Origin: Leptospiraceae bacterium
GTDB lineage: Bacteria > Spirochaetota > Leptospiria > Leptospirales > Leptonemataceae
Assembly (NCBI GenBank): GCA_025059995.1
Contig: JANXCF010000003.1
Location: forward strand, 248,001-312,000
Length of the DNA stretch: 64,000 nt
Reading direction: 5' to 3'
Part shown: piece by piece, positions 1 through 64,000 of the stretch
Layout of the letters: each line of letters begins with the position of its first letter
Position numbering within the stretch: position 1 is the first letter of the stretch
Notes under the pieces: model-generated
The model's input: the letters and a program-made list of their open reading frames with translations, nothing else
Database searches by the model: none
Told to the model about the DNA's origin: nothing
Position numbers and translations under genes: made by a program

Positions 1-815
1 ACAAAGATTTTTTCAACAAAGGATTCTTGTTTATATTTCAATTCTTCCCTAGTCATCAAATAAGCACTTGATGCCATGCGATAGATATCAATATCTTGTG
101 TGGCAAAATTCAATACTACATAAGATTTCTCTTGAGTGATGGTCAAAGTTCTGATTTTATTTTGGGTGACTCGGCTTGCAACTAAATTGGCTATGGTTCC
201 TGATTCAAATTGTATCGTAGCTGTAGCTAAATCCTCGTATTTTGTGATGGCTTTTATACCACGAGCATAAATAGATCTAATTTCTGAAGGAATCAAATTC
301 AGAATAATGTCCAAATCATGAATCATTAAATCTAAAACTACACCAATGTCGTTGACTCTGGGATTAAAGGGTGATAATCGTTTTGTCTCTATAAAGTATG
401 GATTTTCGATGATTTTTTTGATTTCCAAAATTGCACCATTGAACCGCTCCACATGACCAACTTGAAGTATTAAACCCTTTTTTTCTGCTAATTCAATTAA
501 TTCCTCGGCTTCTCGAACAGTCTCCGTGATTGGCTTTTCTACTAATATGTGTTTTTCGGACTCTAAGCATTTTTTTGCTAACTCAAAATGAAATTTTGTA
601 GGAACTGCTATGATCAAAGCATCAGAATCACGTATCAAAGCATCAAGGTTATCATAAGGTTTAACGTAAAACTTTTCGGATATCTCTTTTAATCTTGCTT
701 TGTCAACATCATAAACACCGACTACTTCAATTTTAGGAATAGAAATAGCCACGTTCACATGGTATTGCCCCATGTGACCAACACCAACAATACCTAGTTT
801 GATTTTGTTATTCAT
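1..815 (-). CDS. Gfo/Idh/MocA-family NAD(P)-dependent oxidoreductase, 3' end beyond window
   Basis: Reading the minus strand from the ATG at 815 gives an open frame of 271 codons that runs off the left edge, so the C-terminus is missing. The N-terminus is a Rossmann fold with the dinucleotide motif GVGHMGQYH near residues 10-18. The family signature VEKPI, whose Lys-Pro belongs to the active site, follows further in, then a conserved HDLD segment. Such enzymes oxidise or reduce sugars and sugar nucleotides. One role in a lipopolysaccharide-bearing spirochaete would be UDP-GlcNAc 3-dehydrogenase (GnnA) for lipid A, but other substrates are equally possible. It lies 40 bases after dnaJ on the same strand and may be read through from the heat-shock operon. 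Family assignment is firm; substrate is not. Confidence 0.85.
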   Translation of the reverse strand, partial: MNNKIKLGIVGVGHMGQYHVNVAISIPKIEVVGVYDVDKARLKEISEKFYVKPYDNLDALIRDSDALIIAVPTKFHFELAKKCLESEKHILVEKPITETVREAEELIELAEKKGLILQVGHVERFNGAILEIKKIIENPYFIETKRLSPFNPRVNDIGVVLDLMIHDLDIILNLIPSEIRSIYARGIKAITKYEDLATATIQFESGTIANLVASRVTQNKIRTLTITQEKSYVVLNFATQDIDIYRMASSAYLMTREELKYKQESFVEKIF

Positions 816-855
816 TAAGTCTTTAATTTTTTATAGAAGAGTTCAGTAAAGTAAA

Positions 856-1977
856 TTAAGGTTTGGAAAAGGTTTCTCTATGGATTCCCATCGACTCGAA
901 TTCTTTTTCCAATTCTTTGATGAGCTCTTTTGCCCGATACGAAAGTTTTTGGGGAACTTGGATTTCCACAATGACTAATTGATCACCTTTGTTATGGGTT
1001 CCCATAATTGGCATTCCTTTCCCACGAAGACGAAATATTTGATTGCTCTGTGTTCCAGGAGGGATCTTTAGTTTTGCTTTCTTTCCGTCAATCAAGGGAA
1101 CATCTATTTCTCCTCCTAAAATCGCCAAAGTAATAGGAATAGAAGCCTTTATAACCAAGTCATCCCCTTGTCGTTCAAAGATAGGATGTTTTCTTATGTA
1201 AGTTACTACATATAAATCTCCTGGTGGTCCTCCATTTAAACCTGCCTCTCCTTCGCCTTTAATACGGATCTTACTTCCATTCTCAACACCGGGTGGAATT
1301 TTTATGTTGATTTTTTTCTTTTTTAAAACTACTCCCTCACCACTACATCTATGACAATGCTCTTTTATGATCTTACCTGTTCCTCTACACTCAGGACAAG
1401 GTCTGGTAATAGAAAAGAAACCTTGCATGGTTCGAACTCTACCAGTTCCTTGACAAAAAGAACAAATCTGAGGTCTTGTACCTTTTCTTGCGCCTGTTCC
1501 ATTACAGTCATCGCAAGTTTCCTTTTTTGAAACTTCAATGGTTAATTCCTTACCTAAAGCTGCATCTTCTAAATCTATTTCTAAGTTATAACGCAAGTCT
1601 GTTCCTCTTCGAACATATTCCCCACCACTTTGACGAAAGCTATGCCCAAAAATCTCTTCAAAAAGATCAGTAAAATCACTAAATATATCAGAAAAATCTG
1701 TATAAGCTTTGTATCCAAAACCTTGTCCACCAAAACCAGCTCCATCTAATCCTGCTTTGCCATATTTATCATAAATGGCACGTTTTTCAGGATCGGAGAG
1801 GACCTCATAGGCTTCCGTGATTTCTTTAAATTTCTCTTCTGCACTTGGGTCATCACGATTTCTATCGGGATGATACTTCAAAGCAAGTTTTCTATAAGCT
1901 GACTTGATTTCATCTAATGTAGCATTTCTACTGACTCCTAAGATTTCATAGTAATCTTTATTGGTATTTGTTGGCAT
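856..1977 (-). CDS. dnaJ: Chaperone protein DnaJ
   Basis: Type I Hsp40 co-chaperone that stimulates the DnaK ATPase and delivers unfolded clients. All domains are present in 373 residues: J domain at 1-75 with the HPD triad at 36-38, a short Gly/Phe region at about 75-120, a zinc-binding region at 155-220 with four CxxCxGxG-type repeats, and the C-terminal client-binding domains. The start has an AGGTG ribosome binding site. It is the last heat-shock gene of the hrcA-grpE-dnaK-dnaJ run and is separated from dnaK by a hairpin with a T-rich tail (1999-2021), which could lower its expression relative to dnaK. Confidence 0.98.
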
Positions 1978-1998
1978 AGCTCACCTACCTTTAAATAA

Positions 1999-2021
1999 AA
2001 GCCCCTCAATACGAGGGGTTT
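1999..2021 (-). terminator. Terminator-like hairpin between dnaK and dnaJ
   Basis: On the minus strand CCCCTC and GAGGGG pair around a five-base loop, extended by a G-U and A-U pairs, and are followed by CTTTTATTT. This has the form of a factor-independent terminator or attenuator. It sits in the 47-base dnaK-dnaJ gap, just after the dnaK stop. Read-through would be needed for dnaJ unless dnaJ has its own promoter, for which I see no good candidate in the gap. Confidence 0.6.
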
Positions 2022-2024
2022 GAT

Positions 2025-3932
2025 TTAATTTTTATCTTCATCAACTACTGTATAATCGGCATCTACAACCTTCTCTCCTTTCTTCTTATCATCATTTTGT
2101 GCATCAGAAGCATTCTGATAGTTACGAGAAGAACCACCTTGAGCAAATTTACTTCCGAATTCATTAAATAATCTCGATAGATTATCTCTTTCTCGATAGA
2201 TATCATCAATTCTATCTGAATCCATTACTGAACGTGCTTTTTGGATAGCATCATCAATGCGCTTTCTTTCATCAGGAGAAAGATTTGACTCTCGAGCTGA
2301 TTTTTCTAATGAATAGATAATATTATCGAGTTCATTTCTTGCTTCTGCAAGTCTTCTTGCTTGTCTATCTTTTTCGGCGTATTGTTCTGCCTCTTTGATC
2401 ATTCTTTGGATTTCTTCTTCGGTTAAACCACTCGTGGTTTCTACACGGATTTTTTGTTCTTTTCCGGTGGCTAGATCTTTCGCAGATACATGAACAATTC
2501 CGTTTGCATCTATATCAAATGTTACTTCAATTTGAGGCACTCCTCTTGGTGCTGGTGGGATGCCCACTAACTCAAAACGTGCCAAAGTTCTGTTGTCTCG
2601 TGCCATTTCTCTTTCACCTTGTAGCACATGTATGGTCACAGCAGTTTGGTTATCTGCAGCAGTTGTAAAGATTTGAGACTTTCTTGTGGGTATAGTCGTA
2701 TTTCTTGGAATGAGTTTGGTAAATACACCTCCTAAAGTTTCAATTCCCAAAGATAGCGGTGTTACATCAAGAAGAAGAACATCGGTGACTTCTCCTGCCA
2801 AAACGCCTCCTTGGATAGCAGCACCCACGGCAACGACCTCATCAGGGTTAACAGATTTATTGGGTTCTTTTCCAAAGATTTCTCTTACCAAAGCTTGAAC
2901 AGCGGGGATTCTCGTTGAACCTCCAACTAAGATAACTTCATCAATATCACTGGGTTTTAAGCCTGCATCTCGTAGAGCTTGCTCACACGGTCCTCTCGTT
3001 TTTTCAATCAAATGTTTGACTAACTGTTCGAATTTTGCCCTTGTGAGGGTATAATTCATGTGTTTTGGTCCGCTTTGGTCTGCTGTAATAAATGGGATAT
3101 TGATCTGTGTTTGATGAGTTCCTGATAGTTCAATTTTGGCTTTTTCTGCTGCTTCTTTTAGTCGTTGTAAAGCCATTTTGTCATTAGATAGATCAATCCC
3201 TGTTTCTCTGCGGAATTCATCAATCAACCATTGCATGATGGCTTGATCAAAATCATCTCCTCCTAAGTGGGTATCTCCAGCTGTCGATTTTACTTCAAAA
3301 ACACCATCACCTAATTCCAAAATAGAAATATCAAAAGTTCCACCACCCAAGTCATATACTGCTACTTTGAGGTTTTTGTGTTTTTTATCCAATCCATAAG
3401 CTAACGCAGCGGCAGTTGGTTCGTTTATAATTCTCACCACATCAAGACCAGCTATTCTACCTGCATCTTTTGTTGCTTGTCTTTGTTCATCATTGAAATA
3501 AGCAGGAACTGTGATTACGGCTTTTTTTACAGGATGTCCTAAGTAGTCTTCAGCTGTTTGCTTCATTTTTTGAAGAATGAAGGCTGAGATTTCCTGAGGT
3601 GTAAAAGAACCATAATCCGTTTCTACTTTCACACCATCAATACCAGAACGAATCACTTTATAAGATACATATTTTAATTCATCCTGCACTTCTGAAAATC
3701 GTTTCCCCATGAAACGTTTGATGGAACGAATTGTATTTCTTGGATTTGTAATTGCTTGGTTTTTTGCTAATTGACCTACCAATCTCGTATCTTTATCAAC
3801 AAATGCAACGATGGAAGGGGTTGTTCTGGAACCTTCGGCGTTTTGTATTACCACAGGTTCACCACCTTCCATGATTGCCACTACGGAGTTAGTTGTTCCT
3901 AAATCAATACCTATGATTTTTTCTTTTGCCAT
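2025..3932 (-). CDS. dnaK: Chaperone protein DnaK (Hsp70)
   Basis: ATP-driven Hsp70 chaperone, 635 residues, which is normal length. The N-terminal nucleotide-binding domain begins with [12 protein letters not shown] and carries the phosphate motif [10 protein letters not shown]. The substrate-binding domain includes the linker [14 protein letters not shown], followed by the helical lid and an acidic C-terminal tail. The start has a strong AAAGGAG ribosome binding site. It lies 18 bases downstream of grpE and works with GrpE (nucleotide exchange) and DnaJ. Expression should be under HrcA through the operator at 5818-5852. Confidence 0.99.
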
Positions 3933-3950
3933 ATGCTTCTCCTTTTAGTT

Positions 3951-4670
3951 TTAATTGGGATTTGGATTTGTCTTTTCTGAATCAAAATGATTATGACGAT
4001 CTGAAATAATTGCTTGTTTGGGTTTACCGACTTTTACAGAAGCTACCCTAAGAACATTTATCTTCTGATTAGGTTCTTCTTTGATATATGCTTTTTTATA
4101 AACTTCCAATACTACTTCTTCTTGTAAATCTTCTCGAATTTCCACATCAATCGCTTCCATTAAAGAGGGATTGAATTTGTCTCCTTTTTCCACAGATGGT
4201 TTGATAAAGTATTGTCCTAAAATTTTTAGAAATTCTTCGCGTATTAATTCTACTCCCAAGACAAAATTCAAAACTTCTGGATGATTTTGTCTTGAAGATA
4301 AAACCATGTCTAAATTATCCAGCACTCCAAACAATTTCTTTGCAAATTCTTCAATACCAATGCTTTTAGAATTTTGGATTTCTTGTTGAACCCTTTTTTT
4401 ATAATTCAAAAATTCAGCTCTTTCTCGTGCCCATTGGTCTTTAAATAAATCTACTTGTTCAAGGGCCTTTTGAAGTTCTTCTTTAAGGAATTCATTTATT
4501 TTTTTTAGTTTATTATATTCTTCTTCTAAATTGATTCCTTTTTGTTCATCTTCTGTTTTAACTGAAGAATTATCATTCGCATCATTAGAATCTTCGCTTT
4601 TTACAGATGACTCTACCATTCCTTCTGCGATATCAATGTTTGTAAATTCCATTTTCTCTTTTTCTTCCAT
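3951..4670 (-). CDS. grpE: Nucleotide exchange factor GrpE
   Basis: GrpE releases ADP from DnaK. The 239-residue protein has an acidic, low-complexity N-terminus (1-45), a long coiled coil (about 48-100), and the C-terminal beta domain, including the typical run from the GVELI segment to the VxVGKP-like end (ASVKVGKPK). The N- and C-terminal tails are slightly longer than in most GrpE proteins. The ribosome binding site GGAGG lies 6 bases before the ATG and overlaps the hrcA stop codon, which suggests coupled translation with hrcA. Confidence 0.96.
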   Translation of the reverse strand: MEEKEKMEFTNIDIAEGMVESSVKSEDSNDANDNSSVKTEDEQKGINLEEEYNKLKKINEFLKEELQKALEQVDLFKDQWARERAEFLNYKKRVQQEIQNSKSIGIEEFAKKLFGVLDNLDMVLSSRQNHPEVLNFVLGVELIREEFLKILGQYFIKPSVEKGDKFNPSLMEAIDVEIREDLQEEVVLEVYKKAYIKEEPNQKINVLRVASVKVGKPKQAIISDRHNHFDSEKTNPNPN

Positions 4671-4680
4671 GTTCCACCTC

Positions 4681-5781
4681 CTAACGATTTATTTTGGTAA
4701 TCATGCTTGAAATCATTAATCGAAAATACTCTAAGATTTGTATTACCGACTTATAGTTCATACGATTAGGTCCTACAACCCCCATTGCTCCTATTTTTCT
4801 ATCACCCATACTATAACTTCCCGTGATAACACTAAGTCCGTTCAACTGAGGATTTCGATCACCTTCGATAGAAACCACGATATCATCCAACTCCGAAGAT
4901 TGAACTAAAATATTGCGAAATACTTCTTTTAAGTTATAAAGCATAGATATATCTATGAGATGTTCACCACGACTCTCCAACTCTTCGATAAATCGATCAA
5001 TCCCAGCAATGATAACGTCTTCCACTTCGTTAAGAGTTTTAAAGTGAGCAGATAAGGTTCTCATAATCAATGATGCATAACGATACATTTCTCCAATAGG
5101 AGATACATCACCACTATTTAGAAGTTGATGGATCTCTTTGATATCCATACCACTAAAATTTTCATTTAAGAAGCGAGATATTTGTTCCAAAATATTTCGT
5201 GGGACTCTTTCTTCTAAGTGGATTAAACGACTATAAACAGAACCAGATCTTGTGAGTAATATCATCAACACCTCTTCACCACCTACATCTATGATTTCAA
5301 TATGACGAAGTATATTTTTCTCTAAAATAGGTGGTATAGCAATACCCATGTAATTCGTTAGAATACTAATCAATTTACAACTACTCTCTAAAATATCAGG
5401 AATTTCAAACTTTCTACTTAAAAACTCTCTTTGTATAATATTTTGTTTTTCTTTTGAAGGAGAATACGGCGGAAGATCAATAGGTAGGTTCTTTATATAA
5501 TACCGATACCCTTTTGTTGTTGGCAACCTACCTGCACTCCTGTGGGGTGCGTAAATATATCCCTTCTCATTCAATTCTGATAAGATGTATCGAACTGTGG
5601 CAGAACTCCACTTTAATTTATGCCTTTCAACTAATTGTAAACTACTTATCGGAACTCCTAAATCAATATAATCCTCAATCAATAAAAGTAAAACTACCTT
5701 TTCACGATGATCTAAAATATCATTAAATTCATCTTCGCTCCATTGTTTGATGGTAATAGATTCATTTACTTTTTTTTCCAT
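4681..5781 (-). CDS. hrcA: Heat-inducible transcription repressor HrcA
   Basis: HrcA represses class I heat-shock genes by binding CIRCE operators. The protein has an N-terminal winged helix (roughly residues 20-100, with SSATVRYILSELNEKGYI-like recognition region and the GRLPTTKGYRYY segment), followed by the GAF-like and dimerisation domains. I chose the ATG at 5781; a TTG at 5793 in the same frame would add four residues. Neither start has a well-spaced ribosome binding site. It is the first gene of the operon with grpE, dnaK and dnaJ, and its own leader carries the operator, so autoregulation is expected. Confidence 0.96.
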   Translation of the reverse strand: MEKKVNESITIKQWSEDEFNDILDHREKVVLLLLIEDYIDLGVPISSLQLVERHKLKWSSATVRYILSELNEKGYIYAPHRSAGRLPTTKGYRYYIKNLPIDLPPYSPSKEKQNIIQREFLSRKFEIPDILESSCKLISILTNYMGIAIPPILEKNILRHIEIIDVGGEEVLMILLTRSGSVYSRLIHLEERVPRNILEQISRFLNENFSGMDIKEIHQLLNSGDVSPIGEMYRYASLIMRTLSAHFKTLNEVEDVIIAGIDRFIEELESRGEHLIDISMLYNLKEVFRNILVQSSELDDIVVSIEGDRNPQLNGLSVITGSYSMGDRKIGAMGVVGPNRMNYKSVIQILEYFRLMISSMITKINR

Positions 5782-5817
5782 CCTTTCTTTCAACCCTTTA
5801 TTATTATGTATTACTTA

Positions 5818-5852
5818 AAAATTAGCAATCAATTATTTTGATTGCTAATTTT
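5818..5852 (-). promoter_or_regulatory. CIRCE-type HrcA operator, variant sequence
   Basis: A perfect inverted repeat of 13-base arms (AAATTAGCAATC and its complement as core) with a 9-base spacer. The canonical CIRCE is TTAGCACTC-N9-GAGTGCTAA. Here the core is TTAGCAATC-N9-GATTGCTAA, so position 7 of each arm is changed symmetrically. The spacer length, the rest of the arm, and the location between promoter and hrcA start all fit CIRCE. Confidence 0.9.
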
Positions 5853-5856
5853 GTTT

Positions 5857-5886
5857 CTAATAAAATATTTTTTTTAAAAAAGTCAA
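5857..5886 (-). promoter_or_regulatory. Promoter of the hrcA-grpE-dnaK-dnaJ operon
   Basis: Minus-strand TTGACT (fwd 5881-5886) and TATTAG (fwd 5857-5862) are separated by 18 bases, a sigma-70-like arrangement. Transcription would start just upstream of or inside the CIRCE operator, so bound HrcA would block RNA polymerase directly. Confidence 0.6.
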
Positions 5887-6007
5887 GAATTTTTAATCTT
5901 TTATCTAATTATAGTAAGCAAATTTAATACCAAAAGGAAGAAATTTTATCTCGTTATTAGGAAAGAAATTAAAAATAAATGTAATTTTTTGGCATTTAAA
6001 AAAGTGG

Positions 6008-6499
6008 TTAAGGACATAATTTTTGTAAGTTTTGCCAATTTTGAAAAGCTTCATTCGTCTTTTTAAAACTATAAGCCTTGCGAAATGCCTTTTTTGCTTC
6101 CAAACACTGACTCAGTTCAAAATAAATATGACCAAGCAAAAAATATCTTTCATATAAAAGGTCAAAAAACGCATCTTCTGGCTTCAAAAGTTCAATAGCT
6201 TTCTGTAATAAACTTGTAGATTTTAAGAGTTGAGTTCTACATTCTTTAAGAATATCTTTGTCTTTACAATATTGGTAAATAGTGTATGAATACTCATAAA
6301 GATTGGCTTCAGTAGAATGAAATCTTGGACAATTTTGGATCTTTTCATAATATAAAAAAGCTTCTTGATAATTTTTTTCTTGATAGTTCCTTTTTGCTTT
6401 TTGAAGAATATCAACAAATTCAAGCATACCTGGACACGATAAAAGTTCTTTTAACCAAAAGAAGGCAAAAGTAAAAATTAGAAATTTACGTATGTCCAT
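6008..6499 (-). CDS. Putative TPR-containing lipoprotein
   Basis: 163 residues, not recognised as a named family. The N-terminus is hydrophobic (about 5-20) and ends in LLSC at residues 19-22, which would serve as a spirochaetal lipobox with Cys22 as the lipidated residue. The rest is helical with tetratricopeptide-like pairs (for example the segments around NYQEAFLYYEKI and CLEAKKAFRKAY). It would be exported and anchored in a membrane, acting as a protein-binding scaffold. The gene overlaps the end of the upstream gene by 22 bases, so the two are probably co-transcribed. Function unknown. Confidence 0.7.
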   Translation of the reverse strand: MDIRKFLIFTFAFFWLKELLSCPGMLEFVDILQKAKRNYQEKNYQEAFLYYEKIQNCPRFHSTEANLYEYSYTIYQYCKDKDILKECRTQLLKSTSLLQKAIELLKPEDAFFDLLYERYFLLGHIYFELSQCLEAKKAFRKAYSFKKTNEAFQNWQNLQKLCP

Positions 6500-7635
6500 T
6501 CTTTGGGCGAAATTATTTTATAATTAACCTTCAAAGAATGTCTGATTGTTTGTTTGATTTCGTTAAGAATTTGATGAAAGTGCTTATGATACACCTCATG
6601 ATTTCTAAAGATTATGAATAACTTTTTAAAACGAACTCTCATCAAGGTGTAGTCCTTTTGGTTTTCGAACTTTTTTTGGAAAATTTTTATATCTTCGATT
6701 AAAGTTTTTAGATTGTCTGGATCTTGTTGGAACTCAATCTCTACTATAACAGCTTCATTGAACTTATTCGAAACAACTTTTATTTGATTCATAATCAGTA
6801 AAAATATTTTTCTTTTCATAAACTTTAATGAATAAAAAGTGAAAACATAACTATAAAAAGTTAACTTATCATACATCAAATCCAAAAAGACATTTAGTCT
6901 TTCAATTGAATTCGATTTGATAAAATTTTCTAAATTTTCTTGGGAACCAAAAAAACAAACTAAGACAAACTCAATACTTCCGTATACTTTTTTAAAAAGA
7001 ATTAACCTTTGTATGGATTTTAAAATCTCCGACGAAAAACGCTTGGTAAAGAATGGGTTTAATAGTAATTCATTCGTTATTTTTACAAATTCCAACATAT
7101 CATCTTGGATTTTTGTAATCTCATTCATGGGAAATAAATCATCATCAAAATTGATATACAAATTTTTTTTTGTCTCTTCATCGACATTGAACGCTAATAA
7201 AGGAAAATAGCCATAAGAAAACTCATTTGATGCAAGAATAACTAATCCATCAAGGTAATTGAAGTCTTTTTTTAGATATTCATGGAGCTTTTGATTTAAA
7301 GCAAAAAAATTTTTTTCCAAACTTAACAAAAGGAAGAATTCAAAATCTTCACTATACTTTTTTTTCAGAAAATCTAATATCTCTTTCCTAAAGAATTTAT
7401 CAAAAAAATATTTTTTCTCATAAAAACTCACCTTATTGAGATAGGACTGAGGTTGATGGAACAGAACTTTATCTTTCAGCTCTAAGAACTCTTGTTCACC
7501 AAAAATTTTCTGGCGGATTTTGTTTATTTTTGTTTCTAAAGAAACCGTATCAAATTCAATCATGTATCTTTGCAGTTTATGTTCTAAAAAAGCCTTTTGA
7601 ATTTCCTTCCAAAGCTTTGGACGATTCCAATCCAT
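6478..7635 (-). CDS. Protein of unknown function
   Basis: About 385 residues from the ATG at 7635; a TTG at 7671 would add 12 residues. I do not recognise the family. The protein is very rich in Lys, Phe, Leu and Ile, looks mostly helical, and has no clear signal peptide or catalytic motif. It is a single long frame with no stop, and the downstream lipoprotein gene overlaps its 3' end, which supports it being real. It is transcribed divergently from the metalloenzyme gene at 7722. The overlap with a predicted TPR lipoprotein hints at a two-gene unit. Confidence 0.7.
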   Translation of the reverse strand: MDWNRPKLWKEIQKAFLEHKLQRYMIEFDTVSLETKINKIRQKIFGEQEFLELKDKVLFHQPQSYLNKVSFYEKKYFFDKFFRKEILDFLKKKYSEDFEFFLLLSLEKNFFALNQKLHEYLKKDFNYLDGLVILASNEFSYGYFPLLAFNVDEETKKNLYINFDDDLFPMNEITKIQDDMLEFVKITNELLLNPFFTKRFSSEILKSIQRLILFKKVYGSIEFVLVCFFGSQENLENFIKSNSIERLNVFLDLMYDKLTFYSYVFTFYSLKFMKRKIFLLIMNQIKVVSNKFNEAVIVEIEFQQDPDNLKTLIEDIKIFQKKFENQKDYTLMRVRFKKLFIIFRNHEVYHKHFHQILNEIKQTIRHSLKVNYKIISPKEWTYVNF

Positions 7636-7698
7636 TCCTAATTTTTTTCTTGAACATATGCAAAAAAGCAATCAAATTTAATTGATTTTCATTCATAA

Positions 7699-7721
7699 GG
7701 TATTATCTTTATACTAATACC
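7699..7721 (+). promoter_or_regulatory. Dyad symmetry over the -10 element before the metalloenzyme gene
   Basis: GGTATTA (7699-7705) and TAATACC (7715-7721) are perfect inverted repeats with a 9-base spacer, ending immediately before the ATG at 7722. The TATACT at 7710-7715, a 5 of 6 match to a -10 box, lies within the dyad and 6 bases before the ATG. This could be an operator, and the transcript may start at the initiation codon. Confidence 0.4.
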
Positions 7722-8726
7722 ATGAGTTTAATCTATTTTTTCATCGATGGAATCGGGATTGGTGAAAACAACGCAGAAAAAAATCCCTTCTCACGATATG
7801 CAACTTCAATCCTACAAGTTTGCACAGGGAAATTATATATAGATAATGGACTTCACAAAAAGTTCAAGGTTTATCCTTTAGATGCTAATATGGGAATTGC
7901 AGGACTTCCCCAATCTGCTACAGGTCAGACCAGTCTATGGACCGGAGTTAATGCACCGAAAATCATCGGTTATCACATCACAGGATTTCCAGGTCCCAAA
8001 CTAAAAACCATCATTTACGATCACTCAATCATAAAAAAGTTTAAAGAACATCAACTAAGAGCTACATTCTTAAATGCATATACTCCAAAGTTCCTCAAAA
8101 AATTAGAGAAACTCCCAAGAATTGCCAGTGCATCCACCCATACTCAAAAAGCCTCTGGTCAGAACTTGTTCACAATAAACGATATTCTCAACAAAAGAGC
8201 TCTTTATATGGACATCACTCATCATATCATGCATGAATACTATCCAGAACTCAAAGAAGTCGTTCCCATTATGGATCCCATACAACGAGGAAGAGACGCC
8301 GTAGAAATTTCTCATAATTATGATTTGGTAATTTTTGAGTATTTTCTATCCGACAAAGCTGGTCATAGTCAATCTTTCGAAGCAGCAAAGTTTATTATCG
8401 AAAAGTTAGAAAGATTCATCCAAGGGATTTTAGAAGCTCTTGATAAAGATGATACATTGATCATAGTTTCAGATCATGGGAATTTAGAAGACCTGTCCGT
8501 AAAAACCCATACCAACAACTTAGTGCCACTCATAGTTTCTGGAAGATTACAAAAAGAATTTCAAAATTTAAATTACCTGAACGATGTCCCACTTCGTATT
8601 TATGAAATCTTTGGTATTGAACCAGAAATCGATGAAGAATACTACATTCACTTATTTTCCCAAGATAAATCCAACGAAACCGAGTCAGTTAATATCGATT
8701 TGAATGAAGCTATGATTAACTACTGA
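7722..8726 (+). CDS. Alkaline-phosphatase-superfamily metalloenzyme related to phosphoglycerate mutase
   Basis: 334 residues. The N-terminal FFIDGIGIG holds the first metal-binding Asp (residue 9), TGQTSLWTGVNAP supplies the Ser/Thr nucleophile region, and SDHGNLEDLS near residue 250 followed by a His carries further metal ligands. These are the motifs of cofactor-independent phosphoglycerate mutase, phosphopentomutase and relatives. The protein is much shorter than true iPGM (about 510 residues) because the inserted transferase domain is missing, so a hydrolase or phosphopentomutase-like activity is more likely. No ribosome binding site precedes the ATG. Its 3' end overlaps the convergent TPR gene by 7 bases. 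Confidence 0.8.
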   Translation: MSLIYFFIDGIGIGENNAEKNPFSRYATSILQVCTGKLYIDNGLHKKFKVYPLDANMGIAGLPQSATGQTSLWTGVNAPKIIGYHITGFPGPKLKTIIYDHSIIKKFKEHQLRATFLNAYTPKFLKKLEKLPRIASASTHTQKASGQNLFTINDILNKRALYMDITHHIMHEYYPELKEVVPIMDPIQRGRDAVEISHNYDLVIFEYFLSDKAGHSQSFEAAKFIIEKLERFIQGILEALDKDDTLIIVSDHGNLEDLSVKTHTNNLVPLIVSGRLQKEFQNLNYLNDVPLRIYEIFGIEPEIDEEYYIHLFSQDKSNETESVNIDLNEAMINY

Positions 8727-10114
8727 AAATTACCTTGTTTTTCCAAAAGGATTTTTTCTGTTTCTTTCAGCCATTCTAACGCTTCTTGGGAATATTTCCC
8801 TCTTGGATCAAAATCATATGCTTTCTTAAAGTATTGATACGCCTTTTGAAACTCATCATCATCAAAATAGGAAATTCCTATTTTTATCATCGCCATTTGA
8901 TCTAAAAGTTCATTCGGATTTGTGATGACACGTTCATAATAAATCCTTGCCAAGCTCTTTTCTTTTTGAGTTTCTTGTAATTCTCCAAGCCGAAAGTACA
9001 CATTTTCTAAAATCTCATAAATCTTGCTTTTTTGTTTTTCTGATAGAGATTTTTTTTGTAAAAAGTTCATGATTTTTCTTTCTAGTTGAACCAATTGATT
9101 ATAGGCTTCCAAATAACTTTTTTGATAGATATTTGCTACAGCGATTTTTAATTCACGCCTAAACATTTCAATTTGTTCAGAAAAAGATAAATTATTTTGT
9201 TCATTTTCTTCTTTGTGATTGTGAGCAATTTTGTCTTGAGAGGTTTTTTGTTTTTCTTCTTGTTTATCTTTTTTATCTTGTTTATCGTTTCTTTCTATTT
9301 TTTGAGTGGTTTCTTGTTTTTTGATGGTTTTTGTATCTTTTGATTTTTTCTCTTCTTTTTGTTTTTCTTTCACTTTGTCTAGTATTCCCGTTGGGGTCTC
9401 AAAGTTATAATTTTCGTATTCGATGGGTAGATACTTTTTGTTCTGCTTTAAGTTTTGGGATACCCTCTCAGCATAAAGGTGATCAGGATTGTATCTTAAA
9501 GCCAAAAAGTAATTTTTTTGAGCTCTTTGGTAATTCTTTTTTTTATAATAGTAATCACCAAAAGTAGAATGGATTCTTGATTTTAATTCTTTTGAGTTTG
9601 TCTTTGCTAAAAGATTTTGCAATATCGCTTTTCCTTCTTCTTCATTATCCCCTAAAAGTAGAATTCTTCCCAATAGGTAATCTATTTCTTCTTCCAGTGC
9701 AGGGTTTATGATTTTTCGTGATTTTAATTCTCTTAAGTGTTGAAGGGAACGGTTCTCATCATTTAAACGATATAAAGAATACGATAGTCCAAATTTCGCT
9801 AATTGCTTTAAATCTTCTTCCTGCGCGAAAGAGTAGATTTTATTATAAATATCCAAAGCCTTGCGTATTGACTCTACTGAATTTTGCTTCAAGTATTCAT
9901 CTGCCATGATGAGCTCACTTCTTAATTTTTCTTTCGTGCGTGGATTAGGTTCTTCGTCTTTTATCTCTTTGGGTATGAGGTTCTTTGTGATATCCTGATA
10001 AACCAATCGATAATTTTTCTCCAAGCTCGAATAATCAATAGCAATAAGCACAAGCCCAGCAAGAATAAAAATCATGCTGGCTAAAAGAGAAATCCAAAGA
10101 GAATTAAAATTCAC
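8720..10114 (-). CDS. Membrane-anchored TPR protein
   Basis: 464 residues. One transmembrane helix lies at about 5-27, after which the chain is presumably outside the cytoplasm. TPR-like helical pairs fill residues 70-225. A highly charged Lys/Glu/Gln linker at about 240-310 is low complexity. A second TPR block, around residues 320-455, includes FQKAYQYFKKAYDFDP. The gene starts 9 bases after the FN3/TPR protein gene and is surely in its operon, so the two probably form one envelope assembly. No enzymatic motif is visible; the specific role is unknown. Confidence 0.8.
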   Translation of the reverse strand: MNFNSLWISLLASMIFILAGLVLIAIDYSSLEKNYRLVYQDITKNLIPKEIKDEEPNPRTKEKLRSELIMADEYLKQNSVESIRKALDIYNKIYSFAQEEDLKQLAKFGLSYSLYRLNDENRSLQHLRELKSRKIINPALEEEIDYLLGRILLLGDNEEEGKAILQNLLAKTNSKELKSRIHSTFGDYYYKKKNYQRAQKNYFLALRYNPDHLYAERVSQNLKQNKKYLPIEYENYNFETPTGILDKVKEKQKEEKKSKDTKTIKKQETTQKIERNDKQDKKDKQEEKQKTSQDKIAHNHKEENEQNNLSFSEQIEMFRRELKIAVANIYQKSYLEAYNQLVQLERKIMNFLQKKSLSEKQKSKIYEILENVYFRLGELQETQKEKSLARIYYERVITNPNELLDQMAMIKIGISYFDDDEFQKAYQYFKKAYDFDPRGKYSQEALEWLKETEKILLEKQGNFQ

Positions 10115-10123
10115 ATCTAACTC

Positions 10124-12226
10124 CTATTCTAAAGTTCTTTTCAACCAAAAATTAGCTCGTTGAGCATCAAAACTTTGAACGTCAGGATCAACAAAAAACC
10201 TTCTTGCCTCATCCAATCGATTCTGTCGATATAATAATACCCCATAATAGAACTTCAATTGTCCTTTCTCTTGATCACTCAAATCTTGTATTGAGAGTAA
10301 ACTTCGAATTTTTTGTTCAGCATCAGTATATCTTTTCTGTTTGTATATCCAATCTATGATTGTTTGTATTTCTTTTTTAATGTCGAAGGGATTTTTACTT
10401 TTTATTTTTTTGGGTTCTTCCTGTTTAGTTTCTAAAGAAGCCTGATTCGTTTTTGTTTGTTTTTCATTCTCAGATTCTAGACTTTGAGTTTGATTAATAT
10501 TAGTCACGTTAATTTTTGATTCTTCTGTTATGAGGGCTTTTTGATCTCGAGGATTGATAATACGTTGTTCATCTGTTTTAATTTCCACTTCTTCCTGTTG
10601 GATTTCTATTGGTCTTTTTAAATAATAAAAAGCAGTGATATTATTTGTATCTGTGTTATATTCTAAAAAATTATAATAATACTTCCCAGCCGGCAGATTT
10701 TTGTCGACGTAAACTCCTGCTACCAATGGAAATTCTCCTATAAAAATGCTTTTATCTTTGAGTTCTTCGTATTTTGTAATTTGCATGGGACTACGATAAA
10801 TCAAAACTTTGATTTTAGAAGAAAGTTCTGGATAGTAGTCCCATATCAGTCTTACTGAATTTTTATCTTCCAATTTGACACTGATACTTTTGATGTTAGT
10901 TCTTCGTGACTCTGTTTCTACCATCTCTTCTTTTCCTACTGGTTCTACTGGCTTCTCTGAGTCTTTTTTTAGTTCCGAAGACTCATATTTTGGAATGATG
11001 ATTGAAAATGTTGTAAAAGTTCGATTGGGAAAAAAAACTCTTAATTCATTTTCATTTGATAAAACAGGAAAAACGGCATAAAAATATCGATCAGGTTTTA
11101 AATCTCGATCGATAAAACCAAGCCTACCAGATTGAGCATTCCCAATATAATTAGCATCTTCTAAAGACTTTGTACTTGATATAGGAAAATTACTTCGATA
11201 AACACGATAATATTTTACACCAGGTCCAGCATCCACCCAAAAGAGTTGAATAGAAGTTTTATCCACTTGATAAGCAATCAAAGAATCAGGCAAAAACTCT
11301 TTGTATTGATAATCAATTCTTTGTTTTTTAAAAGTATGATTAATATAGGACCTTTGAAACTTTAAGCTTGCATATTCTACGTTTGAATCAACATCCAACA
11401 CACTCACACCATAAAAGAAAGGTTCTCCTTCAATAGGGTTTTCATCAATAAAAAAGGGTTTAATCGTTTCTCCAATAAAAATGGACCTTTTTAATCTTTC
11501 CAATGAATCTAAGGGTTCTTTTCCTTTATATACTCTATACTTGATATTTTGTATGGGGAGAGGTTTCCAATTTAGTATCACTACTTTATCTGTATTGATT
11601 GCCGATAACTCAGAAATCTCGTAGTCACTTGATGTCAATTTTGATTTATCTACACTTTCTATTGTTTGAGTTTGAGAAACTTCTTTCTTATTTTCTCTTT
11701 CTGTCCTATATACAACAAATGGATTAATGGTATAGTTCACATCTGGTTTCAAAATCAAAACCCCATCTCTACTCAATTCAAACGATGTCACAGCGGCATA
11801 GTAATAAACTCCTTCTGGAATATCATAATCAATAAAAGAAGTTGTATTAGGTGGTAAAGGTGGATTCGTTAAATTGTAAGAACTCAACAAAATATCCCTT
11901 GTAGAAATAGGCCTTGTATATCTAACAACGTAGATAGGAGTATCATTGTTCATAGAAATTTCCCACGTAATTCTTGCCGAAAAAGGATAAGACGGATCTG
12001 GCACAACTTTTAGATTGCGTATTTTTGGAAAATCAGGAAATTTTGACGTAGGTGTTTCTTCTGTTTTGGTGGTTGTATCTTTTTGAGTTGGTTGTGTGGG
12101 AGCTTCTTTCTCTAGAATGGCAATAGGCAAAGGATCAACCCCTGGAATATTTTTTGCTCGGGTGATTGCATGTTGAGAGCTTTGAAAGATTAAATATAAA
12201 AAAACGAACAAAAATGTTCTTTTCAT
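10124..12226 (-). CDS. Secreted protein with four FN3-like repeats and a C-terminal TPR
   Basis: 700 residues. A signal peptide covers about residues 1-25. Four beta-sandwich repeats of fibronectin type III character follow at roughly 68-165, 205-295, 312-405 and 450-545. Each has a Trp in strand B, a V/I-Y-R-x-x-x-P-I type strand and a closing GxYYYA/N strand. A charged Gln/Lys/Glu-rich linker (about 555-620) leads to a TPR-like helical end (620-700). FN3 repeats usually bind proteins or glycans. It is the first gene of a two-gene unit with the membrane TPR protein downstream, with its own promoter at 12253-12281. Family not recognised beyond the domains. Confidence 0.75.
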   Translation of the reverse strand: MKRTFLFVFLYLIFQSSQHAITRAKNIPGVDPLPIAILEKEAPTQPTQKDTTTKTEETPTSKFPDFPKIRNLKVVPDPSYPFSARITWEISMNNDTPIYVVRYTRPISTRDILLSSYNLTNPPLPPNTTSFIDYDIPEGVYYYAAVTSFELSRDGVLILKPDVNYTINPFVVYRTERENKKEVSQTQTIESVDKSKLTSSDYEISELSAINTDKVVILNWKPLPIQNIKYRVYKGKEPLDSLERLKRSIFIGETIKPFFIDENPIEGEPFFYGVSVLDVDSNVEYASLKFQRSYINHTFKKQRIDYQYKEFLPDSLIAYQVDKTSIQLFWVDAGPGVKYYRVYRSNFPISSTKSLEDANYIGNAQSGRLGFIDRDLKPDRYFYAVFPVLSNENELRVFFPNRTFTTFSIIIPKYESSELKKDSEKPVEPVGKEEMVETESRRTNIKSISVKLEDKNSVRLIWDYYPELSSKIKVLIYRSPMQITKYEELKDKSIFIGEFPLVAGVYVDKNLPAGKYYYNFLEYNTDTNNITAFYYLKRPIEIQQEEVEIKTDEQRIINPRDQKALITEESKINVTNINQTQSLESENEKQTKTNQASLETKQEEPKKIKSKNPFDIKKEIQTIIDWIYKQKRYTDAEQKIRSLLSIQDLSDQEKGQLKFYYGVLLYRQNRLDEARRFFVDPDVQSFDAQRANFWLKRTLE

Positions 12227-12252
12227 ATTTTCATTTACTCTTATTTCGGTTT

Positions 12253-12281
12253 ACTATAAACGAAAATTCATTGTTTGTAAA
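12253..12281 (-). promoter_or_regulatory. Promoter of the FN3/TPR gene pair
   Basis: Minus-strand TTTACA (fwd 12276-12281) and TATAGT (fwd 12253-12258) are separated by exactly 17 bases, each a 5 of 6 match to the sigma-70 consensus. The leader to the ATG at 12226 would be about 20 bases. The same 60-base gap must also hold the promoter of the divergent methyltransferase gene. Confidence 0.65.
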
Positions 12282-12287
12282 TAAAAA

Positions 12288-12920
12288 ATGAGAGGTCTTC
12301 CCTATTACGAAAATCCAGAGTATCACGAATTTTTACTCTCCCACAAACGAAGAGAACTATTTCCAATTGATAAGATTTTTTCTCAAATCCCTTTAAAAGG
12401 AGTTCAGAATCTTTTAGATTTTGGTATGGGAAATGGCTATTTTTTGAACGCATTTTTTGAATATGGTGAATCCGATATATTTGTTTGGGGAGCGGAATGC
12501 CAAGAAGTATTGATTGATTTCACCCTCAAAAGAAAAGTAAAAGAAAACTTAAAAAACTTTATTCCATTCCATGTAGAAAAAACAGAACATCCTTTGCTAC
12601 CAGAATGGATTCCCGAAATGGACATGATTTTCATTTCTTGTGTGTTATCAACTTTTGCAAACCCTACTTTAGGAATTTTAGGTACAGGTAGAATCTTAAA
12701 AAAAGACGGTTATTTTGTAATCCTTGATTGGGAAAAAGTAGAACTTCCAGTAGGACCCGATATCCATCAAAAAGTATCTTCTGAAAGAATGATGGTATTC
12801 ATTCAAGAGGCAGGGTGCCAAATTGTAAAAAAACTTCAAATCAATCCTTATGTGTACGGCTTTCTTGCGAAAAAGGACCCAGATAAGTTTATTGATATCT
12901 CATACTTAAGACAGCTATAA
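12288..12920 (+). CDS. SAM-dependent methyltransferase (class I)
   Basis: 210 residues with a type-11 methyltransferase fold. Motif I is LLDFGMGNGYF (about residues 43-53), and an acidic residue follows in motif II (WGAECQEV). The post-motif segment ILKKDGYFVILDW matches the family. The substrate cannot be told from the sequence. It is divergent from the FN3/TPR operon, and its stop codon overlaps the convergent mtaB 3' end by 6 bases. Confidence 0.8.
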   Translation: MRGLPYYENPEYHEFLLSHKRRELFPIDKIFSQIPLKGVQNLLDFGMGNGYFLNAFFEYGESDIFVWGAECQEVLIDFTLKRKVKENLKNFIPFHVEKTEHPLLPEWIPEMDMIFISCVLSTFANPTLGILGTGRILKKDGYFVILDWEKVELPVGPDIHQKVSSERMMVFIQEAGCQIVKKLQINPYVYGFLAKKDPDKFIDISYLRQL

Positions 12921-14294
12921 GACTTCACCAATGAGCTCTATTTCTTCGGCTTCGGATGTTAATGTAAAATTTTTTAAACGAACATGGATAAACTGCCCTT
13001 TTTTGTAGCTTTGACTATCTTGAGGCAAATCAACTCGAATATTCAAATAATTATCAGTTAGGATTTTGACATGATTTTTATGATTTTCTTGGACGTCTTC
13101 TATGATTCCTTCAAAAACTTGATGGAGATTCTTTTTTACATATTCTAAAAATAATTCTTTTTTCAAATCTAAAAACAAGTGAACTTTTGCTTTCAATTCA
13201 TTTCTACTAAACAAAGAAATCTTATGTTCACGGATAAAATTTTCTATTTCCGTTCCTTTTCGAAGGGAGAATGGGAAAGGATGAATATGAGCAAAATTAA
13301 GTTCTTTTAGGAGTTTCATTGTATTTTGCAAATCCTCTTGAGTTTCAGTTGGAAATCCCACAATAACGTCCGTTCCCAAAAAAATATTGGGGTTATATTT
13401 TAGAACTTTTTCTATTCTTTTTGTAAAGGTTATCGAATTATAACTTCGTTTCATCAATCGTAAAATTCGATCAGAACCGCTTTGCAAAGGAACATGCAAG
13501 AAATTACAGAACTTAGGATGCAAGGTGAGTTTCGCTAAGGTTTCATTTACATCCGAAGGCTCAATGCTTGAGATTCTCAATCTACTGTAATAAAGTCTAT
13601 CTAAGATTTTTTCCAACAAATCAATAAATCGAATATTTTCATGACGATACCAGCCGATATTCACTCCCGTTAGAATGATTTCTGGTATCTTTAAGGATTG
13701 TAGATAATCAATGTGTCTTAGGATATCATCAATAGGACGAGATACACCACCCCCTCTTGCAAGGGGAATCTTACAATAAGAACACTTACGATCGCATCCA
13801 TCTTGTATTTTTACGTAAGCACGAGTGTGCCCTATAGGAGCTACCAAACCATAATCAAATGGATTTTGTATTTTTCTTCTTTTTTTTGCTTGATGAAACT
13901 CAACCAGAGGACCAGTAGAATAAAGATTTTCTTTTTGTTGAACTTGTTCTAGTTCTTCAAAAATTTGAAAGATTTGACTCTTTTTTTCATTCCCAATGAT
14001 GGCGAAGACTTCTGGGATTTTTTTTAGTTCTTCGATTTCTGTTTGTGCATAGCATCCTGTTACAATAATCTTTGATTTTGGATTGATACGATGCAAAGAT
14101 CGGATAATGTTTCGGTTTTTCGAATCCGCTTGATGAGTAACAGTGCAAGTGTTTACTACGACAACATCAGCACCTTCCCACCAATTTTTGTAGGAATATC
14201 CCTGACTTATAAATTGCTGTAAAATACCATCGGACTCATAAATGTTCAAACGACATCCTAGGGTATAAACAGCTATGCTTTTTTCATTTTTCAT
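12915..14294 (-). CDS. mtaB: tRNA (N6-threonylcarbamoyladenosine37-C2) methylthiotransferase MtaB
   Basis: Radical-SAM methylthiotransferase that adds the methylthio group to t6A37 of ANN-decoding tRNAs. The three N-terminal cluster cysteines are C14 (TLGCRLN), C50 (NTCTVT) and C81 (VTGCYA); the radical-SAM cluster is C167-x3-C171-x2-C174. A TRAM domain is expected at the C-terminus (about 395-455). NTCTVTHQADSKNR is characteristic of MtaB rather than MiaB or RimO. 459 residues is normal. It overlaps the upstream TPR gene by 11 bases and belongs to the clpC operon. Confidence 0.92.
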   Translation of the reverse strand: MKNEKSIAVYTLGCRLNIYESDGILQQFISQGYSYKNWWEGADVVVVNTCTVTHQADSKNRNIIRSLHRINPKSKIIVTGCYAQTEIEELKKIPEVFAIIGNEKKSQIFQIFEELEQVQQKENLYSTGPLVEFHQAKKRRKIQNPFDYGLVAPIGHTRAYVKIQDGCDRKCSYCKIPLARGGGVSRPIDDILRHIDYLQSLKIPEIILTGVNIGWYRHENIRFIDLLEKILDRLYYSRLRISSIEPSDVNETLAKLTLHPKFCNFLHVPLQSGSDRILRLMKRSYNSITFTKRIEKVLKYNPNIFLGTDVIVGFPTETQEDLQNTMKLLKELNFAHIHPFPFSLRKGTEIENFIREHKISLFSRNELKAKVHLFLDLKKELFLEYVKKNLHQVFEGIIEDVQENHKNHVKILTDNYLNIRVDLPQDSQSYKKGQFIHVRLKNFTLTSEAEEIELIGEVL

Positions 14295-15114
14295 CTCTTG
14301 TTAATCGTGCGAGATTGTCTTGTGCAATGGAATAATCATTTTGTATTTGTAAGGCTAATTCATAATATCTTTTCGCTTCTCGTAGAAACGAATTCTTTTC
14401 TTTTGAGTTCTTGGGCTGATTTTGAGCATAAACTTCTTGGATGTATCCTAAATTATTATAAATGGACCTTGCTAAATCTTTTTCAATTTTAGAATGTGAC
14501 AAAATCGTTCGAAAGCGAAACTCCGCTAACTCAAAGTTTTTTTTTGCTAAATAAATAAGTGCATCCAAATACAAAGCCTCCAAAAAATTAGAGTCCTCAG
14601 CAATCAAAGCTTCTGTAATTTTCTTTGCTCTTTCGTAATTTTTCGAATAATAAAACGTCTTTGCATAATAGTAGCGTAAATGTTTTTCTTTTGTTTTATC
14701 CTGTTTTGCTAATGACATTGCTTTTTCTAAAGCTTGTAAGGCTTGGTTCCACTGACCCATTTGATTATAAACATCTGCGAACAAAATCATTACTTCCACT
14801 GAATTCGGATGATCAATAGAAGCATACTTCAAGTGAGCTAAAGCATTTTTATAATCTTTGAGTTCCAAATAGTTGGATGCTGCCAATAAACGAAATTCCA
14901 AAGAATTTCGATAAGAATCGAATACTTCTCGTATCTTGTACAAAGAAGCTTCATATTCCTTTTTCTGAAAGAGCTTTAATGCATCCTCGTAATTCGGAGG
15001 ATAAGACGACAATAGGTTATTGATAAAGATCATAAAGAAAAAAAGAGATAAGTATAAACGAGTCATACTTACTAAATTTTTCTTAAAAACGTTTATAACA
15101 ATAATTTTTTTCAA
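14284..15114 (-). CDS. Exported TPR protein
   Basis: 276 residues. A hydrophobic N-terminal segment (about 17-37) acts as a signal peptide or membrane anchor. The remainder consists of TPR pairs, including YEASLYKIREVF, YKNALAHLKYASIDHPNS and WNQALQALEKAMSLA. It overlaps both neighbours (4 bases with the membrane protein upstream, 11 with mtaB downstream), so it is translated from the clpC operon. Role unknown. Confidence 0.8.
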   Translation of the reverse strand: MKKIIVINVFKKNLVSMTRLYLSLFFFMIFINNLLSSYPPNYEDALKLFQKKEYEASLYKIREVFDSYRNSLEFRLLAASNYLELKDYKNALAHLKYASIDHPNSVEVMILFADVYNQMGQWNQALQALEKAMSLAKQDKTKEKHLRYYYAKTFYYSKNYERAKKITEALIAEDSNFLEALYLDALIYLAKKNFELAEFRFRTILSHSKIEKDLARSIYNNLGYIQEVYAQNQPKNSKEKNSFLREAKRYYELALQIQNDYSIAQDNLARLTRDEK

Positions 15115-15605
15115 CTTAACCTTTTTATTGTCTTTCGAAAAAAACTATAATTTTTATTTAGAGGAAAAACAAAGTTCCTAGCAGGGTCAGAAGTTAAATA
15201 ACGTATGGGTAGTGAAGGTATGAGTTGTAAGAGTTTGTATTCAATTGCTTCGTCACCTATGTAAGTTTCATTATTGACTTTCAAAATGGGGATTTGAAGT
15301 TCCTCATTGAAGATAAGTTCCATCTGATTTTGATTCTCTAATATAAGACTAAAAGGGATTTTAAAAAAACCTGAATATTTCTTTCTTTTGACAGAATATT
15401 TGTAATGAAACCCTATATAGGGTTCAACCCCCTTGTAGTTCTTAAGAAATTGAACTTCTATTCTTTCAACTTCAGCTAAGATCAAGTTACTTTTCCTTTT
15501 GAAGTGAAATAAATACTTATAAGCTAAGTAAAAGAAGATTACTAAAAAACCTAAATAAGTATAGAATGCCATAGTTGTTATATTAAGATGAATTTGCAAA
15601 TCCAT
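15111..15605 (-). CDS. Small membrane protein of unknown function
   Basis: 164 residues with one strong transmembrane helix at about 11-33, followed by a soluble, beta-rich domain of about 125 residues. The arrangement (one membrane helix, then a domain handling a single extended chain) recalls DUF3592-type proteins, but I cannot confirm that. Its start codon abuts the clpC stop and its end overlaps the TPR gene by 4 bases, so it is co-transcribed with clpC. Confidence 0.7.
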   Translation of the reverse strand: MDLQIHLNITTMAFYTYLGFLVIFFYLAYKYLFHFKRKSNLILAEVERIEVQFLKNYKGVEPYIGFHYKYSVKRKKYSGFFKIPFSLILENQNQMELIFNEELQIPILKVNNETYIGDEAIEYKLLQLIPSLPIRYLTSDPARNFVFPLNKNYSFFRKTIKRLS

Positions 15606-18211
15606 TATGAATTCGTTTTTGTAGTACTTGCTGGTTCAACGTCAAAATCTTCAGTTATTTTGACCTTTTTCAAAGTTATTTTTGAACTTCTTTCTTTACG
15701 TTCTTTTTCTTTCATTTCTCTCTCTAACTGCTTTTGCTTGTAAATATCTTCATATTCTTTCCAAAAGTCTTCTTTATAATGTAGCTTTCGCTCACTCTCA
15801 ATGTAGCTCACAAAAACCTTCGTAGGTTCACGGAATGCTCCTTCAAGAAAACGATTTGCTAAGTAATCCTCGATTTCTTTTTGGATTAATCTTCGCAAAG
15901 GTCTAGCTCCATATTTTTCATCGAAACCTTTTTCAGCAAAATATGTCCTTGCAGTTTCATCTATTTCGATCATGATTTTCTTATCGAATAGATATTGGTT
16001 TAGTCGATTTATCATGATATCCACAATTTGTTTTATTTGATCTTTATTTAAAGAATTAAATACCACTATCTCATCAATACGATTCAAAAACTCGGGATTA
16101 AAGTGTCTTTTCACAGCCTCTAAAGCCTTTTCTTTCTTATTCTCTTCTCTTCTTGCTTCATTTTCAGAAAACCCCATTTTTCCACTTTTTTGGAGTTCTC
16201 TTGCACCAATATTTGACGTCATGATGATTATGGTATCTCTGAAATCAACTCTTCTACCATGAGTATCTGTCAAATTTCCTTCTTCTAAAATTTGTAAAAG
16301 GATATTAAAGACATCAGGATGTGCCTTTTCGATTTCATCAAAAAGAATCACCGAATATGGATTGCGACGAACATATTCTGTCAGTTGTCCTGCATCATCA
16401 TATCCAATGTAACCTGGGGGAGAACCTATCAACTTAGAAACTGAATGGGGTTCCATATATTCAGACATGTCTAAACGATAAAGTTTTTCTTCTTTTCCAA
16501 AAAGAAACTCTGCTAAAGCTCTGGCTAATTCGGTTTTTCCTACTCCCGTTGGTCCGAGGAAAATAAAAGAACCTGAGGGTTTTCTTGGATCTTTAAAGCC
16601 TGTCCGTGAACGACGAACAGCTCTACTTACTAAGTGAATAGCTTCATCTTGACCTACTACCCTCTTTTTTAGTTCTTCTTCTAATTTGAGTAGTTTATTA
16701 GCTTCGCTTTCTTCAATCCTTTCTAAGGGAATTCCGGTCCACATACTTACAACTGAATAAATGTCTTCTTCTTGGATTTGAATGGCATAATTCGATAATT
16801 TTTCCTGCCAATCTTGTATGATTTCTTCTAATTGAAGTTTTTTGGTTGCGATTTCATCTCGAACTTGTGCAGCAGCTTCATATTCTTGAGCTTTCACCAA
16901 ATCATCTTTCTTTTTAGTTAATAATTTGATTTCTTCTTCAAGTTCTATGATCTCATCAGGTCGTTTTGAATTTTGAAGTCGAGCTCTTGCACCTGCTTCA
17001 TCGATAATATCGATTGCCTTATCGGGCAAATAGCGATCGTTTATATATCGTGCTGATAATTTGACTGCCATTTCCAATGCTTCATCCATGTATACAACCC
17101 TGTGGTGCTTTTCAAAGGTACTCTTTAATCCTTTTAAGATCATGATAGCATCATCAATGCTTGGCTCTTTCACGTGAATTGGTTGAAATCTTCTTTCCAA
17201 TGCAGCATCTTTTTCAATGTATTTGCGATATTCTGTCAGGGTTGTAGCACCAATGCATTGGATTTCTCCTCTTGCTAAAGCAGGCTTTAACATATTAGCT
17301 GCATCTATTGCACCTTCTGCAGCTCCAGCACCAATGATTGTGTGCAATTCATCAATAAATACAATGATATTTTTTGCATTCTGAATTTCCCTTAGTATTT
17401 TCTTTAAACGATCCTCGAACTCACCACGATATTTTGTTCCTGCAACTAAAGAAGCTAAATCCAATGCCACCACCCTTTTATCCATGAGGATATCAGGAAC
17501 TTCTCCATTGGCTATTCGGATCGCCAGACCTTCTACTATAGCTGTTTTTCCTACTCCCGCCTCACCGATAAGGACAGGGTTGTTTTTCGTTTTCCTACAT
17601 AGAACTTGTGTTAACCTCGCAATTTCCATTTCTCTACCAATTACTGGATCTAGTTTTCTTTCAAAAGCCATCTGAGTTAGATCCCTTGCAAATTCATCCA
17701 GAGTTGGAGTCTTATTTTTTTCGGGAGCTGGTCTTCCCGTTGGTGTGGATTGAGTCGCTTGTGTTGGATTGGTTGAAACCCCTAAAATTCTTAAGATTTC
17801 CCCTTTAATTACGGAATAATTGATTTGAAACTGAGCCAAGGTAGCACCAGCTATATTATTGCTATCTCTAAGCAACGCAAGTAGGATATGCTCGGTTCCC
17901 ACATAGTTGTGTTTTAATCTTCGAGCCTCTTCTTTAGAATAATCAATAATTTTTTGAAATTTATCAGGATTTGGTGATAATTCCAATAGTAATGAACCAC
18001 TTCCCTGTTTTGCTCTTCTTTCTATTTCTTTTTTTAGCTCTTTTAGATCGACTTGGAGATTCTTTAAAATTTTTATGGCTACCGAATCTTCTTCTCGTAG
18101 TAATCCTAATAAAATATGTTCAGGACCAATCATATCATGACCAAGTCGTTTCGCTTCTTGTTGGGCATATTCATTTAAAACTTTTTTAGCTCTTTTGGTA
18201 AAATCAAACAT
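15605..18211 (-). CDS. clpC: ATP-dependent Clp protease ATP-binding subunit ClpC
   Basis: AAA+ unfoldase that feeds substrates to ClpP. 868 residues: a double Clp N-domain (1-145), first AAA module with Walker A GEAGVGKT at 216-223 and Walker [14 protein letters not shown], a UVR-type middle segment (around [15 protein letters not shown]), second AAA module with [16 protein letters not shown], and a charged C-terminal tail. The middle domain distinguishes ClpC from ClpA. In Bacillus ClpC works with McsB, which tags substrates with phosphoarginine; a McsA/McsB-like protein lies at 55070-56206. No ctsR gene is beside clpC. It is first in an operon ending with mtaB. Confidence 0.96.
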
Positions 18212-18322
18212 AGGATTTCTCCAATCTATAAATTAATTCTTTAATAACAAATGTCATCTATAATAATAGCAAAAAAACTCCAAAAAATTTCCCTTTTCAA
18301 ACATTTTTTATTTTCGACTCTC

Positions 18323-18350
18323 ATTATATTCAAAAAAATTTACTCGTAAA
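18323..18350 (-). promoter_or_regulatory. Promoter of the clpC operon
   Basis: A perfect minus-strand TATAAT (fwd 18323-18328) with TTTACG (fwd 18345-18350) 16 bases upstream. The predicted leader is about 105 bases. I see no CIRCE in the 234-base gap, so HrcA control of clpC is not indicated. Confidence 0.65.
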
Positions 18351-18445
18351 GCAGTTTTTATTCATTGCATACTCTTTAATATGATTTTTTTTCAGATTTC
18401 ATTCTAAACGCATGAAATTGCACTTATGCTTGAATATAGAAAAAA

Positions 18446-21400
18446 CTAAGTATGAACTTTAAAAAACTTTTCCAATTCCATTGGATTTAAAGGTTTGCTA
18501 TAGTAATATCCTTGTCCATAATCGCAATCTTCTCTAAGTAATATTTCTACTTGTTTCTGAGTTTCAATACCCTCAGCAATCGATTTTAATCCAAAGCTTT
18601 TTGACATTTGGATGATGGAACGAACTAATCTTAAAGAAGAGTCATCCTCTTCCTCATCTAATTTTCTAATAAAAAATTGATCGATTTTGATAGCATCAAA
18701 TTTATATTTCAATAAATAATTCAAAGATGAATAACCAGTTCCAAAATCATCGATTAAAATCTTCACATTCATGTCTTTTAACTCGCCTATAAATCTTCTT
18801 GTTTTTTCTTCATTTTGCAAAAGGATATTCTCAGTAATTTCAATCTCTATTAAGGCTGGATCAACATGGTAATCTTTGATAAGTCTCTTGAAGAATTTCA
18901 AAAATGTTCCATCATGAATTTGATGATAGGAAATATTCACTGAAACAGGAAGAATTGTGTAATCCTTCTCATACCACTCCAAAATTTGTTTAATTATCTC
19001 CTCAATAATAAATTCTCCTAAGGGAATAATCAATCGGTTTTTCTCTGCTATAGGAATAAATTTTGATGGGTTTATTATACCTAACTCTTTATCTCTCCAA
19101 CGTATTAGGGCTTCTACTGAGACAATCTTGTTTGTTTTAATATCCAATATTGGTTGATAAACTAAATAAAAACCTGTTTTTTGAATTTTTGTTTTTTCTT
19201 TTGTTTTTAACAGAGAAATATTCTTGAAAAGTAAAGTCTCAATCTTCACTTGATCTAAAAATTCTTTTTCTACTTCTGGATTAATAAAAGCATAGCTCCC
19301 TATTCCTTTTTCTTCTTTCGCTCTGTTTAAAGCCATTTCCGCATATTTTAACAATTCATCAGGGGTTTTTGCATTCTCTGGATATAGAGCAATACCCATC
19401 GAGGCAGTAAGGTAAAATTCACTTCCATGAATTCGATATACTCGCTTTAAGAACTCAGAAAGATTTTCTACGAAATGGATGCCATCTTCAAAAGTTATTT
19501 TTGATAAAATAATACCAAATTCATCATTTCCTATTCTAGCTAAAAAAACATTTAATTGCAAATATTTCTCAATATAAGATCTAATTCGATCTGCAATTAA
19601 TTGAAGAAACTTATCTGATATTAAAAAACCAACTTTTTGGATAACCAGAGAAAACTGATCAACGTCAATCAAGATGACAAATAAATTATCACCTTTGTAA
19701 ATTTCTTGATTTAATTTTTCTAAAAAATAAGTTCTGTTGGGTAGATTGGTTAAACTATCATAAAATTGGGATTTTTCTATTTGTTCTTCATAAAACTTTT
19801 CTAAAGTAATATCTTCTATGATCTGAATAAAATGAGAAATTTCTAACTTTTCATTTAATACAGGTGATATAAAAACACGAGAAAGAAACAAACTACCATC
19901 TTTTCTTTTGTTGATGATCTCACCCTTCCAGTCTTTCTTGCTCATTATAGTATCCCATAATTGTTGATAGAATTCATGGTCATGCAATCCTGATTTCAAA
20001 ATATTAACATTTTGTCCCATCAATTCATTCATATAATATCCACTCATTTCCTCGAATTTTTTGTTTACGTAGAGTATTTTTCCTTCTTTGTTTATGATTA
20101 AAATCCCAAGGCTTGTGTTATCCAAGATTTTCGTTAAGAGAATATTTTGTTCCAATAACCGCATTTTTGTCTTTCTTTCTCTGATGATGTTAATACCAAT
20201 CCCTATGTTAACAGCTATTTCTTGTAGGATGTGTTTTTCTTCTGGATCGAAATCTTCAAACGAAGAATAAACCATCAAAACACCAATTACCATATCATTC
20301 ATTGCAATTGGAATTCCAATCACTGATCGAACTTCACCTTTTCTTAATTCACTATCCTGTTGAATTTTCTCTATCAATATTTTATTATTTCTACAAACAA
20401 TGCTCGCAATATGCTGATTTGCATCTTTAGATTTTTCTCCCCATCCCCAAGAAAGTGGAAGTGAAAGAAAATTTTCTTTTAAAAATGTTTCTAAAAATTC
20501 ATTCTTTGTATAATAACTTACAACTTCAATAGTTCTTTCTTTGTTATATTTTTTATATCCTACCCAGGACATTAGGTATTTTCCTGTTTCAACAATCACC
20601 TTGCAAATCTGAGAAAGCAATATTTCTTCTTCATTCGCAAATAGCAGAACTTTGTGGGATTGGGATAACATGTAAAAGAACTGATTTTTTCGTTCAATCA
20701 ATTGAATATGTTCTTTTTCTTTTGTAATATCTTTGATAATTCCATATAGAAACTTTTCCTTCAAGAAAGAAAATTGGATAACCATGTTCTTGATTTCATT
20801 TCCATTCTGCCAATAGAATTCGTATTCTTTTTGTAAATGATTTAAATTACCTAATGCTATTTCTTGTAGAATATTTTTTATTTCTTGTTCATCTTTTTTG
20901 ATGTAAGGAAGCAAACTAGACAATCTGACGAAATTTCTATTTATTCCTAAAACTCTTTTTGCACCATCTGAAAGAAAAAAGATGGGATCACGAGATCGAT
21001 AATAACACTGAAACGAACCTTGTTTAAATACAGCTTCCGTAAAAACCAAAAGTTCATTCAAAACAAAAGTTTTTTTCTTCAATGATAGAACTTGATCACT
21101 TCGAATAAAAATGCCAATAATGTATTTTTTTCCATTCCACTCAAAAGTTTTTGAAGTTATTTTGATAGGGATCTTGATTCCATCACTTTTTTGAACATAT
21201 AATTCTGATAATTCTTTGATACGTCGTTTTTTGATATTATTGTAATTATTCTTTGTATCTTCGATAAAAATTTCTTTATAGAGACTACTATACTCAGGTG
21301 GATGGAGCTGAGTTTGGTGTAGCCCAATGATTTTTTCTTTAGGAAGTCCCACTAACTTTTCTGCCATTTTATTTGCGTAAACAATTACCCCTGTTTCCAC

Positions 21401-21454
21401 ATCGGCAACAAAGAGAGCTTCAGGCAATTCTTCTAAGATCATCAAGAAATCCAT
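18446..21454 (-). CDS. PAS/GAF sensor protein with GGDEF and EAL domains (c-di-GMP turnover)
   Basis: About 1002 residues from the ATG at 21454 (an upstream alternative at 21499 is less likely). Order: PAS (about 1-110), PAS-like (130-250), GAF (265-415), PAS (430-550), GGDEF domain (555-715), EAL domain (745-1000). The GGDEF signature reads GNDEF near residue 641, so cyclase activity may be weak or lost. The EAL domain keeps EAL, the Asn of PVSVNIS, EITEN, the DDFGTGYSS loop, the Lys of AIKID and the Glu of AEGIE, all needed for c-di-GMP hydrolysis. No membrane helix is evident, so it should be a cytoplasmic sensor. It is divergent from the reductase gene. Confidence 0.93.
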   Translation of the reverse strand: MDFLMILEELPEALFVADVETGVIVYANKMAEKLVGLPKEKIIGLHQTQLHPPEYSSLYKEIFIEDTKNNYNNIKKRRIKELSELYVQKSDGIKIPIKITSKTFEWNGKKYIIGIFIRSDQVLSLKKKTFVLNELLVFTEAVFKQGSFQCYYRSRDPIFFLSDGAKRVLGINRNFVRLSSLLPYIKKDEQEIKNILQEIALGNLNHLQKEYEFYWQNGNEIKNMVIQFSFLKEKFLYGIIKDITKEKEHIQLIERKNQFFYMLSQSHKVLLFANEEEILLSQICKVIVETGKYLMSWVGYKKYNKERTIEVVSYYTKNEFLETFLKENFLSLPLSWGWGEKSKDANQHIASIVCRNNKILIEKIQQDSELRKGEVRSVIGIPIAMNDMVIGVLMVYSSFEDFDPEEKHILQEIAVNIGIGINIIRERKTKMRLLEQNILLTKILDNTSLGILIINKEGKILYVNKKFEEMSGYYMNELMGQNVNILKSGLHDHEFYQQLWDTIMSKKDWKGEIINKRKDGSLFLSRVFISPVLNEKLEISHFIQIIEDITLEKFYEEQIEKSQFYDSLTNLPNRTYFLEKLNQEIYKGDNLFVILIDVDQFSLVIQKVGFLISDKFLQLIADRIRSYIEKYLQLNVFLARIGNDEFGIILSKITFEDGIHFVENLSEFLKRVYRIHGSEFYLTASMGIALYPENAKTPDELLKYAEMALNRAKEEKGIGSYAFINPEVEKEFLDQVKIETLLFKNISLLKTKEKTKIQKTGFYLVYQPILDIKTNKIVSVEALIRWRDKELGIINPSKFIPIAEKNRLIIPLGEFIIEEIIKQILEWYEKDYTILPVSVNISYHQIHDGTFLKFFKRLIKDYHVDPALIEIEITENILLQNEEKTRRFIGELKDMNVKILIDDFGTGYSSLNYLLKYKFDAIKIDQFFIRKLDEEEDDSSLRLVRSIIQMSKSFGLKSIAEGIETQKQVEILLREDCDYGQGYYYSKPLNPMELEKFFKVHT

Positions 21455-21514
21455 AATTGCAGAATATAAATATAAATAAAAAATCCATGAATTTGACAAC
21501 TACATATTTTTTCG

Positions 21515-21543
21515 TTGACAATGGGGTTTTTCGTTTGTATGTA
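21515..21543 (+). promoter_or_regulatory. Candidate promoter of the ferredoxin-NADP reductase gene
   Basis: A perfect TTGACA (21515-21520) with a weak TATGTA (21538-21543) 17 bases on. A second TTGACA lies at 21493-21498 with GACAAT 18 bases on. The first pair would put the transcript start at about the ATG at 21550; the second would give a leader of about 20 bases. Confidence 0.4.
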
Positions 21544-21549
21544 AAATTC

Positions 21550-22470
21550 ATGAAAACCACAAACGAAATTTTACCCCCACCGATATTGACTCTCCCCGCT
21601 CAAGACATGTTATATAAACCCAAAAATCCACTCAAAGTAAAAGTATTATTTAAGAAAAAACTAGTTCCTGATGACTATGAGGAAGATGTATGTCATGTGG
21701 TATTGGATCTCAGGGGAACTGACTATGTATACACAGAAGGGCAATCTGTTGGTGTAATACCACCTGGGGTCGATGAAAATGGAAAACCACATAAGTTACG
21801 ATTGTATTCTATTGCTTCTGCTTTTGGAGGGGATCCTGAGTTTCCTAATTCGGTTTCTTTGTGTGTTAAGCGTGTAGTCTTTAAAGACGAAAATGGACAA
21901 ATCAGACGTGGGGTGGGATCAAACTACATTTGTGATCTCAAAGAAGGCGATGAAGTATTGATTACAGGACCTGCGGGAAAACACTTTGTTTTACCTCAAG
22001 ATACGACGGCTGATCTGATTTTTTTTGCTACTGGCACGGGTATTGCTCCTTTTCGGGCTTTTGTTCAAAAAATCTTTTTGAAGAATTATCCCCACAAAGG
22101 GAAAATTATTTTGTTTTTTGGTTCACGCTATAAAAAAGATCATCTTTATGCAAACGAAATCAATGATGATTTATTAAAATTACAAAATGATCAATTTCGG
22201 ATTTACTCTGCTCTCTCACGAGAAAATCCCAATCGAAAAGTATATGTCCATCACGTTCTTCAAGAAAAAGAAAACGAAATCGCAGACATCTTAGAAAGAA
22301 ACAACTATGTCGTCTATATTTGTGGTCTAAAAGGAATGGAAGATAACATCATGAACTATTTTAGAAAACACCTAGAAAAAAAACAACAAAAAGAATTCAC
22401 TGATGATGAATGGAAAGAAATTCAAAGGGAATTAGAAAAGCGAAATCGCTTTCTCATAGAAACTTATTAG
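21550..22470 (+). CDS. Plant-type ferredoxin-NADP+ reductase
   Basis: FAD enzyme that exchanges electrons between ferredoxin or flavodoxin and NADP(H). About 306 residues from the ATG at 21550; in-frame codons upstream from 21457 look non-coding. The FAD motif RLYSIAS, the NADP phosphate-binding segment FFATGTGIAPFRAF and the C-terminal nicotinamide-site motif YICGLKGMED are all present, and the chain ends in Tyr. The terminal Tyr and the long FAD-domain loops are features of plastidic-type reductases. Leptospira is one of the few bacterial groups known to carry that type. A hairpin follows the gene. Confidence 0.93.
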   Translation: MKTTNEILPPPILTLPAQDMLYKPKNPLKVKVLFKKKLVPDDYEEDVCHVVLDLRGTDYVYTEGQSVGVIPPGVDENGKPHKLRLYSIASAFGGDPEFPNSVSLCVKRVVFKDENGQIRRGVGSNYICDLKEGDEVLITGPAGKHFVLPQDTTADLIFFATGTGIAPFRAFVQKIFLKNYPHKGKIILFFGSRYKKDHLYANEINDDLLKLQNDQFRIYSALSRENPNRKVYVHHVLQEKENEIADILERNNYVVYICGLKGMEDNIMNYFRKHLEKKQQKEFTDDEWKEIQRELEKRNRFLIETY

Positions 22471-22475
22471 TCAAG

Positions 22476-22500
22476 ATAAAATCCCAAAGTGGGGTTTTAT
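22476..22500. terminator. Bidirectional terminator between the reductase and symporter genes
   Basis: ATAAAATCCCA and TGGGGTTTTAT form an 11-base stem (one wobble) around a three-base loop, with A-rich and T-rich flanks, so it could stop transcripts from both convergent genes. It overlaps the stop codon of the minus-strand symporter gene. Confidence 0.6.
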
Positions 22501-23864
22501 TTATCAAATACTTCTATCTTGACGAGTTCTGGATCCTCTTCATCAATCTTTTCTTTCGATAAGAATTTATCAGTTTCTTTTTTGATGTAACTATGAAGCC
22601 ATAATAACGATATCAAATTCGGTATTGCCATAAGTCCATTAGCAATGTCTGCAAAACCCCAAACAACATTCAAAGAAGTCAAAGAACCTATGATTACAAA
22701 AATCACCCATAAAATTCGAAATGCCATAATACTTTTTACCCCCAATAAATACTCCAAGGCTTTCTCACCATAATAGGACCAACCCAAAATGGTGCTAAAA
22801 ACAAAAAGTAGCAAAGATATACTTAAAAGAATACTTCCCCAACCACCCAAGATTGAGAAAGTCTGATTTGTGATCTCAGCTCCTTTGAGTCCTAAGGTCC
22901 AACTTTCTGTATTGATGATGGCAATTCCAGTCAAAGCACAAATGATAACTGTATCCCAAAAGGTTCCCGTTGAAGAAACTAATGCTTGTCGGACCGCATT
23001 TTTCGTTTTTGCAGCAGCTGCAACAATAGGAGCACTTCCCAAACCAGACTCATTCGAAAATAATCCTCTGGCAACTCCAGCCCTAATTGCTTCTCGAACT
23101 CCCGCACCAGCAAAACCACCAATAGCAGACTGTCCCGTAAAAGCAGAGGTTACAATCAAATACAAGGTTTGAGGGATTTTCTCCCAAGTAAGAACAATAA
23201 TCACAAGTAATGAAATCACATAAAAAACTGCCATAAAAGGAACTAAAGCTTCACTTACTTTCGCAATGGATTTGATACCGCCGATGATTACGAGAGCTGT
23301 CAGGATTGCTAATGCAATTCCCGTATAAACGGGCTCAATACCATAAGTATCCTTCATAAGGTGAGAAATCGAATTCGCTTGAACCATATTTCCAATCCCG
23401 AAAGAGGCAATCACAGTAAAAATAGCAAACAAAACGCCAAGCCATTTCATTCCTAATCCTCTTTCCAAAACAAACATGGGACCACCAACAATCTGTCCAT
23501 TTTTGTCAATCTCTCGGAATTTTATTGAAAGAAGTGATTCGGCATATTTCGTTGCTATACCAAAAACCCCAGTAAGCCACATCCACAAAACAGCTCCCGG
23601 ACCTCCAATAGAAATGGCTGTGGCAACACCTACCACATTCCCTGTTCCGATGGTTGCTGCTAAAGCGGTTGCCAATGCTGCAAATTGACTAATATCGCCT
23701 TTCCCTTCTTCTCGAGAAACAGAAAGCTTGATTCCTAATCCAATATAACGTTGGATAAATCCTAAACGTATTGTAAGAAAAATATGGGTTCCAAATAACA
23801 AAATCAACATGATGGGACCCCAAACAATACTGTTAACTTGATCGATCAATTTTTCTAATTCCAT
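22497..23864 (-). CDS. Sodium:alanine/glycine symporter (AGCS family)
   Basis: 455 residues with about 10-11 transmembrane helices. The family signature region GTGNVVGVATAISIGGPGAVLWMW lies near residues 73-96 (split here only as a location), and GLFSNESGLGSAPI follows near residue 265. It imports small neutral amino acids such as alanine or glycine with Na+. The start is 3 bases after the GH36 gene stop, so it closes the seven-gene run from ilvD. Its presence downstream of ddl and galK does not suggest one pathway. Confidence 0.92.
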   Translation of the reverse strand: MELEKLIDQVNSIVWGPIMLILLFGTHIFLTIRLGFIQRYIGLGIKLSVSREEGKGDISQFAALATALAATIGTGNVVGVATAISIGGPGAVLWMWLTGVFGIATKYAESLLSIKFREIDKNGQIVGGPMFVLERGLGMKWLGVLFAIFTVIASFGIGNMVQANSISHLMKDTYGIEPVYTGIALAILTALVIIGGIKSIAKVSEALVPFMAVFYVISLLVIIVLTWEKIPQTLYLIVTSAFTGQSAIGGFAGAGVREAIRAGVARGLFSNESGLGSAPIVAAAAKTKNAVRQALVSSTGTFWDTVIICALTGIAIINTESWTLGLKGAEITNQTFSILGGWGSILLSISLLLFVFSTILGWSYYGEKALEYLLGVKSIMAFRILWVIFVIIGSLTSLNVVWGFADIANGLMAIPNLISLLWLHSYIKKETDKFLSKEKIDEEDPELVKIEVFDK

Positions 23865-23867
23865 CTT

Positions 23868-25994
23868 TTATACCTCCTTTTGGTTAATAACTTCAATTTC
23901 GTAATAGGGTATATTTTCAATTTTTTTTACAGCATGGGATGAGTTTTGAACATCCTTTGCATGAACAAAAACTTTTGTTTTTTGAAAAGCTTCTTTTTCC
24001 AACTTAAACTTAAATTTCTTTTTTCTTTTGGAATAAGAAGAAATTTCAGACAAAGGAAAAATATGCCCATTGCTTCCTAAGAGATCACTTTTTCTGATTT
24101 GGGTTTTATAAAGTAAAAGACTATTATGAGGCGGGAGTATGATAGTTTCTTGTGATTTAATGAATAAATTAAATTTCTTCTGAAATGGGAATGCCACAAA
24201 ATAAAGAACATTTGGTTCTAAAAAAAATTTCACTTTTTTATCAGAAAGATTTACAAGGAAAAGGTATTCCAACTGAAACTCTTTTTGATTTGAGTCTGTG
24301 AAAAAATTTTGTTTTTTAATAGAAAAATGCACCTCAAAAGAATGTTCATCAACAACTTTGAAAGTTTTGTATTCCTTCTTCGAGAAAGGAAATAATTTCT
24401 TATACAATTCAAGTTTTTCTGGATCATAAGTTTCCACAGGATCAGAAGTAAAAACCAATCCACCAAAGATATAATTGACATACAACAACGTAAGTCTTTC
24501 TTCAATAGTTAGTCCGATTTTTTTAGAAATATCCTTTGACTTTAAAGAACGAAAGGACTCTCTTAAATAAAAAACATCGGGATCACTCAAAAAGTTTTTT
24601 CCATTGAAAGGATGTCTATGGATAGTGGAATTCAAACTACTAAAAGTAGAAACCCTTTCTAAAAAATGAAAATTCTTTAAATAATTATCCCATTTTTCTT
24701 CTACATCACTTCCCACTCTAGCGAAGTTAACATTTCCAAACGTATGAGAAAAAGGAATCCCGCAACCCAGAAGTTTTACGTTACTTTTCCTCCAGTTTAC
24801 GATTTTGTGAATCAAGCTAAGGGCATCCTGCATTTGTATTGCCCTTGTTTTTCTTTTGACAGGGTATATAGAACTTGCATATAGAAAATCTAACTTTAAG
24901 AGTTCAAATCCCCAGTCCTTTACGAATGTTTGCAAAACCTGATTCAAATAATCCTGGAATCCATGATGATAAATATTGATAGAATAAAACCATCCACTCC
25001 AAAGTGGATTAAATCCTGCAATCACAGGTTTTTCGTTTTCATCACGAAGTAGCCAATCCTCATGATAATAGAACAAATTTGACTTTTTTTCACATATGAA
25101 TGGTGCTATCCAAATCCCGGGTTTTATATTATAAGATTTTGCTTTTTCAACTAAACTTTTTATTTTCCCTCGAAAAGAAGGTTTTAGATTTAACCAGTCC
25201 CCAACCCTTTCTTGATACCCATCATCAATTTGAAAATAATCAATCGGAATCTTTTCTTTTCCAAAAAAGTCAAGCCTACTCTCTAAGGTCTCAAAATCAA
25301 TCTTATTGTAATGATAATACCATGAAGTATATCCAGTAATATTTGTTTCGGAGATGGCATCAAGTCTTTCAGAAAAATCATTAAACACTTCATAATAATT
25401 TCCATGTTTTATGAGTAAATTCATCAACAAAAAAGATTTGGAAAAATAGTAATTCTGATAATCTTTAATTACTTTCAAAATAGAATTTTTATAATCCAAC
25501 TGAAATATCGTATAAGCATTCTTTTCATCCAAAGAAGCAAAAAGTAAAATTTTATTATCAGAGCTTCTTAGATAGGTATAAAAATGAGATCGTAAAAAAG
25601 CTTTATTAAATTTTTTTATGTATTTTATGATGGTATATTCGCCGAATGAACCAAAGAGCCAACGAAAAAAAAAATTCACATTCATTTGAGAGCTCTTGAT
25701 GGGAACTTCAAAAGTTTGGGTCCAGTTGTTGTAGCCTTGATGTAAGAAATCCTTGAATTGTTCTATCTTTGGAATGAAAAATTCCAACATGAAAAAATCT
25801 AAAGATACTTCTTGATAATCAAGAAACTCCTCACAAAATAAAGTAAAAATACCATCTTGGAAAGAAAAATGCATGACTCCAATCGGAAATTGTATACGAA
25901 AACTTTCTGTTAAAGGTTTTTGAACTTCGTAAGAAAAAAAACCATTTTTTTTTTGGTATTGGAACCTTAAAATTTTGATTTCATTAAAATTCAT
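23868..25994 (-). CDS. GH36-type alpha-galactosidase
   Basis: 708 residues. The central (beta/alpha)8 barrel carries the nucleophile in LKLDFLYAS at D369 and the acid/base in ARVGSDVEEKW at D430, matching GH36 enzymes such as Thermotoga GalA. The substrate-site segments YFQIDDGYQ and GIWIAPF are also present. The N-terminal beta domain (1-200) and C-terminal domain (from about 500) are diverged. No signal peptide is seen, so it should act in the cytoplasm on imported alpha-galactosides. Its start overlaps the galK stop by 4 bases, linking release of galactose to its phosphorylation. Confidence 0.88.
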   Translation of the reverse strand: MNFNEIKILRFQYQKKNGFFSYEVQKPLTESFRIQFPIGVMHFSFQDGIFTLFCEEFLDYQEVSLDFFMLEFFIPKIEQFKDFLHQGYNNWTQTFEVPIKSSQMNVNFFFRWLFGSFGEYTIIKYIKKFNKAFLRSHFYTYLRSSDNKILLFASLDEKNAYTIFQLDYKNSILKVIKDYQNYYFSKSFLLMNLLIKHGNYYEVFNDFSERLDAISETNITGYTSWYYHYNKIDFETLESRLDFFGKEKIPIDYFQIDDGYQERVGDWLNLKPSFRGKIKSLVEKAKSYNIKPGIWIAPFICEKKSNLFYYHEDWLLRDENEKPVIAGFNPLWSGWFYSINIYHHGFQDYLNQVLQTFVKDWGFELLKLDFLYASSIYPVKRKTRAIQMQDALSLIHKIVNWRKSNVKLLGCGIPFSHTFGNVNFARVGSDVEEKWDNYLKNFHFLERVSTFSSLNSTIHRHPFNGKNFLSDPDVFYLRESFRSLKSKDISKKIGLTIEERLTLLYVNYIFGGLVFTSDPVETYDPEKLELYKKLFPFSKKEYKTFKVVDEHSFEVHFSIKKQNFFTDSNQKEFQLEYLFLVNLSDKKVKFFLEPNVLYFVAFPFQKKFNLFIKSQETIILPPHNSLLLYKTQIRKSDLLGSNGHIFPLSEISSYSKRKKKFKFKLEKEAFQKTKVFVHAKDVQNSSHAVKKIENIPYYEIEVINQKEV

Positions 25995-27175
25995 AATCTT
26001 TTTATACCATCGCTAATTTTCACAGAAAAAACTTCAAGATTGAAGTTTGTTAAATTTTTATAAACTTTCATGATTTTGTTTCTGTATTCATCAAAATAAT
26101 CCTTCTTGACTAATGCAATTGCTGAACCACCGAATCCAGCTCCCGTCATCCTAACACCATAGACCCCATCAATCTTCATAGATTCCTCCACAATAATATC
26201 AAGTTCCCTACAAGAAACTTCATAATCGTTTTTCAAAGAATAGTGGGACTCTACTAATAACTTTCCTAGTTTGTTTAAGGTTTTCTCTGGATCCCTTTTT
26301 TGCTTTGAATGATTTATTAACAACTCTTTTGTTTCTTTTACTCTCTGGTTTTCTGTGATCACATGTCTTGTTCTTCTGATCAAGGTGTCTGAGTGTAAAC
26401 TCTCTAAGTGAGAAAGATCTGCATCTACAAGGTTTTTGATTTTGTATAATTTGTTTAGAATTTCGTATGATATGTGGCATTCCGTTCTTCGTTCATTGTA
26501 CTTTGATGATGTGAGTTCTCGTGGTTTTTTGGAATCAACGACCACTAACTCTACATCAGGGAATTCAAAAGGGATATATTCATATTCCAAAGAATGAGTG
26601 TCTAATAAGATCAAATGATCTTGTTTCCCCATAGCTACGGTGAATTGATCCATGATACCACATTTAACTCCGACATATTGATTTTCTACTTGCTGGCAAA
26701 GGATAGCAAGTTGTGTTCTATCGATCTGATAATCTGCTTTCACAAGAGAATAAACGATATAGCCCATTAAAACTTCAATAGCTGCCGAAGAAGAAAGACC
26801 TGAACCTATAGGAAGATCACTTGCAAAATACACGGAAAAACCATTAAAAAAATATCCCTGCCCCTTAATAGCCTGAATAACCCCAATGGGATATTTGATC
26901 CAACCTGGATGATTTTTATAAATGCTAAGATCTTCTTCTAAAGAAAATTTATAAACTTTTTTATCAATTTCAGAATAGAGTTGTATAAGAGAAGAATCAC
27001 TTAACCAAACAGCAGCATATATTCCCTTATCAATAGCAAAAGGAAAGACTTTCCCTCCGTTGTAGTCGATATGTTCACCGATGAAATTCACCCTACCTGG
27101 AGAGAAAAAATACCAATTTGGTTCTTTAGAAAAAACCTCTTTGAATTTAGTTTTTAAATAGTCTTTATCAATCAT
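25991..27175 (-). CDS. galK: Galactokinase
   Basis: GHMP kinase that forms galactose-1-phosphate from galactose and ATP. 394 residues. The N-terminal galactose-binding signature reads GRVNFIGEHIDYNGG (residues 28-42), the ATP-binding motif is PIGSGLSSSAAIEV (about 122-135), and the C-terminal GHMP motif is GVRMTGAGFGGSAIA. It sits 4 bases downstream of ddl and overlaps the alpha-galactosidase gene. No galT or galE is in the window, so the rest of the Leloir pathway must be elsewhere. Confidence 0.96.
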   Translation of the reverse strand: MIDKDYLKTKFKEVFSKEPNWYFFSPGRVNFIGEHIDYNGGKVFPFAIDKGIYAAVWLSDSSLIQLYSEIDKKVYKFSLEEDLSIYKNHPGWIKYPIGVIQAIKGQGYFFNGFSVYFASDLPIGSGLSSSAAIEVLMGYIVYSLVKADYQIDRTQLAILCQQVENQYVGVKCGIMDQFTVAMGKQDHLILLDTHSLEYEYIPFEFPDVELVVVDSKKPRELTSSKYNERRTECHISYEILNKLYKIKNLVDADLSHLESLHSDTLIRRTRHVITENQRVKETKELLINHSKQKRDPEKTLNKLGKLLVESHYSLKNDYEVSCRELDIIVEESMKIDGVYGVRMTGAGFGGSAIALVKKDYFDEYRNKIMKVYKNLTNFNLEVFSVKISDGIKRL

Positions 27176-27179
27176 GACT

Positions 27180-28268
27180 CTACACTTTGTATGTAGTAAT
27201 CAAATTTCTTTGCAAGTTTGCTTTTTCTTCTGTTAATTCTATCAGTGTTTTGAGTAATTCTTTTTGTGACATACCTTCATATTCCCACAACTTGGGATAC
27301 ATACTGATATTCGTAAATCCTGGTAAGGTGTTTACTTCGTTTACATAAATTTCACCATCAGCATAAAACATATCTACTCTGGCAAAACCCTCACAATACA
27401 ATGCCTTATAAGTCGACAAAGCAATTTCTTGAATACGTTGGATTTCTTGTTTTGTTAGATTCTCTGCTGGAATGAATAGATCAGCTCCCTGAGGGTCAAG
27501 GTATTTTGCTTCGTAAGAATAAAATTCATGATTTGGACGAACCTCTCCTGGAATGCTAACTCGAACATGAAAATTACCTAAAACAGAACATTCAATTTCT
27601 CTTCCATGGATGGCTTTTTCAATTAAAATTTTAGTATCAAACCGGAAGGCATAAGAGATCGCATTTTGAATTTCTTCTACACTGGAGGCTTTACGAACCC
27701 CTACAGAAGAACCCTGTCGAGCCGGTTTAACGAAAACTGGTAACCCCAGTTCGTTAATTATAGCATCAAGAGAGATATTTTCTCTTTCATAAATCGTATA
27801 GCTTTTAAAGGGAACTACGGGAATGTGGTTTGACTTCAGAATTTGCTTCATTGCTTCTTTATCCATACACAAAGCGGAAGATAAGACATCACAACCAACA
27901 AAAGGAATGTCTAAAAACTTCATCAATCCCTGTAAACTTCCATCTTCTCCTAATGTCCCATGTGTGATGGGAAATAGGATATCAATTTCGATTGTCTTTA
28001 GATTTTGTAAAGAATCCCAATAAAAAAAATTGGGCTTTTTGAAGCTTAAGTAGAGCTCTCGTCGATGGATTGATTCTAATTCTTTAAGATTTGTTGGAAA
28101 ATGTTCAAAATTTTCCAAAAGAAAAAAATTTCGTTTTCTATCAATGTAGATGGGATAAACTGTATAGTCTTCTTTCAGAACCTCATAAATGTTTTTTGCC
28201 GACAAAATCGATATTTCATGTTCTGTGGATGGTCCGCCAAAAATCAAACCTACCACTTTTGTTTTCAT
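27180..28268 (-). CDS. ddl: D-alanine--D-alanine ligase
   Basis: ATP-grasp ligase making the D-Ala-D-Ala dipeptide for peptidoglycan. 362 residues. The N-terminus has GGPSTEHEISILSA (glycine-rich loop), the central ATP-grasp region has PVFVKPARQGSSVGV, and the C-terminus has EVNTLPGFT, the metal-binding Asn region. The omega-loop reads YSYEAKY, with the Tyr that favours D-Ala over D-lactate as second substrate, so intrinsic vancomycin-type resistance is not indicated. It overlaps meaB by 4 bases. Confidence 0.96.
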   Translation of the reverse strand: MKTKVVGLIFGGPSTEHEISILSAKNIYEVLKEDYTVYPIYIDRKRNFFLLENFEHFPTNLKELESIHRRELYLSFKKPNFFYWDSLQNLKTIEIDILFPITHGTLGEDGSLQGLMKFLDIPFVGCDVLSSALCMDKEAMKQILKSNHIPVVPFKSYTIYERENISLDAIINELGLPVFVKPARQGSSVGVRKASSVEEIQNAISYAFRFDTKILIEKAIHGREIECSVLGNFHVRVSIPGEVRPNHEFYSYEAKYLDPQGADLFIPAENLTKQEIQRIQEIALSTYKALYCEGFARVDMFYADGEIYVNEVNTLPGFTNISMYPKLWEYEGMSQKELLKTLIELTEEKANLQRNLITTYKV

Positions 28269-29233
28269 GGATATTGAATGACATATTCAATTTTAGAAAA
28301 CTTTTGCAAGGCTAAATCAAAAGAACCCGTTTCTTTAATAAACAAAGAAGCTCCTCCAAAGTTCTTGAGGATTTCTAAACCCTTGAGTCCGTATTGGGTC
28401 CTTACCCACTTTTCGAAGTAATACGCTTCTTTTTCTTCCAATCTGAAATTAGTTTTTTTGCTTTTTTCTTCAATCAAATATTCTAATACTTCCTCTAAAC
28501 CCAAACCCTTTTGAGCGCTAACTCGAAATATGGGCAATTTTTCCATCTCGGGTCTTACAAATGATAACGTAGATTTCAAAGTATAGTAGGTTTTTTTTGC
28601 TTCTTTTTCCTGATCCCATTTGTTTATAACAAAAGCATTAGGTATTTCCATAATCCCAGCCTTCATAAACTGAATTTGATCTCCTGTGAGAGGTTGTAGC
28701 ACTAGAAGAATAGTATCAGCGATGTGCTGGATTTCAATCTCACTTTGACCAATCCCAACGGTTTCAATGAAAATCCAATCAAACAAATAGAACAAAACTC
28801 TACTCACCGAAAAAGTATGTTTACTTAGCCCCCCTAATTCTCGGTCATTTGCTTGACTTCGAAAATAGATACGTTCTTCATATATGGGAAGTCGAACACG
28901 GGTTCTATCCCCCAAAAGAGCTCCTCCTGAGATTTCACTGGATGGATCAATTGCTAAAATGGCTACTTTTGATTCCGAAGATACCTCTAAAACCTTTAAA
29001 GCCAACTTACCTGTTAAAGTAGATTTTCCCACCCCAGGAGTTCCCGTTATCCCAACAAAAAACCCGCGATGAGAACTTTTCTGCTTAAGGTAATCTATGA
29101 TTTGGTTTTTAATTTCTATTAATTCTGGCTTTGTGTTTTCGAACAAAGAAATTAGTTTTGCAATCGAAAATTTGTGCCCACTGAGAGTTCTATCCACCAA
29201 ATCCAAGATCTGATCTTTTGTTTCTGTTGGCAT
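28265..29233 (-). CDS. meaB: MeaB-type GTPase, chaperone of a B12-dependent mutase
   Basis: G3E-family P-loop GTPase that loads and protects adenosylcobalamin in acyl-CoA mutases. 322 residues. Walker A is GTPGVGKST near residues 63-71, the Asp/Glu segment AILAIDPSSEISGGALLGDRTRM-like (here ending RVRL) follows, and NKWD supplies guanine specificity. The older name ArgK refers to the same family. It starts 13 bases after the mutase gene, the usual partner arrangement. Confidence 0.94.
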   Translation of the reverse strand: MPTETKDQILDLVDRTLSGHKFSIAKLISLFENTKPELIEIKNQIIDYLKQKSSHRGFFVGITGTPGVGKSTLTGKLALKVLEVSSESKVAILAIDPSSEISGGALLGDRTRVRLPIYEERIYFRSQANDRELGGLSKHTFSVSRVLFYLFDWIFIETVGIGQSEIEIQHIADTILLVLQPLTGDQIQFMKAGIMEIPNAFVINKWDQEKEAKKTYYTLKSTLSFVRPEMEKLPIFRVSAQKGLGLEEVLEYLIEEKSKKTNFRLEEKEAYYFEKWVRTQYGLKGLEILKNFGGASLFIKETGSFDLALQKFSKIEYVIQYP

Positions 29234-29246
29234 AGCTTATTTGAAC

Positions 29247-31280
29247 TCAAATTAAAACTTTTTCTTTTTGGGATTCTTCGATAATATCCATGATTTTTTC
29301 CATGATTTCTATCAAGTGGTAATCAGATGGAGTAAAGATTCTTTTTACTCCCATTTCATAGAGTTTATCAAAATCCTTTTGAGGGATAATACCACCAACA
29401 ACGACAGGTATCTCAGAAAAAGCATGATGTTTTTTCAGCTCTTCCATCACTTGTTCTACCAACTCTAAGTGAGAACCCGACATGATTGAAAGCCCAAGGA
29501 TATCTGCATGTTCTTCAATGGCTGAGTGCACAATCTCTTGAGGAGTTAAACGAATTCCAGAGTAAATCACATCAAACCCACAATGTCTTGCAGCAACAGC
29601 GATCATCTCTGCACCATTTGAATGCCCATCCAAGCCTGGTTTTCCCACTACAATGCGAGGTCGATGCCCTTTTTGCTTTGTAAAATCTTCCACTCGATTC
29701 CGAATGTTCGTCACTTTTGCATCTTCTAAGAATAATCGTTGTCCTTCTATTCCTGTTGGTGGACGATATTCTCCAAAGATTTCTCGTAATGCATCCGCCC
29801 ATTCACCAGTCGTCACTCTTGCCAAAGCACATTCAATCGATGCCGGCATGAGATTTTCTCCATTCCTTGCACATTCTTTTAAGTATTCCAATGCTTCTCT
29901 TACTTTTTTGGGGTTTCGATTTTTTTTGGTTTTCTCGAGAGCTTCTAAGGTCCTTTTTGCTGATTCAGGATCAACTTTGAAGATTCCTCCATCTCCAGCC
30001 TGAAGAGGTGATGGCAGACCATCGGTCCATTTGTTAACTCCTACTACGATGATTTCTCCTGAGTTGATTTTACTCATCCTTTCAGACATGGAACGTACCA
30101 ACTGGGACTTTATATAGCCAGTCTCTAAAGCTACTCGAATACCTCCCATGTCTAAAATCTTTTGGATTTCTTTTTGTGCTTCTTCTTTGAGTTCATTTAC
30201 TTTTGACTCTATCACGTAACTTCCATCGAAAATATCAGGATACTCCAACAAATCTGTTTCGTAAGCCAAAATTTGCTGAAGCCTGAGAGACCATTGTTGA
30301 TCCCAAGGTCTGGGAAGGGATAGAGCTTCATTCCATGCTGGAAGTTGTAGAGCTCTACATCGAGCTTTTCTACTGAGAGTTACACCCAGAGCTTCAATTA
30401 AGATCCGCCATGCGTTATTCTCTGGTTGTTTTTCTGTTAAACCTAAGGAATTCACTTGAACCCCGTAACGAAAGAGGCGATATTTTGGATTTTTGACATT
30501 GTATCTTTTTAAGGTGATTTCATCCCATAACTCCACAAAAGCTCGCATTTTGCACATCTCTTCGATAAAGCGAATGCCGGCATTCACGAAGAAACTGATT
30601 CTTCCCACAATCATTTCGAATTGTTCTTCACTGACCTTACCCCTTTCTTTTATGAGGTCAAGTAAACCAATCGCATTCGCCAAAGAATAGGCTAATTCCT
30701 GCACGGGAGTAGCTCCAGCTTCTTGAAGATGATAAGAACTAATATTCGAAGGATTCCATTTGGGAAGATGCACAATGCAGTATTCATACATTTCACTGAT
30801 CAAGCGAAAGCTTGGTTCGGGGGGGAATATGTAAGTACCTCTTGCTAAGTATTCTTTTACGATGTCATTTTGAGTTGTGCCTTGAAGTTTTGAAACCTCC
30901 ACTCCTCGTTCTTTTGCCAATGCAATATAGAGTGCCAACAACCACATAGAAGTAGCATTGATGGTCATAGAAGTATTCATTTCTTCTATAGGAATACCAT
31001 CGAACAAGATATGAAAGTCATCTAAGGAATTGATGGGAACCCCAACTTTTCCGATCTCAGGGCGAGCCAAAGGATGATCCGAAGAATACCCACACTGAGT
31101 TGGTAAATCAAAAGCTATCGAAAGTCCTGTTTGTCCTCTACTTAAATTCCCTCGATATAATTTATTTGATTCCCAGACATTCGTATGACCTGCATAGGTT
31201 CGAAAAATCCATGGTTTGTCTTTGGTTGGATTTCCGTTTTCATCGTAAAGGACGTGTCTTTTTCGTTCTTTATTTCCCAT
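29247..31280 (-). CDS. Adenosylcobalamin-dependent acyl-CoA mutase, MeaA/ethylmalonyl-CoA mutase type
   Basis: 677 residues with substrate barrel and cobalamin-binding domain in one chain. The barrel has YAGHTNVWESNKLYRG, AFDLPTQCGYSSDHP and STTINATS-like (here MNTSMTINATS). The C-terminal B12 domain has the DxHxxG motif as LDGHSNG, preceded by VGKPG. Overall resemblance is closer to MeaA, now known as ethylmalonyl-CoA mutase, than to methylmalonyl-CoA mutase, in particular the YAGH rather than YAGF opening. It would interconvert ethylmalonyl- and methylsuccinyl-CoA or a related pair. No crotonyl-CoA carboxylase/reductase is in the window. It works with MeaB encoded next. Confidence 0.88.
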   Translation of the reverse strand: MGNKERKRHVLYDENGNPTKDKPWIFRTYAGHTNVWESNKLYRGNLSRGQTGLSIAFDLPTQCGYSSDHPLARPEIGKVGVPINSLDDFHILFDGIPIEEMNTSMTINATSMWLLALYIALAKERGVEVSKLQGTTQNDIVKEYLARGTYIFPPEPSFRLISEMYEYCIVHLPKWNPSNISSYHLQEAGATPVQELAYSLANAIGLLDLIKERGKVSEEQFEMIVGRISFFVNAGIRFIEEMCKMRAFVELWDEITLKRYNVKNPKYRLFRYGVQVNSLGLTEKQPENNAWRILIEALGVTLSRKARCRALQLPAWNEALSLPRPWDQQWSLRLQQILAYETDLLEYPDIFDGSYVIESKVNELKEEAQKEIQKILDMGGIRVALETGYIKSQLVRSMSERMSKINSGEIIVVGVNKWTDGLPSPLQAGDGGIFKVDPESAKRTLEALEKTKKNRNPKKVREALEYLKECARNGENLMPASIECALARVTTGEWADALREIFGEYRPPTGIEGQRLFLEDAKVTNIRNRVEDFTKQKGHRPRIVVGKPGLDGHSNGAEMIAVAARHCGFDVIYSGIRLTPQEIVHSAIEEHADILGLSIMSGSHLELVEQVMEELKKHHAFSEIPVVVGGIIPQKDFDKLYEMGVKRIFTPSDYHLIEIMEKIMDIIEESQKEKVLI

Positions 31281-31303
31281 TGGTCACCTCGTTATGTGTG
31301 AGT

Positions 31304-32998
31304 TTAAAAATCAGCATCGGTGACAGCACCAAACTCTGCTGATCCCACAAGTTTGTAATATTTATAAAGGATTCCGTTTTTGTATTTAAGTTCTTTGGGC
31401 TTCCACTCTTTTTTTCGTTGATTCAATTCTTCTTCACTTACATGAAGTGTAAGTTCGTTTTTATAAGCATCAATTGTGATTAAATCTCCATTTTTCACCA
31501 AAGCAATAGGACCACCAACTTGAGCTTCCGGAGAAACATGCCCCACCACCATACCATAGGTTCCTCCTGAAAATCTTCCATCTGTGATGAGCCCCACTTT
31601 ATCTCCCAATCCTTTACCAATCAGAGCTGACGTGGGTCCAAGCATCTCCCTCATACCTGGACCTCCTTTGGGCCCTTCATACCGAATGACTACAACATCT
31701 CCTTCTTGGATTTGATTATTTAAGATTGCCTCCATACATTCTTCTTCTGAGTCAAAAACTTTTGCCGGACCAGTGATAGAAAAATTTTTCACTCCTGAGA
31801 TTTTTGCAACCGCACCTCCCGGTGCTAAGTTCCCACGTAGAATAACAATATGACCTCTTGGATATAAAGGCTTGTGCAATGGATAGATAATGTCTTGATT
31901 TTCTGGTATGGAAGCATCAACATGCTTTAAATTTTCTTCGATTGTTTTTCCAGTCACAGTCAAACAATCTCCGTGGATGAGTTTCTCTTCTAAAAGGATT
32001 TTCATGATTTTGGGTATTCCACCATGTTGATGAAGGTGAACTGCCAAATACTTTCCGGAAGGCTTCATATCTGCTATGTGAGGGACCTTCCTTGCTATGG
32101 TTTCAAAATCATCGATACTTAAGGGAACATTCAAAGCTCGAGCGATCGCAATGAGGTGTAACACGGCATTGGTTGAACCCCCAATTGCCATTGTAACCGC
32201 AATGGCGTTTTCAAAAGCTTTTCTCGTCATGATCATAGAAGGTGTGATCTTTTCTTTAATGAGGTTTACCAGAGCTTTACCTGAGTCAAAAGCAGAACGT
32301 TCTTTTTCAGAGGCAACCGCAGGCATAGTTGATGAATACGGAAGACTCATACCAAGAGCTTCAATCGCCGAAGACATGGTATTCGCTGTATACATTCCCC
32401 CACAACTACCAGCTCCTGGTATGGCATGCTTTTCGATGTTTAAAAATTCTTCTTTGGTAATTTTACCCGCATTATATTGACCTACAGCTTCAAAGACAGA
32501 GACGATATTGAGTTCCTTTCCGTTGTAGTAGCCGGGTAAAATGGTTCCTCCGTAAACAAAAATTGCTGGGATGTTTAAACGTGCAATAGCCATCATCGCA
32601 CCTGGCATGTTTTTATCACAGCCACCAATGGCTAAAATCCCATCCATCCTTTGAGCATTACAAACAGTCTCAATGGAATCAGCAATCACCTCCCTACTTA
32701 CAAGGGAATATTTCATCCCTTCTGTTCCCATGGAAATTCCATCTGAAACTGTGATGGTTCCGAAAACTTGAGGCATTCCTCCTGCTTCGTAAATCCCACG
32801 AATTGCGGCTTCTTCCAAATGACGTATTCCAGCATTGCATGGTGTCAAATTGCTATGCATACTGGCTACACCACAAATGGGTTTTCCGAAATCCTCATCA
32901 GTAAACCCAACCGCACGAAGCATAGCACGATTGGGAGCTTTCGTATCTCCCTCTGTGATAACATAAGAACGAAAATTGAGCTTATGAGAATTACTCAT
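31304..32998 (-). CDS. ilvD: Dihydroxy-acid dehydratase
   Basis: Fe-S dehydratase of valine, leucine and isoleucine biosynthesis; converts dihydroxy acids to 2-keto acids. 564 residues. Cluster cysteines are in [29 protein letters not shown] and [14 protein letters not shown], and the C-terminal half has [15 protein letters not shown] and [12 protein letters not shown]. It is the first gene of the minus-strand run to 22497, followed 23 bases later by the mutase. No ribosome binding site is obvious before its ATG. Confidence 0.97.
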
Positions 32999-33072
32999 AT
33001 CTACTAAATTTATTTTTTTTTAGACTTTGTAAAGAAAAAGTTTATTATTTTAACTTTAGTCTAAAATTCACT

Positions 33073-33100
33073 TTGACGATCTTTTTTTATGTTGTAAGAT
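33073..33100 (+). promoter_or_regulatory. Candidate promoter of the chemoreceptor gene
   Basis: TTGACG (33073-33078) and TAAGAT (33095-33100) are spaced by 16 bases. The ATG at 33109 is 8 bases beyond the -10 box, so the transcript may begin at or next to the start codon. I see no sigma-28 type element here. Confidence 0.45.
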
Positions 33101-33108
33101 ATTATATT

Positions 33109-35079
33109 ATGAAAAAGCTTATAGAACATATTTATAACTTACCCATACGTTATAAATTGATGATGATTTATGGACCACTCTTTTTGATTATAGCCATATC
33201 CTATACTTTCATTATCGATCAGAATATCCATAAAATTCAAGGATACAATGAAGTAGTAAAATTTATTGAAACTACAAATACAATTGGCAAGTTTATCTAT
33301 AAAATCCAATATGAGCGAGCTTATACAAGACTTTTTCTAGCTTCAACTGGAAAAGAAAAAGAAGAAGACCTCATCCGCATTCGATTAGAAAATGATACCA
33401 TCCAACAAAATTTAGTTAACCTCATTGAAGAACAAAAAGATAAACTCCAAGAGAAAAAAATCTATGAAGAAATAAGATCTATTCTTGTAGATCAATATGA
33501 AAGAATCAAAAAGCTTAGAAACCAAGTCGATGAATTTGAAATCACATCATCCCAAGCAGCCAATGTTTATACAGATTATGTGGCAAATCTAGTTAAAGTT
33601 GTAGGATTAAAAGAAAATGTAACTAAAATTCCAGAACTGAAAGAAAAATTGATTAGTTATATTATCTTACTTTCCTATCATGAGAGTGTAACACAGGAGA
33701 GAGGCTTCTTAATTAATGCATTTGAAAAGAAAGCTTTTGTTGAAGATGAATTAAAAAGATATTTAGGGATTTTAGCATTACAAGATGGTTACAAAAATCA
33801 ATTTTTCTTAATTGCAGAAGATGCATTAAAGGACATATTCAACAAAACCTATAACCTTGACTATGAAAAAGAAGTATTATATTATCGCAACATAGCTCTC
33901 AACCAAGATTGGGAAAAAAACATCAAAACCGAAGATTGGTATAACACCGTTAATAAAAGAATTGATAATGTATATGAAATTATTGATAAAACAAGGGATT
34001 ATATCATCCAGAAATCAAAAAATGAACAAAGAAAAATCATCTTCCAGACAAGCAGTATAACAGGGTTTTTGATTCTCATATTAGTTTTGAGTGTATTTTT
34101 TACTGTTATTGTTTCAAAGGATATTCAAAGTAAAATTAATAATCTTAAGTCACTACAAAATTATGCTTCGAAAATTGCCCAAGGGGATCTTACAATAAAC
34201 ATACAAAAATCCGAAGGGAAAGATGAAACAGCCATTATTATCAATAGCTTTATTCAAATTGTAGATATTATCAAAGAATTCATCTCAAATATGCTACAAA
34301 TTTCAGATTTACAATCACATCAAAGTGCTCAACTAAATACCAACATCCAACAATTCCAAGATATTGTAAAAAACATCAAAGAATTCTCTGTGAATCTTTC
34401 TTCTTCTTCTGAGGAAATGACAAGCAACCTAAACGTCATTGCAAGTTCCATTGAAGAAATTAGCATCACAATCAACGAAATCTCAAAACATACAGAAGAA
34501 AATCAGAAGAAATCGAATGAACTTTTACAAGTACTTCAAAAAGCTAATCAGATTATTGAAACCTTGAATAAAAGCACTAAACAAATTGAACAAGTAAGTT
34601 CTGTGATAAGTGACATTGCAAGACAAACAAATTTACTTTCCTTAAATGCCGCCATTGAAGCTGCAGGTGCTGGTGAGAAAGGTAGTGGTTTTGCTGTCGT
34701 TGCAAACGAAGTAAAAGAATTAGCCAACAAAACCCATCAAGAACTAAAACAAGTCAACCAGAATATCCATTTATTACAAGAAAGCACAAATCAAACCAAT
34801 GAAACCATAAATCTTGTTTATAAAAATTTTCAAGAGTTCAATCACCTAATCCAAATGTTTTCTAGTTCGTTCTATGAACAAACCGCAGCCATCAAAGAAA
34901 TCAGTAATAACATCAATCAAAATTTGATGGCAGTAAACGATGTTAATAAGAGAGTCAATTTGTTAGAAAGTCATATACAAAACATAGAGGACATGTTAAA
35001 AAAAATCCATGAATTATCTCAACAACTAAAAGAAAATTCAAATAAGATACATCTCTTCCTATCCAAGTACAGAACATAG
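33109..35079 (+). CDS. Methyl-accepting chemotaxis protein with a NIT-like sensor domain
   Basis: About 656 residues from the ATG at 33109. One transmembrane helix lies near 15-37 and a second near 305-330. The periplasmic region of about 260 residues has features of nitrate/nitrite-sensing NIT domains (an early [13 protein letters not shown] helix, [14 protein letters not shown] in the middle, EDWYN near its end). A HAMP domain follows at about 330-385, then the signalling hairpin with its tip at about 504-524 ([20 protein letters not shown]). No C-terminal CheR-tethering pentapeptide is seen. The protein would control CheA at the cell pole. It stands alone between ilvD and nadA. Confidence 0.92.
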
Positions 35080-35158
35080 AATCTAAGTAAGACTATTTTA
35101 TTTCAAACCTAAATAATAAAAAGATTGTCATTGATTTTTTTTAAAATTGCATGTTTAT

Positions 35159-36148
35159 ATGAAGATCGATTTGTCGATAAAGCAAGTTCGAGAAAAACTT
35201 AAGTATTTATACTTCCCTCACGAGATTGACAGAGCCATCGAACTCATCATCGAAATACGCAAACTAAAAAAAGAGAAGAATGTCGTAATTTTAGGTCATA
35301 ACTATATGACTCCAGATGTTTATTGGGGTATATCTGATTTTGTGGGGGATTCTTTATTTCTTTCGAAAATGGCCTCAAAGGTTGAGGCTGATATGATTCT
35401 TTTTAATGGTGTGTATTTCATGGCAGAAACGGCAAAAATCTTAAACCCAGAAAAAAAAGTTTTGATTTCTGATAAAGAAGCGGGTTGCTCTTTAGCAGAA
35501 AGTATCACAGCCAGTGATGTTCGTGGTTTGAAAGAACAATTTCCAGGAATTCCCGTTGTTACCTACATTAATTCCACTGCCGAAGTGAAAGCCGAATCAG
35601 ATGTTTGTTGCACAAGTGCCAATGCCTTAGAAGTAATTGAAAATATAGATTCAGAGAAAGTCATTTTTCTACCTGATGTTTATCTTGGAAAAAACCTCCA
35701 AAATCAAACCAAAAAACAACTCATCCTTTGGGAAAAAGGAAAATGCATTGTGCACGAACAATATACTAAAGAAGACATCGAATACTATAGAAAACAATTT
35801 GAAGATTTGTTGGTAATTGCTCATCCTGAGTGTTCACCTGAGGTTATTGAAGTTAGTGATTTTAGTGGTAGCACATCCCAAATGGCAAGTTTCATTGAAA
35901 AAAGTTCTAAGAAAAACGTTCTCTTGGTTACAGAATGTGGTATGGCTGATAACTTACGAAGTGAATTTCCTGAAAAAAATTTTATAGGAACTTGCCACAC
36001 TTGTCCTCACATGAAAAAAATTACCCTCAAGAAAATTTATGATGCCTTACAAGAAGAGAAATACGAAGTTCATGTGCCAGAGGATATAGCCATTAAAGCA
36101 AGATCAGCAATAGAAAAAATGTTTCTTATCCCTACAAAACGATCATAA
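35159..36148 (+). CDS. nadA: Quinolinate synthase
   Basis: [4Fe-4S] enzyme that condenses iminoaspartate with dihydroxyacetone phosphate in NAD synthesis. About 329 residues from the ATG at 35159 (a TTG at 35147 is possible). Cluster ligands are in DVCCTSANA, HPECSPEV and the CHTCPHM motif near the C-terminus. The N-terminal segment VVILGHNYMTPDVYW-like is the family substrate loop, here with Met-Thr where many have Tyr-Gln. No nadB or nadC is in the window. Confidence 0.95.
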   Translation: MKIDLSIKQVREKLKYLYFPHEIDRAIELIIEIRKLKKEKNVVILGHNYMTPDVYWGISDFVGDSLFLSKMASKVEADMILFNGVYFMAETAKILNPEKKVLISDKEAGCSLAESITASDVRGLKEQFPGIPVVTYINSTAEVKAESDVCCTSANALEVIENIDSEKVIFLPDVYLGKNLQNQTKKQLILWEKGKCIVHEQYTKEDIEYYRKQFEDLLVIAHPECSPEVIEVSDFSGSTSQMASFIEKSSKKNVLLVTECGMADNLRSEFPEKNFIGTCHTCPHMKKITLKKIYDALQEEKYEVHVPEDIAIKARSAIEKMFLIPTKRS

Positions 36149-36246
36149 CACAAAAAAACTCCAAAATTGAAATCATACTTTACATGAAATGAATTTGAAT
36201 ATTTTTGGAAATGTAGTAGCTATTTTTCAATCTAAAGGAGAAAAAA

Positions 36247-36867
36247 TTGGCAACTCTAAGAAAACCTCGACATAAAATTTGTAGATATGCTGGCTTTTGT
36301 CTATATGGTAATCCAAAATGCCCTTCAACAAAAAGACCTTATCCTCCTGGGTATCGCCCTGAAAGTTTAAGAAAGAAAAAAACTCCTTACGGAGAACAAC
36401 TCCTTGAAAAGCAAAAGCTTCGATTAACTTATGGTATGATGGAACGCCAATTTTACAACACTTTTGTAAAAGCTACAAGATTGCATGGTAATACTGCTGA
36501 TAACTTCATCAAACTTTTAGAAAGTAGATTGATGACCCTCGTTTACAGACTAAAGCTTGCAAGAACCATCTTTGATGCTCGACAACTTATTAGTCACGGG
36601 CATATTACTGTAGATGGTAAAAGAGTAACGATACCAAGTTATCAAGTCAAACCTGGAAGTATCATCGGAGTAGCCGAAAAATCCAAAAACTTAGCAAGAA
36701 TAAAAGAAGCCATCGCTTTAAGGGAGGGTAAAACTTATCCAGTCCCTTATCTCGAGGTCCAAGCGGATGGAATTTCAGGTAAATTCTTAGGAATCCAAAA
36801 CATTCAAGATGTTCCTCTTGATCCAAGAATCAACATCTTAAAAGTTATAGAGTTTTATAGCAAGTGA
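36247..36867 (+). CDS. rpsD: 30S ribosomal protein S4
   Basis: S4 nucleates small-subunit assembly by binding 16S rRNA. 206 residues: N-terminal region with C12, C18 and C25, a possible but non-canonical zinc site, then the helical S4N domain and the S4 RNA-binding domain ([17 protein letters not shown] at about 120-135). The start is TTG, fixed by a strong AGGAG site 6 bases upstream and by conserved N-terminal ATLRKPRHK. It lies alone between nadA and flaG, not next to rpsM, rpsK or rpoA. It may be the only S4 gene or a paralogue; the window cannot tell. Confidence 0.94.
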
Positions 36868-36932
36868 TGATTGTTTAGCTAAATATCAATTAGAAGATTC
36901 ATTTAAAAAGTTTAATAAAGTGATTTGAAAAT

Positions 36933-37283
36933 TTAAGTTGATTTTTCGATAAATAGGCCAGTGGGAAGTAATGGATATTTTTTTAACTCATCATCATTAA
37001 AACCTCGCTTTAGTTCTTTGATAAAATTTAAAAAAATTTCTGAAGGTATTTCGTTAATAACCTCTCCTGTTAGATAATTATATACCCTTACTAAAATTTT
37101 TCCTGTATCATTATCCACTAAGTAAGAATACTTTATGTTTTTGGAGTCCAAAGTTTGGAAGTGGGTATTAATTGTTTCATATTCACTATTTTTATGATCG
37201 TTTAACTTATTATTATCGAATTTATGATTTTGAAATGATCTAACATGAATTTCATTAATGGTAATATTTTTTGTTGCTTCCAT
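36933..37283 (-). CDS. flaG: FlaG-family flagellar protein
   Basis: 116 residues. The C-terminal half has the FlaG domain: YSYLVDNDTGKILVRVYN followed by TGEVINEIPSEIFLNFI. The N-terminal half is polar and disordered-looking. FlaG influences filament length in other bacteria; its mechanism is poorly known. It follows the sigma-28 gene on the same strand with a 59-base gap that holds a sigma-28-like promoter (37302-37328). Confidence 0.85.
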   Translation of the reverse strand: MEATKNITINEIHVRSFQNHKFDNNKLNDHKNSEYETINTHFQTLDSKNIKYSYLVDNDTGKILVRVYNYLTGEVINEIPSEIFLNFIKELKRGFNDDELKKYPLLPTGLFIEKST

Positions 37284-37301
37284 AATTCTTTCCTATTACT
37301 C

Positions 37302-37328
37302 TTATCGTATCTTGATTATTTGTTCTTG
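37302..37328 (-). promoter_or_regulatory. Sigma-28-like promoter before flaG
   Basis: On the minus strand TACGATAA (fwd 37302-37309) resembles the FliA -10 element GCCGATAA, and CAAG (fwd 37325-37328) lies 15 bases upstream where TAAA is expected. The cognate sigma factor is encoded by the adjacent upstream gene. Confidence 0.4.
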
Positions 37329-37342
37329 ATAACTGGGTTTTT

Positions 37343-38158
37343 TTATTTTTTTAAAGCATTCTTCATTCTCATGAGTTTGCCCCGCAAACGAAGAATGGCT
37401 TTTGTGTGAAGTTGAGAAACACGGCTTTCTGTTACTTCCAGAACTTCCCCTATTTCTTTCAAAGTTAAATCTTCGTAATAATATAGAACTATGACCTTTT
37501 TTTCTTTGTCGGGTAGTTGTTTGATGGCTTCGACAATTACATTCCTGATTTCTTCTTTCTCGATTATGTTGTCTGGATTAAAGGTTGCAGGAGATTCGAT
37601 TGAGTCAATGAAAGACATCTGATCGCTATCATCATTCCCATACCAAACTTCATTTAGAGATATGACACTTGCCCCTGAAATTTTCGTAAATAATTCTTGC
37701 AGTTCTTCAACAGTAATCCCCATTTCTTTTGCGATTTCCTCATCATCAACAGTATGTCCCAAGCGATTTTCAAGGGTAATGATGGCTTCCTCTATTTGTT
37801 TTGCTTTTTGCCTTAAACTTCTTGGAACCCAGTCAATATTTCTTAATTCATCAAAAATCGAACCTCGAATCCTTGTCATTGCATAAGTTTTAAATTTGAT
37901 ATCTCTTTCTGGATCAAATTTCTCGATAGCATCTAATAAACCAAATGTTCCATAACTAACCAAATCGTCGAACTCTACTTGTTGAGGCATTCCTACGGCA
38001 ATTTTTCCAGCTACGTATTTTACTAATGGCGAATACTTCAAAACAAAATACTCTCTAATTTCTAAATCCTTTGTTTTTCGATAAATCTGCCAAAGTTCTT
38101 TTTCGTCTCGGTCTTTATATTTTTCTAAAATTTTCTTTCGCATTGTCATAGAAGACAC
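37343..38158 (-). CDS. RNA polymerase sigma factor for flagellar operons (FliA/WhiG type)
   Basis: 271 residues, sigma-28 class. Region 2 (about 30-115) includes [21 protein letters not shown] and the promoter-melting segment [18 protein letters not shown]; region 3 covers about 116-190; region 4 (195-262) has [21 protein letters not shown]. In spirochaetes it is often called WhiG or FliA and drives late flagellar and chemotaxis genes. It overlaps or abuts the small membrane protein gene upstream, within the flhF-flhG operon. Confidence 0.95.
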
Positions 38159-38659
38159 CTACTCATCTTTTGCCAGCATGGTTCTTATAGCTTGTGCCAT
38201 CAACTTTGGTTCATTTTTGATGGTAATCTTATCTATCAAAATATGATCCCCGAAGTGTTTAGGCTTTGAATCTTTACTACTTGTAGTTTGTATAAGTTCT
38301 TCTGATATACCTTCAGATCCTGTATTCGAATAAAGAACTTCTTTGTTGTCCACAATTTCATTCATTTCGTCTGTATGTTCACTTTTTTCCAAACTTAGCT
38401 CATCCTCAAAATCAGCTTCTTGAATCGTATTCCTGCGCGAGATAGACAAGCCATCTTCAAAGCCTTCTATCAACTCAGGTACTCTATGTTTTAAAATCAA
38501 AAAAGAAATGAGTCCTACAGCACTACTCAACACAACCGAAATAAGAATACTAATTAGAATTGAATATAACGAATTTTGGGAAAACAGCGAAAAAAGCAAC
38601 GAAATTATAAAACCTAATGATCCTATAACTAAGACAAAAAAAAACATTGTTTTGTTCAT
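38159..38659 (-). CDS. Membrane protein of the flhF-flhG-sigma-28 operon, unknown function
   Basis: 166 residues. Two transmembrane helices lie at about 5-27 and 33-57, followed by an acidic, probably disordered region and a better-ordered C-terminus (about 140-166) with Pro-Lys-Leu-Met-Ala and Arg-Thr-Met-Leu-Ala segments that look like a short binding motif. Its place between flhG and the sigma factor, with its stop next to the sigma start, suggests a flagellar role. I do not recognise a named family. Confidence 0.75.
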   Translation of the reverse strand: MNKTMFFFVLVIGSLGFIISLLFSLFSQNSLYSILISILISVVLSSAVGLISFLILKHRVPELIEGFEDGLSISRRNTIQEADFEDELSLEKSEHTDEMNEIVDNKEVLYSNTGSEGISEELIQTTSSKDSKPKHFGDHILIDKITIKNEPKLMAQAIRTMLAKDE

Positions 38660-38722
38660 ATCATATCTTAATACCTATTAATAAAACAAGAAAAGTTTTC
38701 AAGAATTTTTTTGTTATTTTCT

Positions 38723-39679
38723 TTAGGTATCTTGAAAAATTTGAAAGAATTTGCTGAAGAAACCTGAGATTCCGCTTCGGTTCTCATCATGATCTTCGAT
38801 ATTCAAAATTCTTTTTGTGATGTGGTAAATACATGTGGAACTCTTTGCATTAGGATAAGCTATAATTAGGGGTCTTTGAATTCGAATGCTTTTTTGAACA
38901 AATTCTTCTTTATATATGAAACCAATATTTTCAACCTCTGCTTTCAAAAATTGAGCAGAAATCTCGATCAATCGATCTGCTACTTTCTTTGCTTCTATGG
39001 CTGATTCTACTTCATTCACAATAAGTTTGATTTTTTTGTCAGCTTTATTTACAACTATGCTCTTAATCATCCCATAAGCATCTGTGATAGCCGTTGGTTC
39101 AGGAGTTGTTATCACAATTACCTCATCAGCTGATTTAAGAAAACTCAAAACATTTTGTCCAATCCCTGCTCCTGTATCAATGATGAGATAGTCATAACCT
39201 ACCAGTTCATCCAAATCTTTAATAAACATCTCTCTCTGTTCTTCCGACAAATTAGCCAACTGATAAATCCCATTAGCACCAGCGATGAAATCTATCCCAT
39301 AATGGGTTTTAATGACAATATCCTTGACTTTCTTTTTTCCACGAAAAACCTCATAGATATTGTGTTCTGGAACAATCCCTAAAAGCACATTCACATTTGC
39401 CAATCCTAAATCACCATCCATCAGGAGAACCTTCTTGCCTAATTTAGCAAGCATGATAGAAAAATTCACAGAAAATGTTGTTTTTCCAACTCCCCCTTTT
39501 CCTGAAGTCACAGCAATCACTTTGGATATGATTTTATTATATCCTTCGTTAACATCTTGATAAGTGAAGTTTCCTTCGTTCATGGAATCTTCAGGATTTT
39601 TCAAATGATCATTTGTGTTTTTGTTAATATTTCCATTTTGCAAAGTTCTCAGTTTTGCAGCTTGATCTGTATAAATCAT
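38723..39679 (-). CDS. flhG: MinD-like ATPase FlhG (FleN/YlxH)
   Basis: P-loop ATPase that with FlhF sets number and placement of flagella. 318 residues. The deviant Walker A is SGKGGVGKTTFS near residues 59-70, followed by DGDLGLANVNVLLG and the Walker B-like DYLIIDTGAGIG. The N-terminal extension of about 50 residues is where FlhG usually carries its FlhF-activating element; the expected DQA motif is present (YTDQAAKLR at residues 3-11). It starts 18 bases after flhF. Confidence 0.95.
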   Translation of the reverse strand: MIYTDQAAKLRTLQNGNINKNTNDHLKNPEDSMNEGNFTYQDVNEGYNKIISKVIAVTSGKGGVGKTTFSVNFSIMLAKLGKKVLLMDGDLGLANVNVLLGIVPEHNIYEVFRGKKKVKDIVIKTHYGIDFIAGANGIYQLANLSEEQREMFIKDLDELVGYDYLIIDTGAGIGQNVLSFLKSADEVIVITTPEPTAITDAYGMIKSIVVNKADKKIKLIVNEVESAIEAKKVADRLIEISAQFLKAEVENIGFIYKEEFVQKSIRIQRPLIIAYPNAKSSTCIYHITKRILNIEDHDENRSGISGFFSKFFQIFQDT

Positions 39680-39697
39680 AATTAATCCCCAATTTGT

Positions 39698-41203
39698 TTA
39701 TTTTAGGATTTCTTCTAAAATCCCTTCTACGCTTATTTCTAAAATATCATCCGGCACATTTTGACCATTCATAAAATACGAATATGGTCTCTTTATCTTA
39801 TCGACTAATTCAAAAAAATAACCAGAAAAATTTACTTCATCCAAACCTGTCAATATAATTTTTTGATAAGGTAATACATTAAAAAATTCCAAGAATTTTT
39901 CTATTACTTCATTTCTCATAGCAGCTGATATTACTAAATGAACTTCTTTTATACTTGTTGCATCAACGAATTTTTTTATTTTCATTAAACGTTCTCTGTC
40001 CTGAAAACTTAACCCTGGTGTGTCTACAAATATAAAATCACTTCCATCTCTAACCAAAATCTCCTGAAAATCACTCAAATGGTAAGGTGCATAAAAGGGA
40101 ATCTCTAGTATTTTGCAATAAGTTTTCAGTTGTTCTGCTGCAGCGATTCTATAATCATCTAAACTGATTACTGATAAAGTATAATTTTCATGGATCTTAT
40201 ATCTTGCAGCAAGTTTTGCTAAACTGGTAGTTTTTCCTGAACCATTTGGTCCGACAAAAAATATAACATTCGTTGCTGAATCATAATATCGTATTCCTGG
40301 ATCAAAATAAAAAAAGTTTTTTAGTTCTTTTTTTACGTGTTCAAGGAATTCTCTTGGGCTTCTTTCTGTTTTAGCAGGCAATTTTTGTTTTAGGACTTGA
40401 AAAAACTTTTGCGTAAATTCGTTTGAAAATTGAGACCTTAAAAGCTTATCCCTTATTTTGAGATATAATACTTCATCGCTTTGTAGTTCTTCTGTTTGTG
40501 GTGGTAAAGGTTTGTCTAAATTCAATAATGCATCTATTTCTTCTTTTGTGAGTTTTTCCAACCTTAAAGGTTTTGTGATTTCATTCGGAATAACTTTTGA
40601 TTTTGCTGATTCTGTTTCAGATTTCGTTAAAGTGTCTATTCCTAAATTTCCTTTATCTTCTTTTGCTTTTGGGAACTCTGAGACTTCTATAATTTCTTGT
40701 TGAGTGAAATCATTTTTATATTCACCTAATTTTTCTTCTTTTAAGCGTCGTAATGAATGTATGATTTCTTCGATGTTGTTTAAGTCAGTTTCAAATAATG
40801 ACTCTGTGGCTGAACTTTGTTTTCCAACTTCTAACTTTTTTTCTTTGGTTTGTTTTGAATTTTCTATTTCTTTTACTTGATCAATTGGACTTGTGCTTTT
40901 TGTTTCTTCAGGTTTTTCCTCTTTTCCTTTTTTGCTCGTTTTGCTCGAGGTCAGATCAAAATTGAACTCTCTTTTTTTCAAATAAGAGTATGTGTTTTGA
41001 AATCGATTGCTTCCATAAGGTGAGTCATCTTCTGGTATCATGACTTCTATTTCGTATAATTTCTTAGATAAAAATCTTGTTCCTAAGATCCCACCTTGGT
41101 TGATCTCTTTTGTGTCTAAGATATAAACATTCGTTCCGTATTTCTTCCGTATTTGCATTAGGATTTCTTGTATGGTTTCGCCTCGGAATTTATCGTATTT
41201 CAC
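39698..41203 (-). CDS. flhF: Flagellar SRP-like GTPase FlhF
   Basis: SIMIBI GTPase related to Ffh and FtsY that positions flagellar basal bodies. 501 residues. The B domain (1-75) contains KYDKFRGETIQEILMQIRKKYG; a long charged linker spans about 80-230; the NG domain follows with P-loop VGPNGSGKTTS near residue 316, SLDDYRIAAAEQLK, and DFIFVDTPG. The start is GTG at 41203, preceded by a good promoter but no ribosome binding site. It is the first gene of flhF-flhG-membrane protein-sigma-28-flaG. flhA, usually just upstream in spirochaetes, is instead at 63069-64000. Confidence 0.95.
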   Translation of the reverse strand: MKYDKFRGETIQEILMQIRKKYGTNVYILDTKEINQGGILGTRFLSKKLYEIEVMIPEDDSPYGSNRFQNTYSYLKKREFNFDLTSSKTSKKGKEEKPEETKSTSPIDQVKEIENSKQTKEKKLEVGKQSSATESLFETDLNNIEEIIHSLRRLKEEKLGEYKNDFTQQEIIEVSEFPKAKEDKGNLGIDTLTKSETESAKSKVIPNEITKPLRLEKLTKEEIDALLNLDKPLPPQTEELQSDEVLYLKIRDKLLRSQFSNEFTQKFFQVLKQKLPAKTERSPREFLEHVKKELKNFFYFDPGIRYYDSATNVIFFVGPNGSGKTTSLAKLAARYKIHENYTLSVISLDDYRIAAAEQLKTYCKILEIPFYAPYHLSDFQEILVRDGSDFIFVDTPGLSFQDRERLMKIKKFVDATSIKEVHLVISAAMRNEVIEKFLEFFNVLPYQKIILTGLDEVNFSGYFFELVDKIKRPYSYFMNGQNVPDDILEISVEGILEEILK

Positions 41204-41212
41204 GTTAAATGA

Positions 41213-41242
41213 ATTATGTCTTGATAGACTTTACTTTGGCAA
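41213..41242 (-). promoter_or_regulatory. Promoter of the flhF operon
   Basis: Minus-strand TTGCCA (fwd 41237-41242) and CATAAT (fwd 41213-41218), each 5 of 6 to consensus, with an 18-base spacer. The GTG start at 41203 is 9 bases past the -10 box, giving a leader of only a few bases. It suggests housekeeping rather than sigma-28 control of the early regulatory genes. Confidence 0.6.
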
Positions 41243-41285
41243 TTTTTTTTTAATTGATTTCCTTGATTTCCGACAAAAAACTAAG

Positions 41286-41945
41286 ATGGAAAATAATGTG
41301 ATTAAAACACTTAACAAAAAAATAGCTTTCATTATATTAATTCTTTTCATTCATTGTAATGAAAATTTTTCTAAAGATTTACTACATGATTTGATGTTAA
41401 AACTGGATGTAAAAAAAATCCCTTTTGGGATAGAACCAAAGATATTAGAATCTCAACTAAACAAGTATCTTATCAATAAGGCCCATGATAGGATTGAATT
41501 TGCTATCGAGCCATCTCAAGAAGAAGAAAATCAAAAACAAACTCCCATATTGAAAGAAATGGATGATCCTTTCTTGATCAAAATGAAATGTTACTTCTAT
41601 GATAACCAGTGCCGAATTTTTCAAATTGAAAAAATAGGAAACATCTCATCGATAAAAGAATACTATCAAAATTTCTTAAAAATCAATACTATACGAAAAG
41701 AAAACATCAAAAAAGAAAGCCGAAAAGAAGAAGTTACTGAAACAAGAGCTACAATTTCAGAAACATACCAACTGATTGAAACTCAAAATAGTATCATTGA
41801 AGTTTATTTAACAACTTTAAAATTCCCAGAAGATGTAAAGAATAATCCTAAAATACCCCTAAGTGACAAGATGAACATAGATGTGCGTATATACTCGAAG
41901 AACCATAATCATGGATTGAGCCTAGACTATTTTCTTAAAAATTAG
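41286..41945 (+). CDS. Putative lipoprotein of unknown function
   Basis: About 219 residues from the ATG at 41286; the longer frame from 41172 overlaps the flhF promoter and start and its N-terminal residues look non-coding. The N-terminus (KTLNKKIAFIILILFIHC) is a lipoprotein signal with Cys at about residue 24. The mature part is charged and mixed alpha/beta, with no recognised domain. It is divergent from flhF and stands alone before fba. Confidence 0.7.
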   Translation: MENNVIKTLNKKIAFIILILFIHCNENFSKDLLHDLMLKLDVKKIPFGIEPKILESQLNKYLINKAHDRIEFAIEPSQEEENQKQTPILKEMDDPFLIKMKCYFYDNQCRIFQIEKIGNISSIKEYYQNFLKINTIRKENIKKESRKEEVTETRATISETYQLIETQNSIIEVYLTTLKFPEDVKNNPKIPLSDKMNIDVRIYSKNHNHGLSLDYFLKN

Positions 41946-41967
41946 AAAAAGAAACCTAAAAAAAGAT

Positions 41968-41995
41968 TTGAAAATATAGCCTTATTTGATACCTT
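41968..41995 (+). promoter_or_regulatory. Candidate promoter of the aldolase gene
   Basis: TTGAAA (41968-41973) and TACCTT (41990-41995) with a 16-base spacer. The ATG at 42002 is 6 bases past the -10 box, and there is no ribosome binding site, so a leaderless transcript is plausible. The -10 match is weak (3 of 6). Confidence 0.4.
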
Positions 41996-42001
41996 AAACT
42001 C

Positions 42002-43063
42002 ATGGATTTCACCAAAATTGATAATGTTGTAAATCTATTAGGCGACGAAGCGGAGTATTTATTAAATTACAAAGCAAAATTCCCAAAAGAGTATTTACAT
42101 TTACCTTCGCCTGATTTTGTTGATAAGGTTTTTGGTTTATCTGATAGAAATCCTCAAGTTCTTCGATCCTATCAGCAAATCTTAAGTCACGGAAGATTAG
42201 CAAACACAGGTTATGTTTCCATTTTGCCAGTGGATCAAGGGATTGAGCATTCTGCAGGAGCTTCCTTTGCACCAAATCCAATTTACTTTGATCCCGAAAA
42301 CATTGTCAAACTAGCCATCGAAGGTGGATGTAATGCTGTTGCTTCTACTTTTGGAGTTTTAGGAGCTGTGGCGAGAAAATATGCCCACAAAATTCCCTTT
42401 ATTGTGAAAATTAATCACAATGAGCTTCTCACATACCCCAACAAATACGATCAAGTTTTATTTACCCATGTTCGAGAATCCTGGAACTTAGGTGCTGTTG
42501 CTATAGGGGCTACCATCTATTATGGCTCAGAAGAGTCCACAAGGCAAATTCAAGAAATTAGTGAAGCTTTTTCTTATGCTCATGAATTGGGAATGGTCAC
42601 AGTTCTATGGTGTTATCTACGAAATAATGCCTTTAAAGCAGACAAAGATTATCATTTAGCAGCGGATTTGACAGGACAAGCAAATCACTTGGGTGCTACC
42701 ATCGAAGCTGACATCATCAAACAAAAACTCCCAACAAACAATGGAGGTTATAAAGCATTAAAATTCGGTAGAACTCATGATAAGGTCTACACTGAATTAA
42801 CCTCAGATCATCCCATTGATTTGACTCGATACCAAGTAATCAATAATTACATGGGAAGGGTCGGACTCATCAATTCTGGAGGAGAATCCAAAGGAGAAAC
42901 AGACCTAAAAGAAGCAGTAAAAACTGCCATCATCAACAAAAGAGCTGGAGGCATGGGACTTATTTCAGGAAGGAAAGCCTTCCAACGTCCTATGCAAGAA
43001 GGAATAGAACTTCTCCATGCTATTCAAGATATTTATTTAAACAAAGATATAACCATAGCATAG
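42002..43063 (+). CDS. Class I fructose-bisphosphate aldolase (DhnA/FbaB type)
   Basis: Schiff-base aldolase of glycolysis and gluconeogenesis. 353 residues. [19 protein letters not shown] near residues 79-97 is the phosphate/Asp signature of the bacterial-archaeal class I family, and GGYKALKFG near residues 247-255 plus the C-terminal [12 protein letters not shown] complete the barrel. No metal-binding His set of class II enzymes is seen. A terminator hairpin follows at 43083-43117. Confidence 0.9.
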
Positions 43064-43082
43064 CAGTTATATTCATCAGAGA

Positions 43083-43117
43083 GAACCTACATTACGTCAA
43101 ATGTGGGTTCTATTTTT
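43083..43117 (+). terminator. Terminator after the aldolase gene
   Basis: GAACCTACATT and AATGTGGGTTC form an 11-base stem with one G-U pair and a six-base loop, followed by TATTTTTG. It overlaps the stop codon of the convergent HAD gene. Confidence 0.65.
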
Positions 43118-43738
43118 GATTTCGTTTAAAATAATTTCAGAAGATTTTTCTTTATCCGAAATCCAAATACATCTCCATCCCAAAGATAAACTCAATGCAG
43201 AATCCAAATTTTCTTTACAATCATCAAAATAAAGAACCTCATGATATTTTTCTAAATTTAACTTTTTTATCACCGTTTCGTGAATAAGGATAAAAAAATC
43301 TGGATCCGGCTTTCGGATTCCTACTTCACAAGAAAAAAACACATAATCAAACCATTCTTCTAGTTCCTTTTTAACGGAAAAAATTTCATGATACCAAACC
43401 GTATAATTTGATGCTAAGATTGTAACGAAAGAATATTTTTGTTTGTTCGTTTGGATAAAATGGAACAATTCTTTTGTGTTTTTGAGAAATTCAATTTGTC
43501 GAAACATGATCTTTTTCATTTTCGAAATATCAGGCAGTTGATATTTTTTGGGATTCTCCTTAAATGATAAGTTCTTGTATTCATTTTCTAAAAGTTTTCC
43601 TTCTTCGAATCGTTTATAAACTTGATGGTCTTTAATTTGATTCCAATGTTTCTTTTGTTCATCACTCAACTTGAAATAGAAATTTTCGAAAAATGGATCA
43701 CGAATAAGGGTATCCATTAAATCAAAAATCAGAATCAT
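43097..43738 (-). CDS. HAD-superfamily hydrolase
   Basis: 213 residues of the haloacid dehalogenase-like phosphatase type. Motif I is FDLMDTLIRD (residues 5-14; the nucleophile is the first Asp and the general acid the second), motif II is the Ser/Ala of TILASNYTVW, motif III the Lys of IRKPDPDFF, motif IV YFDDCKENL. The helical cap between motifs I and II suggests a small-molecule phosphatase. Substrate unknown. It has its own promoter and converges on the aldolase gene. Confidence 0.88.
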   Translation of the reverse strand: MILIFDLMDTLIRDPFFENFYFKLSDEQKKHWNQIKDHQVYKRFEEGKLLENEYKNLSFKENPKKYQLPDISKMKKIMFRQIEFLKNTKELFHFIQTNKQKYSFVTILASNYTVWYHEIFSVKKELEEWFDYVFFSCEVGIRKPDPDFFILIHETVIKKLNLEKYHEVLYFDDCKENLDSALSLSLGWRCIWISDKEKSSEIILNEIKNRTHI

Positions 43739-43760
43739 AATTTTTGATAAATAAAAAACA

Positions 43761-43788
43761 ATTCTAATTTTCTTTAATCAATAGTCAA
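43761..43788 (-). promoter_or_regulatory. Promoter of the HAD hydrolase gene
   Basis: Minus-strand TTGACT (fwd 43783-43788) and TAGAAT (fwd 43761-43766) are separated by 16 bases; both match consensus in 5 of 6 positions. The leader is about 18-20 bases. Confidence 0.6.
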
Positions 43789-43801
43789 AAAATTTGAAGT
43801 C

Positions 43802-45088
43802 ATGGGATTATTGATCTATAATTTTCTTATCACTCTTGCCTTTTCTACTTACCAAATTCTCGCTAGAATCCATCCTAAAGTGAAAGTTTTTCATCAACAC
43901 CGACAAGAAGGAAAGACCCGTATAAAGAACTTTCTATCTCGACAAAAAGAAAGAAAAATTTTGTGGTTACACGCTTCTTCTGTAGGGGAATTAGACCAAG
44001 CATTGGCATTATTTCGATTTATAAAAAAACTTCATCCCCAAATCCCTGTGCTTATTACAGTCTTTAGTGAAAGTGTAAAGAATCTCGATAAGATACCTTC
44101 TGATGAAAAGGCATATTTGCCTATCGATTTCCCTTGGCAATGGAAGTTCCTAAATGATAAAGTCTTAGCATTCATCACTTTTACTTGGGATGTTTTTCCA
44201 AATTTACTCAAAACATTAAAACTTAAAAATACTTACACATTTTTGTGTTCAGCAGCAATTGAAAAGGATTCTTATAAAATCAGAAATCGAAGTTTTTTTC
44301 GCTTTTTGTACGAGAACTTAGATGGAATAGGAGTTGTTGATGAAGAGAATTTGATCCATTTCCAAAAACTTTACTCAGGAAACATCAAAATCACTGGTGA
44401 TACTCGTTATGAAACCATTTATTACAAACTACAAAACCAAAGCCTAAAAAAAGAATTCGAAGAAAAACTTCAAATCGACCAAGAAATTATCATACTGGCT
44501 TCTACATATACAAAATGCGAAGAAGAACTACTTCCACACTTATCCAATTTGATAAAAGAAACTCAAAGAAAGGTTTGGATTTTTCCTCATTTTGTTCAAG
44601 AAAAACGAATCCATGAAATCAAAGAAAGACTTAATCAATACCAAATTCCTTATGTAGTTTTTAGTGATGAGGAATTTTTCAGAAAATACCAAGCCAGTCA
44701 GGTTGTGATTGTGGATGTTTTAGGGATTTTAGCATATGCTTATACAAGAAGTAAAATTTGCTATGTGGGTGGTGCATTTCATCATCGAGTACACAACACG
44801 GGAGAACCAGCCTTTTGTGGTTCCATACCCTTTACAGGTCCGAGAATTTATGCAAGTCCTACAGCAGTTTTACTCGAAAAACACCAGTTTTTGTTTTCCC
44901 ATTCCAACGGGAAAAGCCTTATCCAACACATGATACAACTACTCAAAGACCCAATCACCCTCAATTCAAAAAGAGAGGAAATGATTAAACTCGTATCAAG
45001 CCAATTAGGTGCTTCGGAAAAATTTTATCATGAGTTTTTAAGAAAAGTTATTGTATCAAGCCAAAAATTCCATTCTTTATCATCATGA
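43802..45088 (+). CDS. waaA: 3-deoxy-D-manno-octulosonic acid (Kdo) transferase
   Basis: GT30 enzyme that adds Kdo to the lipid A precursor at the inner membrane. 428 residues. An N-terminal hydrophobic segment (about 3-20) anchors it. The N-domain has LHASSVGELDQA near residues 57-68, containing the catalytic Glu, and VLITVFSESVKN; the C-domain has ITGDTRYE and the sugar-nucleotide site YVGGAFHHRVHNTGEPAFCG (location near 320-340) followed by PFTGPR. It implies lipopolysaccharide in this organism. The next gene overlaps its stop by 4 bases. Confidence 0.94.
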   Translation: MGLLIYNFLITLAFSTYQILARIHPKVKVFHQHRQEGKTRIKNFLSRQKERKILWLHASSVGELDQALALFRFIKKLHPQIPVLITVFSESVKNLDKIPSDEKAYLPIDFPWQWKFLNDKVLAFITFTWDVFPNLLKTLKLKNTYTFLCSAAIEKDSYKIRNRSFFRFLYENLDGIGVVDEENLIHFQKLYSGNIKITGDTRYETIYYKLQNQSLKKEFEEKLQIDQEIIILASTYTKCEEELLPHLSNLIKETQRKVWIFPHFVQEKRIHEIKERLNQYQIPYVVFSDEEFFRKYQASQVVIVDVLGILAYAYTRSKICYVGGAFHHRVHNTGEPAFCGSIPFTGPRIYASPTAVLLEKHQFLFSHSNGKSLIQHMIQLLKDPITLNSKREEMIKLVSSQLGASEKFYHEFLRKVIVSSQKFHSLSS

Positions 45089-45723
45089 AGCGAACAATCT
45101 TTATTGGGGATGTGCATGGTTGCCTACATGAACTCAAACTCATGATAGACAAAATCAAACCTAAAAAACAAGATAGAGTGATTCTTGTAGGAGACTTAAT
45201 CAATCGTGGTCCTGATCCAGTTGGTGTAGTAAAATACGTTTATGAAAATGGTTTTGAGTCTTTAATGGGTAATCATGAATATGAATATTTGAAAGAATAT
45301 CAAACCGAAAAAAAATATCAGATTTTGTACAACGAACTCGGAAAGAAACTTCACGATTGGTTGAGCCAAAGACCATATTGGATAGAAGATGAAAATTTTA
45401 TCGCCGTCCATGCAGGGCTTCATCCAGATTACGAACTCCAAGAAACCCCACTGACGATTTTTTTGTTTATCCGTGCAATCAATCAGCATTTTATAAATTC
45501 TCATTACGGCATCCCTTGGTATATGAAGTACAAAGGGAAAAAAAAAGTAATTTATGGACATTGGGCAAGAAAAGGACTCACAATTCGCTCGAACACGATT
45601 GGTCTTGACTCAGGTTGTGTCTATGGTCGATTTTTATCTGCTTATATCTTAGAAGAAAACAGAATCATCCAAATCCCAGCCAAAAAAACCTACTATATTC
45701 CTCCATCACTGAAAGGATTATGA
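45085..45723 (+). CDS. Calcineurin-like metallophosphatase (PrpE/ApaH-like)
   Basis: 212 residues. The metal site motifs are GDVHGC (residues 8-13), GDLINRGPDP (about 37-46) and GNHEYE (about 65-70), with later His residues in AVHAGLH and YGHWA. It belongs to the Ser/Thr phosphatase-like group that includes symmetric Ap4A hydrolase and PrpE. The start overlaps the waaA stop (ATGA). The end overlaps the convergent PilZ gene. Substrate uncertain: dinucleoside polyphosphates or phosphoproteins. Confidence 0.88.
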   Translation: MKRTIFIGDVHGCLHELKLMIDKIKPKKQDRVILVGDLINRGPDPVGVVKYVYENGFESLMGNHEYEYLKEYQTEKKYQILYNELGKKLHDWLSQRPYWIEDENFIAVHAGLHPDYELQETPLTIFLFIRAINQHFINSHYGIPWYMKYKGKKKVIYGHWARKGLTIRSNTIGLDSGCVYGRFLSAYILEENRIIQIPAKKTYYIPPSLKGL

Positions 45724-46098
45724 TTTGTTTTCTAAATAAGATTGTATCAAACTATTCAAAATTTGATAATCTGTTGGTTCCATTGCCGTAAATTTGACAG
45801 CACAATACTTTCTTTCTTTTTGCTCATTATTAACATCAAGCCATATACGAACTACTCTACCAATGGCTTTTAACTCACCTTTCAATTCTTTTAGAGAAAA
45901 CTTGACTAACATATAACTTCCTATAGGTATATCTTGATTGATTTGAAAACTAATTCCTCCTAAACTTATGTCTTTACTTTGGGAACTGACAAAATGTCTA
46001 TCTGGACTATTTAACAATTCATAATTCACTTCAAAAATTTTATCAACTCGTGGGTATTTTCGTTTTTCCCTAAATTCATTTCTCTCTTTTGATGACAT
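45718..46098 (-). CDS. PilZ-domain c-di-GMP-binding protein
   Basis: 126 residues, a single PilZ domain. The c-di-GMP-binding RxxxR is in EKRKYPRVDK (about residues 12-21) and the D/NxSxxG motif is KDISLGGISF (about 42-51), both intact. It should bind c-di-GMP and act on a partner protein, possibly the flagellar motor or an exopolysaccharide enzyme. A promoter-like pair (TTGATT, fwd 46146-46151; TATGAA, fwd 46123-46128; 17 apart) and an AAAGGAG site precede the ATG. It is divergent from the fur-family gene. Confidence 0.92.
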   Translation of the reverse strand: MSSKERNEFREKRKYPRVDKIFEVNYELLNSPDRHFVSSQSKDISLGGISFQINQDIPIGSYMLVKFSLKELKGELKAIGRVVRIWLDVNNEQKERKYCAVKFTAMEPTDYQILNSLIQSYLENKS

Positions 46099-46122
46099 AA
46101 CTCCTTTATCCCTGATATATTT

Positions 46123-46151
46123 TTCATATTAAAATCTATCTATGAAATCAA
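46123..46151 (-). promoter_or_regulatory. Candidate promoter of the PilZ gene
   Basis: Minus-strand TTGATT and TATGAA, 17 bases apart. The leader of about 18-20 bases carries AAAGGAG close to the ATG at 46098, in contrast with the leaderless look of the divergent gene. Confidence 0.45.
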
Positions 46152-46164
46152 TAAAAAAATATGA

Positions 46165-46193
46165 TTTACAATCAAAAAAGAATTGATTATCAT
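46165..46193 (+). promoter_or_regulatory. Promoter of the Fur-family gene with overlapping Fur-box-like sequence
   Basis: TTTACA (46165-46170) and TATCAT (46188-46193) with a 17-base spacer. The -10 box overlaps the ATG at 46192, so translation more likely begins at 46198 or 46201, at the transcript start. The 13-mer AATTGATTATCAT at 46181-46193 resembles half of a Fur box and covers the -10 box, which would fit autorepression. The same 13-mer occurs before the nucleoside transporter gene. Confidence 0.5.
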
Positions 46194-46200
46194 GAATATG

Positions 46201-46692
46201 ATGTCTAGCAAAAGAAATGTTGAAGTTCACAAAGAGTTAACAAAATTTTCTGAATTTTTGAAAAAAAAGAACTTGAAGATAACAAACCAACGTCTATTAG
46301 TTGCTGAAAAAATTTTTCATATAGATACCCACTTCACAGTTGAAGAACTAACAGAACAACTTAAAGACAAACGTGATGAAATCTCACGTGCAACTATTTA
46401 TCGAACGGTTTCACTTTTAGTCGAGAGTGGGCAGTTGATTGAGCATGATTTTGGACAGAACTCAAAGTATTATGAGTTTACTAACACTAAAGAACATCAT
46501 GACCACATTGTTTGCTTAGACTGTGGACACATTGAAGAGTTTACTAATAAGTATATCGAAATTGTCCAGTTGGAGATAGCTGAAAAACTAAATTATGAAC
46601 TAAAAGATCATTCGTTGATTTTGTATGGAAAATGTAATATCCTAAAAGAAAAAGGAAGTTGCCCAAAGTTCAAAAAAACCGATAAAAAATAA
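46201..46692 (+). CDS. Fur-family metal-responsive transcription regulator
   Basis: About 163 residues from the ATG at 46201; ATG codons at 46192 and 46198 are also in frame. The winged helix (about 18-85) includes RLLVAEKIF and ISRATIYRTVSLLVESG. The dimerisation domain carries the metal motif HHDHIVCLDCGHIEEF near residues 100-115, closest to Fur/PerR proteins, with CxxC. The second CxxC of many family members is replaced by a wider-spaced Cys pair at the C-terminus. Whether it senses iron, zinc, manganese or peroxide cannot be told. ligA follows after 20 bases. Confidence 0.9.
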   Translation: MSSKRNVEVHKELTKFSEFLKKKNLKITNQRLLVAEKIFHIDTHFTVEELTEQLKDKRDEISRATIYRTVSLLVESGQLIEHDFGQNSKYYEFTNTKEHHDHIVCLDCGHIEEFTNKYIEIVQLEIAEKLNYELKDHSLILYGKCNILKEKGSCPKFKKTDKK

Positions 46693-46706
46693 AAACCCTT
46701 TGGGCA
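46660..46706 (+). repeat. Inverted repeat at the fur-ligA junction
   Basis: TGCCCAAAG (46660-46668) and CTTTGGGCA (46698-46706) are perfect 9-base arms around a 29-base loop containing the fur-family stop codon. There is no T-run after it, so it is not a typical terminator. The right arm ends 6 bases before the ligA ATG, so the stem could hinder ribosome access. Confidence 0.35.
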
Positions 46707-46712
46707 GTTTCT

Positions 46713-48773
46713 ATGAAGAAGCAAAAACTTTATTATGAAGAAGATCTTTTTTTGGATTTTTACAAAGTTCCTCCGAAACCACCACAAACCAAAAATCCCG
46801 AGGAAATTCGAGATTACATAAAAAGACTTACGGACTTTTTGAAATTCCATCAACATCTGTATTACGTCAAGAACAGACCCATAATTTCCAACAAAACCTT
46901 TGATGAGAAACTCAAAGAACTAGAAGAATTAGAAAAACAATTTCCTGAGTTTGCACAACCTGATTCACCAACCCATTTGATTGGTTCGGACTTGGATCAA
47001 GAATTTCCGAAGTTCCAACACAAAATCCCCGTTCTTTCCTTGAATAACGTATATACCCCCAATGAAGCTCTAAGTTGGGCACAAAAAACGGAATCAGATT
47101 CCTTTATCGTAGAATGGAAAGTGGATGGGGCTACCCTTGTTTTGTACTACGTTGATGGAATATTGCAACATGCTGTGACTCGAGGAACAGGAAACGTAGG
47201 CGATGAAGTAACGGGCAATGCCAAAACCATTCGTTCCATCCCCATTCAATTAAAAGAAAAAGTTTCTCTGATAGTTCGTGGCGAAGCTTATATGACCTAT
47301 TCTGATTTTGAAAGATTTAACGAAGAATATGGTAGTTTATATGCTAACCCAAGAAATTTAACCAGCGGCTCTTTGAAACATAAAAAATCAAAAGAAGTAG
47401 CATTGCGACCTATCCGCTGGGTAGCTTTTGATGGTTATATTGAACATCCCTCTTTTATGTATGACTCTGATGTTTTACTCTACATGAAAAACTTAGGATT
47501 TCCCGTTTTTGAAGACAATGTCGTTTGCTCATTAAATGAACTTCCCAAAGTCATTTCTGAATTTCAAAAAAAAGAAAAAGAAGTTCCTTTTCCAGTAGAT
47601 GGTTTAGTGATCAAAGTAAACAATAGAATTTTGAGGGAAGAATTAGGCTATACAGCAAACTCCCCACGTTGGGCTATTGCTTATAAATTTGAACCAGAAG
47701 TCGGAAGAACTAAAATTTTAGATATTGAAACCTTTGTGGGAAGAACCGGAAGAGTTACTCCCAGAGCTAAGCTCAAGCCCATCAAATTAGCTGGAACTAC
47801 AGTCTCATACGCAACTTTACATAATGAAGACTTTATTAAAAATCTGGGTATTCGTATTGGTTCAGAAGTACTGGTAAGTAAGCGCGGTGATATTATCCCC
47901 GCAGTTGAAGAAGTGGTTGATCCTGGTGAAGGTCCTGAGTTTGAATTTCCCAAGGTTTGTCCATCATGTAAAACGGAATTACGAAAAGAAAAAGAGGGTG
48001 TAGACTGGTTCTGCCCTAACCCAGAATGTGAAGAAAAACTAATCGAAACTCTAATTTACTTTTGTAGCAGAAAACAAATGGATATCACGGGCTTAGGAGA
48101 AAAAACCATTCGAACATTATTTAAAAAAGGGTTTATAAGATACATAGAAGACATTTATGAATTACCCAAATACAAAAAAGAACTCATACAACTTGATAAC
48201 TTCGGTGAAAAATCAGTCCAAATCATTTTGAATGGTATTGAAGCATCTAAGAATAAGCCATTTCGTGTGGTCCTGCCCTCTCTTGGTTTAAAGGACATTG
48301 GAAACAATGTAACAGAACTTTTATTGGATCATGGCTTTACTTCGATTGATAAAATCATTGCCTTAGTCAAAGAACCCAATGCAAAAGAAATTTTAACATC
48401 CATCAAAGGTATTGGAGATGAAATAGCTGACTCCATCATCAAGCAGTTTCAAGATCCAAAAATTTTAGCAAGAATTGAAAAATTACGTTCCCATAATTTA
48501 CAACTCGAGGAAAACACCAAAAAAGAAAATGAAAACTACGAAAAAATCTTTTTAGGTCAAACTTGGTGCATAACTGGGAGTTTCGAACACTTCAAACCTC
48601 GAGAAAAAGCCATAGTAGAAATCCAAAAAAGAGGCGGGAAAATCAGCAACAACGTAAACAAAAAAACTACCCATTTATTGGTAGGAGATCAGCCCGGAAG
48701 TAAACTCGAAAAAGCCAAAGAATTAGGCATCCGAATCGTCACCGAAAAAGAATTCTTAGAATTAATCAAATAG
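46713..48773 (+). CDS. ligA: NAD+-dependent DNA ligase LigA
   Basis: Seals nicks in replication and repair. 686 residues. The adenylated lysine is K136 in EWKVDGAT. The OB domain, the zinc finger CPSC...CPNPEC (about 420-445), the helix-hairpin-helix domain, and a C-terminal BRCT domain (about 605-686, with GQTWCITGSF and THLLVGDQPGSK) are all present. The N-terminal Ia domain is preceded by about 25 extra residues. No good ribosome binding site; it may be translationally coupled to the upstream gene. Confidence 0.97.
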   Translation: MKKQKLYYEEDLFLDFYKVPPKPPQTKNPEEIRDYIKRLTDFLKFHQHLYYVKNRPIISNKTFDEKLKELEELEKQFPEFAQPDSPTHLIGSDLDQEFPKFQHKIPVLSLNNVYTPNEALSWAQKTESDSFIVEWKVDGATLVLYYVDGILQHAVTRGTGNVGDEVTGNAKTIRSIPIQLKEKVSLIVRGEAYMTYSDFERFNEEYGSLYANPRNLTSGSLKHKKSKEVALRPIRWVAFDGYIEHPSFMYDSDVLLYMKNLGFPVFEDNVVCSLNELPKVISEFQKKEKEVPFPVDGLVIKVNNRILREELGYTANSPRWAIAYKFEPEVGRTKILDIETFVGRTGRVTPRAKLKPIKLAGTTVSYATLHNEDFIKNLGIRIGSEVLVSKRGDIIPAVEEVVDPGEGPEFEFPKVCPSCKTELRKEKEGVDWFCPNPECEEKLIETLIYFCSRKQMDITGLGEKTIRTLFKKGFIRYIEDIYELPKYKKELIQLDNFGEKSVQIILNGIEASKNKPFRVVLPSLGLKDIGNNVTELLLDHGFTSIDKIIALVKEPNAKEILTSIKGIGDEIADSIIKQFQDPKILARIEKLRSHNLQLEENTKKENENYEKIFLGQTWCITGSFEHFKPREKAIVEIQKRGGKISNNVNKKTTHLLVGDQPGSKLEKAKELGIRIVTEKEFLELIK

Positions 48774-48792
48774 CATGATGGTTATAAATTAC

Positions 48793-50058
48793 TCAAAAAA
48801 GCAAACTTGTTCCTGAATAATAAAATCCAGCCACAGCTCCTGTAAAAAGACCTGCGAAATTCGCTGCTAATAGAGACTTCCAAGAAATGGAAGCAAGGAT
48901 TTTCGTTTTTTCTGGCACAATCATTTGAATACCACCGAGAAAAATGGCTAGGGATGCAAAATGGGTAAATCCACATAAAATATAAGAACTTATGAACGCA
49001 CTCAAAGGTTGGATGGCTTGATTCTTCATAAGTTCTGCTAAATGGTTATAGGAATATACTTCTGTGAGGATGAGTCTTTCCCCCAAAAGCATAGCAACTT
49101 TCAAAATGTCTTCTGAAGGAACACCCGTCATCCATACCAAAGGATAGAAAAGATAACCAAATATCCATAGCAATGAAATTTGTGTTTCAAACCCCAATGC
49201 TTGAACAATCCCAATGATGATTTCATCCACAAGTTTTACTAAACCTATTACCGAAAGAAGTAGAGCTACAATACCAAAAATCAACTTTAAGCCCGTATTC
49301 GAACCCTGAATAATCGCCTCGGCAAGGGACTGTTCTTTGGGATAGGAAAGCTTCATGAATTTACCATACGTGACAGGAGTTTCTACTTCAGGAACAAGGA
49401 TTTTCGAAAACAAAATTGCTGCAGGTGCTGACAAAATTGAAGCCACTACTAAATGACCCGCAATTTTAGGAAAAACACCCCCTAATGTAAATACATAGAT
49501 TGCTAAAACATTAGAAGCCACTGTGCTTAACCCCGCTGTTAATATGGTTGCAAGTTCCGAACGAGTCATGGAAGAAATCAAAGGTCGTACAGTCAAAATT
49601 GACTCAATCCCAACAAAGATATTGCTCGAGGCAACCAAAGACTCAGCCCCTGAGATCCGAAAGAGTTTGTAAAAAACAAAAGAAAAAAACTCAATCAGAT
49701 ACTTCATGATATTCAAGTAATAGAGAACAGAAATCAAAGCCGAAAAAAACACAATCGATGGTAAAGCTTGAAAAATCAAAATAAATCCTAATGAACCTTC
49801 ACTGCCAGGCGGGAGTGCTAAAACCCCAAAAAGGAATCTTGATCCTTCATTGGAAATTTGAACCAGCTTTACAACACCTTTGTTGATAAGATCAAAAAAC
49901 CATATCCCCCACTCCAAACGTAAAAACAAAAAACCCAAAAGCAGCTCCAGAAGAAAAACACCAATGATTAAACGCAAATTCTGTTTTCTCTTGTTTTCTG
50001 AAAGAAGAAAAGCCACAAAGATTAACAAGACCATTCCCAAAAAAGAAAACCAGTTCAT
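48793..50058 (-). CDS. Concentrative nucleoside transporter (NupC/CNT family)
   Basis: 421 residues with about 9-10 membrane helices. The CNT core shows GVLALPPGSEGSLGFILIFQALP-type text at about 78-100, with the nucleoside/Na+ site in SNIFVGIESILTVRP (about 147-161) and the second half in EVYSYNHL and SYILCGFTHFASLAIFLGG. It imports nucleosides using a Na+ or H+ gradient. It is divergent from carB. A 13-mer resembling a Fur half-site lies 24 bases before its ATG. Confidence 0.93.
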   Translation of the reverse strand: MNWFSFLGMVLLIFVAFLLSENKRKQNLRLIIGVFLLELLLGFLFLRLEWGIWFFDLINKGVVKLVQISNEGSRFLFGVLALPPGSEGSLGFILIFQALPSIVFFSALISVLYYLNIMKYLIEFFSFVFYKLFRISGAESLVASSNIFVGIESILTVRPLISSMTRSELATILTAGLSTVASNVLAIYVFTLGGVFPKIAGHLVVASILSAPAAILFSKILVPEVETPVTYGKFMKLSYPKEQSLAEAIIQGSNTGLKLIFGIVALLLSVIGLVKLVDEIIIGIVQALGFETQISLLWIFGYLFYPLVWMTGVPSEDILKVAMLLGERLILTEVYSYNHLAELMKNQAIQPLSAFISSYILCGFTHFASLAIFLGGIQMIVPEKTKILASISWKSLLAANFAGLFTGAVAGFYYSGTSLLF

Positions 50059-50081
50059 AGAAACAAAATTTGTAAAAAAGA

Positions 50082-50094
50082 ATGATAATCAATT
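50082..50094 (-). promoter_or_regulatory. Fur-box-like 13-mer in the transporter-carB gap
   Basis: Minus-strand AATTGATTATCAT, identical to the sequence over the promoter of the Fur-family gene at 46181-46193. On the plus strand it reads ATGATAATCAATT, close to the core of the E. coli Fur box. It could regulate the transporter gene or, less likely, carB. Confidence 0.35.
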
Positions 50095-50181
50095 GTTTTT
50101 GGAATTTGTCTTTAGAAGAAACTCTGCTTGTGTTTTTTATTTACCAATAGACTGAAAAGCTTAATACAAAAAAATGAACTC

Positions 50182-53100
50182 ATGCCCAAGCGAACCGACA
50201 TCAAAAGCATTCTCATTCCTGGAAGTGGTCCAATTGTGATAGGTCAAGCTGTTGAGTTTGATTACAGTGGTAATCAAGCATGCAAGGTTCTCAAAAAAGA
50301 AGGGTTTCGAACTATATTGCTGAATTCTAATCCTGCAACCATCATGACGGATCCCGATGTGGCAGATGTAACTTACATTGAACCTATGACTCCTGAGGTA
50401 TTATTAAAAATCATCGATAAAGAAAAACCTGATGCCATCTTACCCACAGTTGGTGGACAAACAGCTCTTAATTTAGTAATGGATTTGTGGCGTAGAGGAG
50501 AAATTCAAAAGCGAGGGATCAAACTCATTGGTGCGAATGCCGAAGCCATTGAAAAAGCTGAAAGTCGCGAAAAATTCAAAGAAGCCATCAAACGAATTGG
50601 ACTAAAGGTTCCCGAATCCGAGTTATGTGAGTCCTTAGAACAAGCAATTGAATTCAAAAACCGTTTGGGACTTCCTCTTATTATTCGTCCTTCGTTTACC
50701 TTAGGAGGAACAGGTGGTGGGATTGCTTTTACGGATGAGGAGTTCATTGAAATTTGTAAAGACGGTTTAAATGAATCCCCAACCCATCAAATCTTAGTGG
50801 AACAAAGCATCTTAGGATGGAAAGAATATGAGTTAGAAGTTATGAGGGATTCCAAAGATAATGTCGTTATCATTTGTAGCATTGAAAATTTAGACCCCAT
50901 GGGAGTTCATACGGGAGATTCCATCACCATTGCTCCCCAACAAACCCTTTCGGATGTTCAATACCAAAAAATGAGGGATGCTGCGATTGCGATCATTCGT
51001 GAAATTGGTGTGGAAACCGGTGGGTCCAATATCCAGTTTGCTGTGAATCCCAAGAATGGCGATATGGTGGTAATTGAAATGAATCCCCGAGTTTCTCGTT
51101 CATCGGCACTGGCAAGTAAAGCCACGGGATTTCCCATCGCAAAGATTGCTGCTCTTCTTGCAGTGGGTTATACTCTTGACGAAATCCCAAATGACATTAC
51201 GAAAGTCACACCTGCAAGTTTTGAACCGACGATTGATTATGTAGTTACGAAAATGCCTCGATTTGCTTTTGAGAAATTTCCGGGAACTCCACGTGTTCTG
51301 GGAAGCATGATGAAGTCCGTTGGAGAAACAATGGCAATCGGTAGAACCTTTCTTGAGTCTTTCCAAAAAGCGTGTCGTTCCTTGGAGATTGGACGATTTG
51401 GTTATGGAAGTGATGGAAATTTAGAAGAGCTCTTCAAAATCCATGAACACAGAGAAAAAGGAACTATAGAATCTTTCTTAGTAGAAAATCTTCATAAACC
51501 CAATCCAGATCGAATCTTTTTGATCAAAGTTGCGATGGAACTTCATCACTCAGGAGAACTCAGCTTTCCCGTAGAAAGAATTTATGAACTTTCTAAAATC
51601 GACCCATGGTTTTTATATCAATTTGAAGAAATGGTGCAAAACGAACAAGAACTTCATGAGTATTTAAAAACCTCAAACTTCACACCAGAGATTCTAAAGA
51701 AATTCAAAGAACAAGGATATTCGGATCGACAATTAGCTTATATCAAACACAAAACGAGGATTGATCAAATCATCCAAGATCCCAACAAAACAAAACCCCA
51801 AAAATCCCGAGAAATCCTACAAATTATAAAACAAGAAGAAGAAAAAATCCGAGCTCTAAGAAATGAATACCAAATCAAACCCATTTACCATAGAGTTGAT
51901 ACGTGCGGTGGTGAGTTCGAAGCCAAAACCCCGTATTTGTATTCCAGCTATGAAGAACTCAACGAAATCGAAGCTCCTTCCAATCAAAAGATTTTGATCA
52001 TTGGTGGTGGACCCAACCGTATCGGACAAGGTGTTGAATTTGATTATTGTTGTTGTCATGCTTCATTTGCCCTTAAAGAGATGAATATTACTTCTATCAT
52101 GGTGAATTCTAACCCAGAAACAGTTTCTACTGATTATGATACCTCCGATGTCTTGTTTTTTGAACCCCTCACAGAAGAAGATATTCTTCACATTTGCGAG
52201 GTAATGAAACCTGATGGAATCATTGTTCAGTTTGGTGGACAAACTCCCTTAAAGTTAGCTCAGCCTCTACAAAAAGCAGGATATAAAATTCTGGGAACCT
52301 CTCCTGAAAGCATCCATAAAGCAGAGGACCGAAAAGAATTCAGCCTGATTTTACAAAAACTCCATCTTAATCAACCTCCAAATGGCATTGCTTATGATTT
52401 CGATGAAGCTCTAAAAGTAGCAAACCAAATAGGTTATCCTTGTTTGGTGAGACCAAGTTATGTTTTGGGAGGAAGGGCAATGGCAATTGTCTATGATGAT
52501 GAACAATTACGTTCTTATATGGAAGAAGCGGTTTTGGTCAACCCTGAGCATCCTATCTTGATTGATAAATTTTTAGACAATGCCATAGAATTAGATGTAG
52601 ATGCCTTATCCGATGGAGAAACAGTGTTTGTTGCAGGGATTTTAGAACATATCGAAGAAGCAGGTGTTCACTCTGGTGACTCGGCATGCATCATTCCACC
52701 CATTTCGTTATCCCCCATTATGATCGAAGAGATCAAACGAGCAACAGAACTACTTGCAAAAGAACTCAACGTGATAGGACTCATCAACGTTCAATATGCG
52801 ATACAAAATCAAACATTATATGTTCTTGAAGTCAATCCAAGAGCAAGTCGAACCGTGCCATTTGTCTCAAAAGCCATAGGCATACCCTTAGCAAAAATAG
52901 CTACCAAGGTGATGTTAGGAGGAAAACTCAAAGAACTCCTAAAAGATTACAAAATCCAAAATGAATTCTATGCCGCAAAAGAAGTAGTGCTTCCTTTTAG
53001 TCGTTTTTCGAATACTGATATCATTTTAGGACCCGAAATGAAATCCACGGGAGAAGTCATGGGGATTGCTCGTAGATATGAAGAAGCTTATTTAAAAGCC

Positions 53101-53544
53101 ATCATGGCTGCGGGAGAAAAAATCCCTCCTTTTAATAGTGGAGTGTTTATCAGTGTGAGTGATGAAGCAAAACGCCACTTGATTGATGAAATCAAAGTTC
53201 TCCACGAACTAGGATATGTTCTTTATGCCACCGAAGGAACCAAAAGATTGATTGAAAAACTAAATATTCCTGTTATCGGTGTTTACAAGCTCATCGATAA
53301 AAAATACCCCACCGCTTTGGATTTCATAGAGCAAAATAAAATCAAACTCGTCATCAATATCCCACACTCAAAACAAACCCGAGATGATTCTTTTGAAATT
53401 CGTAGAAAAGCCATCCGTTCGAAAATCCTTTGTATTACGACCCTCAATGGAAGTAAAACCTTCATACGAGGACTCAAAAAAATCAATGAAATGGAATTCG
53501 ATGTTTATTCTTTACAAGAAATCCATCGAATCCGACATTCATGA
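50182..53544 (+). CDS. carB: Carbamoyl phosphate synthase large subunit
   Basis: Makes carbamoyl phosphate for pyrimidines and arginine. About 1120 residues from the ATG at 50182 (the frame opens at 50128, but the conserved [16 protein letters not shown] begins here). Two ATP-grasp halves are present: [15 protein letters not shown] in the carboxyphosphate half and [15 protein letters not shown] in the carbamoyl phosphate half. A C-terminal MGS-like regulatory domain (about 985-1120) follows. No carA is in the window. The next gene overlaps the stop by 4 bases. Confidence 0.97.
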
Positions 53545-54314
53545 TAAAAATCCTCTGGATACCTGGTTTAGGTGCCAACGAAGTAATGTTTATTCCCATG
53601 CTGAAGGAATTCCATCGTTACTATCAATTCCAAATCCAAAACGTATTCTTTAAGTATTATGATGTTCCACCTAATCAAATCCAAAACTTAGAAGAATATG
53701 CCGATTTTCTTTATGAGAAAAATCAAACTAAACTCAGTTTTCTTTACGATATTGTGATTGGTTGTTCTTTAGGTGGGATGATTTTACAGACTCTCATTCA
53801 CAAAAAGAAAATCCAATCTCGAATTTATGTTTTGTTATCTACGGGATTTCATGGTGACCAACTGACATTTCTTTCTAAATTCCTGACCTGGCTGGTGGAT
53901 TTGATCCCCACCCGATCACGCAGAACCTTACAACTCCTTATTTCTTATTCCTATCGCTATTTTCGTTTTGATTTGAAGTTTGCTTATCAGTTCAGTAAAA
54001 TGTTTGAAGACTTCCCTACGAACGTTTTTTTTGAGTCCCCAAAGTGGATCCGAAACTGGGAGGGTATCCCCGAAGATGAACTTTTCTCCCCCAACTTCTA
54101 TGTAATTCACGGAACAAGAGATCCTTTACTTTCTTTCAAAAAGATTCAAAAAACACGAAAACCCAATCTCGTCATAAAAAAAGGAAATCATATCTTATTT
54201 GCTCTATACCCAAAAATTTTGACGGAAAAAATTCGGGATTTTTACCTCTCTTACACAAGGATAGCTCAAACAAACTCTCACCAAAAGAAAAAAAGATTTC
54301 GATATAAGATATGA
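53541..54314 (+). CDS. Alpha/beta-hydrolase fold protein
   Basis: 257 residues. The oxyanion segment WIPGLGANE lies near residue 6, the nucleophile elbow is GCSLGG (Ser at about 77), and the acid and His are in HGTRDPLLS and [10 protein letters not shown]. An insertion of hydrophobic and aromatic helices (about 105-175) would form the lid. It is an esterase or thioesterase-like enzyme of unknown substrate. It starts inside the carB stop codon, so it is co-transcribed. The C-terminal 20 residues are basic and adjoin the decayed region downstream. Confidence 0.82.
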
Positions 54315-54684
54315 AGTTATGATTTTATAGAACAGCTCCCGATCTTTGAGTTTGATCAAACAAAAAAGTTAGCCACCCACATCAAGGGAATGAATTAGGA
54401 ATCCATGCCATTGGAATTGATATTTCTATTTTTAATGTCTTGATCTCCGAAGTAAAAAAAGTAAACACAACCTTACACAGTTAAACAAAATCGTTTCAAT
54501 TAATAGAATCCCAACGAAGCAAAAACGAGCTCCTTTTTGAAGAAGAACTCAATGAAGAATTATCCAAGTTCAATCAAAAATATTTTTCTCTTCAGAAGAA
54601 AAAAAGAAAAACCACGAACTTGATTATGTAGGTCTTATTGACTATCATGAACAACATACATACGCTTATGAATTATTTGGATGA
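54315..54684 (+). pseudogene. Remnant of a DNA methyltransferase C-terminal part
   Basis: No open frame survives, but the three frames together give a consistent protein-like text. One frame ends ...KKLATHIK; a shift then gives QGNELGIHAIGIDISIFNVLISEVKK (54377-54460), then a stop and another shift give LIESQRSKNELLFEEEL and later HELDYVGLIDYHEQHTYAYELFG. The string NELGIHAIGIDIS-FNVLISEVK is what normally follows the DPFxGSGTT SAM-binding motif in type II DNA methyltransferases; here the GSGTT part itself is damaged. At least three frameshifts or stops are needed. The homology is my recognition and is untested. Confidence 0.5.
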
Positions 54685-54735
54685 AAAAGAAAAGACGAAA
54701 GCGAAACCGGTTCTCTATCAAAAGGAAAAGATTGA

Positions 54736-55009
54736 ATGGCTTTGTTTTCTTTTATTCATTCATTAAATACAACATTTGGAACATCCATATTTGAAACCAT
54801 AGCTGAAATTGTCGCAGGTAAAATTTAAAATAGCAAAAAGGGAATACGTGGTAGGTGATACTATCAGTGAAATAGCTCAAAATGAAATCTGAAAAATCAT
54901 CAATGAAATTTCAATCAGTGGAACGTACAATTTGTTATTAAATTGCTTTGGAAAAGTTGGGAAAGAGTTAAGCTCAGAGATTGATAAAAATTTTTCTAAA
55001 TTTAGATGA
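54736..55009 (+). pseudogene. Remnant of a restriction-endonuclease-like gene
   Basis: An ATG at 54736 opens MALFSFIHSLNTTFGTSIFE and runs to a stop at 54826. A one-base shift restores FKIAKREYVVGDTISEIAQNEI, an in-frame TGA at 54890 interrupts it, and the frame then ends at 55009. The text resembles, from memory, the N-terminus of TdeIII-like type II restriction endonucleases, and it directly follows the methyltransferase remnant, the usual R-M order. Most of the expected protein is missing. The residual bases 55010-55069 hold nothing I can name. Confidence 0.45.
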
Positions 55010-55069
55010 TATTGTTTCCAAATTATTTAGATGTTAGTAAATAAAATTGTTATTTCGAATTTTCATTTC

Positions 55070-56206
55070 TTAAAAAATCACCAAGATCTCTCGCATCCAG
55101 TGAGAAAAGCTTGTTTCCCATTCTTGAGAGTTTTGGTTCAAATCCAAATAAGGTAAATTCCATCCTATCGTAAGGAAATCCTTGATTTCTGTGTTTTCTC
55201 CCTGATCACCACGAAGGGTAAAGTTTTTGAGCCTTGTAAAAAAAGCACTTCTTGAGAAATACTTTTTGTTTTTTTTGATTTTTTTATTTTCTGCGGGAAA
55301 TCGAAGGTATAGCTTAATTCCACTTCCGGTATTGGTTGGGCACTTGGCTAAAAATCCCCAATTCGGATGAAGCTGCCAAAAAAAATTGAAATCAATTAGT
55401 AAAGTTAATTTATAAAATTTTTTTATTGCCTGAGAAACATCAAAAATCAGTTCTTCATCAAAATGTTTATACTTCTTCCAAAATAAATAATCTATGCGTA
55501 AATGATCTTCATCACCAACGTATAATCTTATGACTTTATTTTCATCAATCCCCCAAGAAATGTTGGTAAATTCTTGTTTGATAAGAAACTTATTCCTGAT
55601 TAAATCTGGGATTTGTAGAGAATCATAAAAAGTAATAGAAAAAACTTCAGATAAGCTCTTCTTCAAAAAAGAACTCGGACTAAGAAAAAATTTTGAAAGA
55701 AACCCCATCTCGTAGAGAACTAAATCATAATGGATTGATGGGACATTTCGATTAAGCCTCAAGCGAACACTCACTTCACCTTCTGACTGAAAGGGAATTT
55801 CTTTGATGTCTTTGAGAAAAAACTCATTTTCTGGATGGAATTGGTACCGATTCTTCCATTCTTCTTTTAGAATTTCCCATCGAGAAATTGCCTTTTTATT
55901 ATCTTGAATTTTTTTTGAGTATTCTTCGAAGTAAATTTTTTCTTTTTGGTAAATTTCATCAAGTTCTTGATGATCCAATAATGATTGCAAATCATACTCA
56001 AACGTATAATAACAATGTTCACAAAAAGCCTTCTTGGTAGAATAGATTTCTTTTAGTTCTTTCCCGCACTGACATTTACGATTGGTATATTGTAGCATGG
56101 GGAAAGAAACCATGTTTTTGCAATGTTCACAATAAATCATGGTATCTTTGAGGGTATCTGATAAAATAAAAACAGAGATGTCCTTACCACAAAAAGGACA
56201 GTTCAT
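55070..56206 (-). CDS. McsA/McsB-like fusion: zinc-finger protein with a phosphagen-kinase-type (protein arginine kinase) domain
   Basis: 378 residues. The N-terminus is McsA-like, with Cys pairs C3/C6, C26/C29, C45/C47 and C62/C65, enough for two zinc sites. A charged helical segment (75-130) follows. Residues 140-350 match the ATP:guanido phosphotransferase fold of McsB: SVRLRLNRN (146-154) for SSRVRLARN, GDEDHLRI (231-238) for NEEDHLRI with the catalytic Glu at E233, the active-site Cys in CPTNTGSG at C289, and the RG...GENTE loop (R332, E340). One phosphate-binding Arg after CPTN is Lys298. The kinase is shorter than McsB (about 350), and the C-terminal phosphoarginine-binding domain is mostly absent. 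It likely phosphorylates arginines for ClpC. It lies upstream of nothing related; its start is 3 bases after the lolD stop. Confidence 0.72.
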   Translation of the reverse strand: MNCPFCGKDISVFILSDTLKDTMIYCEHCKNMVSFPMLQYTNRKCQCGKELKEIYSTKKAFCEHCYYTFEYDLQSLLDHQELDEIYQKEKIYFEEYSKKIQDNKKAISRWEILKEEWKNRYQFHPENEFFLKDIKEIPFQSEGEVSVRLRLNRNVPSIHYDLVLYEMGFLSKFFLSPSSFLKKSLSEVFSITFYDSLQIPDLIRNKFLIKQEFTNISWGIDENKVIRLYVGDEDHLRIDYLFWKKYKHFDEELIFDVSQAIKKFYKLTLLIDFNFFWQLHPNWGFLAKCPTNTGSGIKLYLRFPAENKKIKKNKKYFSRSAFFTRLKNFTLRGDQGENTEIKDFLTIGWNLPYLDLNQNSQEWETSFSHWMREILVIF

Positions 56207-56209
56207 AAA

Positions 56210-56893
56210 TTAGATTTTGTAGAGTTTTCCGTTTTCCAGTTGGTATCGATTTGGGATCTCTTTCGTTATGTCTCGATCATGCGAAACCAGCACCATTGTG
56301 AATTGATATTCATCATGGAGTTTCCACAAGAGCTCCACTACCTTGAGGGAGTTTTCTTTGTCGAGATTTCCCGTGGGTTCATCGGCTAAGATGATTTTCT
56401 TTTTTCCCACCAATGCTCGGGCTACTGCCACCCTTGCCATTTCCCCTCCTGAGATCTGCGAGGGATAATGATGAAGTCGATGGGATAACCCCACTTTGTT
56501 TAAAATGTCTTTTGCTTCTTCTATTAACTCTTTGTTTCTTGTGGATTTGACTTTTTGATTTTTAATCCATAATGGCATCAATACATTTTCCAAAACCGTG
56601 AAATCAGGTAGTAAATAATAATGCTGAAAGATAAACCCGATCACATGGGAACGAAAATTATCGATCATCTTTGTGTCTTCGAAAATGACTTTTTGATTTT
56701 CTATGTAAATTTCTCCCAGCGTAGGTTTGTCTATGGTGCCAATCAAGTTCAAAAGCGTGCTTTTTCCAGAACCACTTGCCCCTTCGATAGAAATCACTGA
56801 CTGCGATGGAACCACCAAATCAATCCCTTGAAGAACTCGAACTTCTTCTCCTTCTGAAATGTAAGTCTTATGAACTTGAAAGAGCTCTATCAT
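56210..56893 (-). CDS. lolD: LolD-type ABC transporter ATP-binding protein
   Basis: About 227 residues from the ATG at 56893 (a TTG at 56899 overlaps the permease stop). Walker A is GASGSGKSTLL near residue 37, the signature is ISGGEMARVAVARAL, Walker B is KIILADEPTGNLD, and the switch His follows in VSHDRD. It powers the adjacent LolC/E-like permease, which together would release lipoproteins from the inner membrane. The wider MacB/LolD family also includes other exporters. Only one permease gene is present here. Confidence 0.88.
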   Translation of the reverse strand: MIELFQVHKTYISEGEEVRVLQGIDLVVPSQSVISIEGASGSGKSTLLNLIGTIDKPTLGEIYIENQKVIFEDTKMIDNFRSHVIGFIFQHYYLLPDFTVLENVLMPLWIKNQKVKSTRNKELIEEAKDILNKVGLSHRLHHYPSQISGGEMARVAVARALVGKKKIILADEPTGNLDKENSLKVVELLWKLHDEYQFTMVLVSHDRDITKEIPNRYQLENGKLYKI

Positions 56894-56895
56894 AA

Positions 56896-58233
56896 TCAAT
56901 CGTTTCTGATGGTTTCAACCGGTTCTACTCTCGATGCCATACGTGCAGGAAAATACCCAGCAATCCCACTGAGTATCATCGTAAAAATACTAATCGAAAT
57001 CAAAAAGATTATATCTACATTCACAGGAAGGTGATCAAAATAATAAATATTTCTAGGAATCAAGTATATAGTAGAGCAATGTTGAAACAAAACCTTACAG
57101 GAATGATTTAATAGATCTTCAATAAATTTTATAAAAGATTCTAAATTTTTTGAAGCATAAATCCCCATAGAACCACCAATCAAACAAGCAAAAAAACCAA
57201 TAAACAAAGAATGACTTACGAAAATGATCAAAATGGATTTTGTGGGTAATCCCATAGCTCTCAACATCCCAATACTTTTTCGCTTTGACTGAACCAATAA
57301 GTGAGAAGTTATCCAAATGCCTGCAATGCCAGCCAGAATCAAAAATCCCAAAATCATCATCATTAAGGTTTTTTCTAATTGTAGTGCTGCTAAGAAATTC
57401 CCCCGCTCATCTTTTATTGTAGAAATAGAATACTCATAGGGATTTATGAGGACCTCGCGAATCAAGGTCTTGTAATTATCAATACCACTCAAATCCTTTA
57501 ATTGAACGATGATGGAGGTTGTTTGATTTGGGATTTGAAGAATCCTCTGAGCTGTAGCAAGCGAGATAAAAATCAAATTCAAATCAAACTCATAAAATCC
57601 TGTTCGAAAAAAACCTCCAATAAGAAACTCCACCCTTTGGATCTGAACCCCACGAGCAAAAATCCCACCTTTGGGTAGAAAAACAGTGATTTTGTCTCCT
57701 AACTGCCAACCATATAATCTTGCCATTTCTTTTCCTATGATGGCTATATTTTCTCTATTCATTTTTTCTAAAAACGCTGAATCAAAATGTATGATTTCCG
57801 GAAAGTCTTTGATACTTCCTAATTTCGCTTCTTCGATATTCACGGGGATTGCTCTGATACCTTTGCCTTCAAACCTTCCTTGATATTCCAAAAGCCCATT
57901 CACAAAAATAGAAGGAAATACAGAACGAAGATTATTTCTCAAATAGTCCTGGTTATTCCAAATATTGTCAATAATTTCTTGATAGTTATCGATTAACTCA
58001 TTTGGATTCACATACGAAATAGTAATATGATATCCTGAACTCCATAAAGATCTTTTAACTTCTTGTTGGAAACCATTGAATACCGAAAGAACCACCACCA
58101 TGATAAAAACCATAAGAGACATAAACATCAAAGAAAGTCTCGTCCCTGTGTGTAATAACGATAATCGGCTTTGTCCCCGCAAATAACGAAAGGCTATAAA
58201 AAGTTCTAAAAAATAATTACGATAAAAGAACAT
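56896..58233 (-). CDS. LolC/E-type ABC transporter permease (FtsX-like)
   Basis: 445 residues. Transmembrane helix 1 lies at about 32-55, a large periplasmic domain spans 56-290, and three more helices lie at about 295-320, 340-365 and 400-430. The end PARMASRVEPVETIRND is typical of LolC/E. It forms the membrane part for the LolD-like ATPase encoded immediately after. A single LolC/E protein may work as a homodimer (LolF-like). Confidence 0.88.
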   Translation of the reverse strand: MFFYRNYFLELFIAFRYLRGQSRLSLLHTGTRLSLMFMSLMVFIMVVVLSVFNGFQQEVKRSLWSSGYHITISYVNPNELIDNYQEIIDNIWNNQDYLRNNLRSVFPSIFVNGLLEYQGRFEGKGIRAIPVNIEEAKLGSIKDFPEIIHFDSAFLEKMNRENIAIIGKEMARLYGWQLGDKITVFLPKGGIFARGVQIQRVEFLIGGFFRTGFYEFDLNLIFISLATAQRILQIPNQTTSIIVQLKDLSGIDNYKTLIREVLINPYEYSISTIKDERGNFLAALQLEKTLMMMILGFLILAGIAGIWITSHLLVQSKRKSIGMLRAMGLPTKSILIIFVSHSLFIGFFACLIGGSMGIYASKNLESFIKFIEDLLNHSCKVLFQHCSTIYLIPRNIYYFDHLPVNVDIIFLISISIFTMILSGIAGYFPARMASRVEPVETIRND

Positions 58234-58307
58234 ACTGACAAAAAAAATAAAAAATTACCAATGTAAAACACTTTCAATATCATGGTTTTGTATTTTATAA
58301 ATGAAAT

Positions 58308-58973
58308 TTATAAAATATCTTTATAAATCATCAAAAACTCATTCATGATCATGGCGGTTGCACCCCAGATGATCTCGTCTGAGATTCGAAAGACTGGAAC
58401 AATAATGGGAATTACTTGTTGATTCTTTTTGATTTGAATTTGTTGTCTGGTTCGATTTTTTTCGTCAAGAAAGTCCTCTAAAGAGAAAAGGAAAAGTTTT
58501 TCTACTTCTTTGGGATCTATCTTGAATTCGGGAAGTTGTTTCGTATAACCCAAAAAGGGATGAACTAAAAACCTACTCACAGGAATATAAAGAGAACTCA
58601 ATTTACCTAAGATCTGGATTTGTTCTTTTGGAATACCAATCTCTTCTTCAGTTTCTCTTAGAGCTGTAGTAGAAAAAGTTTCATCGTTTTCTTCGAAAGC
58701 TCCACCAGGAAAGCTCATCTCTTGAGAATGAGGACCTCTTTCTTTGGGACGCTTGATGAAAGGAATATATATTCGTTCCTCTTTGGGTATCAAAATAATC
58801 AAAACAGAAGCATGCCGATAATCTTGATCTTTTGGTATGAAAAATTCTTCTTGAGAAGTTCGACTACTCATTTCCAACCATGCTTTTATTCCTGGTAATT
58901 CGTTATGCCTTAGATAGGAGTCTAGTTTTTTAATTAAAACTTCGAAAGGGTAATTCTTTTTGAAAGAACTCAT
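58308..58973 (-). CDS. Nudix hydrolase, CoA pyrophosphatase type
   Basis: 221 residues. The Nudix box runs from GGAFEENDETFS to RETEEEIGIP at about residues 90-115, matching Gx5Ex7REUxEExGU. The preceding HSQEMSFPGG corresponds to the CoA-pyrophosphatase (NudL) signature. It would hydrolyse CoA or another nucleoside diphosphate derivative. Its start lies 44 bases inside the end of the upstream gene, so the two are co-transcribed. Confidence 0.88.
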   Translation of the reverse strand: MSSFKKNYPFEVLIKKLDSYLRHNELPGIKAWLEMSSRTSQEEFFIPKDQDYRHASVLIILIPKEERIYIPFIKRPKERGPHSQEMSFPGGAFEENDETFSTTALRETEEEIGIPKEQIQILGKLSSLYIPVSRFLVHPFLGYTKQLPEFKIDPKEVEKLFLFSLEDFLDEKNRTRQQIQIKKNQQVIPIIVPVFRISDEIIWGATAMIMNEFLMIYKDIL

Positions 58974-59622
58974 CTTGATAAAAAAATTCTGTGATTGTTA
59001 GAGTGCTTCTTTCCGGATGGTGAACTTCTTCGATTTGGATTTTCAACCAACGCTGATAAATGTTTTCCGAAAACCCCTTGGATTCTCGAAGGGATTGATT
59101 AAAAGATGATATATTCCAGAATTGCCAACCTTCTTTTTTCGATACATCAAGAACCAGGAATGACTCTAAAACTGGCTGATCAGGGAAACGATATTCGTGG
59201 TTAATTTGATAAAGTTTTTGGGTGTAGAGTTCAAGTCGAATTCTTTTGGGGATTTGGTTTTTTAAATCCTCTTGAGAAAGAAAAAGACCAAAAGTTTTTA
59301 GCAAATTCCTTTTGGGAGGATGACAATCCATTTGATGGGTGGGCGAAATCTGCCATACAAAGGCACACTCCTGAACATCAATTTTCAAAGTTTGATGTTC
59401 AACAAAAGAAACTTCTCGAAAATTACATAGCTCTTTACAGGAAGTTTTTAGGTTTTTATCAAAACAGTTCTCTGGTTGCAAATCCAAAAAGTAATAATGG
59501 GTTGAGTAAACAATCGGTTTATCTAAATACTGCCAATCTTTTACTTCCCAAAAAGAACGTATATGAAAAAGAAATACTAAAGCGGCATAAACCAAAAAAA
59601 CAAAAAACATATAAAGATACAT
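58930..59622 (-). CDS. Membrane-anchored protein with a possible NADase-type glycan-binding domain
   Basis: About 230 residues from the ATG at 59622. One transmembrane helix lies at about 3-22. The rest is a beta-rich extracytoplasmic domain with six Cys, three of them near residues 53-66. The arrangement (ENCFDKNLKTSC early, KRIRLELYTQKL midway, LKIQIEEVHHPERSTLTITEFFY late) recalls the discoidin-like domain known in Leptospira annotations as NADase-type glycan-binding. This likeness is from memory and uncertain. It overlaps the Nudix gene. Confidence 0.65.
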   Translation of the reverse strand: MYLYMFFVFLVYAALVFLFHIRSFWEVKDWQYLDKPIVYSTHYYFLDLQPENCFDKNLKTSCKELCNFREVSFVEHQTLKIDVQECAFVWQISPTHQMDCHPPKRNLLKTFGLFLSQEDLKNQIPKRIRLELYTQKLYQINHEYRFPDQPVLESFLVLDVSKKEGWQFWNISSFNQSLRESKGFSENIYQRWLKIQIEEVHHPERSTLTITEFFYQDEFFQKELPFRSFN

Positions 59623-59710
59623 CAATCCATAAATGTCTTTCTTTCTTCAATTGGCAATGATTTTATTTCAATTTACTTTTGATACAAATTCAGAATTTTG
59701 AAATTACAAC

Positions 59711-60436
59711 ATGAAAAAAAAAGATGTAGGCAATGGTATCTATCTTGATGGAAAGTGGTCCTTTAGCCACACAAGCGTAGTTGAAAATTTTGATGTTCAC
59801 ATCAGGAAATCCATCCCCTTGTATGAAGAAGGACATCAAATCATTCTAGATGTTTTGAAATTTTACTTAAAACCCTCACAAAAGTATATGATTTTGGATT
59901 TAGGTTGTTCATCGGGCATTCTTTTAGAAAAGATTTCTCAAGAATTTAAACATCATTCTTTATACTTAGTGGGGGTCGATAAAGAAGAAAAAATGATACA
60001 ACAAGCCAAAAAAAGAAACTACTCAAAAGATCATCAGATAGAATGGGTGTGTTCTGATATGGTAGATTATAACTTCCCGAAACATCACATTGGGATTGCT
60101 TACTATGTCTTTCAATTTTTACCCAAAGAGAAACGAGTTGAGGTTTTAGCAAAAATTTATCATTCCCTCAAAAAGAAAGGTTTACTATTCTTTTTTGAAA
60201 AAACTCATCACCGAAATCCCATTCTCAATAAAATACATTCTCACATACTTTTTGAATACAAAAGACGACAAGGCTATAGCCAAGAAGAAATCCTCAACAA
60301 AGAAAAAAGCTTAAAAGGGGTTTTACTTCCAAACACCTTAGAAGAAAATTTTGGATTGATACAAAAGGCAGGTTTTGAAACTTTTACTTCAATTTTTCAA
60401 TATGGTTCCTTTGTGGGATGGTTGCTTATAAAATAG
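59711..60436 (+). CDS. CmoA-like SAM enzyme (carboxy-SAM synthase homologue)
   Basis: 241 residues. The order and text match CmoA closely: VENFDVHIRKSIPLYEEGHQI at the start, DLGCSSG as motif I (about 62-68), VFQFLPKEKR in the middle, then YKRRQGYSQEEI and a C-terminal FETFTSIFQYGSFVGWLLIK (location 222-241). CmoA makes carboxy-SAM for cmo5U34 in tRNA together with CmoB. No cmoB is in the window. The Arg that binds the extra carboxylate in E. coli (R199 by my recollection) appears to be Glu here, so the activity may differ. Confidence 0.85.
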   Translation: MKKKDVGNGIYLDGKWSFSHTSVVENFDVHIRKSIPLYEEGHQIILDVLKFYLKPSQKYMILDLGCSSGILLEKISQEFKHHSLYLVGVDKEEKMIQQAKKRNYSKDHQIEWVCSDMVDYNFPKHHIGIAYYVFQFLPKEKRVEVLAKIYHSLKKKGLLFFFEKTHHRNPILNKIHSHILFEYKRRQGYSQEEILNKEKSLKGVLLPNTLEENFGLIQKAGFETFTSIFQYGSFVGWLLIK

Positions 60437-60444
60437 AGGTTGCT

Positions 60445-61209
60445 ATGAATTTGATTATTTCTTTTGGGAATTTTCTTTTTCGGTGGCGAGATCCTCTTTT
60501 TAGTTTGTTTTTTTTGGGAAGCCTTTATGCGTTAACCATCAAAAGTGATTTTTTTTTATTAAAGTCTTTCGGTGGCTTAGAACATGACTATTTTTTTTCT
60601 TTTTTGGGATTGATTTTAATTTTGAAAGGCTTGGTATTTCGAACCCTTGTGATTGGTTTTATCTATATCAAAAGAGCGGGAATGAGAAAACAAATCCATG
60701 CAGAACAACTCCATAAAGAAGGCTTTTTTGCCCATAGCCGAAATCCCTTGTATCTGGGAAACTTGCTTATCATCACGGGAGGTGTATTTTCGTTTAATTC
60801 GTATCTTCATTGGTTTTTGATACTTCCTTTTTTTTATTTTGTTTACTATGCCATCATCAAAGCAGAAGAAGATTATCTGACAAAAAAATTTCAAAATGAA
60901 TACCTTGAATACAAAAAACAAGTTCCCATGCTAATTTTAGGAAATTGGAAAGCATTCCCTAGTTCTTTTAGCAACTTAAGATTTTCCCTCAAGAGAGCTC
61001 TTCGCATCGAACATTCGGTCCACTCGTATGTTTTGTTTACTTTTGTTTTGATCAATATTTTTAAATTTCATTTTCGGTATGATTTTTCTTGGGAGTCGTT
61101 TTTGATCAAAGCTTTACTTTTCACTGGTGGGTTGATCTTATTTTATCAAGTTCTTCTCTTTCTCCTAAAGAAATTTCGATTTTTGGAAGATCATGAGAAA
61201 CCTTCGTAA
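60445..61209 (+). CDS. Integral membrane methyltransferase-like protein (ICMT/PEMT family)
   Basis: About 254 residues from the ATG at 60445, which has GAGG upstream; the longer frame starts inside cmoA-like. Five or six membrane helices. The C-terminal family signature is LHKEGFFAHSRNPLYLGNLL (about 92-111), in which the His/Arg-Asn-Pro-Leu-Tyr segment binds SAM, followed by AEEDYLTKKFQNEYLEYKK. Such proteins methylate isoprenylcysteine or phospholipids in eukaryotes; bacterial substrates are mostly unknown. It overlaps the small membrane protein gene after it by 17 bases. Confidence 0.78.
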   Translation: MNLIISFGNFLFRWRDPLFSLFFLGSLYALTIKSDFFLLKSFGGLEHDYFFSFLGLILILKGLVFRTLVIGFIYIKRAGMRKQIHAEQLHKEGFFAHSRNPLYLGNLLIITGGVFSFNSYLHWFLILPFFYFVYYAIIKAEEDYLTKKFQNEYLEYKKQVPMLILGNWKAFPSSFSNLRFSLKRALRIEHSVHSYVLFTFVLINIFKFHFRYDFSWESFLIKALLFTGGLILFYQVLLFLLKKFRFLEDHEKPS

Positions 61210-61555
61210 CCTTACTAAAGAAGATATTTTTTTATTGGTTTTTAGTTCTTTCCTATTGATTCTTTTTGTTGGAGGTATTATCAAAAACACTATGGAACAA
61301 TCTAAAAGTGAGAAGCTTGATCTGAATATTGTTTTTTCTCTTGTTTTGCTGGTTTTTTTGAGTTTGTTCCAAGTAATGGGAGTTTTATCTGTTTTTTGGG
61401 AAAAGCATGCCAGAAAATTAAAAAAAATTTATGGTATTAGTTTGATGTCTTTTTTTGTTTTTCTTCCTTTTAGTCTTTATGTTTCGATTTGGTTGTCGTT
61501 GGTTATTTATGGAATTTCTACCATTGGAATTGTTTTGTATCAGAAGTATAAATGA
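61193..61555 (+). CDS. Small integral membrane protein, unknown function
   Basis: 120 residues with three membrane helices, at about 13-33, 45-65 and 80-112. Not recognised. It overlaps the methyltransferase-like gene by 17 bases, so it is probably its partner. Its 3' end overlaps the convergent rsfS gene by 38 bases. Confidence 0.6.
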   Translation: MRNLRNLTKEDIFLLVFSSFLLILFVGGIIKNTMEQSKSEKLDLNIVFSLVLLVFLSLFQVMGVLSVFWEKHARKLKKIYGISLMSFFVFLPFSLYVSIWLSLVIYGISTIGIVLYQKYK

Positions 61556-61967
61556 TTTCTGAGTCCCCCCAAAGTTTTTCCAAGTTATAATAACTTCTTT
61601 GTTCTGGCATAAAAAGATGAACAATGACATCAACAAAATCAAAGATCAACCAACCTGATTGTGCATCTTGGGTTTTTGAGTTTTTTTCTGGCATATAGTC
61701 GAAAAACTTTTTTTGAAATTCCTTTGCCACCATTCCTAACTGAAGATAGGAATTTGCAGATGCGATGATAAAAATCCCAAAATAAGGATTAACTATTTCT
61801 AAGTTCATCACGATGATGTTTTGCATTTTCTTATCATCCAAGAAATTGACGATTTCTTCCACCAATTTACGAACTTCTTGTTTTTCGGAAACTTTTAGGA
61901 ATTTTTGTTCGATTTGCTCTATTTTTTGGGGTTTTGGTTTTAACTTTCTTTTTCTTCGAATACTCAT
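61518..61967 (-). CDS. rsfS: Ribosomal silencing factor RsfS (Iojap/DUF143)
   Basis: 149 residues. RsfS binds L14 on the 50S subunit and blocks subunit joining when nutrients are scarce. The family core is seen as IVMNLEIVNPYFGIFIIASANS and GWLIFDFVDVIVHLFMPEQRSYYNLEKLW (locations about 55-75 and 108-136). A basic N-terminal extension (KRKLKPKPQK) is unusual. It overlaps the lipoprotein gene upstream by 4 bases, the same LytR_C-rsfS order seen in many bacteria. Confidence 0.92.
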   Translation of the reverse strand: MSIRRKRKLKPKPQKIEQIEQKFLKVSEKQEVRKLVEEIVNFLDDKKMQNIIVMNLEIVNPYFGIFIIASANSYLQLGMVAKEFQKKFFDYMPEKNSKTQDAQSGWLIFDFVDVIVHLFMPEQRSYYNLEKLWGDSEIIYTSDTKQFQW

Positions 61968-63088
61968 TTCCTTATGAATTTATTCATTTCGAAATCTTTT
62001 CCTAAAATCAAAGACAATCCCACTTCTCTAGTTCTTTTATAAAAATAAATCCTTTTTTCGTCTATGTTTAAAATTTTTCTTATTTCTTTGATAAATAAAG
62101 AATTTCCGTTATTATTAACCAATATTGTTTCTTCTAATGGAAAAGGGAAATTCTCCGTTGCCATGACTTTATATTTTTGGGAATCAATGATGGATTTTAA
62201 GCGATTAGCTAAGCGATTGACTTCACTGGCATTGAGAATTTCTAATGTGACTTCAATCTCGTTTTGAGTTTTGATGTTTTCTACGACTGATTCATAAACT
62301 TCTTTGGATTTCTCGAGATTTAGCACCAATTCTTTTTCGTTGGTTTGATGGTTTGACACCACCATCAACGGAAACTCCACCACCAAAAAATCATAACTTG
62401 CCAAAGTAAAGAAAAGTTTTCTCAAATCATCGATATGGATTTCACTTTTGAGGATATTGTGAAGAACCTTAATTTGGTTATCTTTTTCGAAAATGGTTCT
62501 TTTATCACGGAGCTGGTACAAAAAATTAAGAAGAAATGTCTCGAATCGAAAATGTCGGTTTTGGGAAGCAATATAGTAATTCCCCCTTTCGTAGGTTTCC
62601 AAAGAAACTAAATAGTCCTTCAGATAGTCACTGTAAAACCTACTCTTTCCCTCGAGAAAGAAATGGTCCGATTCTAAAAATTGCAATCTTTGAATAAGAA
62701 AGAGTTCCAAACCTTCAAGAAAATCAATCATTTGTTCAAATTGTTGGTCCTTTAAGTGTATCCTACTATTGGGATTTTTCTGTGTGATTTTTTTGAATAC
62801 TTCGATCTTTTCTTCCCATGATTGGGTTTTGTATTCTTCAAATCGTATGTTTTCTGAAAGAATGTCCTTTTCTTTGACTACATACGAATCAGGATTGAAA
62901 AAAAGCAAAAGGGTTAATTCTTTTTCGGGAATGAAAATCCAACGGCTAAAGTTATAATAATTTCCTAAAGTCACAACAAAATCCAAATGGATTTCTTTTT
63001 CGAAATAGTCCTCCTTCGAACAACTCAACAAAAGAAAAATGATTATGAAATAAAATTTATAAATTTTCTTAAACAAGTTCACTTTCAA
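61964..63088 (-). CDS. Lipoprotein with C-terminal LytR_C domain
   Basis: 374 residues. The signal ends in FLLLSC (Cys near 23), a spirochaetal lipobox. The middle (about 35-280) is helical and unrecognised. Residues about 285-355 fit LytR_C: VTLEILNASEVNRLANRLKS, then YKV, then ETIL, as in the cell-wall protein LytR C-termini. The catalytic LytR-CpsA-Psr domain is absent, so attachment of polymers to the wall is not expected. It overlaps flhA and rsfS. Confidence 0.8.
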   Translation of the reverse strand: MKVNLFKKIYKFYFIIIFLLLSCSKEDYFEKEIHLDFVVTLGNYYNFSRWIFIPEKELTLLLFFNPDSYVVKEKDILSENIRFEEYKTQSWEEKIEVFKKITQKNPNSRIHLKDQQFEQMIDFLEGLELFLIQRLQFLESDHFFLEGKSRFYSDYLKDYLVSLETYERGNYYIASQNRHFRFETFLLNFLYQLRDKRTIFEKDNQIKVLHNILKSEIHIDDLRKLFFTLASYDFLVVEFPLMVVSNHQTNEKELVLNLEKSKEVYESVVENIKTQNEIEVTLEILNASEVNRLANRLKSIIDSQKYKVMATENFPFPLEETILVNNNGNSLFIKEIRKILNIDEKRIYFYKRTREVGLSLILGKDFEMNKFIRK

Positions 63089-64000
63089 AGTGCTCCAAGG
63101 AAATATCCGAATATCTTTCTAATTTGATTTCAGGTGGGATTTCTTCATGAGCAATCACAGCAAAATTCTTTGTTGGGAATAATCGCTCCAAAATATAAAA
63201 TAACCCAGCTCTTGTGGTTCTACTTGTGATGAAAACAGGATAAACATTGTCTTTATTGGCTTTTTGGTATTCTCTTGCTAAAAGCTGCTGGAGTCTGATC
63301 TGAAACTCAGGATTCAATGCCAGAATGAAGCCTTCATCGGGATCCTTGTGGATGCCTTCTCTGAGTTTTTGATCCAAATCGGGATGGATAATGATGGCTT
63401 TTAGGGTTTTGGTTTGATCTACATATTCTGATACAATTTGCCTTCGTATGGATTGCCTTACGGCTTCAGTAAGAAGAAAAGGATCTCGAGCAACTTTTTC
63501 CCAATTAGTGGAAATTGCCTCTAAGATTTTCACTACGTTTTTGATGGATACGTTTTCTCTAAGTAGGTTTTGGAACACCTGCTGGATGATATCCAATCCG
63601 ATCTTTTTTTCATTGAGGATTTCGTCCACAATCACAGAATTGTCTTCTCGAACTTTATCCAAGATGTTTTTGATTTCTTGTCTTCCTAAGATTTCGTGGC
63701 TGTTTTGTTGGATGATTGAAGATAAATGGGTTGCAATCACAGTTGAAGGATCCACAACATCATAACCCAAATCCTCAGCCTCATTCTTACGTGATGGTTC
63801 TATCCAATAAGAACGGAGCTGATACGTGGGTTCTCGAATCTCTACGGCATTGGGGATAGGTCCTTTGGTTTTACCTGTATCGATAGCTAAAAGCTTTTCG
63901 GGTTCCACTTTTGCCGTGGAAATCAAACTGCCATGAAGTCGAATGGCATACTCATCGGGTTCTAGGTTCATATTGTCGCGAATCCTCACAGGAGGAACAA
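63069..64000 (-). CDS. flhA: Flagellar export protein FlhA, C-terminal part, 5' end beyond window
   Basis: Open from 63069 to the right edge; the text begins VPPVRIRDNM, a conserved motif at the start of the cytoplasmic part. About 310 residues are seen, covering the FlhA cytoplasmic domain: GYDVVDPSTVIATHLSSII, the ILGRQEIKNILD helix, and SIKNVVKILEAI. The membrane domain is outside the window. FlhA forms the nonameric export gate ring. The usual spirochaete neighbour flhF is about 22 kb away in this genome. The LytR_C gene overlaps its end by 20 bases. Confidence 0.96.
   Translation of the reverse strand, partial: VPPVRIRDNMNLEPDEYAIRLHGSLISTAKVEPEKLLAIDTGKTKGPIPNAVEIREPTYQLRSYWIEPSRKNEAEDLGYDVVDPSTVIATHLSSIIQQNSHEILGRQEIKNILDKVREDNSVIVDEILNEKKIGLDIIQQVFQNLLRENVSIKNVVKILEAISTNWEKVARDPFLLTEAVRQSIRRQIVSEYVDQTKTLKAIIIHPDLDQKLREGIHKDPDEGFILALNPEFQIRLQQLLAREYQKANKDNVYPVFITSRTTRAGLFYILERLFPTKNFAVIAHEEIPPEIKLERYSDISLEHFESELV

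Follow-up and report, generated by a model that had tools for sequence, protein, structure and literature searches.

The hrcA-grpE-dnaK-dnaJ operon of this Leptospiraceae bacterium is preceded by a variant of CIRCE, the operator of the HrcA repressor, in which position 7 of the half-site is A instead of C in both arms. The variant is real, and the fixation of A at the operators found in the genus is a lineage-wide change of a famously constant site. The reading that we favor, with a probability of about 0.77, is that the demand on position 7 was loosened across the family, that A was then fixed in this AT-rich genus in what would be a working HrcA operator, and that htpG was added to the regulon. 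The novelty is modest: what is new is a variant of a known operator, not a new operator type.

The CIRCE consensus of the B. subtilis type is given as TTAGCACTC-N9-GAGTGCTAA (PMC545781, PMC7464140). PMC5138195 and PMC545781 describe the element as extremely or highly conserved, and PMC545781 contrasts it with diverging operators and leaves the cause of changes in binding specificity open. For M. gallisepticum working CIRCE sites are reported with at most two deviations from the consensus (PMC5138195). A literature search returned no text pairing CIRCE with either variant half-site as plain text and no paper combining CIRCE, HrcA and Leptospira.

The window, i.e. the whole stretch of 64,000 nucleotides of contig JANXCF010000003.1 that was analyzed, contains the operator within a longer inverted repeat (Table 1). 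A preliminary description of the site, made from the letters of the window, had reported a perfect 13-base stem, a 9-base spacer and a base changed symmetrically in both arms, and direct reading confirmed this: the arms at 5818-5830 and 5840-5852 pair at 13 of 13 positions across a spacer of 9. The operator itself is a 9-base inverted repeat with a 9-base spacer, as in CIRCE, and agrees with the consensus in 16 of 18 bases, within the limit of two deviations reported for M. gallisepticum. Both deviations are the change of C to A at half-site position 7, one per arm, so the exact consensus is not present. The variant is also located where CIRCE is expected, at the predicted promoters of the hrcA-dnaK operon and of groESL. 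When the window was searched with a CIRCE-type pattern allowing up to three mismatches, this site was the single match and had no mismatches; any match at this threshold occurred in 10 of 100 shuffled windows (mean 0.11). In hairpin form, two extra pairs inside the spacer give 5818-5852 a 15-bp stem with a 5-base loop. The outer AAAA/TTTT of the repeat is absent from the other operators of the genus, as seen by comparing flanks, and probably reflects AT-richness. At gathering thresholds, Rfam found nothing in the window.

Table 1. Features of the operator region and of the hrcA operon in the window
Feature	Position	Strand	Basis
Perfect 13-bp inverted repeat, AAAATTAGCAATC-AATTATTTT-GATTGCTAATTTT	5818..5852	.	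Sequence read directly
HrcA operator, CIRCE variant TTAGCAATC-N9-GATTGCTAA	5822..5848	.	Pattern searches of window, genome and upstream regions
Putative -35 TTGACT of hrcA promoter	5881..5886	-	Own reading of sequence
Putative -10 TATTAG, weak match, 18-bp spacing from -35	5857..5862	-	Own reading of sequence
hrcA, repressor	4681..5793	-	Pfam PF01628, E 2.4e-39; closest solved structure 1STZ
HrcA recognition helix, residues 64-76, SATVRYILSELNE	5566..5604	-	Helix in predicted structure; residue column table
HrcA wing, residues 80-91, IYAPHRSAGRLP, including Ala82 and Arg85	5521..5556	-	Predicted structure; residue column table
grpE	3951..4670	-	Pfam PF01025
dnaK	2025..3932	-	Pfam PF00012
dnaJ	856..1977	-	Pfam PF00226, PF01556, PF00684

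By our own reading, each of the four genus genomes has a TTGAC(A/T/G) element starting 33-38 nt ahead of its hrcA operator, and in these genomes the sites at hrcA, htpG and groES (inner copy) all have a TTGAC element ahead of them (12 of 12). The putative -35/-10 pair of hrcA was not among the output of the promoter scan, which requires T as the last base of the -10. With this pair, the expected hrcA transcription start would putatively lie at the edge of the operator. In C. jejuni, HrcA footprints are described as overlapping the transcription start (PMC7464140).

The four genes of the operon lie in the order hrcA-grpE-dnaK-dnaJ on the minus strand of the window. The C-terminal domain of HrcA scored 136 bits against a Pfam cut-off of 22.2, and the whole genome contains a single HrcA match. 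The hrcA start may be TTG 5793 or ATG 5781; in our reading the ribosome binding site is well spaced for neither. A phmmer search for solved HrcA structures returned 1STZ alone, and no HrcA-DNA complex was found. The predicted structure of HrcA (mean pLDDT 82 overall, and 85-96 per 10-residue block over residues 31-100) aligned to 1STZ along the whole chain with a Z score of 26.2 (320 residues, rmsd 6.5), the next best hit having a Z score of 12.1. From the winged-helix fold we infer that residues 64-76 form the recognition helix; the 10-residue blocks covering it have mean pLDDT values of 96 and 95, and wing block 81-90 has a mean of 85. The SxATxR motif of the recognition helix, as it appears in our alignments, is kept (S63 S64 A65 T66 R68).

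The preliminary description proposed looking for the variant elsewhere in the genome, especially ahead of groESL, and regarded a canonical CIRCE at groESL as evidence against a changed HrcA specificity. The host genome (G000; 2.38 Mb, 95.8% complete) was searched with the pattern TTAGCA(A/C)TC-N9-GA(G/T)TGCTAA. With up to three mismatches five sites were found against one in a reversed control, and with at most one mismatch four against none. These four are all at chaperone promoters, upstream of hrcA (one), groES (two) and htpG (one), and have A at position 7 in 8 of 8 arms; C at this position is absent from all sites within one mismatch. The fifth match, on contig C8, has two mismatches, with A in one arm and C in the other, and the reversed control also yields one such site. 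The variant thus occurs twice ahead of groESL and also at htpG. No canonical CIRCE was found at groESL, since both groESL copies, like the hrcA and htpG sites, carry A in both arms.

The same letter recurs throughout the genus, which was sampled with four genomes. A search for TTAGCA-N15-TGCTAA, in which positions 7-9 and the spacer were unconstrained, gave 13 sites against five in the reversed control. All 13 lie at hrcA, groES or htpG, and A occupies the unconstrained position 7 in 26 of 26 arms. Upstream scans contributed two weaker groES copies, bringing the genus total to 15 sites with A in 30 of 30 arms. Upstream sites with more than three mismatches were excluded from the counts; among 5950 cases with shuffled upstream stretches, 0.1% came within three mismatches. 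In the 30 genus arms, position 9 was C in 14, T in 14, G in one and A in one. With the branching order taken from the HrcA tree, whose support within the genus is weak (86/34), a minimum of zero changes at position 7 and eight at position 9 is needed in the genus (sign test 0.004). Neutral decay is therefore unlikely, position 7 having remained A in 30 of 30 arms while position 9 changed at least eight times. The arms share descent and represent at most some eight independent ones, assuming four kinds of site with two arms each. With T excluded, the share of A by window composition is 0.49, and eight arms would all be A by chance with a probability of about 0.003, which is strong but not overwhelming.

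An htpG operator was found in all four genus genomes (L192-L195; G000, G003, G002 and G001) with 1, 1, 2 and 3 mismatches, respectively. None with up to four mismatches occurred in the 21 other genomes scored (13 of the family and 8 of its sister family, f2), taking the best htpG match per locus and, for G013, with just 253 upstream bases. Five family genomes fell outside this comparison (G011, a fragment; G012, without a match; and G019-G021, outside the search). The simplest reading is that the htpG operator was probably gained in the genus, carrying the variant letter. The sequences thus show the variant to be regulon-wide as found, genus-wide, more conserved than position 9 and present at a probably new target.

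Outside the genus, position 7 is mixed. The family (22 genomes) forms a single group on the midpoint-rooted HrcA tree, in which the genus groups first with g6 and next with g2 (100/100); g13, g5 and g11 are long branches of unsure placement. The other family members have G at position 7 in 30, A in 19, C in 17 and T in none of 66 arms, and the genus with A in 30 of 30 arms differs from this mixed state with a Fisher p of 3e-12, relatedness being ignored. T is thus missing from all 96 family arms scored. The best hrcA sites of these other members are C/C, G/C, G/A or A/G, and A/A only once (G015). The preliminary description took the symmetry of the change as a sign that HrcA had shifted its specificity and that the site was not decaying. 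Decay is indeed unlikely, given A at all operators found in the genus. Symmetry, in contrast, is weak as an argument, since family sites often still differ between their arms: of 33 sites in the other members, 12 have a non-complementary position-7 pair and seven more a G-T pair. The sister family f2 resembles the genus in having hrcA and groESL as targets and differs in that C occupies position 7 in 40 of 44 arms and the htpG operator is missing in eight of eight genomes; more distant relatives have C in 56 of 66 arms. Since the GC content of the loci is similar (28-39% in f2, 25-37% in the genus) and f2 mostly keeps C, AT-richness alone is insufficient to remove C.

Some further variation was seen in these upstream regions. 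Paired groES operators are separated by 81-84 bp in 12 family genomes, in several of which the second copy has four mismatches, and by 63-64 bp in f2 (five of eight genomes). In the four family genomes inspected, a TTGAC element lies between the paired operators (groES upstream set L162-L188). Another symmetric change, at position 3 (TTGGCACTC-N9-GAGTGCCAA), is present upstream of hrcA in the family members G005 and G013 (L140, L146), and a symmetric position-1 change (ATAGCACTC-N9-GAGTGCTAT) precedes hrcA in seven genomes of family f3 of the same class (L242, L243 and L245-L249).

The preliminary description also proposed comparing the HrcA recognition helix with that of canonical-CIRCE species. 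The wing and helix turned out to be distinctive, but no residue tracks the operator letter everywhere. We compared 74 HrcA rows in a column table, having dropped L059 (HrcA split), L086 (same genome as G015) and L092 (near-duplicate of L063). Twenty rows are from the family, in which G010 lacks the DNA-binding part of HrcA and G012 lacks HrcA. Wing Arg85 is present in all 20 family rows and in none of the 54 others. Leu71 occurs in all 10 rows of the genus, g2 and g6, and Phe in the other 10 family rows. Trp62 is found in four of four genus rows and in 0 of 70 others, and Lys89 in three of the four. At residue 69, where other rows mostly have Asn or Lys, the family has Ser, His, Tyr or Asn, and the residue varies even inside the genus (Y, N, N, S) while the operator is unchanged. 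Residue 82 comes closest to tracking the operator letter within the family, and we regard it as a lead only, the link being picked post hoc among 11 genera: the genus has Ala, as does G015, a separate genome with an A/A site; the five family genera that show C in any operator all have Ser, and four of the six without C have Ala or Gly, the other two (g5 and g7) having Ser82. G008 and G020, with G/A sites at hrcA, have Ala82 as well. By eye, no residue in the 74-row table separates C from non-C operators across all lineages, and a single-residue protein code was accordingly rejected.

The A/A pattern is not confined to the family. In a collection of 84,980 species the exact pattern occurs in 92 stretches, whereas by our estimate (257 billion bases, 18 fixed bases) chance would give about four if base composition were even. 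Fifty of the 92 lie directly ahead of a frame similar to hrcA (31), groES (12), dnaJ (3), dnaK (2), grpE (1) or groEL (1), and 41 gave no match to the seven query proteins. We searched 25 genomes whole, each chosen for having an A/A site. Nine Dehalococcoidia and three Elusimicrobia genomes have exclusively A or G at position 7 of their exact sites, TTAGCA(A/G)TC half-sites like those of the genus; of the remaining 13, six have C in at least one arm and three of these a C/C site. HrcA of the Dehalococcoidia, unlike that of the genus, mostly has His85 and Ser89 in the wing, and because the wing differs a purine at position 7 probably arose separately in those lineages. Of 80 genomes sampled from the class of G062 (Dehalococcoidia), 63 have an exact site, and the 75 sites listed hold C in 114, G in 26, A in 10 and T in 0 of 150 arms, so that among these C remains the rule. 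Position 7 is a soft spot of CIRCE generally, with T avoided. An exception is Spiroplasma sp. AdecLV25b (G081), which has a symmetric T/T site (TTAGCATTC-N9-GAATGCTAA, C55:55176-55202) as well as an A/A site. In 29 HrcA rows from A/A loci of other phyla, Asn69 is found in 27 and wing Arg89 in 12; for two of these rows, L031 and L032, the best site ahead of hrcA itself is not A/A. In Clostridia, Patescibacteria and Dehalococcoidia, A/A sites are found together with an HrcA whose recognition helix is ordinary. A standard helix can therefore live with A/A, no simple protein code applies, and the HrcA changes of the family may be unrelated to the operator letter.

Two readings that give the conserved element a role in RNA were rejected. 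An RNA hairpin in the 5′ leader, acting in message stability or as a thermometer, is highly improbable. The leader does fold well (z -5.5) and a symmetric change preserves pairing, but pairing is not maintained across sites: position 7 is unpaired in the non-complementary sites found elsewhere in the family (12 of 33), and 5 of the 15 genus sites lack a pair at position 9. In addition, one of the groESL copies, the second, is placed ahead of the -35 and so outside the transcript expected from that promoter, and the half-site is conserved as sequence. We consider the chance of an intrinsic terminator on the plus strand negligible, although a scan marks 5818-5852 as terminator-like. There are only three G-C pairs, thus no G+C-rich stem, and no plus-strand gene ends ahead of the element: the sole plus-strand frame of at least 70 amino acids just ahead (5514-5726) is antisense within hrcA, and both hrcA and the frame upstream of it are on the minus strand.

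The more serious alternatives concern what HrcA reads. A true specificity shift, in which HrcA of the genus would read A through wing or helix residues and bind the canonical C site clearly worse, is a real possibility that we place somewhat short of even. It draws on the difference between the uniform genus and the other genera, on the A in the probably newly gained htpG operators, and on Trp62, Lys89 and the Ala82/Ser82 distribution; against it stand the exceptions to the residue-82 link and the tolerance of relatives for mixed arms. The fullest form of this idea is possible but doubtful: HrcA of the genus would have been re-specified through changes in the wing (Ala82, Arg85, often Lys89) and in the recognition helix (Trp62, Leu71 and an altered residue 69), demanding A, discriminating against canonical CIRCE and capturing htpG, while the family keeps the series C/C, G/C, G/A, A/A. 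Conversely, position 7 might hardly be read in the family, A dominating the genus just because its genome is AT-rich. The occurrence of G/A and G/C arms inside one palindrome and the variation in the class of G062 (75 sites listed, 80 genomes) fit such pure relaxation. It is nevertheless unlikely, as T never appears in the family arms scored although the window contains it as often as A, position 7 stayed put in the very sites in which position 9 turned over, and the similarly AT-rich sister family mostly keeps C. The mixed arms in the family, together with A/A sites beside an ordinary helix elsewhere, point to tolerance at position 7 having come first. Overall, the data lean to a mixture of relaxation in the family and constraint on A in the genus.

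According to the favored reading of loosening followed by fixation, an HrcA dimer would bind TTAGCAAT(C/T)-N9-(G/A)ATTGCTAA over the transcription start of hrcA-grpE-dnaK-dnaJ, and likewise over the groESL and htpG starts and at a further groESL copy lying ahead of the groESL promoter. By analogy with known HrcA systems, it would repress these targets until stress inactivates it, with GroE as the link; involvement of GroE in the release of HrcA under stress is described for B. subtilis (PMC8957991). HrcA of the family would first have lost its strict demand for C at position 7, alongside the wing and recognition-helix changes. In the AT-rich genus A would then have become fixed at every operator found, position 9 would have loosened to C or T, and htpG would have joined the regulon. 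The resulting system shares with CIRCE/HrcA of the B. subtilis type the spacing, the TTAGCA core, the hrcA-dnaK operon and groESL as targets, a single HrcA and a probable location of the operator at the transcription start. It differs in having A at position 7 (30 of 30 arms), C or T at position 9 (28 of 30), htpG as a target, and Arg85 in the wing along with differences in the recognition helix. In lineages of this kind, regulons will escape a search that uses the strict canonical CIRCE. In this family, what appear to be intermediates can be compared in a small regulon that has just one repressor, so that the cause of specificity changes can be tested with few proteins and oligonucleotides.

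What the first reader, a model, noticed from the sequence alone, without database searches (positions are those of the whole stretch)
55070..56206. Single-chain McsA/McsB-like protein: zinc fingers fused to a compact arginine-kinase domain
The sequence shows four Cys pairs at residues 3-65 and then a phosphagen-kinase core with SVRLRLNRN, GDEDHLRI (E233), CPTNTGSG (C289) and R332/E340. In Firmicutes McsA (zinc protein) and McsB (protein arginine kinase) are separate genes beside clpC. Here they seem fused, shortened, and far from clpC, and the C-terminal phosphoarginine-binding region is largely lost. This could be a minimal, self-activating version of the phosphoarginine degradation tag outside Firmicutes. 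A Lys (298) replaces the Arg expected after CPTN, so activity needs proof.
Basis: partly seen in the sequence, partly recalled or inferred. Interest (0 to 1): 0.75.

Follow-up and report, generated by a model that had tools for sequence, protein, structure and literature searches.

The report
Fused McsA–McsB arginine kinase of Leptospirales
In one order of spirochaetes, a protein that tags other proteins for destruction by putting phosphate on arginine and the zinc protein that switches it on have become one short protein, still usually encoded beside the ClpC protease it should serve; it tests whether the parts thought essential for such kinases really are.

Summary
The 378-aa ORF lies on the minus strand. 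Its N-terminus (residues about 1-80) is homologous to McsA (profile-profile probability 99.1, E 3.9e-19). Residues about 140-378 are homologous to the McsB phosphotransferase domain (99.9, E 3.6e-33). The match stops at McsB position ~250, so the dimerization domain with the phosphoarginine receptor is absent, and so is McsA's UVR motif. The catalytic Glu after R332 is E337, not E340. K298 is a real Arg-to-Lys change of this species; its congeners have Arg.

This is a single-chain clade (SH-aLRT 97) found in 22 of 30 genomes of the order. In 14 of 16 relatives examined it lies directly upstream of clpC on the same strand (lolC-lolD-mcsAB-clpC). Other spirochaetes have lolC-lolD-mcsA-mcsB-clpC with separate genes. 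"Far from clpC" is therefore a local rearrangement: clpC lies 37 kb away in this same window. McsA/McsB are also not confined to Firmicutes.

Most likely function: a zinc-finger-activated protein-arginine kinase that marks proteins for ClpCP, with its activator built in and without the dimer/phosphoarginine allostery. Activity is untested; for some degenerate relatives an adaptor or pseudokinase role remains possible.

The parts
55070..56206 (-). mcsAB fusion gene, 378 aa: McsA-type zinc fingers + linker + McsB-type phosphotransferase domain
   Evidence: ORF; PF00217; hhalign to McsA and McsB; clade of 19
56120..56200 (-). zinc finger 1, C3 C6 / C26 C29 (residues 3-29), counterpart of the McsA N-terminal finger; absent in some relatives
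   Evidence: alignment (lost in L021, L022, L025, L026, altered in L023)
56012..56074 (-). zinc finger 2, C45 C47 / C62 C65 (residues 45-65), counterpart of the McsA finger that contacts McsB; invariant in all 19 members
   Evidence: role of this finger from PMC12467219
55073..55786 (-). McsB-type phosphotransferase domain (about residues 141-378), ends where McsB's dimerization domain would begin
   Evidence: template ends at ~250 of 362; Foldseek of the domain model: best six hits all McsB
55508..55510 (-). E233, catalytic Glu of the xxEDHxR motif
   Evidence: invariant in fusions and canonical McsB
55340..55342 (-). C289, active-site Cys of CPTN
   Evidence: Ser or His in L009, L027, L022
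55313..55315 (-). K298, Lys where Arg is nearly invariant; congeners L016, L020, L022 have Arg
55211..55213 (-). R332 of the RGxxGE motif
55196..55198 (-). E337, second catalytic Glu (not E340 as first read)
   Evidence: conserved R+5 Glu of the RGxxGE motif
56210..56899 (-). lolD-like ABC ATPase, 3 nt upstream of the fusion gene, same strand; conserved neighbour
56896..58233 (-). lolC/E-like permease, conserved neighbour
15605..18211 (-). clpC (868 aa; two Clp_N, AAA, UVR), the presumed partner, displaced 37 kb from the fusion gene in this genome
   Evidence: 64-90% identical to the clpC lying next to the fusion gene in relatives
12915..15605 (-). three genes that follow clpC in relatives too (164-aa protein, TPR protein, MtaB-like radical SAM enzyme): the block moved together with clpC
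54315..55069 (.). 755-nt stretch without a convincing gene where clpC lies in relatives

Best explanation
The gene encodes a one-chain protein-arginine kinase: a fusion of McsA (zinc-finger activator) with the phosphotransferase domain of McsB, lacking McsB's dimerization/phosphoarginine-receptor domain and McsA's UVR tail. Shown: homology of both halves, identity of the conserved residues, single clade in the Leptospirales, occupation of the mcsA-mcsB place beside clpC. Inferred: it transfers phosphate from ATP to arginines of damaged proteins, which ClpC/ClpP then degrades. Also inferred: the invariant second zinc finger acts in cis as McsA's does in trans in S. aureus, setting the active-site loop and Cys, so that no separate activator, dimer or phosphoarginine feedback is needed. 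Zinc loss or thiol oxidation in the finger could then serve as the switch. Homology part about 0.97 likely; kinase activity on protein arginine and ClpCP delivery about 0.65.
For: Profile matches to McsA (99.1%, 3.9e-19) and McsB (99.9%, 3.6e-33), and to solved McsA and McsB chains. NCBIfam McsB models 19/19 members, McsA model 15/19. The invariant columns are exactly the second zinc finger and catalytic residues; E337, R332 and C289 are kept in most f1 members. Fusions form one clade (SH-aLRT 97). Synteny: fusion directly upstream of clpC on the same strand in 14 of 16 relatives, gaps 35-316 nt; lolC-lolD-mcsA-mcsB-clpC with separate genes in G050 and lolC-mcsA-mcsB-clpC in G052. Model of the full chain pLDDT 79.7, pTM 0.80; kinase-only model pLDDT 82.0 with its best six PDB hits all McsB. 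McsA can bind the isolated McsB kinase domain: PDB 8wtc is titled so. The finger-to-loop contact that orients the catalytic Cys is reported for S. aureus (PMC12467219).
Against: K298 replaces a nearly invariant Arg in the window protein. Dimerization is reported as needed for full McsB activity (PMC8370763), and tetramer formation as essential in the McsA-McsB complex (PMC12467219); the fusion has no dimerization domain. The f2 relatives have lost R332/E337, and G024 has lost the His of EDH. Three f1 genomes (one genus) lack the gene while keeping clpC. No CtsR and no YwlE-type CTGNTCRS phosphatase were found in this genome, so the regulated cycle known from Bacillus is not complete here. TM-scores are only 0.52-0.59 for the kinase domain.
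Confidence: 0.65

Rival explanations
1. A catalytically weak or dead adaptor: the fused protein keeps the McsA/McsB fold to bring substrates to ClpC or activate it, without phosphorylating arginine.
For: Catalytic residues are lost in f2 relatives and in the Leptospira-side G024 version, which still lies between lolD and clpC. Several separate spirochaete McsB proteins beside mcsA have also lost Glu/Arg/Cys (L004, L006, L008, L011). K298 in the window protein.
Against: In family f1 the catalytic arginines, Glu and EDH are invariant while identity is low, which points to selection for catalysis. The window protein keeps E233, C289, R332 and E337.
Confidence: 0.22
2. A kinase of free arginine or another guanidino compound (a bacterial phosphagen kinase), unconnected with proteolysis.
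For: The Pfam domain is shared with phosphagen kinases, and the best single-sequence PDB hits are creatine kinases.
Against: With a profile, McsB scores best per domain (99 bits against 77-78 for the two domains of the double arginine kinase). No phosphagen-kinase N-terminal domain is found. The McsA half and the clpC neighbourhood fit McsB only.
Confidence: 0.05
3. A dedicated regulatory kinase with a narrow set of targets (for example a Lol lipoprotein-transport or stress regulator) rather than a general degradation marker.
For: It is tightly linked to lolC-lolD, 3 nt from lolD here, and linkage to lolD holds in G007 and G025, where clpC lies elsewhere. In this genome, too, it stays with lolCD and not with clpC.
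Against: clpC follows in 14 of 16 relatives. The lolCD linkage is also present with separate mcsA-mcsB, so it may be mere operon history.
Confidence: 0.08

Closest known systems
McsB protein-arginine kinase (S. aureus, B. subtilis, G. stearothermophilus; PDB 6fh1, 6tv6, 8gqd, 8wtb)
   Same: Phosphotransferase domain, RxRxxRN, EDHxR, CPTN and RGxxGE motifs, linkage to clpC
   Different: No dimerization domain (252-336 of S. aureus McsB) and so no R337/D338 phosphoarginine receptor; about 16-24% identity to canonical McsB domains; fused to the activator
McsA, the protein-arginine kinase activator
   Same: Two zinc fingers in the same order; the second with GCxxCY in most members; the place just before the kinase
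   Different: Not a separate protein; the UVR motif is lacking; the first finger is lost in some relatives; CxC in place of CxxC in this genus
Separate mcsA-mcsB(-clpC) genes of other spirochaetes (e.g. G050 L192, G053 L196, G058 L197)
   Same: Same gene slot; in G050 the same neighbours (lolCD before, clpC after)
   Different: Two genes with full-length McsB including its C-terminal domain; several have degenerate active sites
Phosphagen kinases (arginine and creatine kinase)
   Same: Catalytic domain fold and residues
   Different: They carry an N-terminal domain absent here; small-molecule substrates; no zinc fingers; no clpC linkage

Membership tests
McsB (protein-arginine kinase) | ATP:guanido phosphotransferase catalytic domain | tested here: met
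   PF00217 over its cut-off; McsB profile E 3.6e-33
McsB (protein-arginine kinase) | Catalytic Arg/Glu/Cys set (RxRxxRN, EDHxR, CPTN, RGxxGE) | tested here: met
   All present in the window protein and aligned with canonical McsB, except K298 for Arg
McsB (protein-arginine kinase) | C-terminal dimerization domain with the phosphoarginine receptor site | tested here: not met
   Homology ends at McsB position ~250 of 362; the ORF and its relatives end there
McsB (protein-arginine kinase) | NCBIfam equivalog cut-off (385-500 bits) | tested here: not met
   28.7 and 26.5 bits; it is a divergent relative, not an equivalog by that rule
McsB (protein-arginine kinase) | Gene linkage with mcsA and clpC | tested here: met
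   14 of 16 relatives adjacent to clpC; displaced in the window genome
McsB (protein-arginine kinase) | Phosphorylation of protein arginine | not testable with these tools
   Needs biochemistry
McsA (kinase activator) | Two four-Cys zinc fingers, the second with GCxxCY | tested here: met
   C3/6/26/29 and C45/47/62/65; hhalign 3.9e-19. In the window protein the second finger has CxC and reads FCEHCY
McsA (kinase activator) | C-terminal UVR motif | tested here: not met
   No PF02151 match in the 19 members nor at this place in the genome
McsA (kinase activator) | Zinc binding and activation of the kinase | not testable with these tools
   Inferred from the conserved Cys and the S. aureus complex
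Phosphagen kinase (arginine/creatine kinase) | N-terminal substrate-specificity domain | tested here: not met
   No such Pfam match; that region is McsA-like and linker

The most novel reading that the evidence does not exclude
A natural, minimal single-chain protein-arginine kinase that is active without dimerization through its own zinc finger. It would have no phosphoarginine allosteric receptor, no CtsR and no YwlE-type phosphatase, and would be a redesigned version of the ClpCP degradation tag specific to the Leptospirales, from which the Leptospira side later made a pseudokinase or lost it.
Probability: 0.4. Interest if true: 0.72.

Novelty: new variant of a known kind. Interest (0 to 1): 0.58.

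Why it matters
McsB is described as needing dimerization for full activity, and in S. aureus as a tetramer with McsA. A clade that fused the activator to the kinase and dropped the dimerization and phosphoarginine-receptor domain is a natural experiment on which parts arginine tagging really needs. It also makes a convenient one-chain enzyme for biochemistry, and it shows that arginine-phosphate tagging and its decay should be studied in spirochaetes, where most genomes searched carry McsA/McsB relatives and several have lost the catalytic residues.

Tried and rejected
Fusion as an assembly or gene-calling artefact: rejected, the same chain occurs in 22 genomes. Separate McsA elsewhere in this genome: the UVR search found none that looks like McsA (UvrB/UvrC-size proteins, ClpC, a 203-aa protein that reads like a bifunctional nuclease with UVR, and weak hits); a McsA without UVR was not excluded. 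Fusion in other phyla: tblastn matches spanning residues 1-341 in other phyla proved to be adjacent separate mcsA and mcsB genes. Transfer on plasmids: no match. Named-record annotation of the relatives: not available. The first genome scan with the wide alignment failed for lack of a conserved stretch and was repeated with a narrower one. The controls were uninformative for Bacillus subtilis, whose held copy rings neither for PF00217, CtsR nor Clp_N. Effect of Arg-to-Lys at the K298 position: no useful paper found. Literature searches for McsA-McsB fusions or McsB in Leptospira found none; only open-licence papers were searched.

Full report
WHAT IS THERE. The ORF 55070-56206 is on the minus strand, 378 aa, ATG start, 3 nt after lolD, which overlaps lolC. 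Cysteines 3/6, 26/29, 45/47 and 62/65 and the motifs SVRLRLNRN (146), GDEDH (231), CPTNTG (289) and RGDQGENTE (332) are as described. PF00217 is above its cut-off. NCBIfam McsB models match weakly and far below their equivalog cut-offs. A single-sequence PDB search gives creatine and arginine kinases and McsB with marginal E-values, so a profile was needed.

FAMILY. PF00217 and then a 19-member profile found the same chain in 22 of 30 genomes of the order held: 18 of 22 in the window's family f1 and four of eight in f2. Named records among them are 'Leptospiraceae' and 'Spirochaetaceae' MAGs; the equation of f1 with Leptonema-like and f2 with Leptospira-like organisms is my inference from genome sizes. 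In a spread of 393 genomes of the phylum, 244 match. Among the listed matches, uninterrupted single chains covering both halves occur only in f1 and f2; elsewhere there are two matches, or one broken by a stop codon. Genomes of the same class outside the order gave no match in the rows shown. Members share 19-36% identity with the window protein, yet 12 columns are invariant: C45 C47 C62 C65 R148 R150 R153 N154 E233 D234 H235 R237. All 12 belong to the set of second-finger cysteines and catalytic motif residues (hypergeometric p about 1e-16; the set was chosen with the alignment in view, so this is illustrative).

TWO HALVES. Profile-profile comparison of the fusion with McsA from other phyla gives 99.1% and E 3.9e-19 over residues 1-88. 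With full-length McsB it gives 99.9% and E 3.6e-33 from residue 140 to the end, stopping at McsB position ~250. S. aureus McsB is divided into a phosphotransferase domain 1-251 and a dimerization domain 252-336 (PMC12467219), so the fusion ends at the domain border. The phosphoarginine receptor (R337/D338, PMC8370763) is missing. Against PDB chains the profile finds McsB (6fh1, 1.2e-27) and McsA (8wtb_B 1.3e-12, 8gqd_E 6.2e-9). NCBIfam's McsB model hits 19 of 19 members and its McsA model 15 of 19. The window protein alone does not reach the McsA model at 0.01. UVR is absent.

RESIDUES. Aligned with 38 canonical McsB domains, R148 R150 R153 N154 E233 D234 H235 R237 C289 P290 N292 R332 G336 E337 are invariant, and R at 298 is nearly so. 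K298 is specific to the window species within its genus: its three congeners have Arg. In f1, Cys289 is Ser in L009 and L027 and His in L022. The f2 members keep the Arg and EDH motifs but have Lys at 298 and no R332/E337. G024 has GDEDGIR.

STRUCTURE. AlphaFold2 with an alignment made only of the window and the search for related loci proteins gave pLDDT 79.7 and pTM 0.80 for the full chain and 82.0 and 0.79 for the kinase domain. Foldseek of the kinase domain ranks McsB first to sixth, E 1.3e-10 to 5.4e-9, TM (query) 0.52-0.59, rmsd 5.7-6.8. The full chain matches arginine kinases and McsB at about 1e-8 but with low TM and rmsd above 7.

SYNTENY. In 14 of 16 relatives examined the order is fusion then clpC on the same strand with gaps of 35-316 nt, mostly preceded by lolC-lolD and followed by a small gene, a TPR gene and an MtaB-like gene. 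In the window genome this clpC block lies at 12915-18211, 37 kb from the fusion gene, while all three congeners have it adjacent. A 755-nt stretch without a convincing gene fills the old clpC place. G007 and G025 also have the two apart. Outside the order, G050 has lolC-lolD-mcsA-mcsB-clpC and G052 lolC-mcsA-mcsB-clpC with separate genes. So the fusion occupies the ancestral mcsA-mcsB slot. G005 and G017 have lolC-lolD-clpC with the gene gone; the four Leptospira-like g15 genomes have clpC and no fusion match.

PHYLOGENY. A maximum-likelihood tree of the kinase domain (quick method) puts the 19 fusions on one side of a branch, SH-aLRT 97, apart from 55 separate McsB. Branches are long and the exact root is unsure.

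MECHANISM. Shown: homology, residues, synteny, single clade. From the literature: McsA's second zinc finger contacts the McsB loop before the catalytic Cys and orients it (PMC12467219); PDB 8wtc shows the McsB kinase domain alone bound to McsA (title); ClpC's N-domain binds phosphoarginine and is activated by it (PMC12583610). Inferred: in the fusion this finger, the only invariant one, acts in cis, so that a separate activator is not needed, and the products go to ClpCP. The dimer dependence reported for McsB (PMC8370763) is the main argument against full activity. This genome has no CtsR, and its two low-molecular-weight phosphatases read CHGNICRS and CTGNSCRS, not the YwlE-type CTGNTCRS (the signature is from my own knowledge).

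NOVELTY. No paper in the open library describes an McsA-McsB fusion or McsB in Leptospira. Subscription papers were not searched. It is a new variant of a known kind: it works, most likely, like McsA-McsB, but fails one defining feature of McsB (dimerization domain) and one of McsA (UVR).

Noticed in passing
L139:1504-2391 (-), genome G024: A 295-aa degenerate version lies between lolD and clpC in a Leptospira-like genome: one zinc finger left, EDH changed to EDG, no RGxxGE. It looks like a pseudokinase or a gene in decay.
   Followed up: partly
L182 (G017), L183 (G005): Two family members have lolC-lolD directly followed by clpC (about 175 nt gap): the fusion gene is cleanly gone while ClpC is kept.
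   Followed up: partly
L004, L006, L008, L011 (spirochaetes G055, G050, G052, G048): Separate McsB proteins beside mcsA (and in G050, G052 and G048 also beside clpC) have lost the EDH glutamate, the CPTN cysteine and other catalytic residues, which suggests McsA-McsB kept without kinase activity in several spirochaete lineages.
   Followed up: partly
L002 (G058), G076:C33, G117:C3: mcsA and mcsB lie in one frame with a single stop codon between them; loss of such a stop would make a fusion in one step.
   Followed up: no
L043-L117: Separate, adjacent mcsA and mcsB occur in Planctomycetota, Omnitrophota, Elusimicrobiota, Gemmatimonadota, WOR-3, Zixibacteria, Armatimonadota, Synergistota and others, not only in Firmicutes.
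   Followed up: yes
window 54315-55069: 755 nt without a convincing gene at the place where clpC lies in relatives; short in-frame pieces on the + strand (54638-54828) look like a decayed gene.
   Followed up: partly
L145 (G007), L154 (G025): Two more genomes have the fusion gene beside lolD but clpC elsewhere, so the split from clpC seems to have happened more than once.
   Followed up: partly
controls of the genome search: The held Bacillus subtilis control rings neither for ATP-gua_Ptrans, CtsR nor Clp_N, so its copy seems to lack the ctsR-mcsA-mcsB-clpC operon; that control says nothing here.
   Followed up: no
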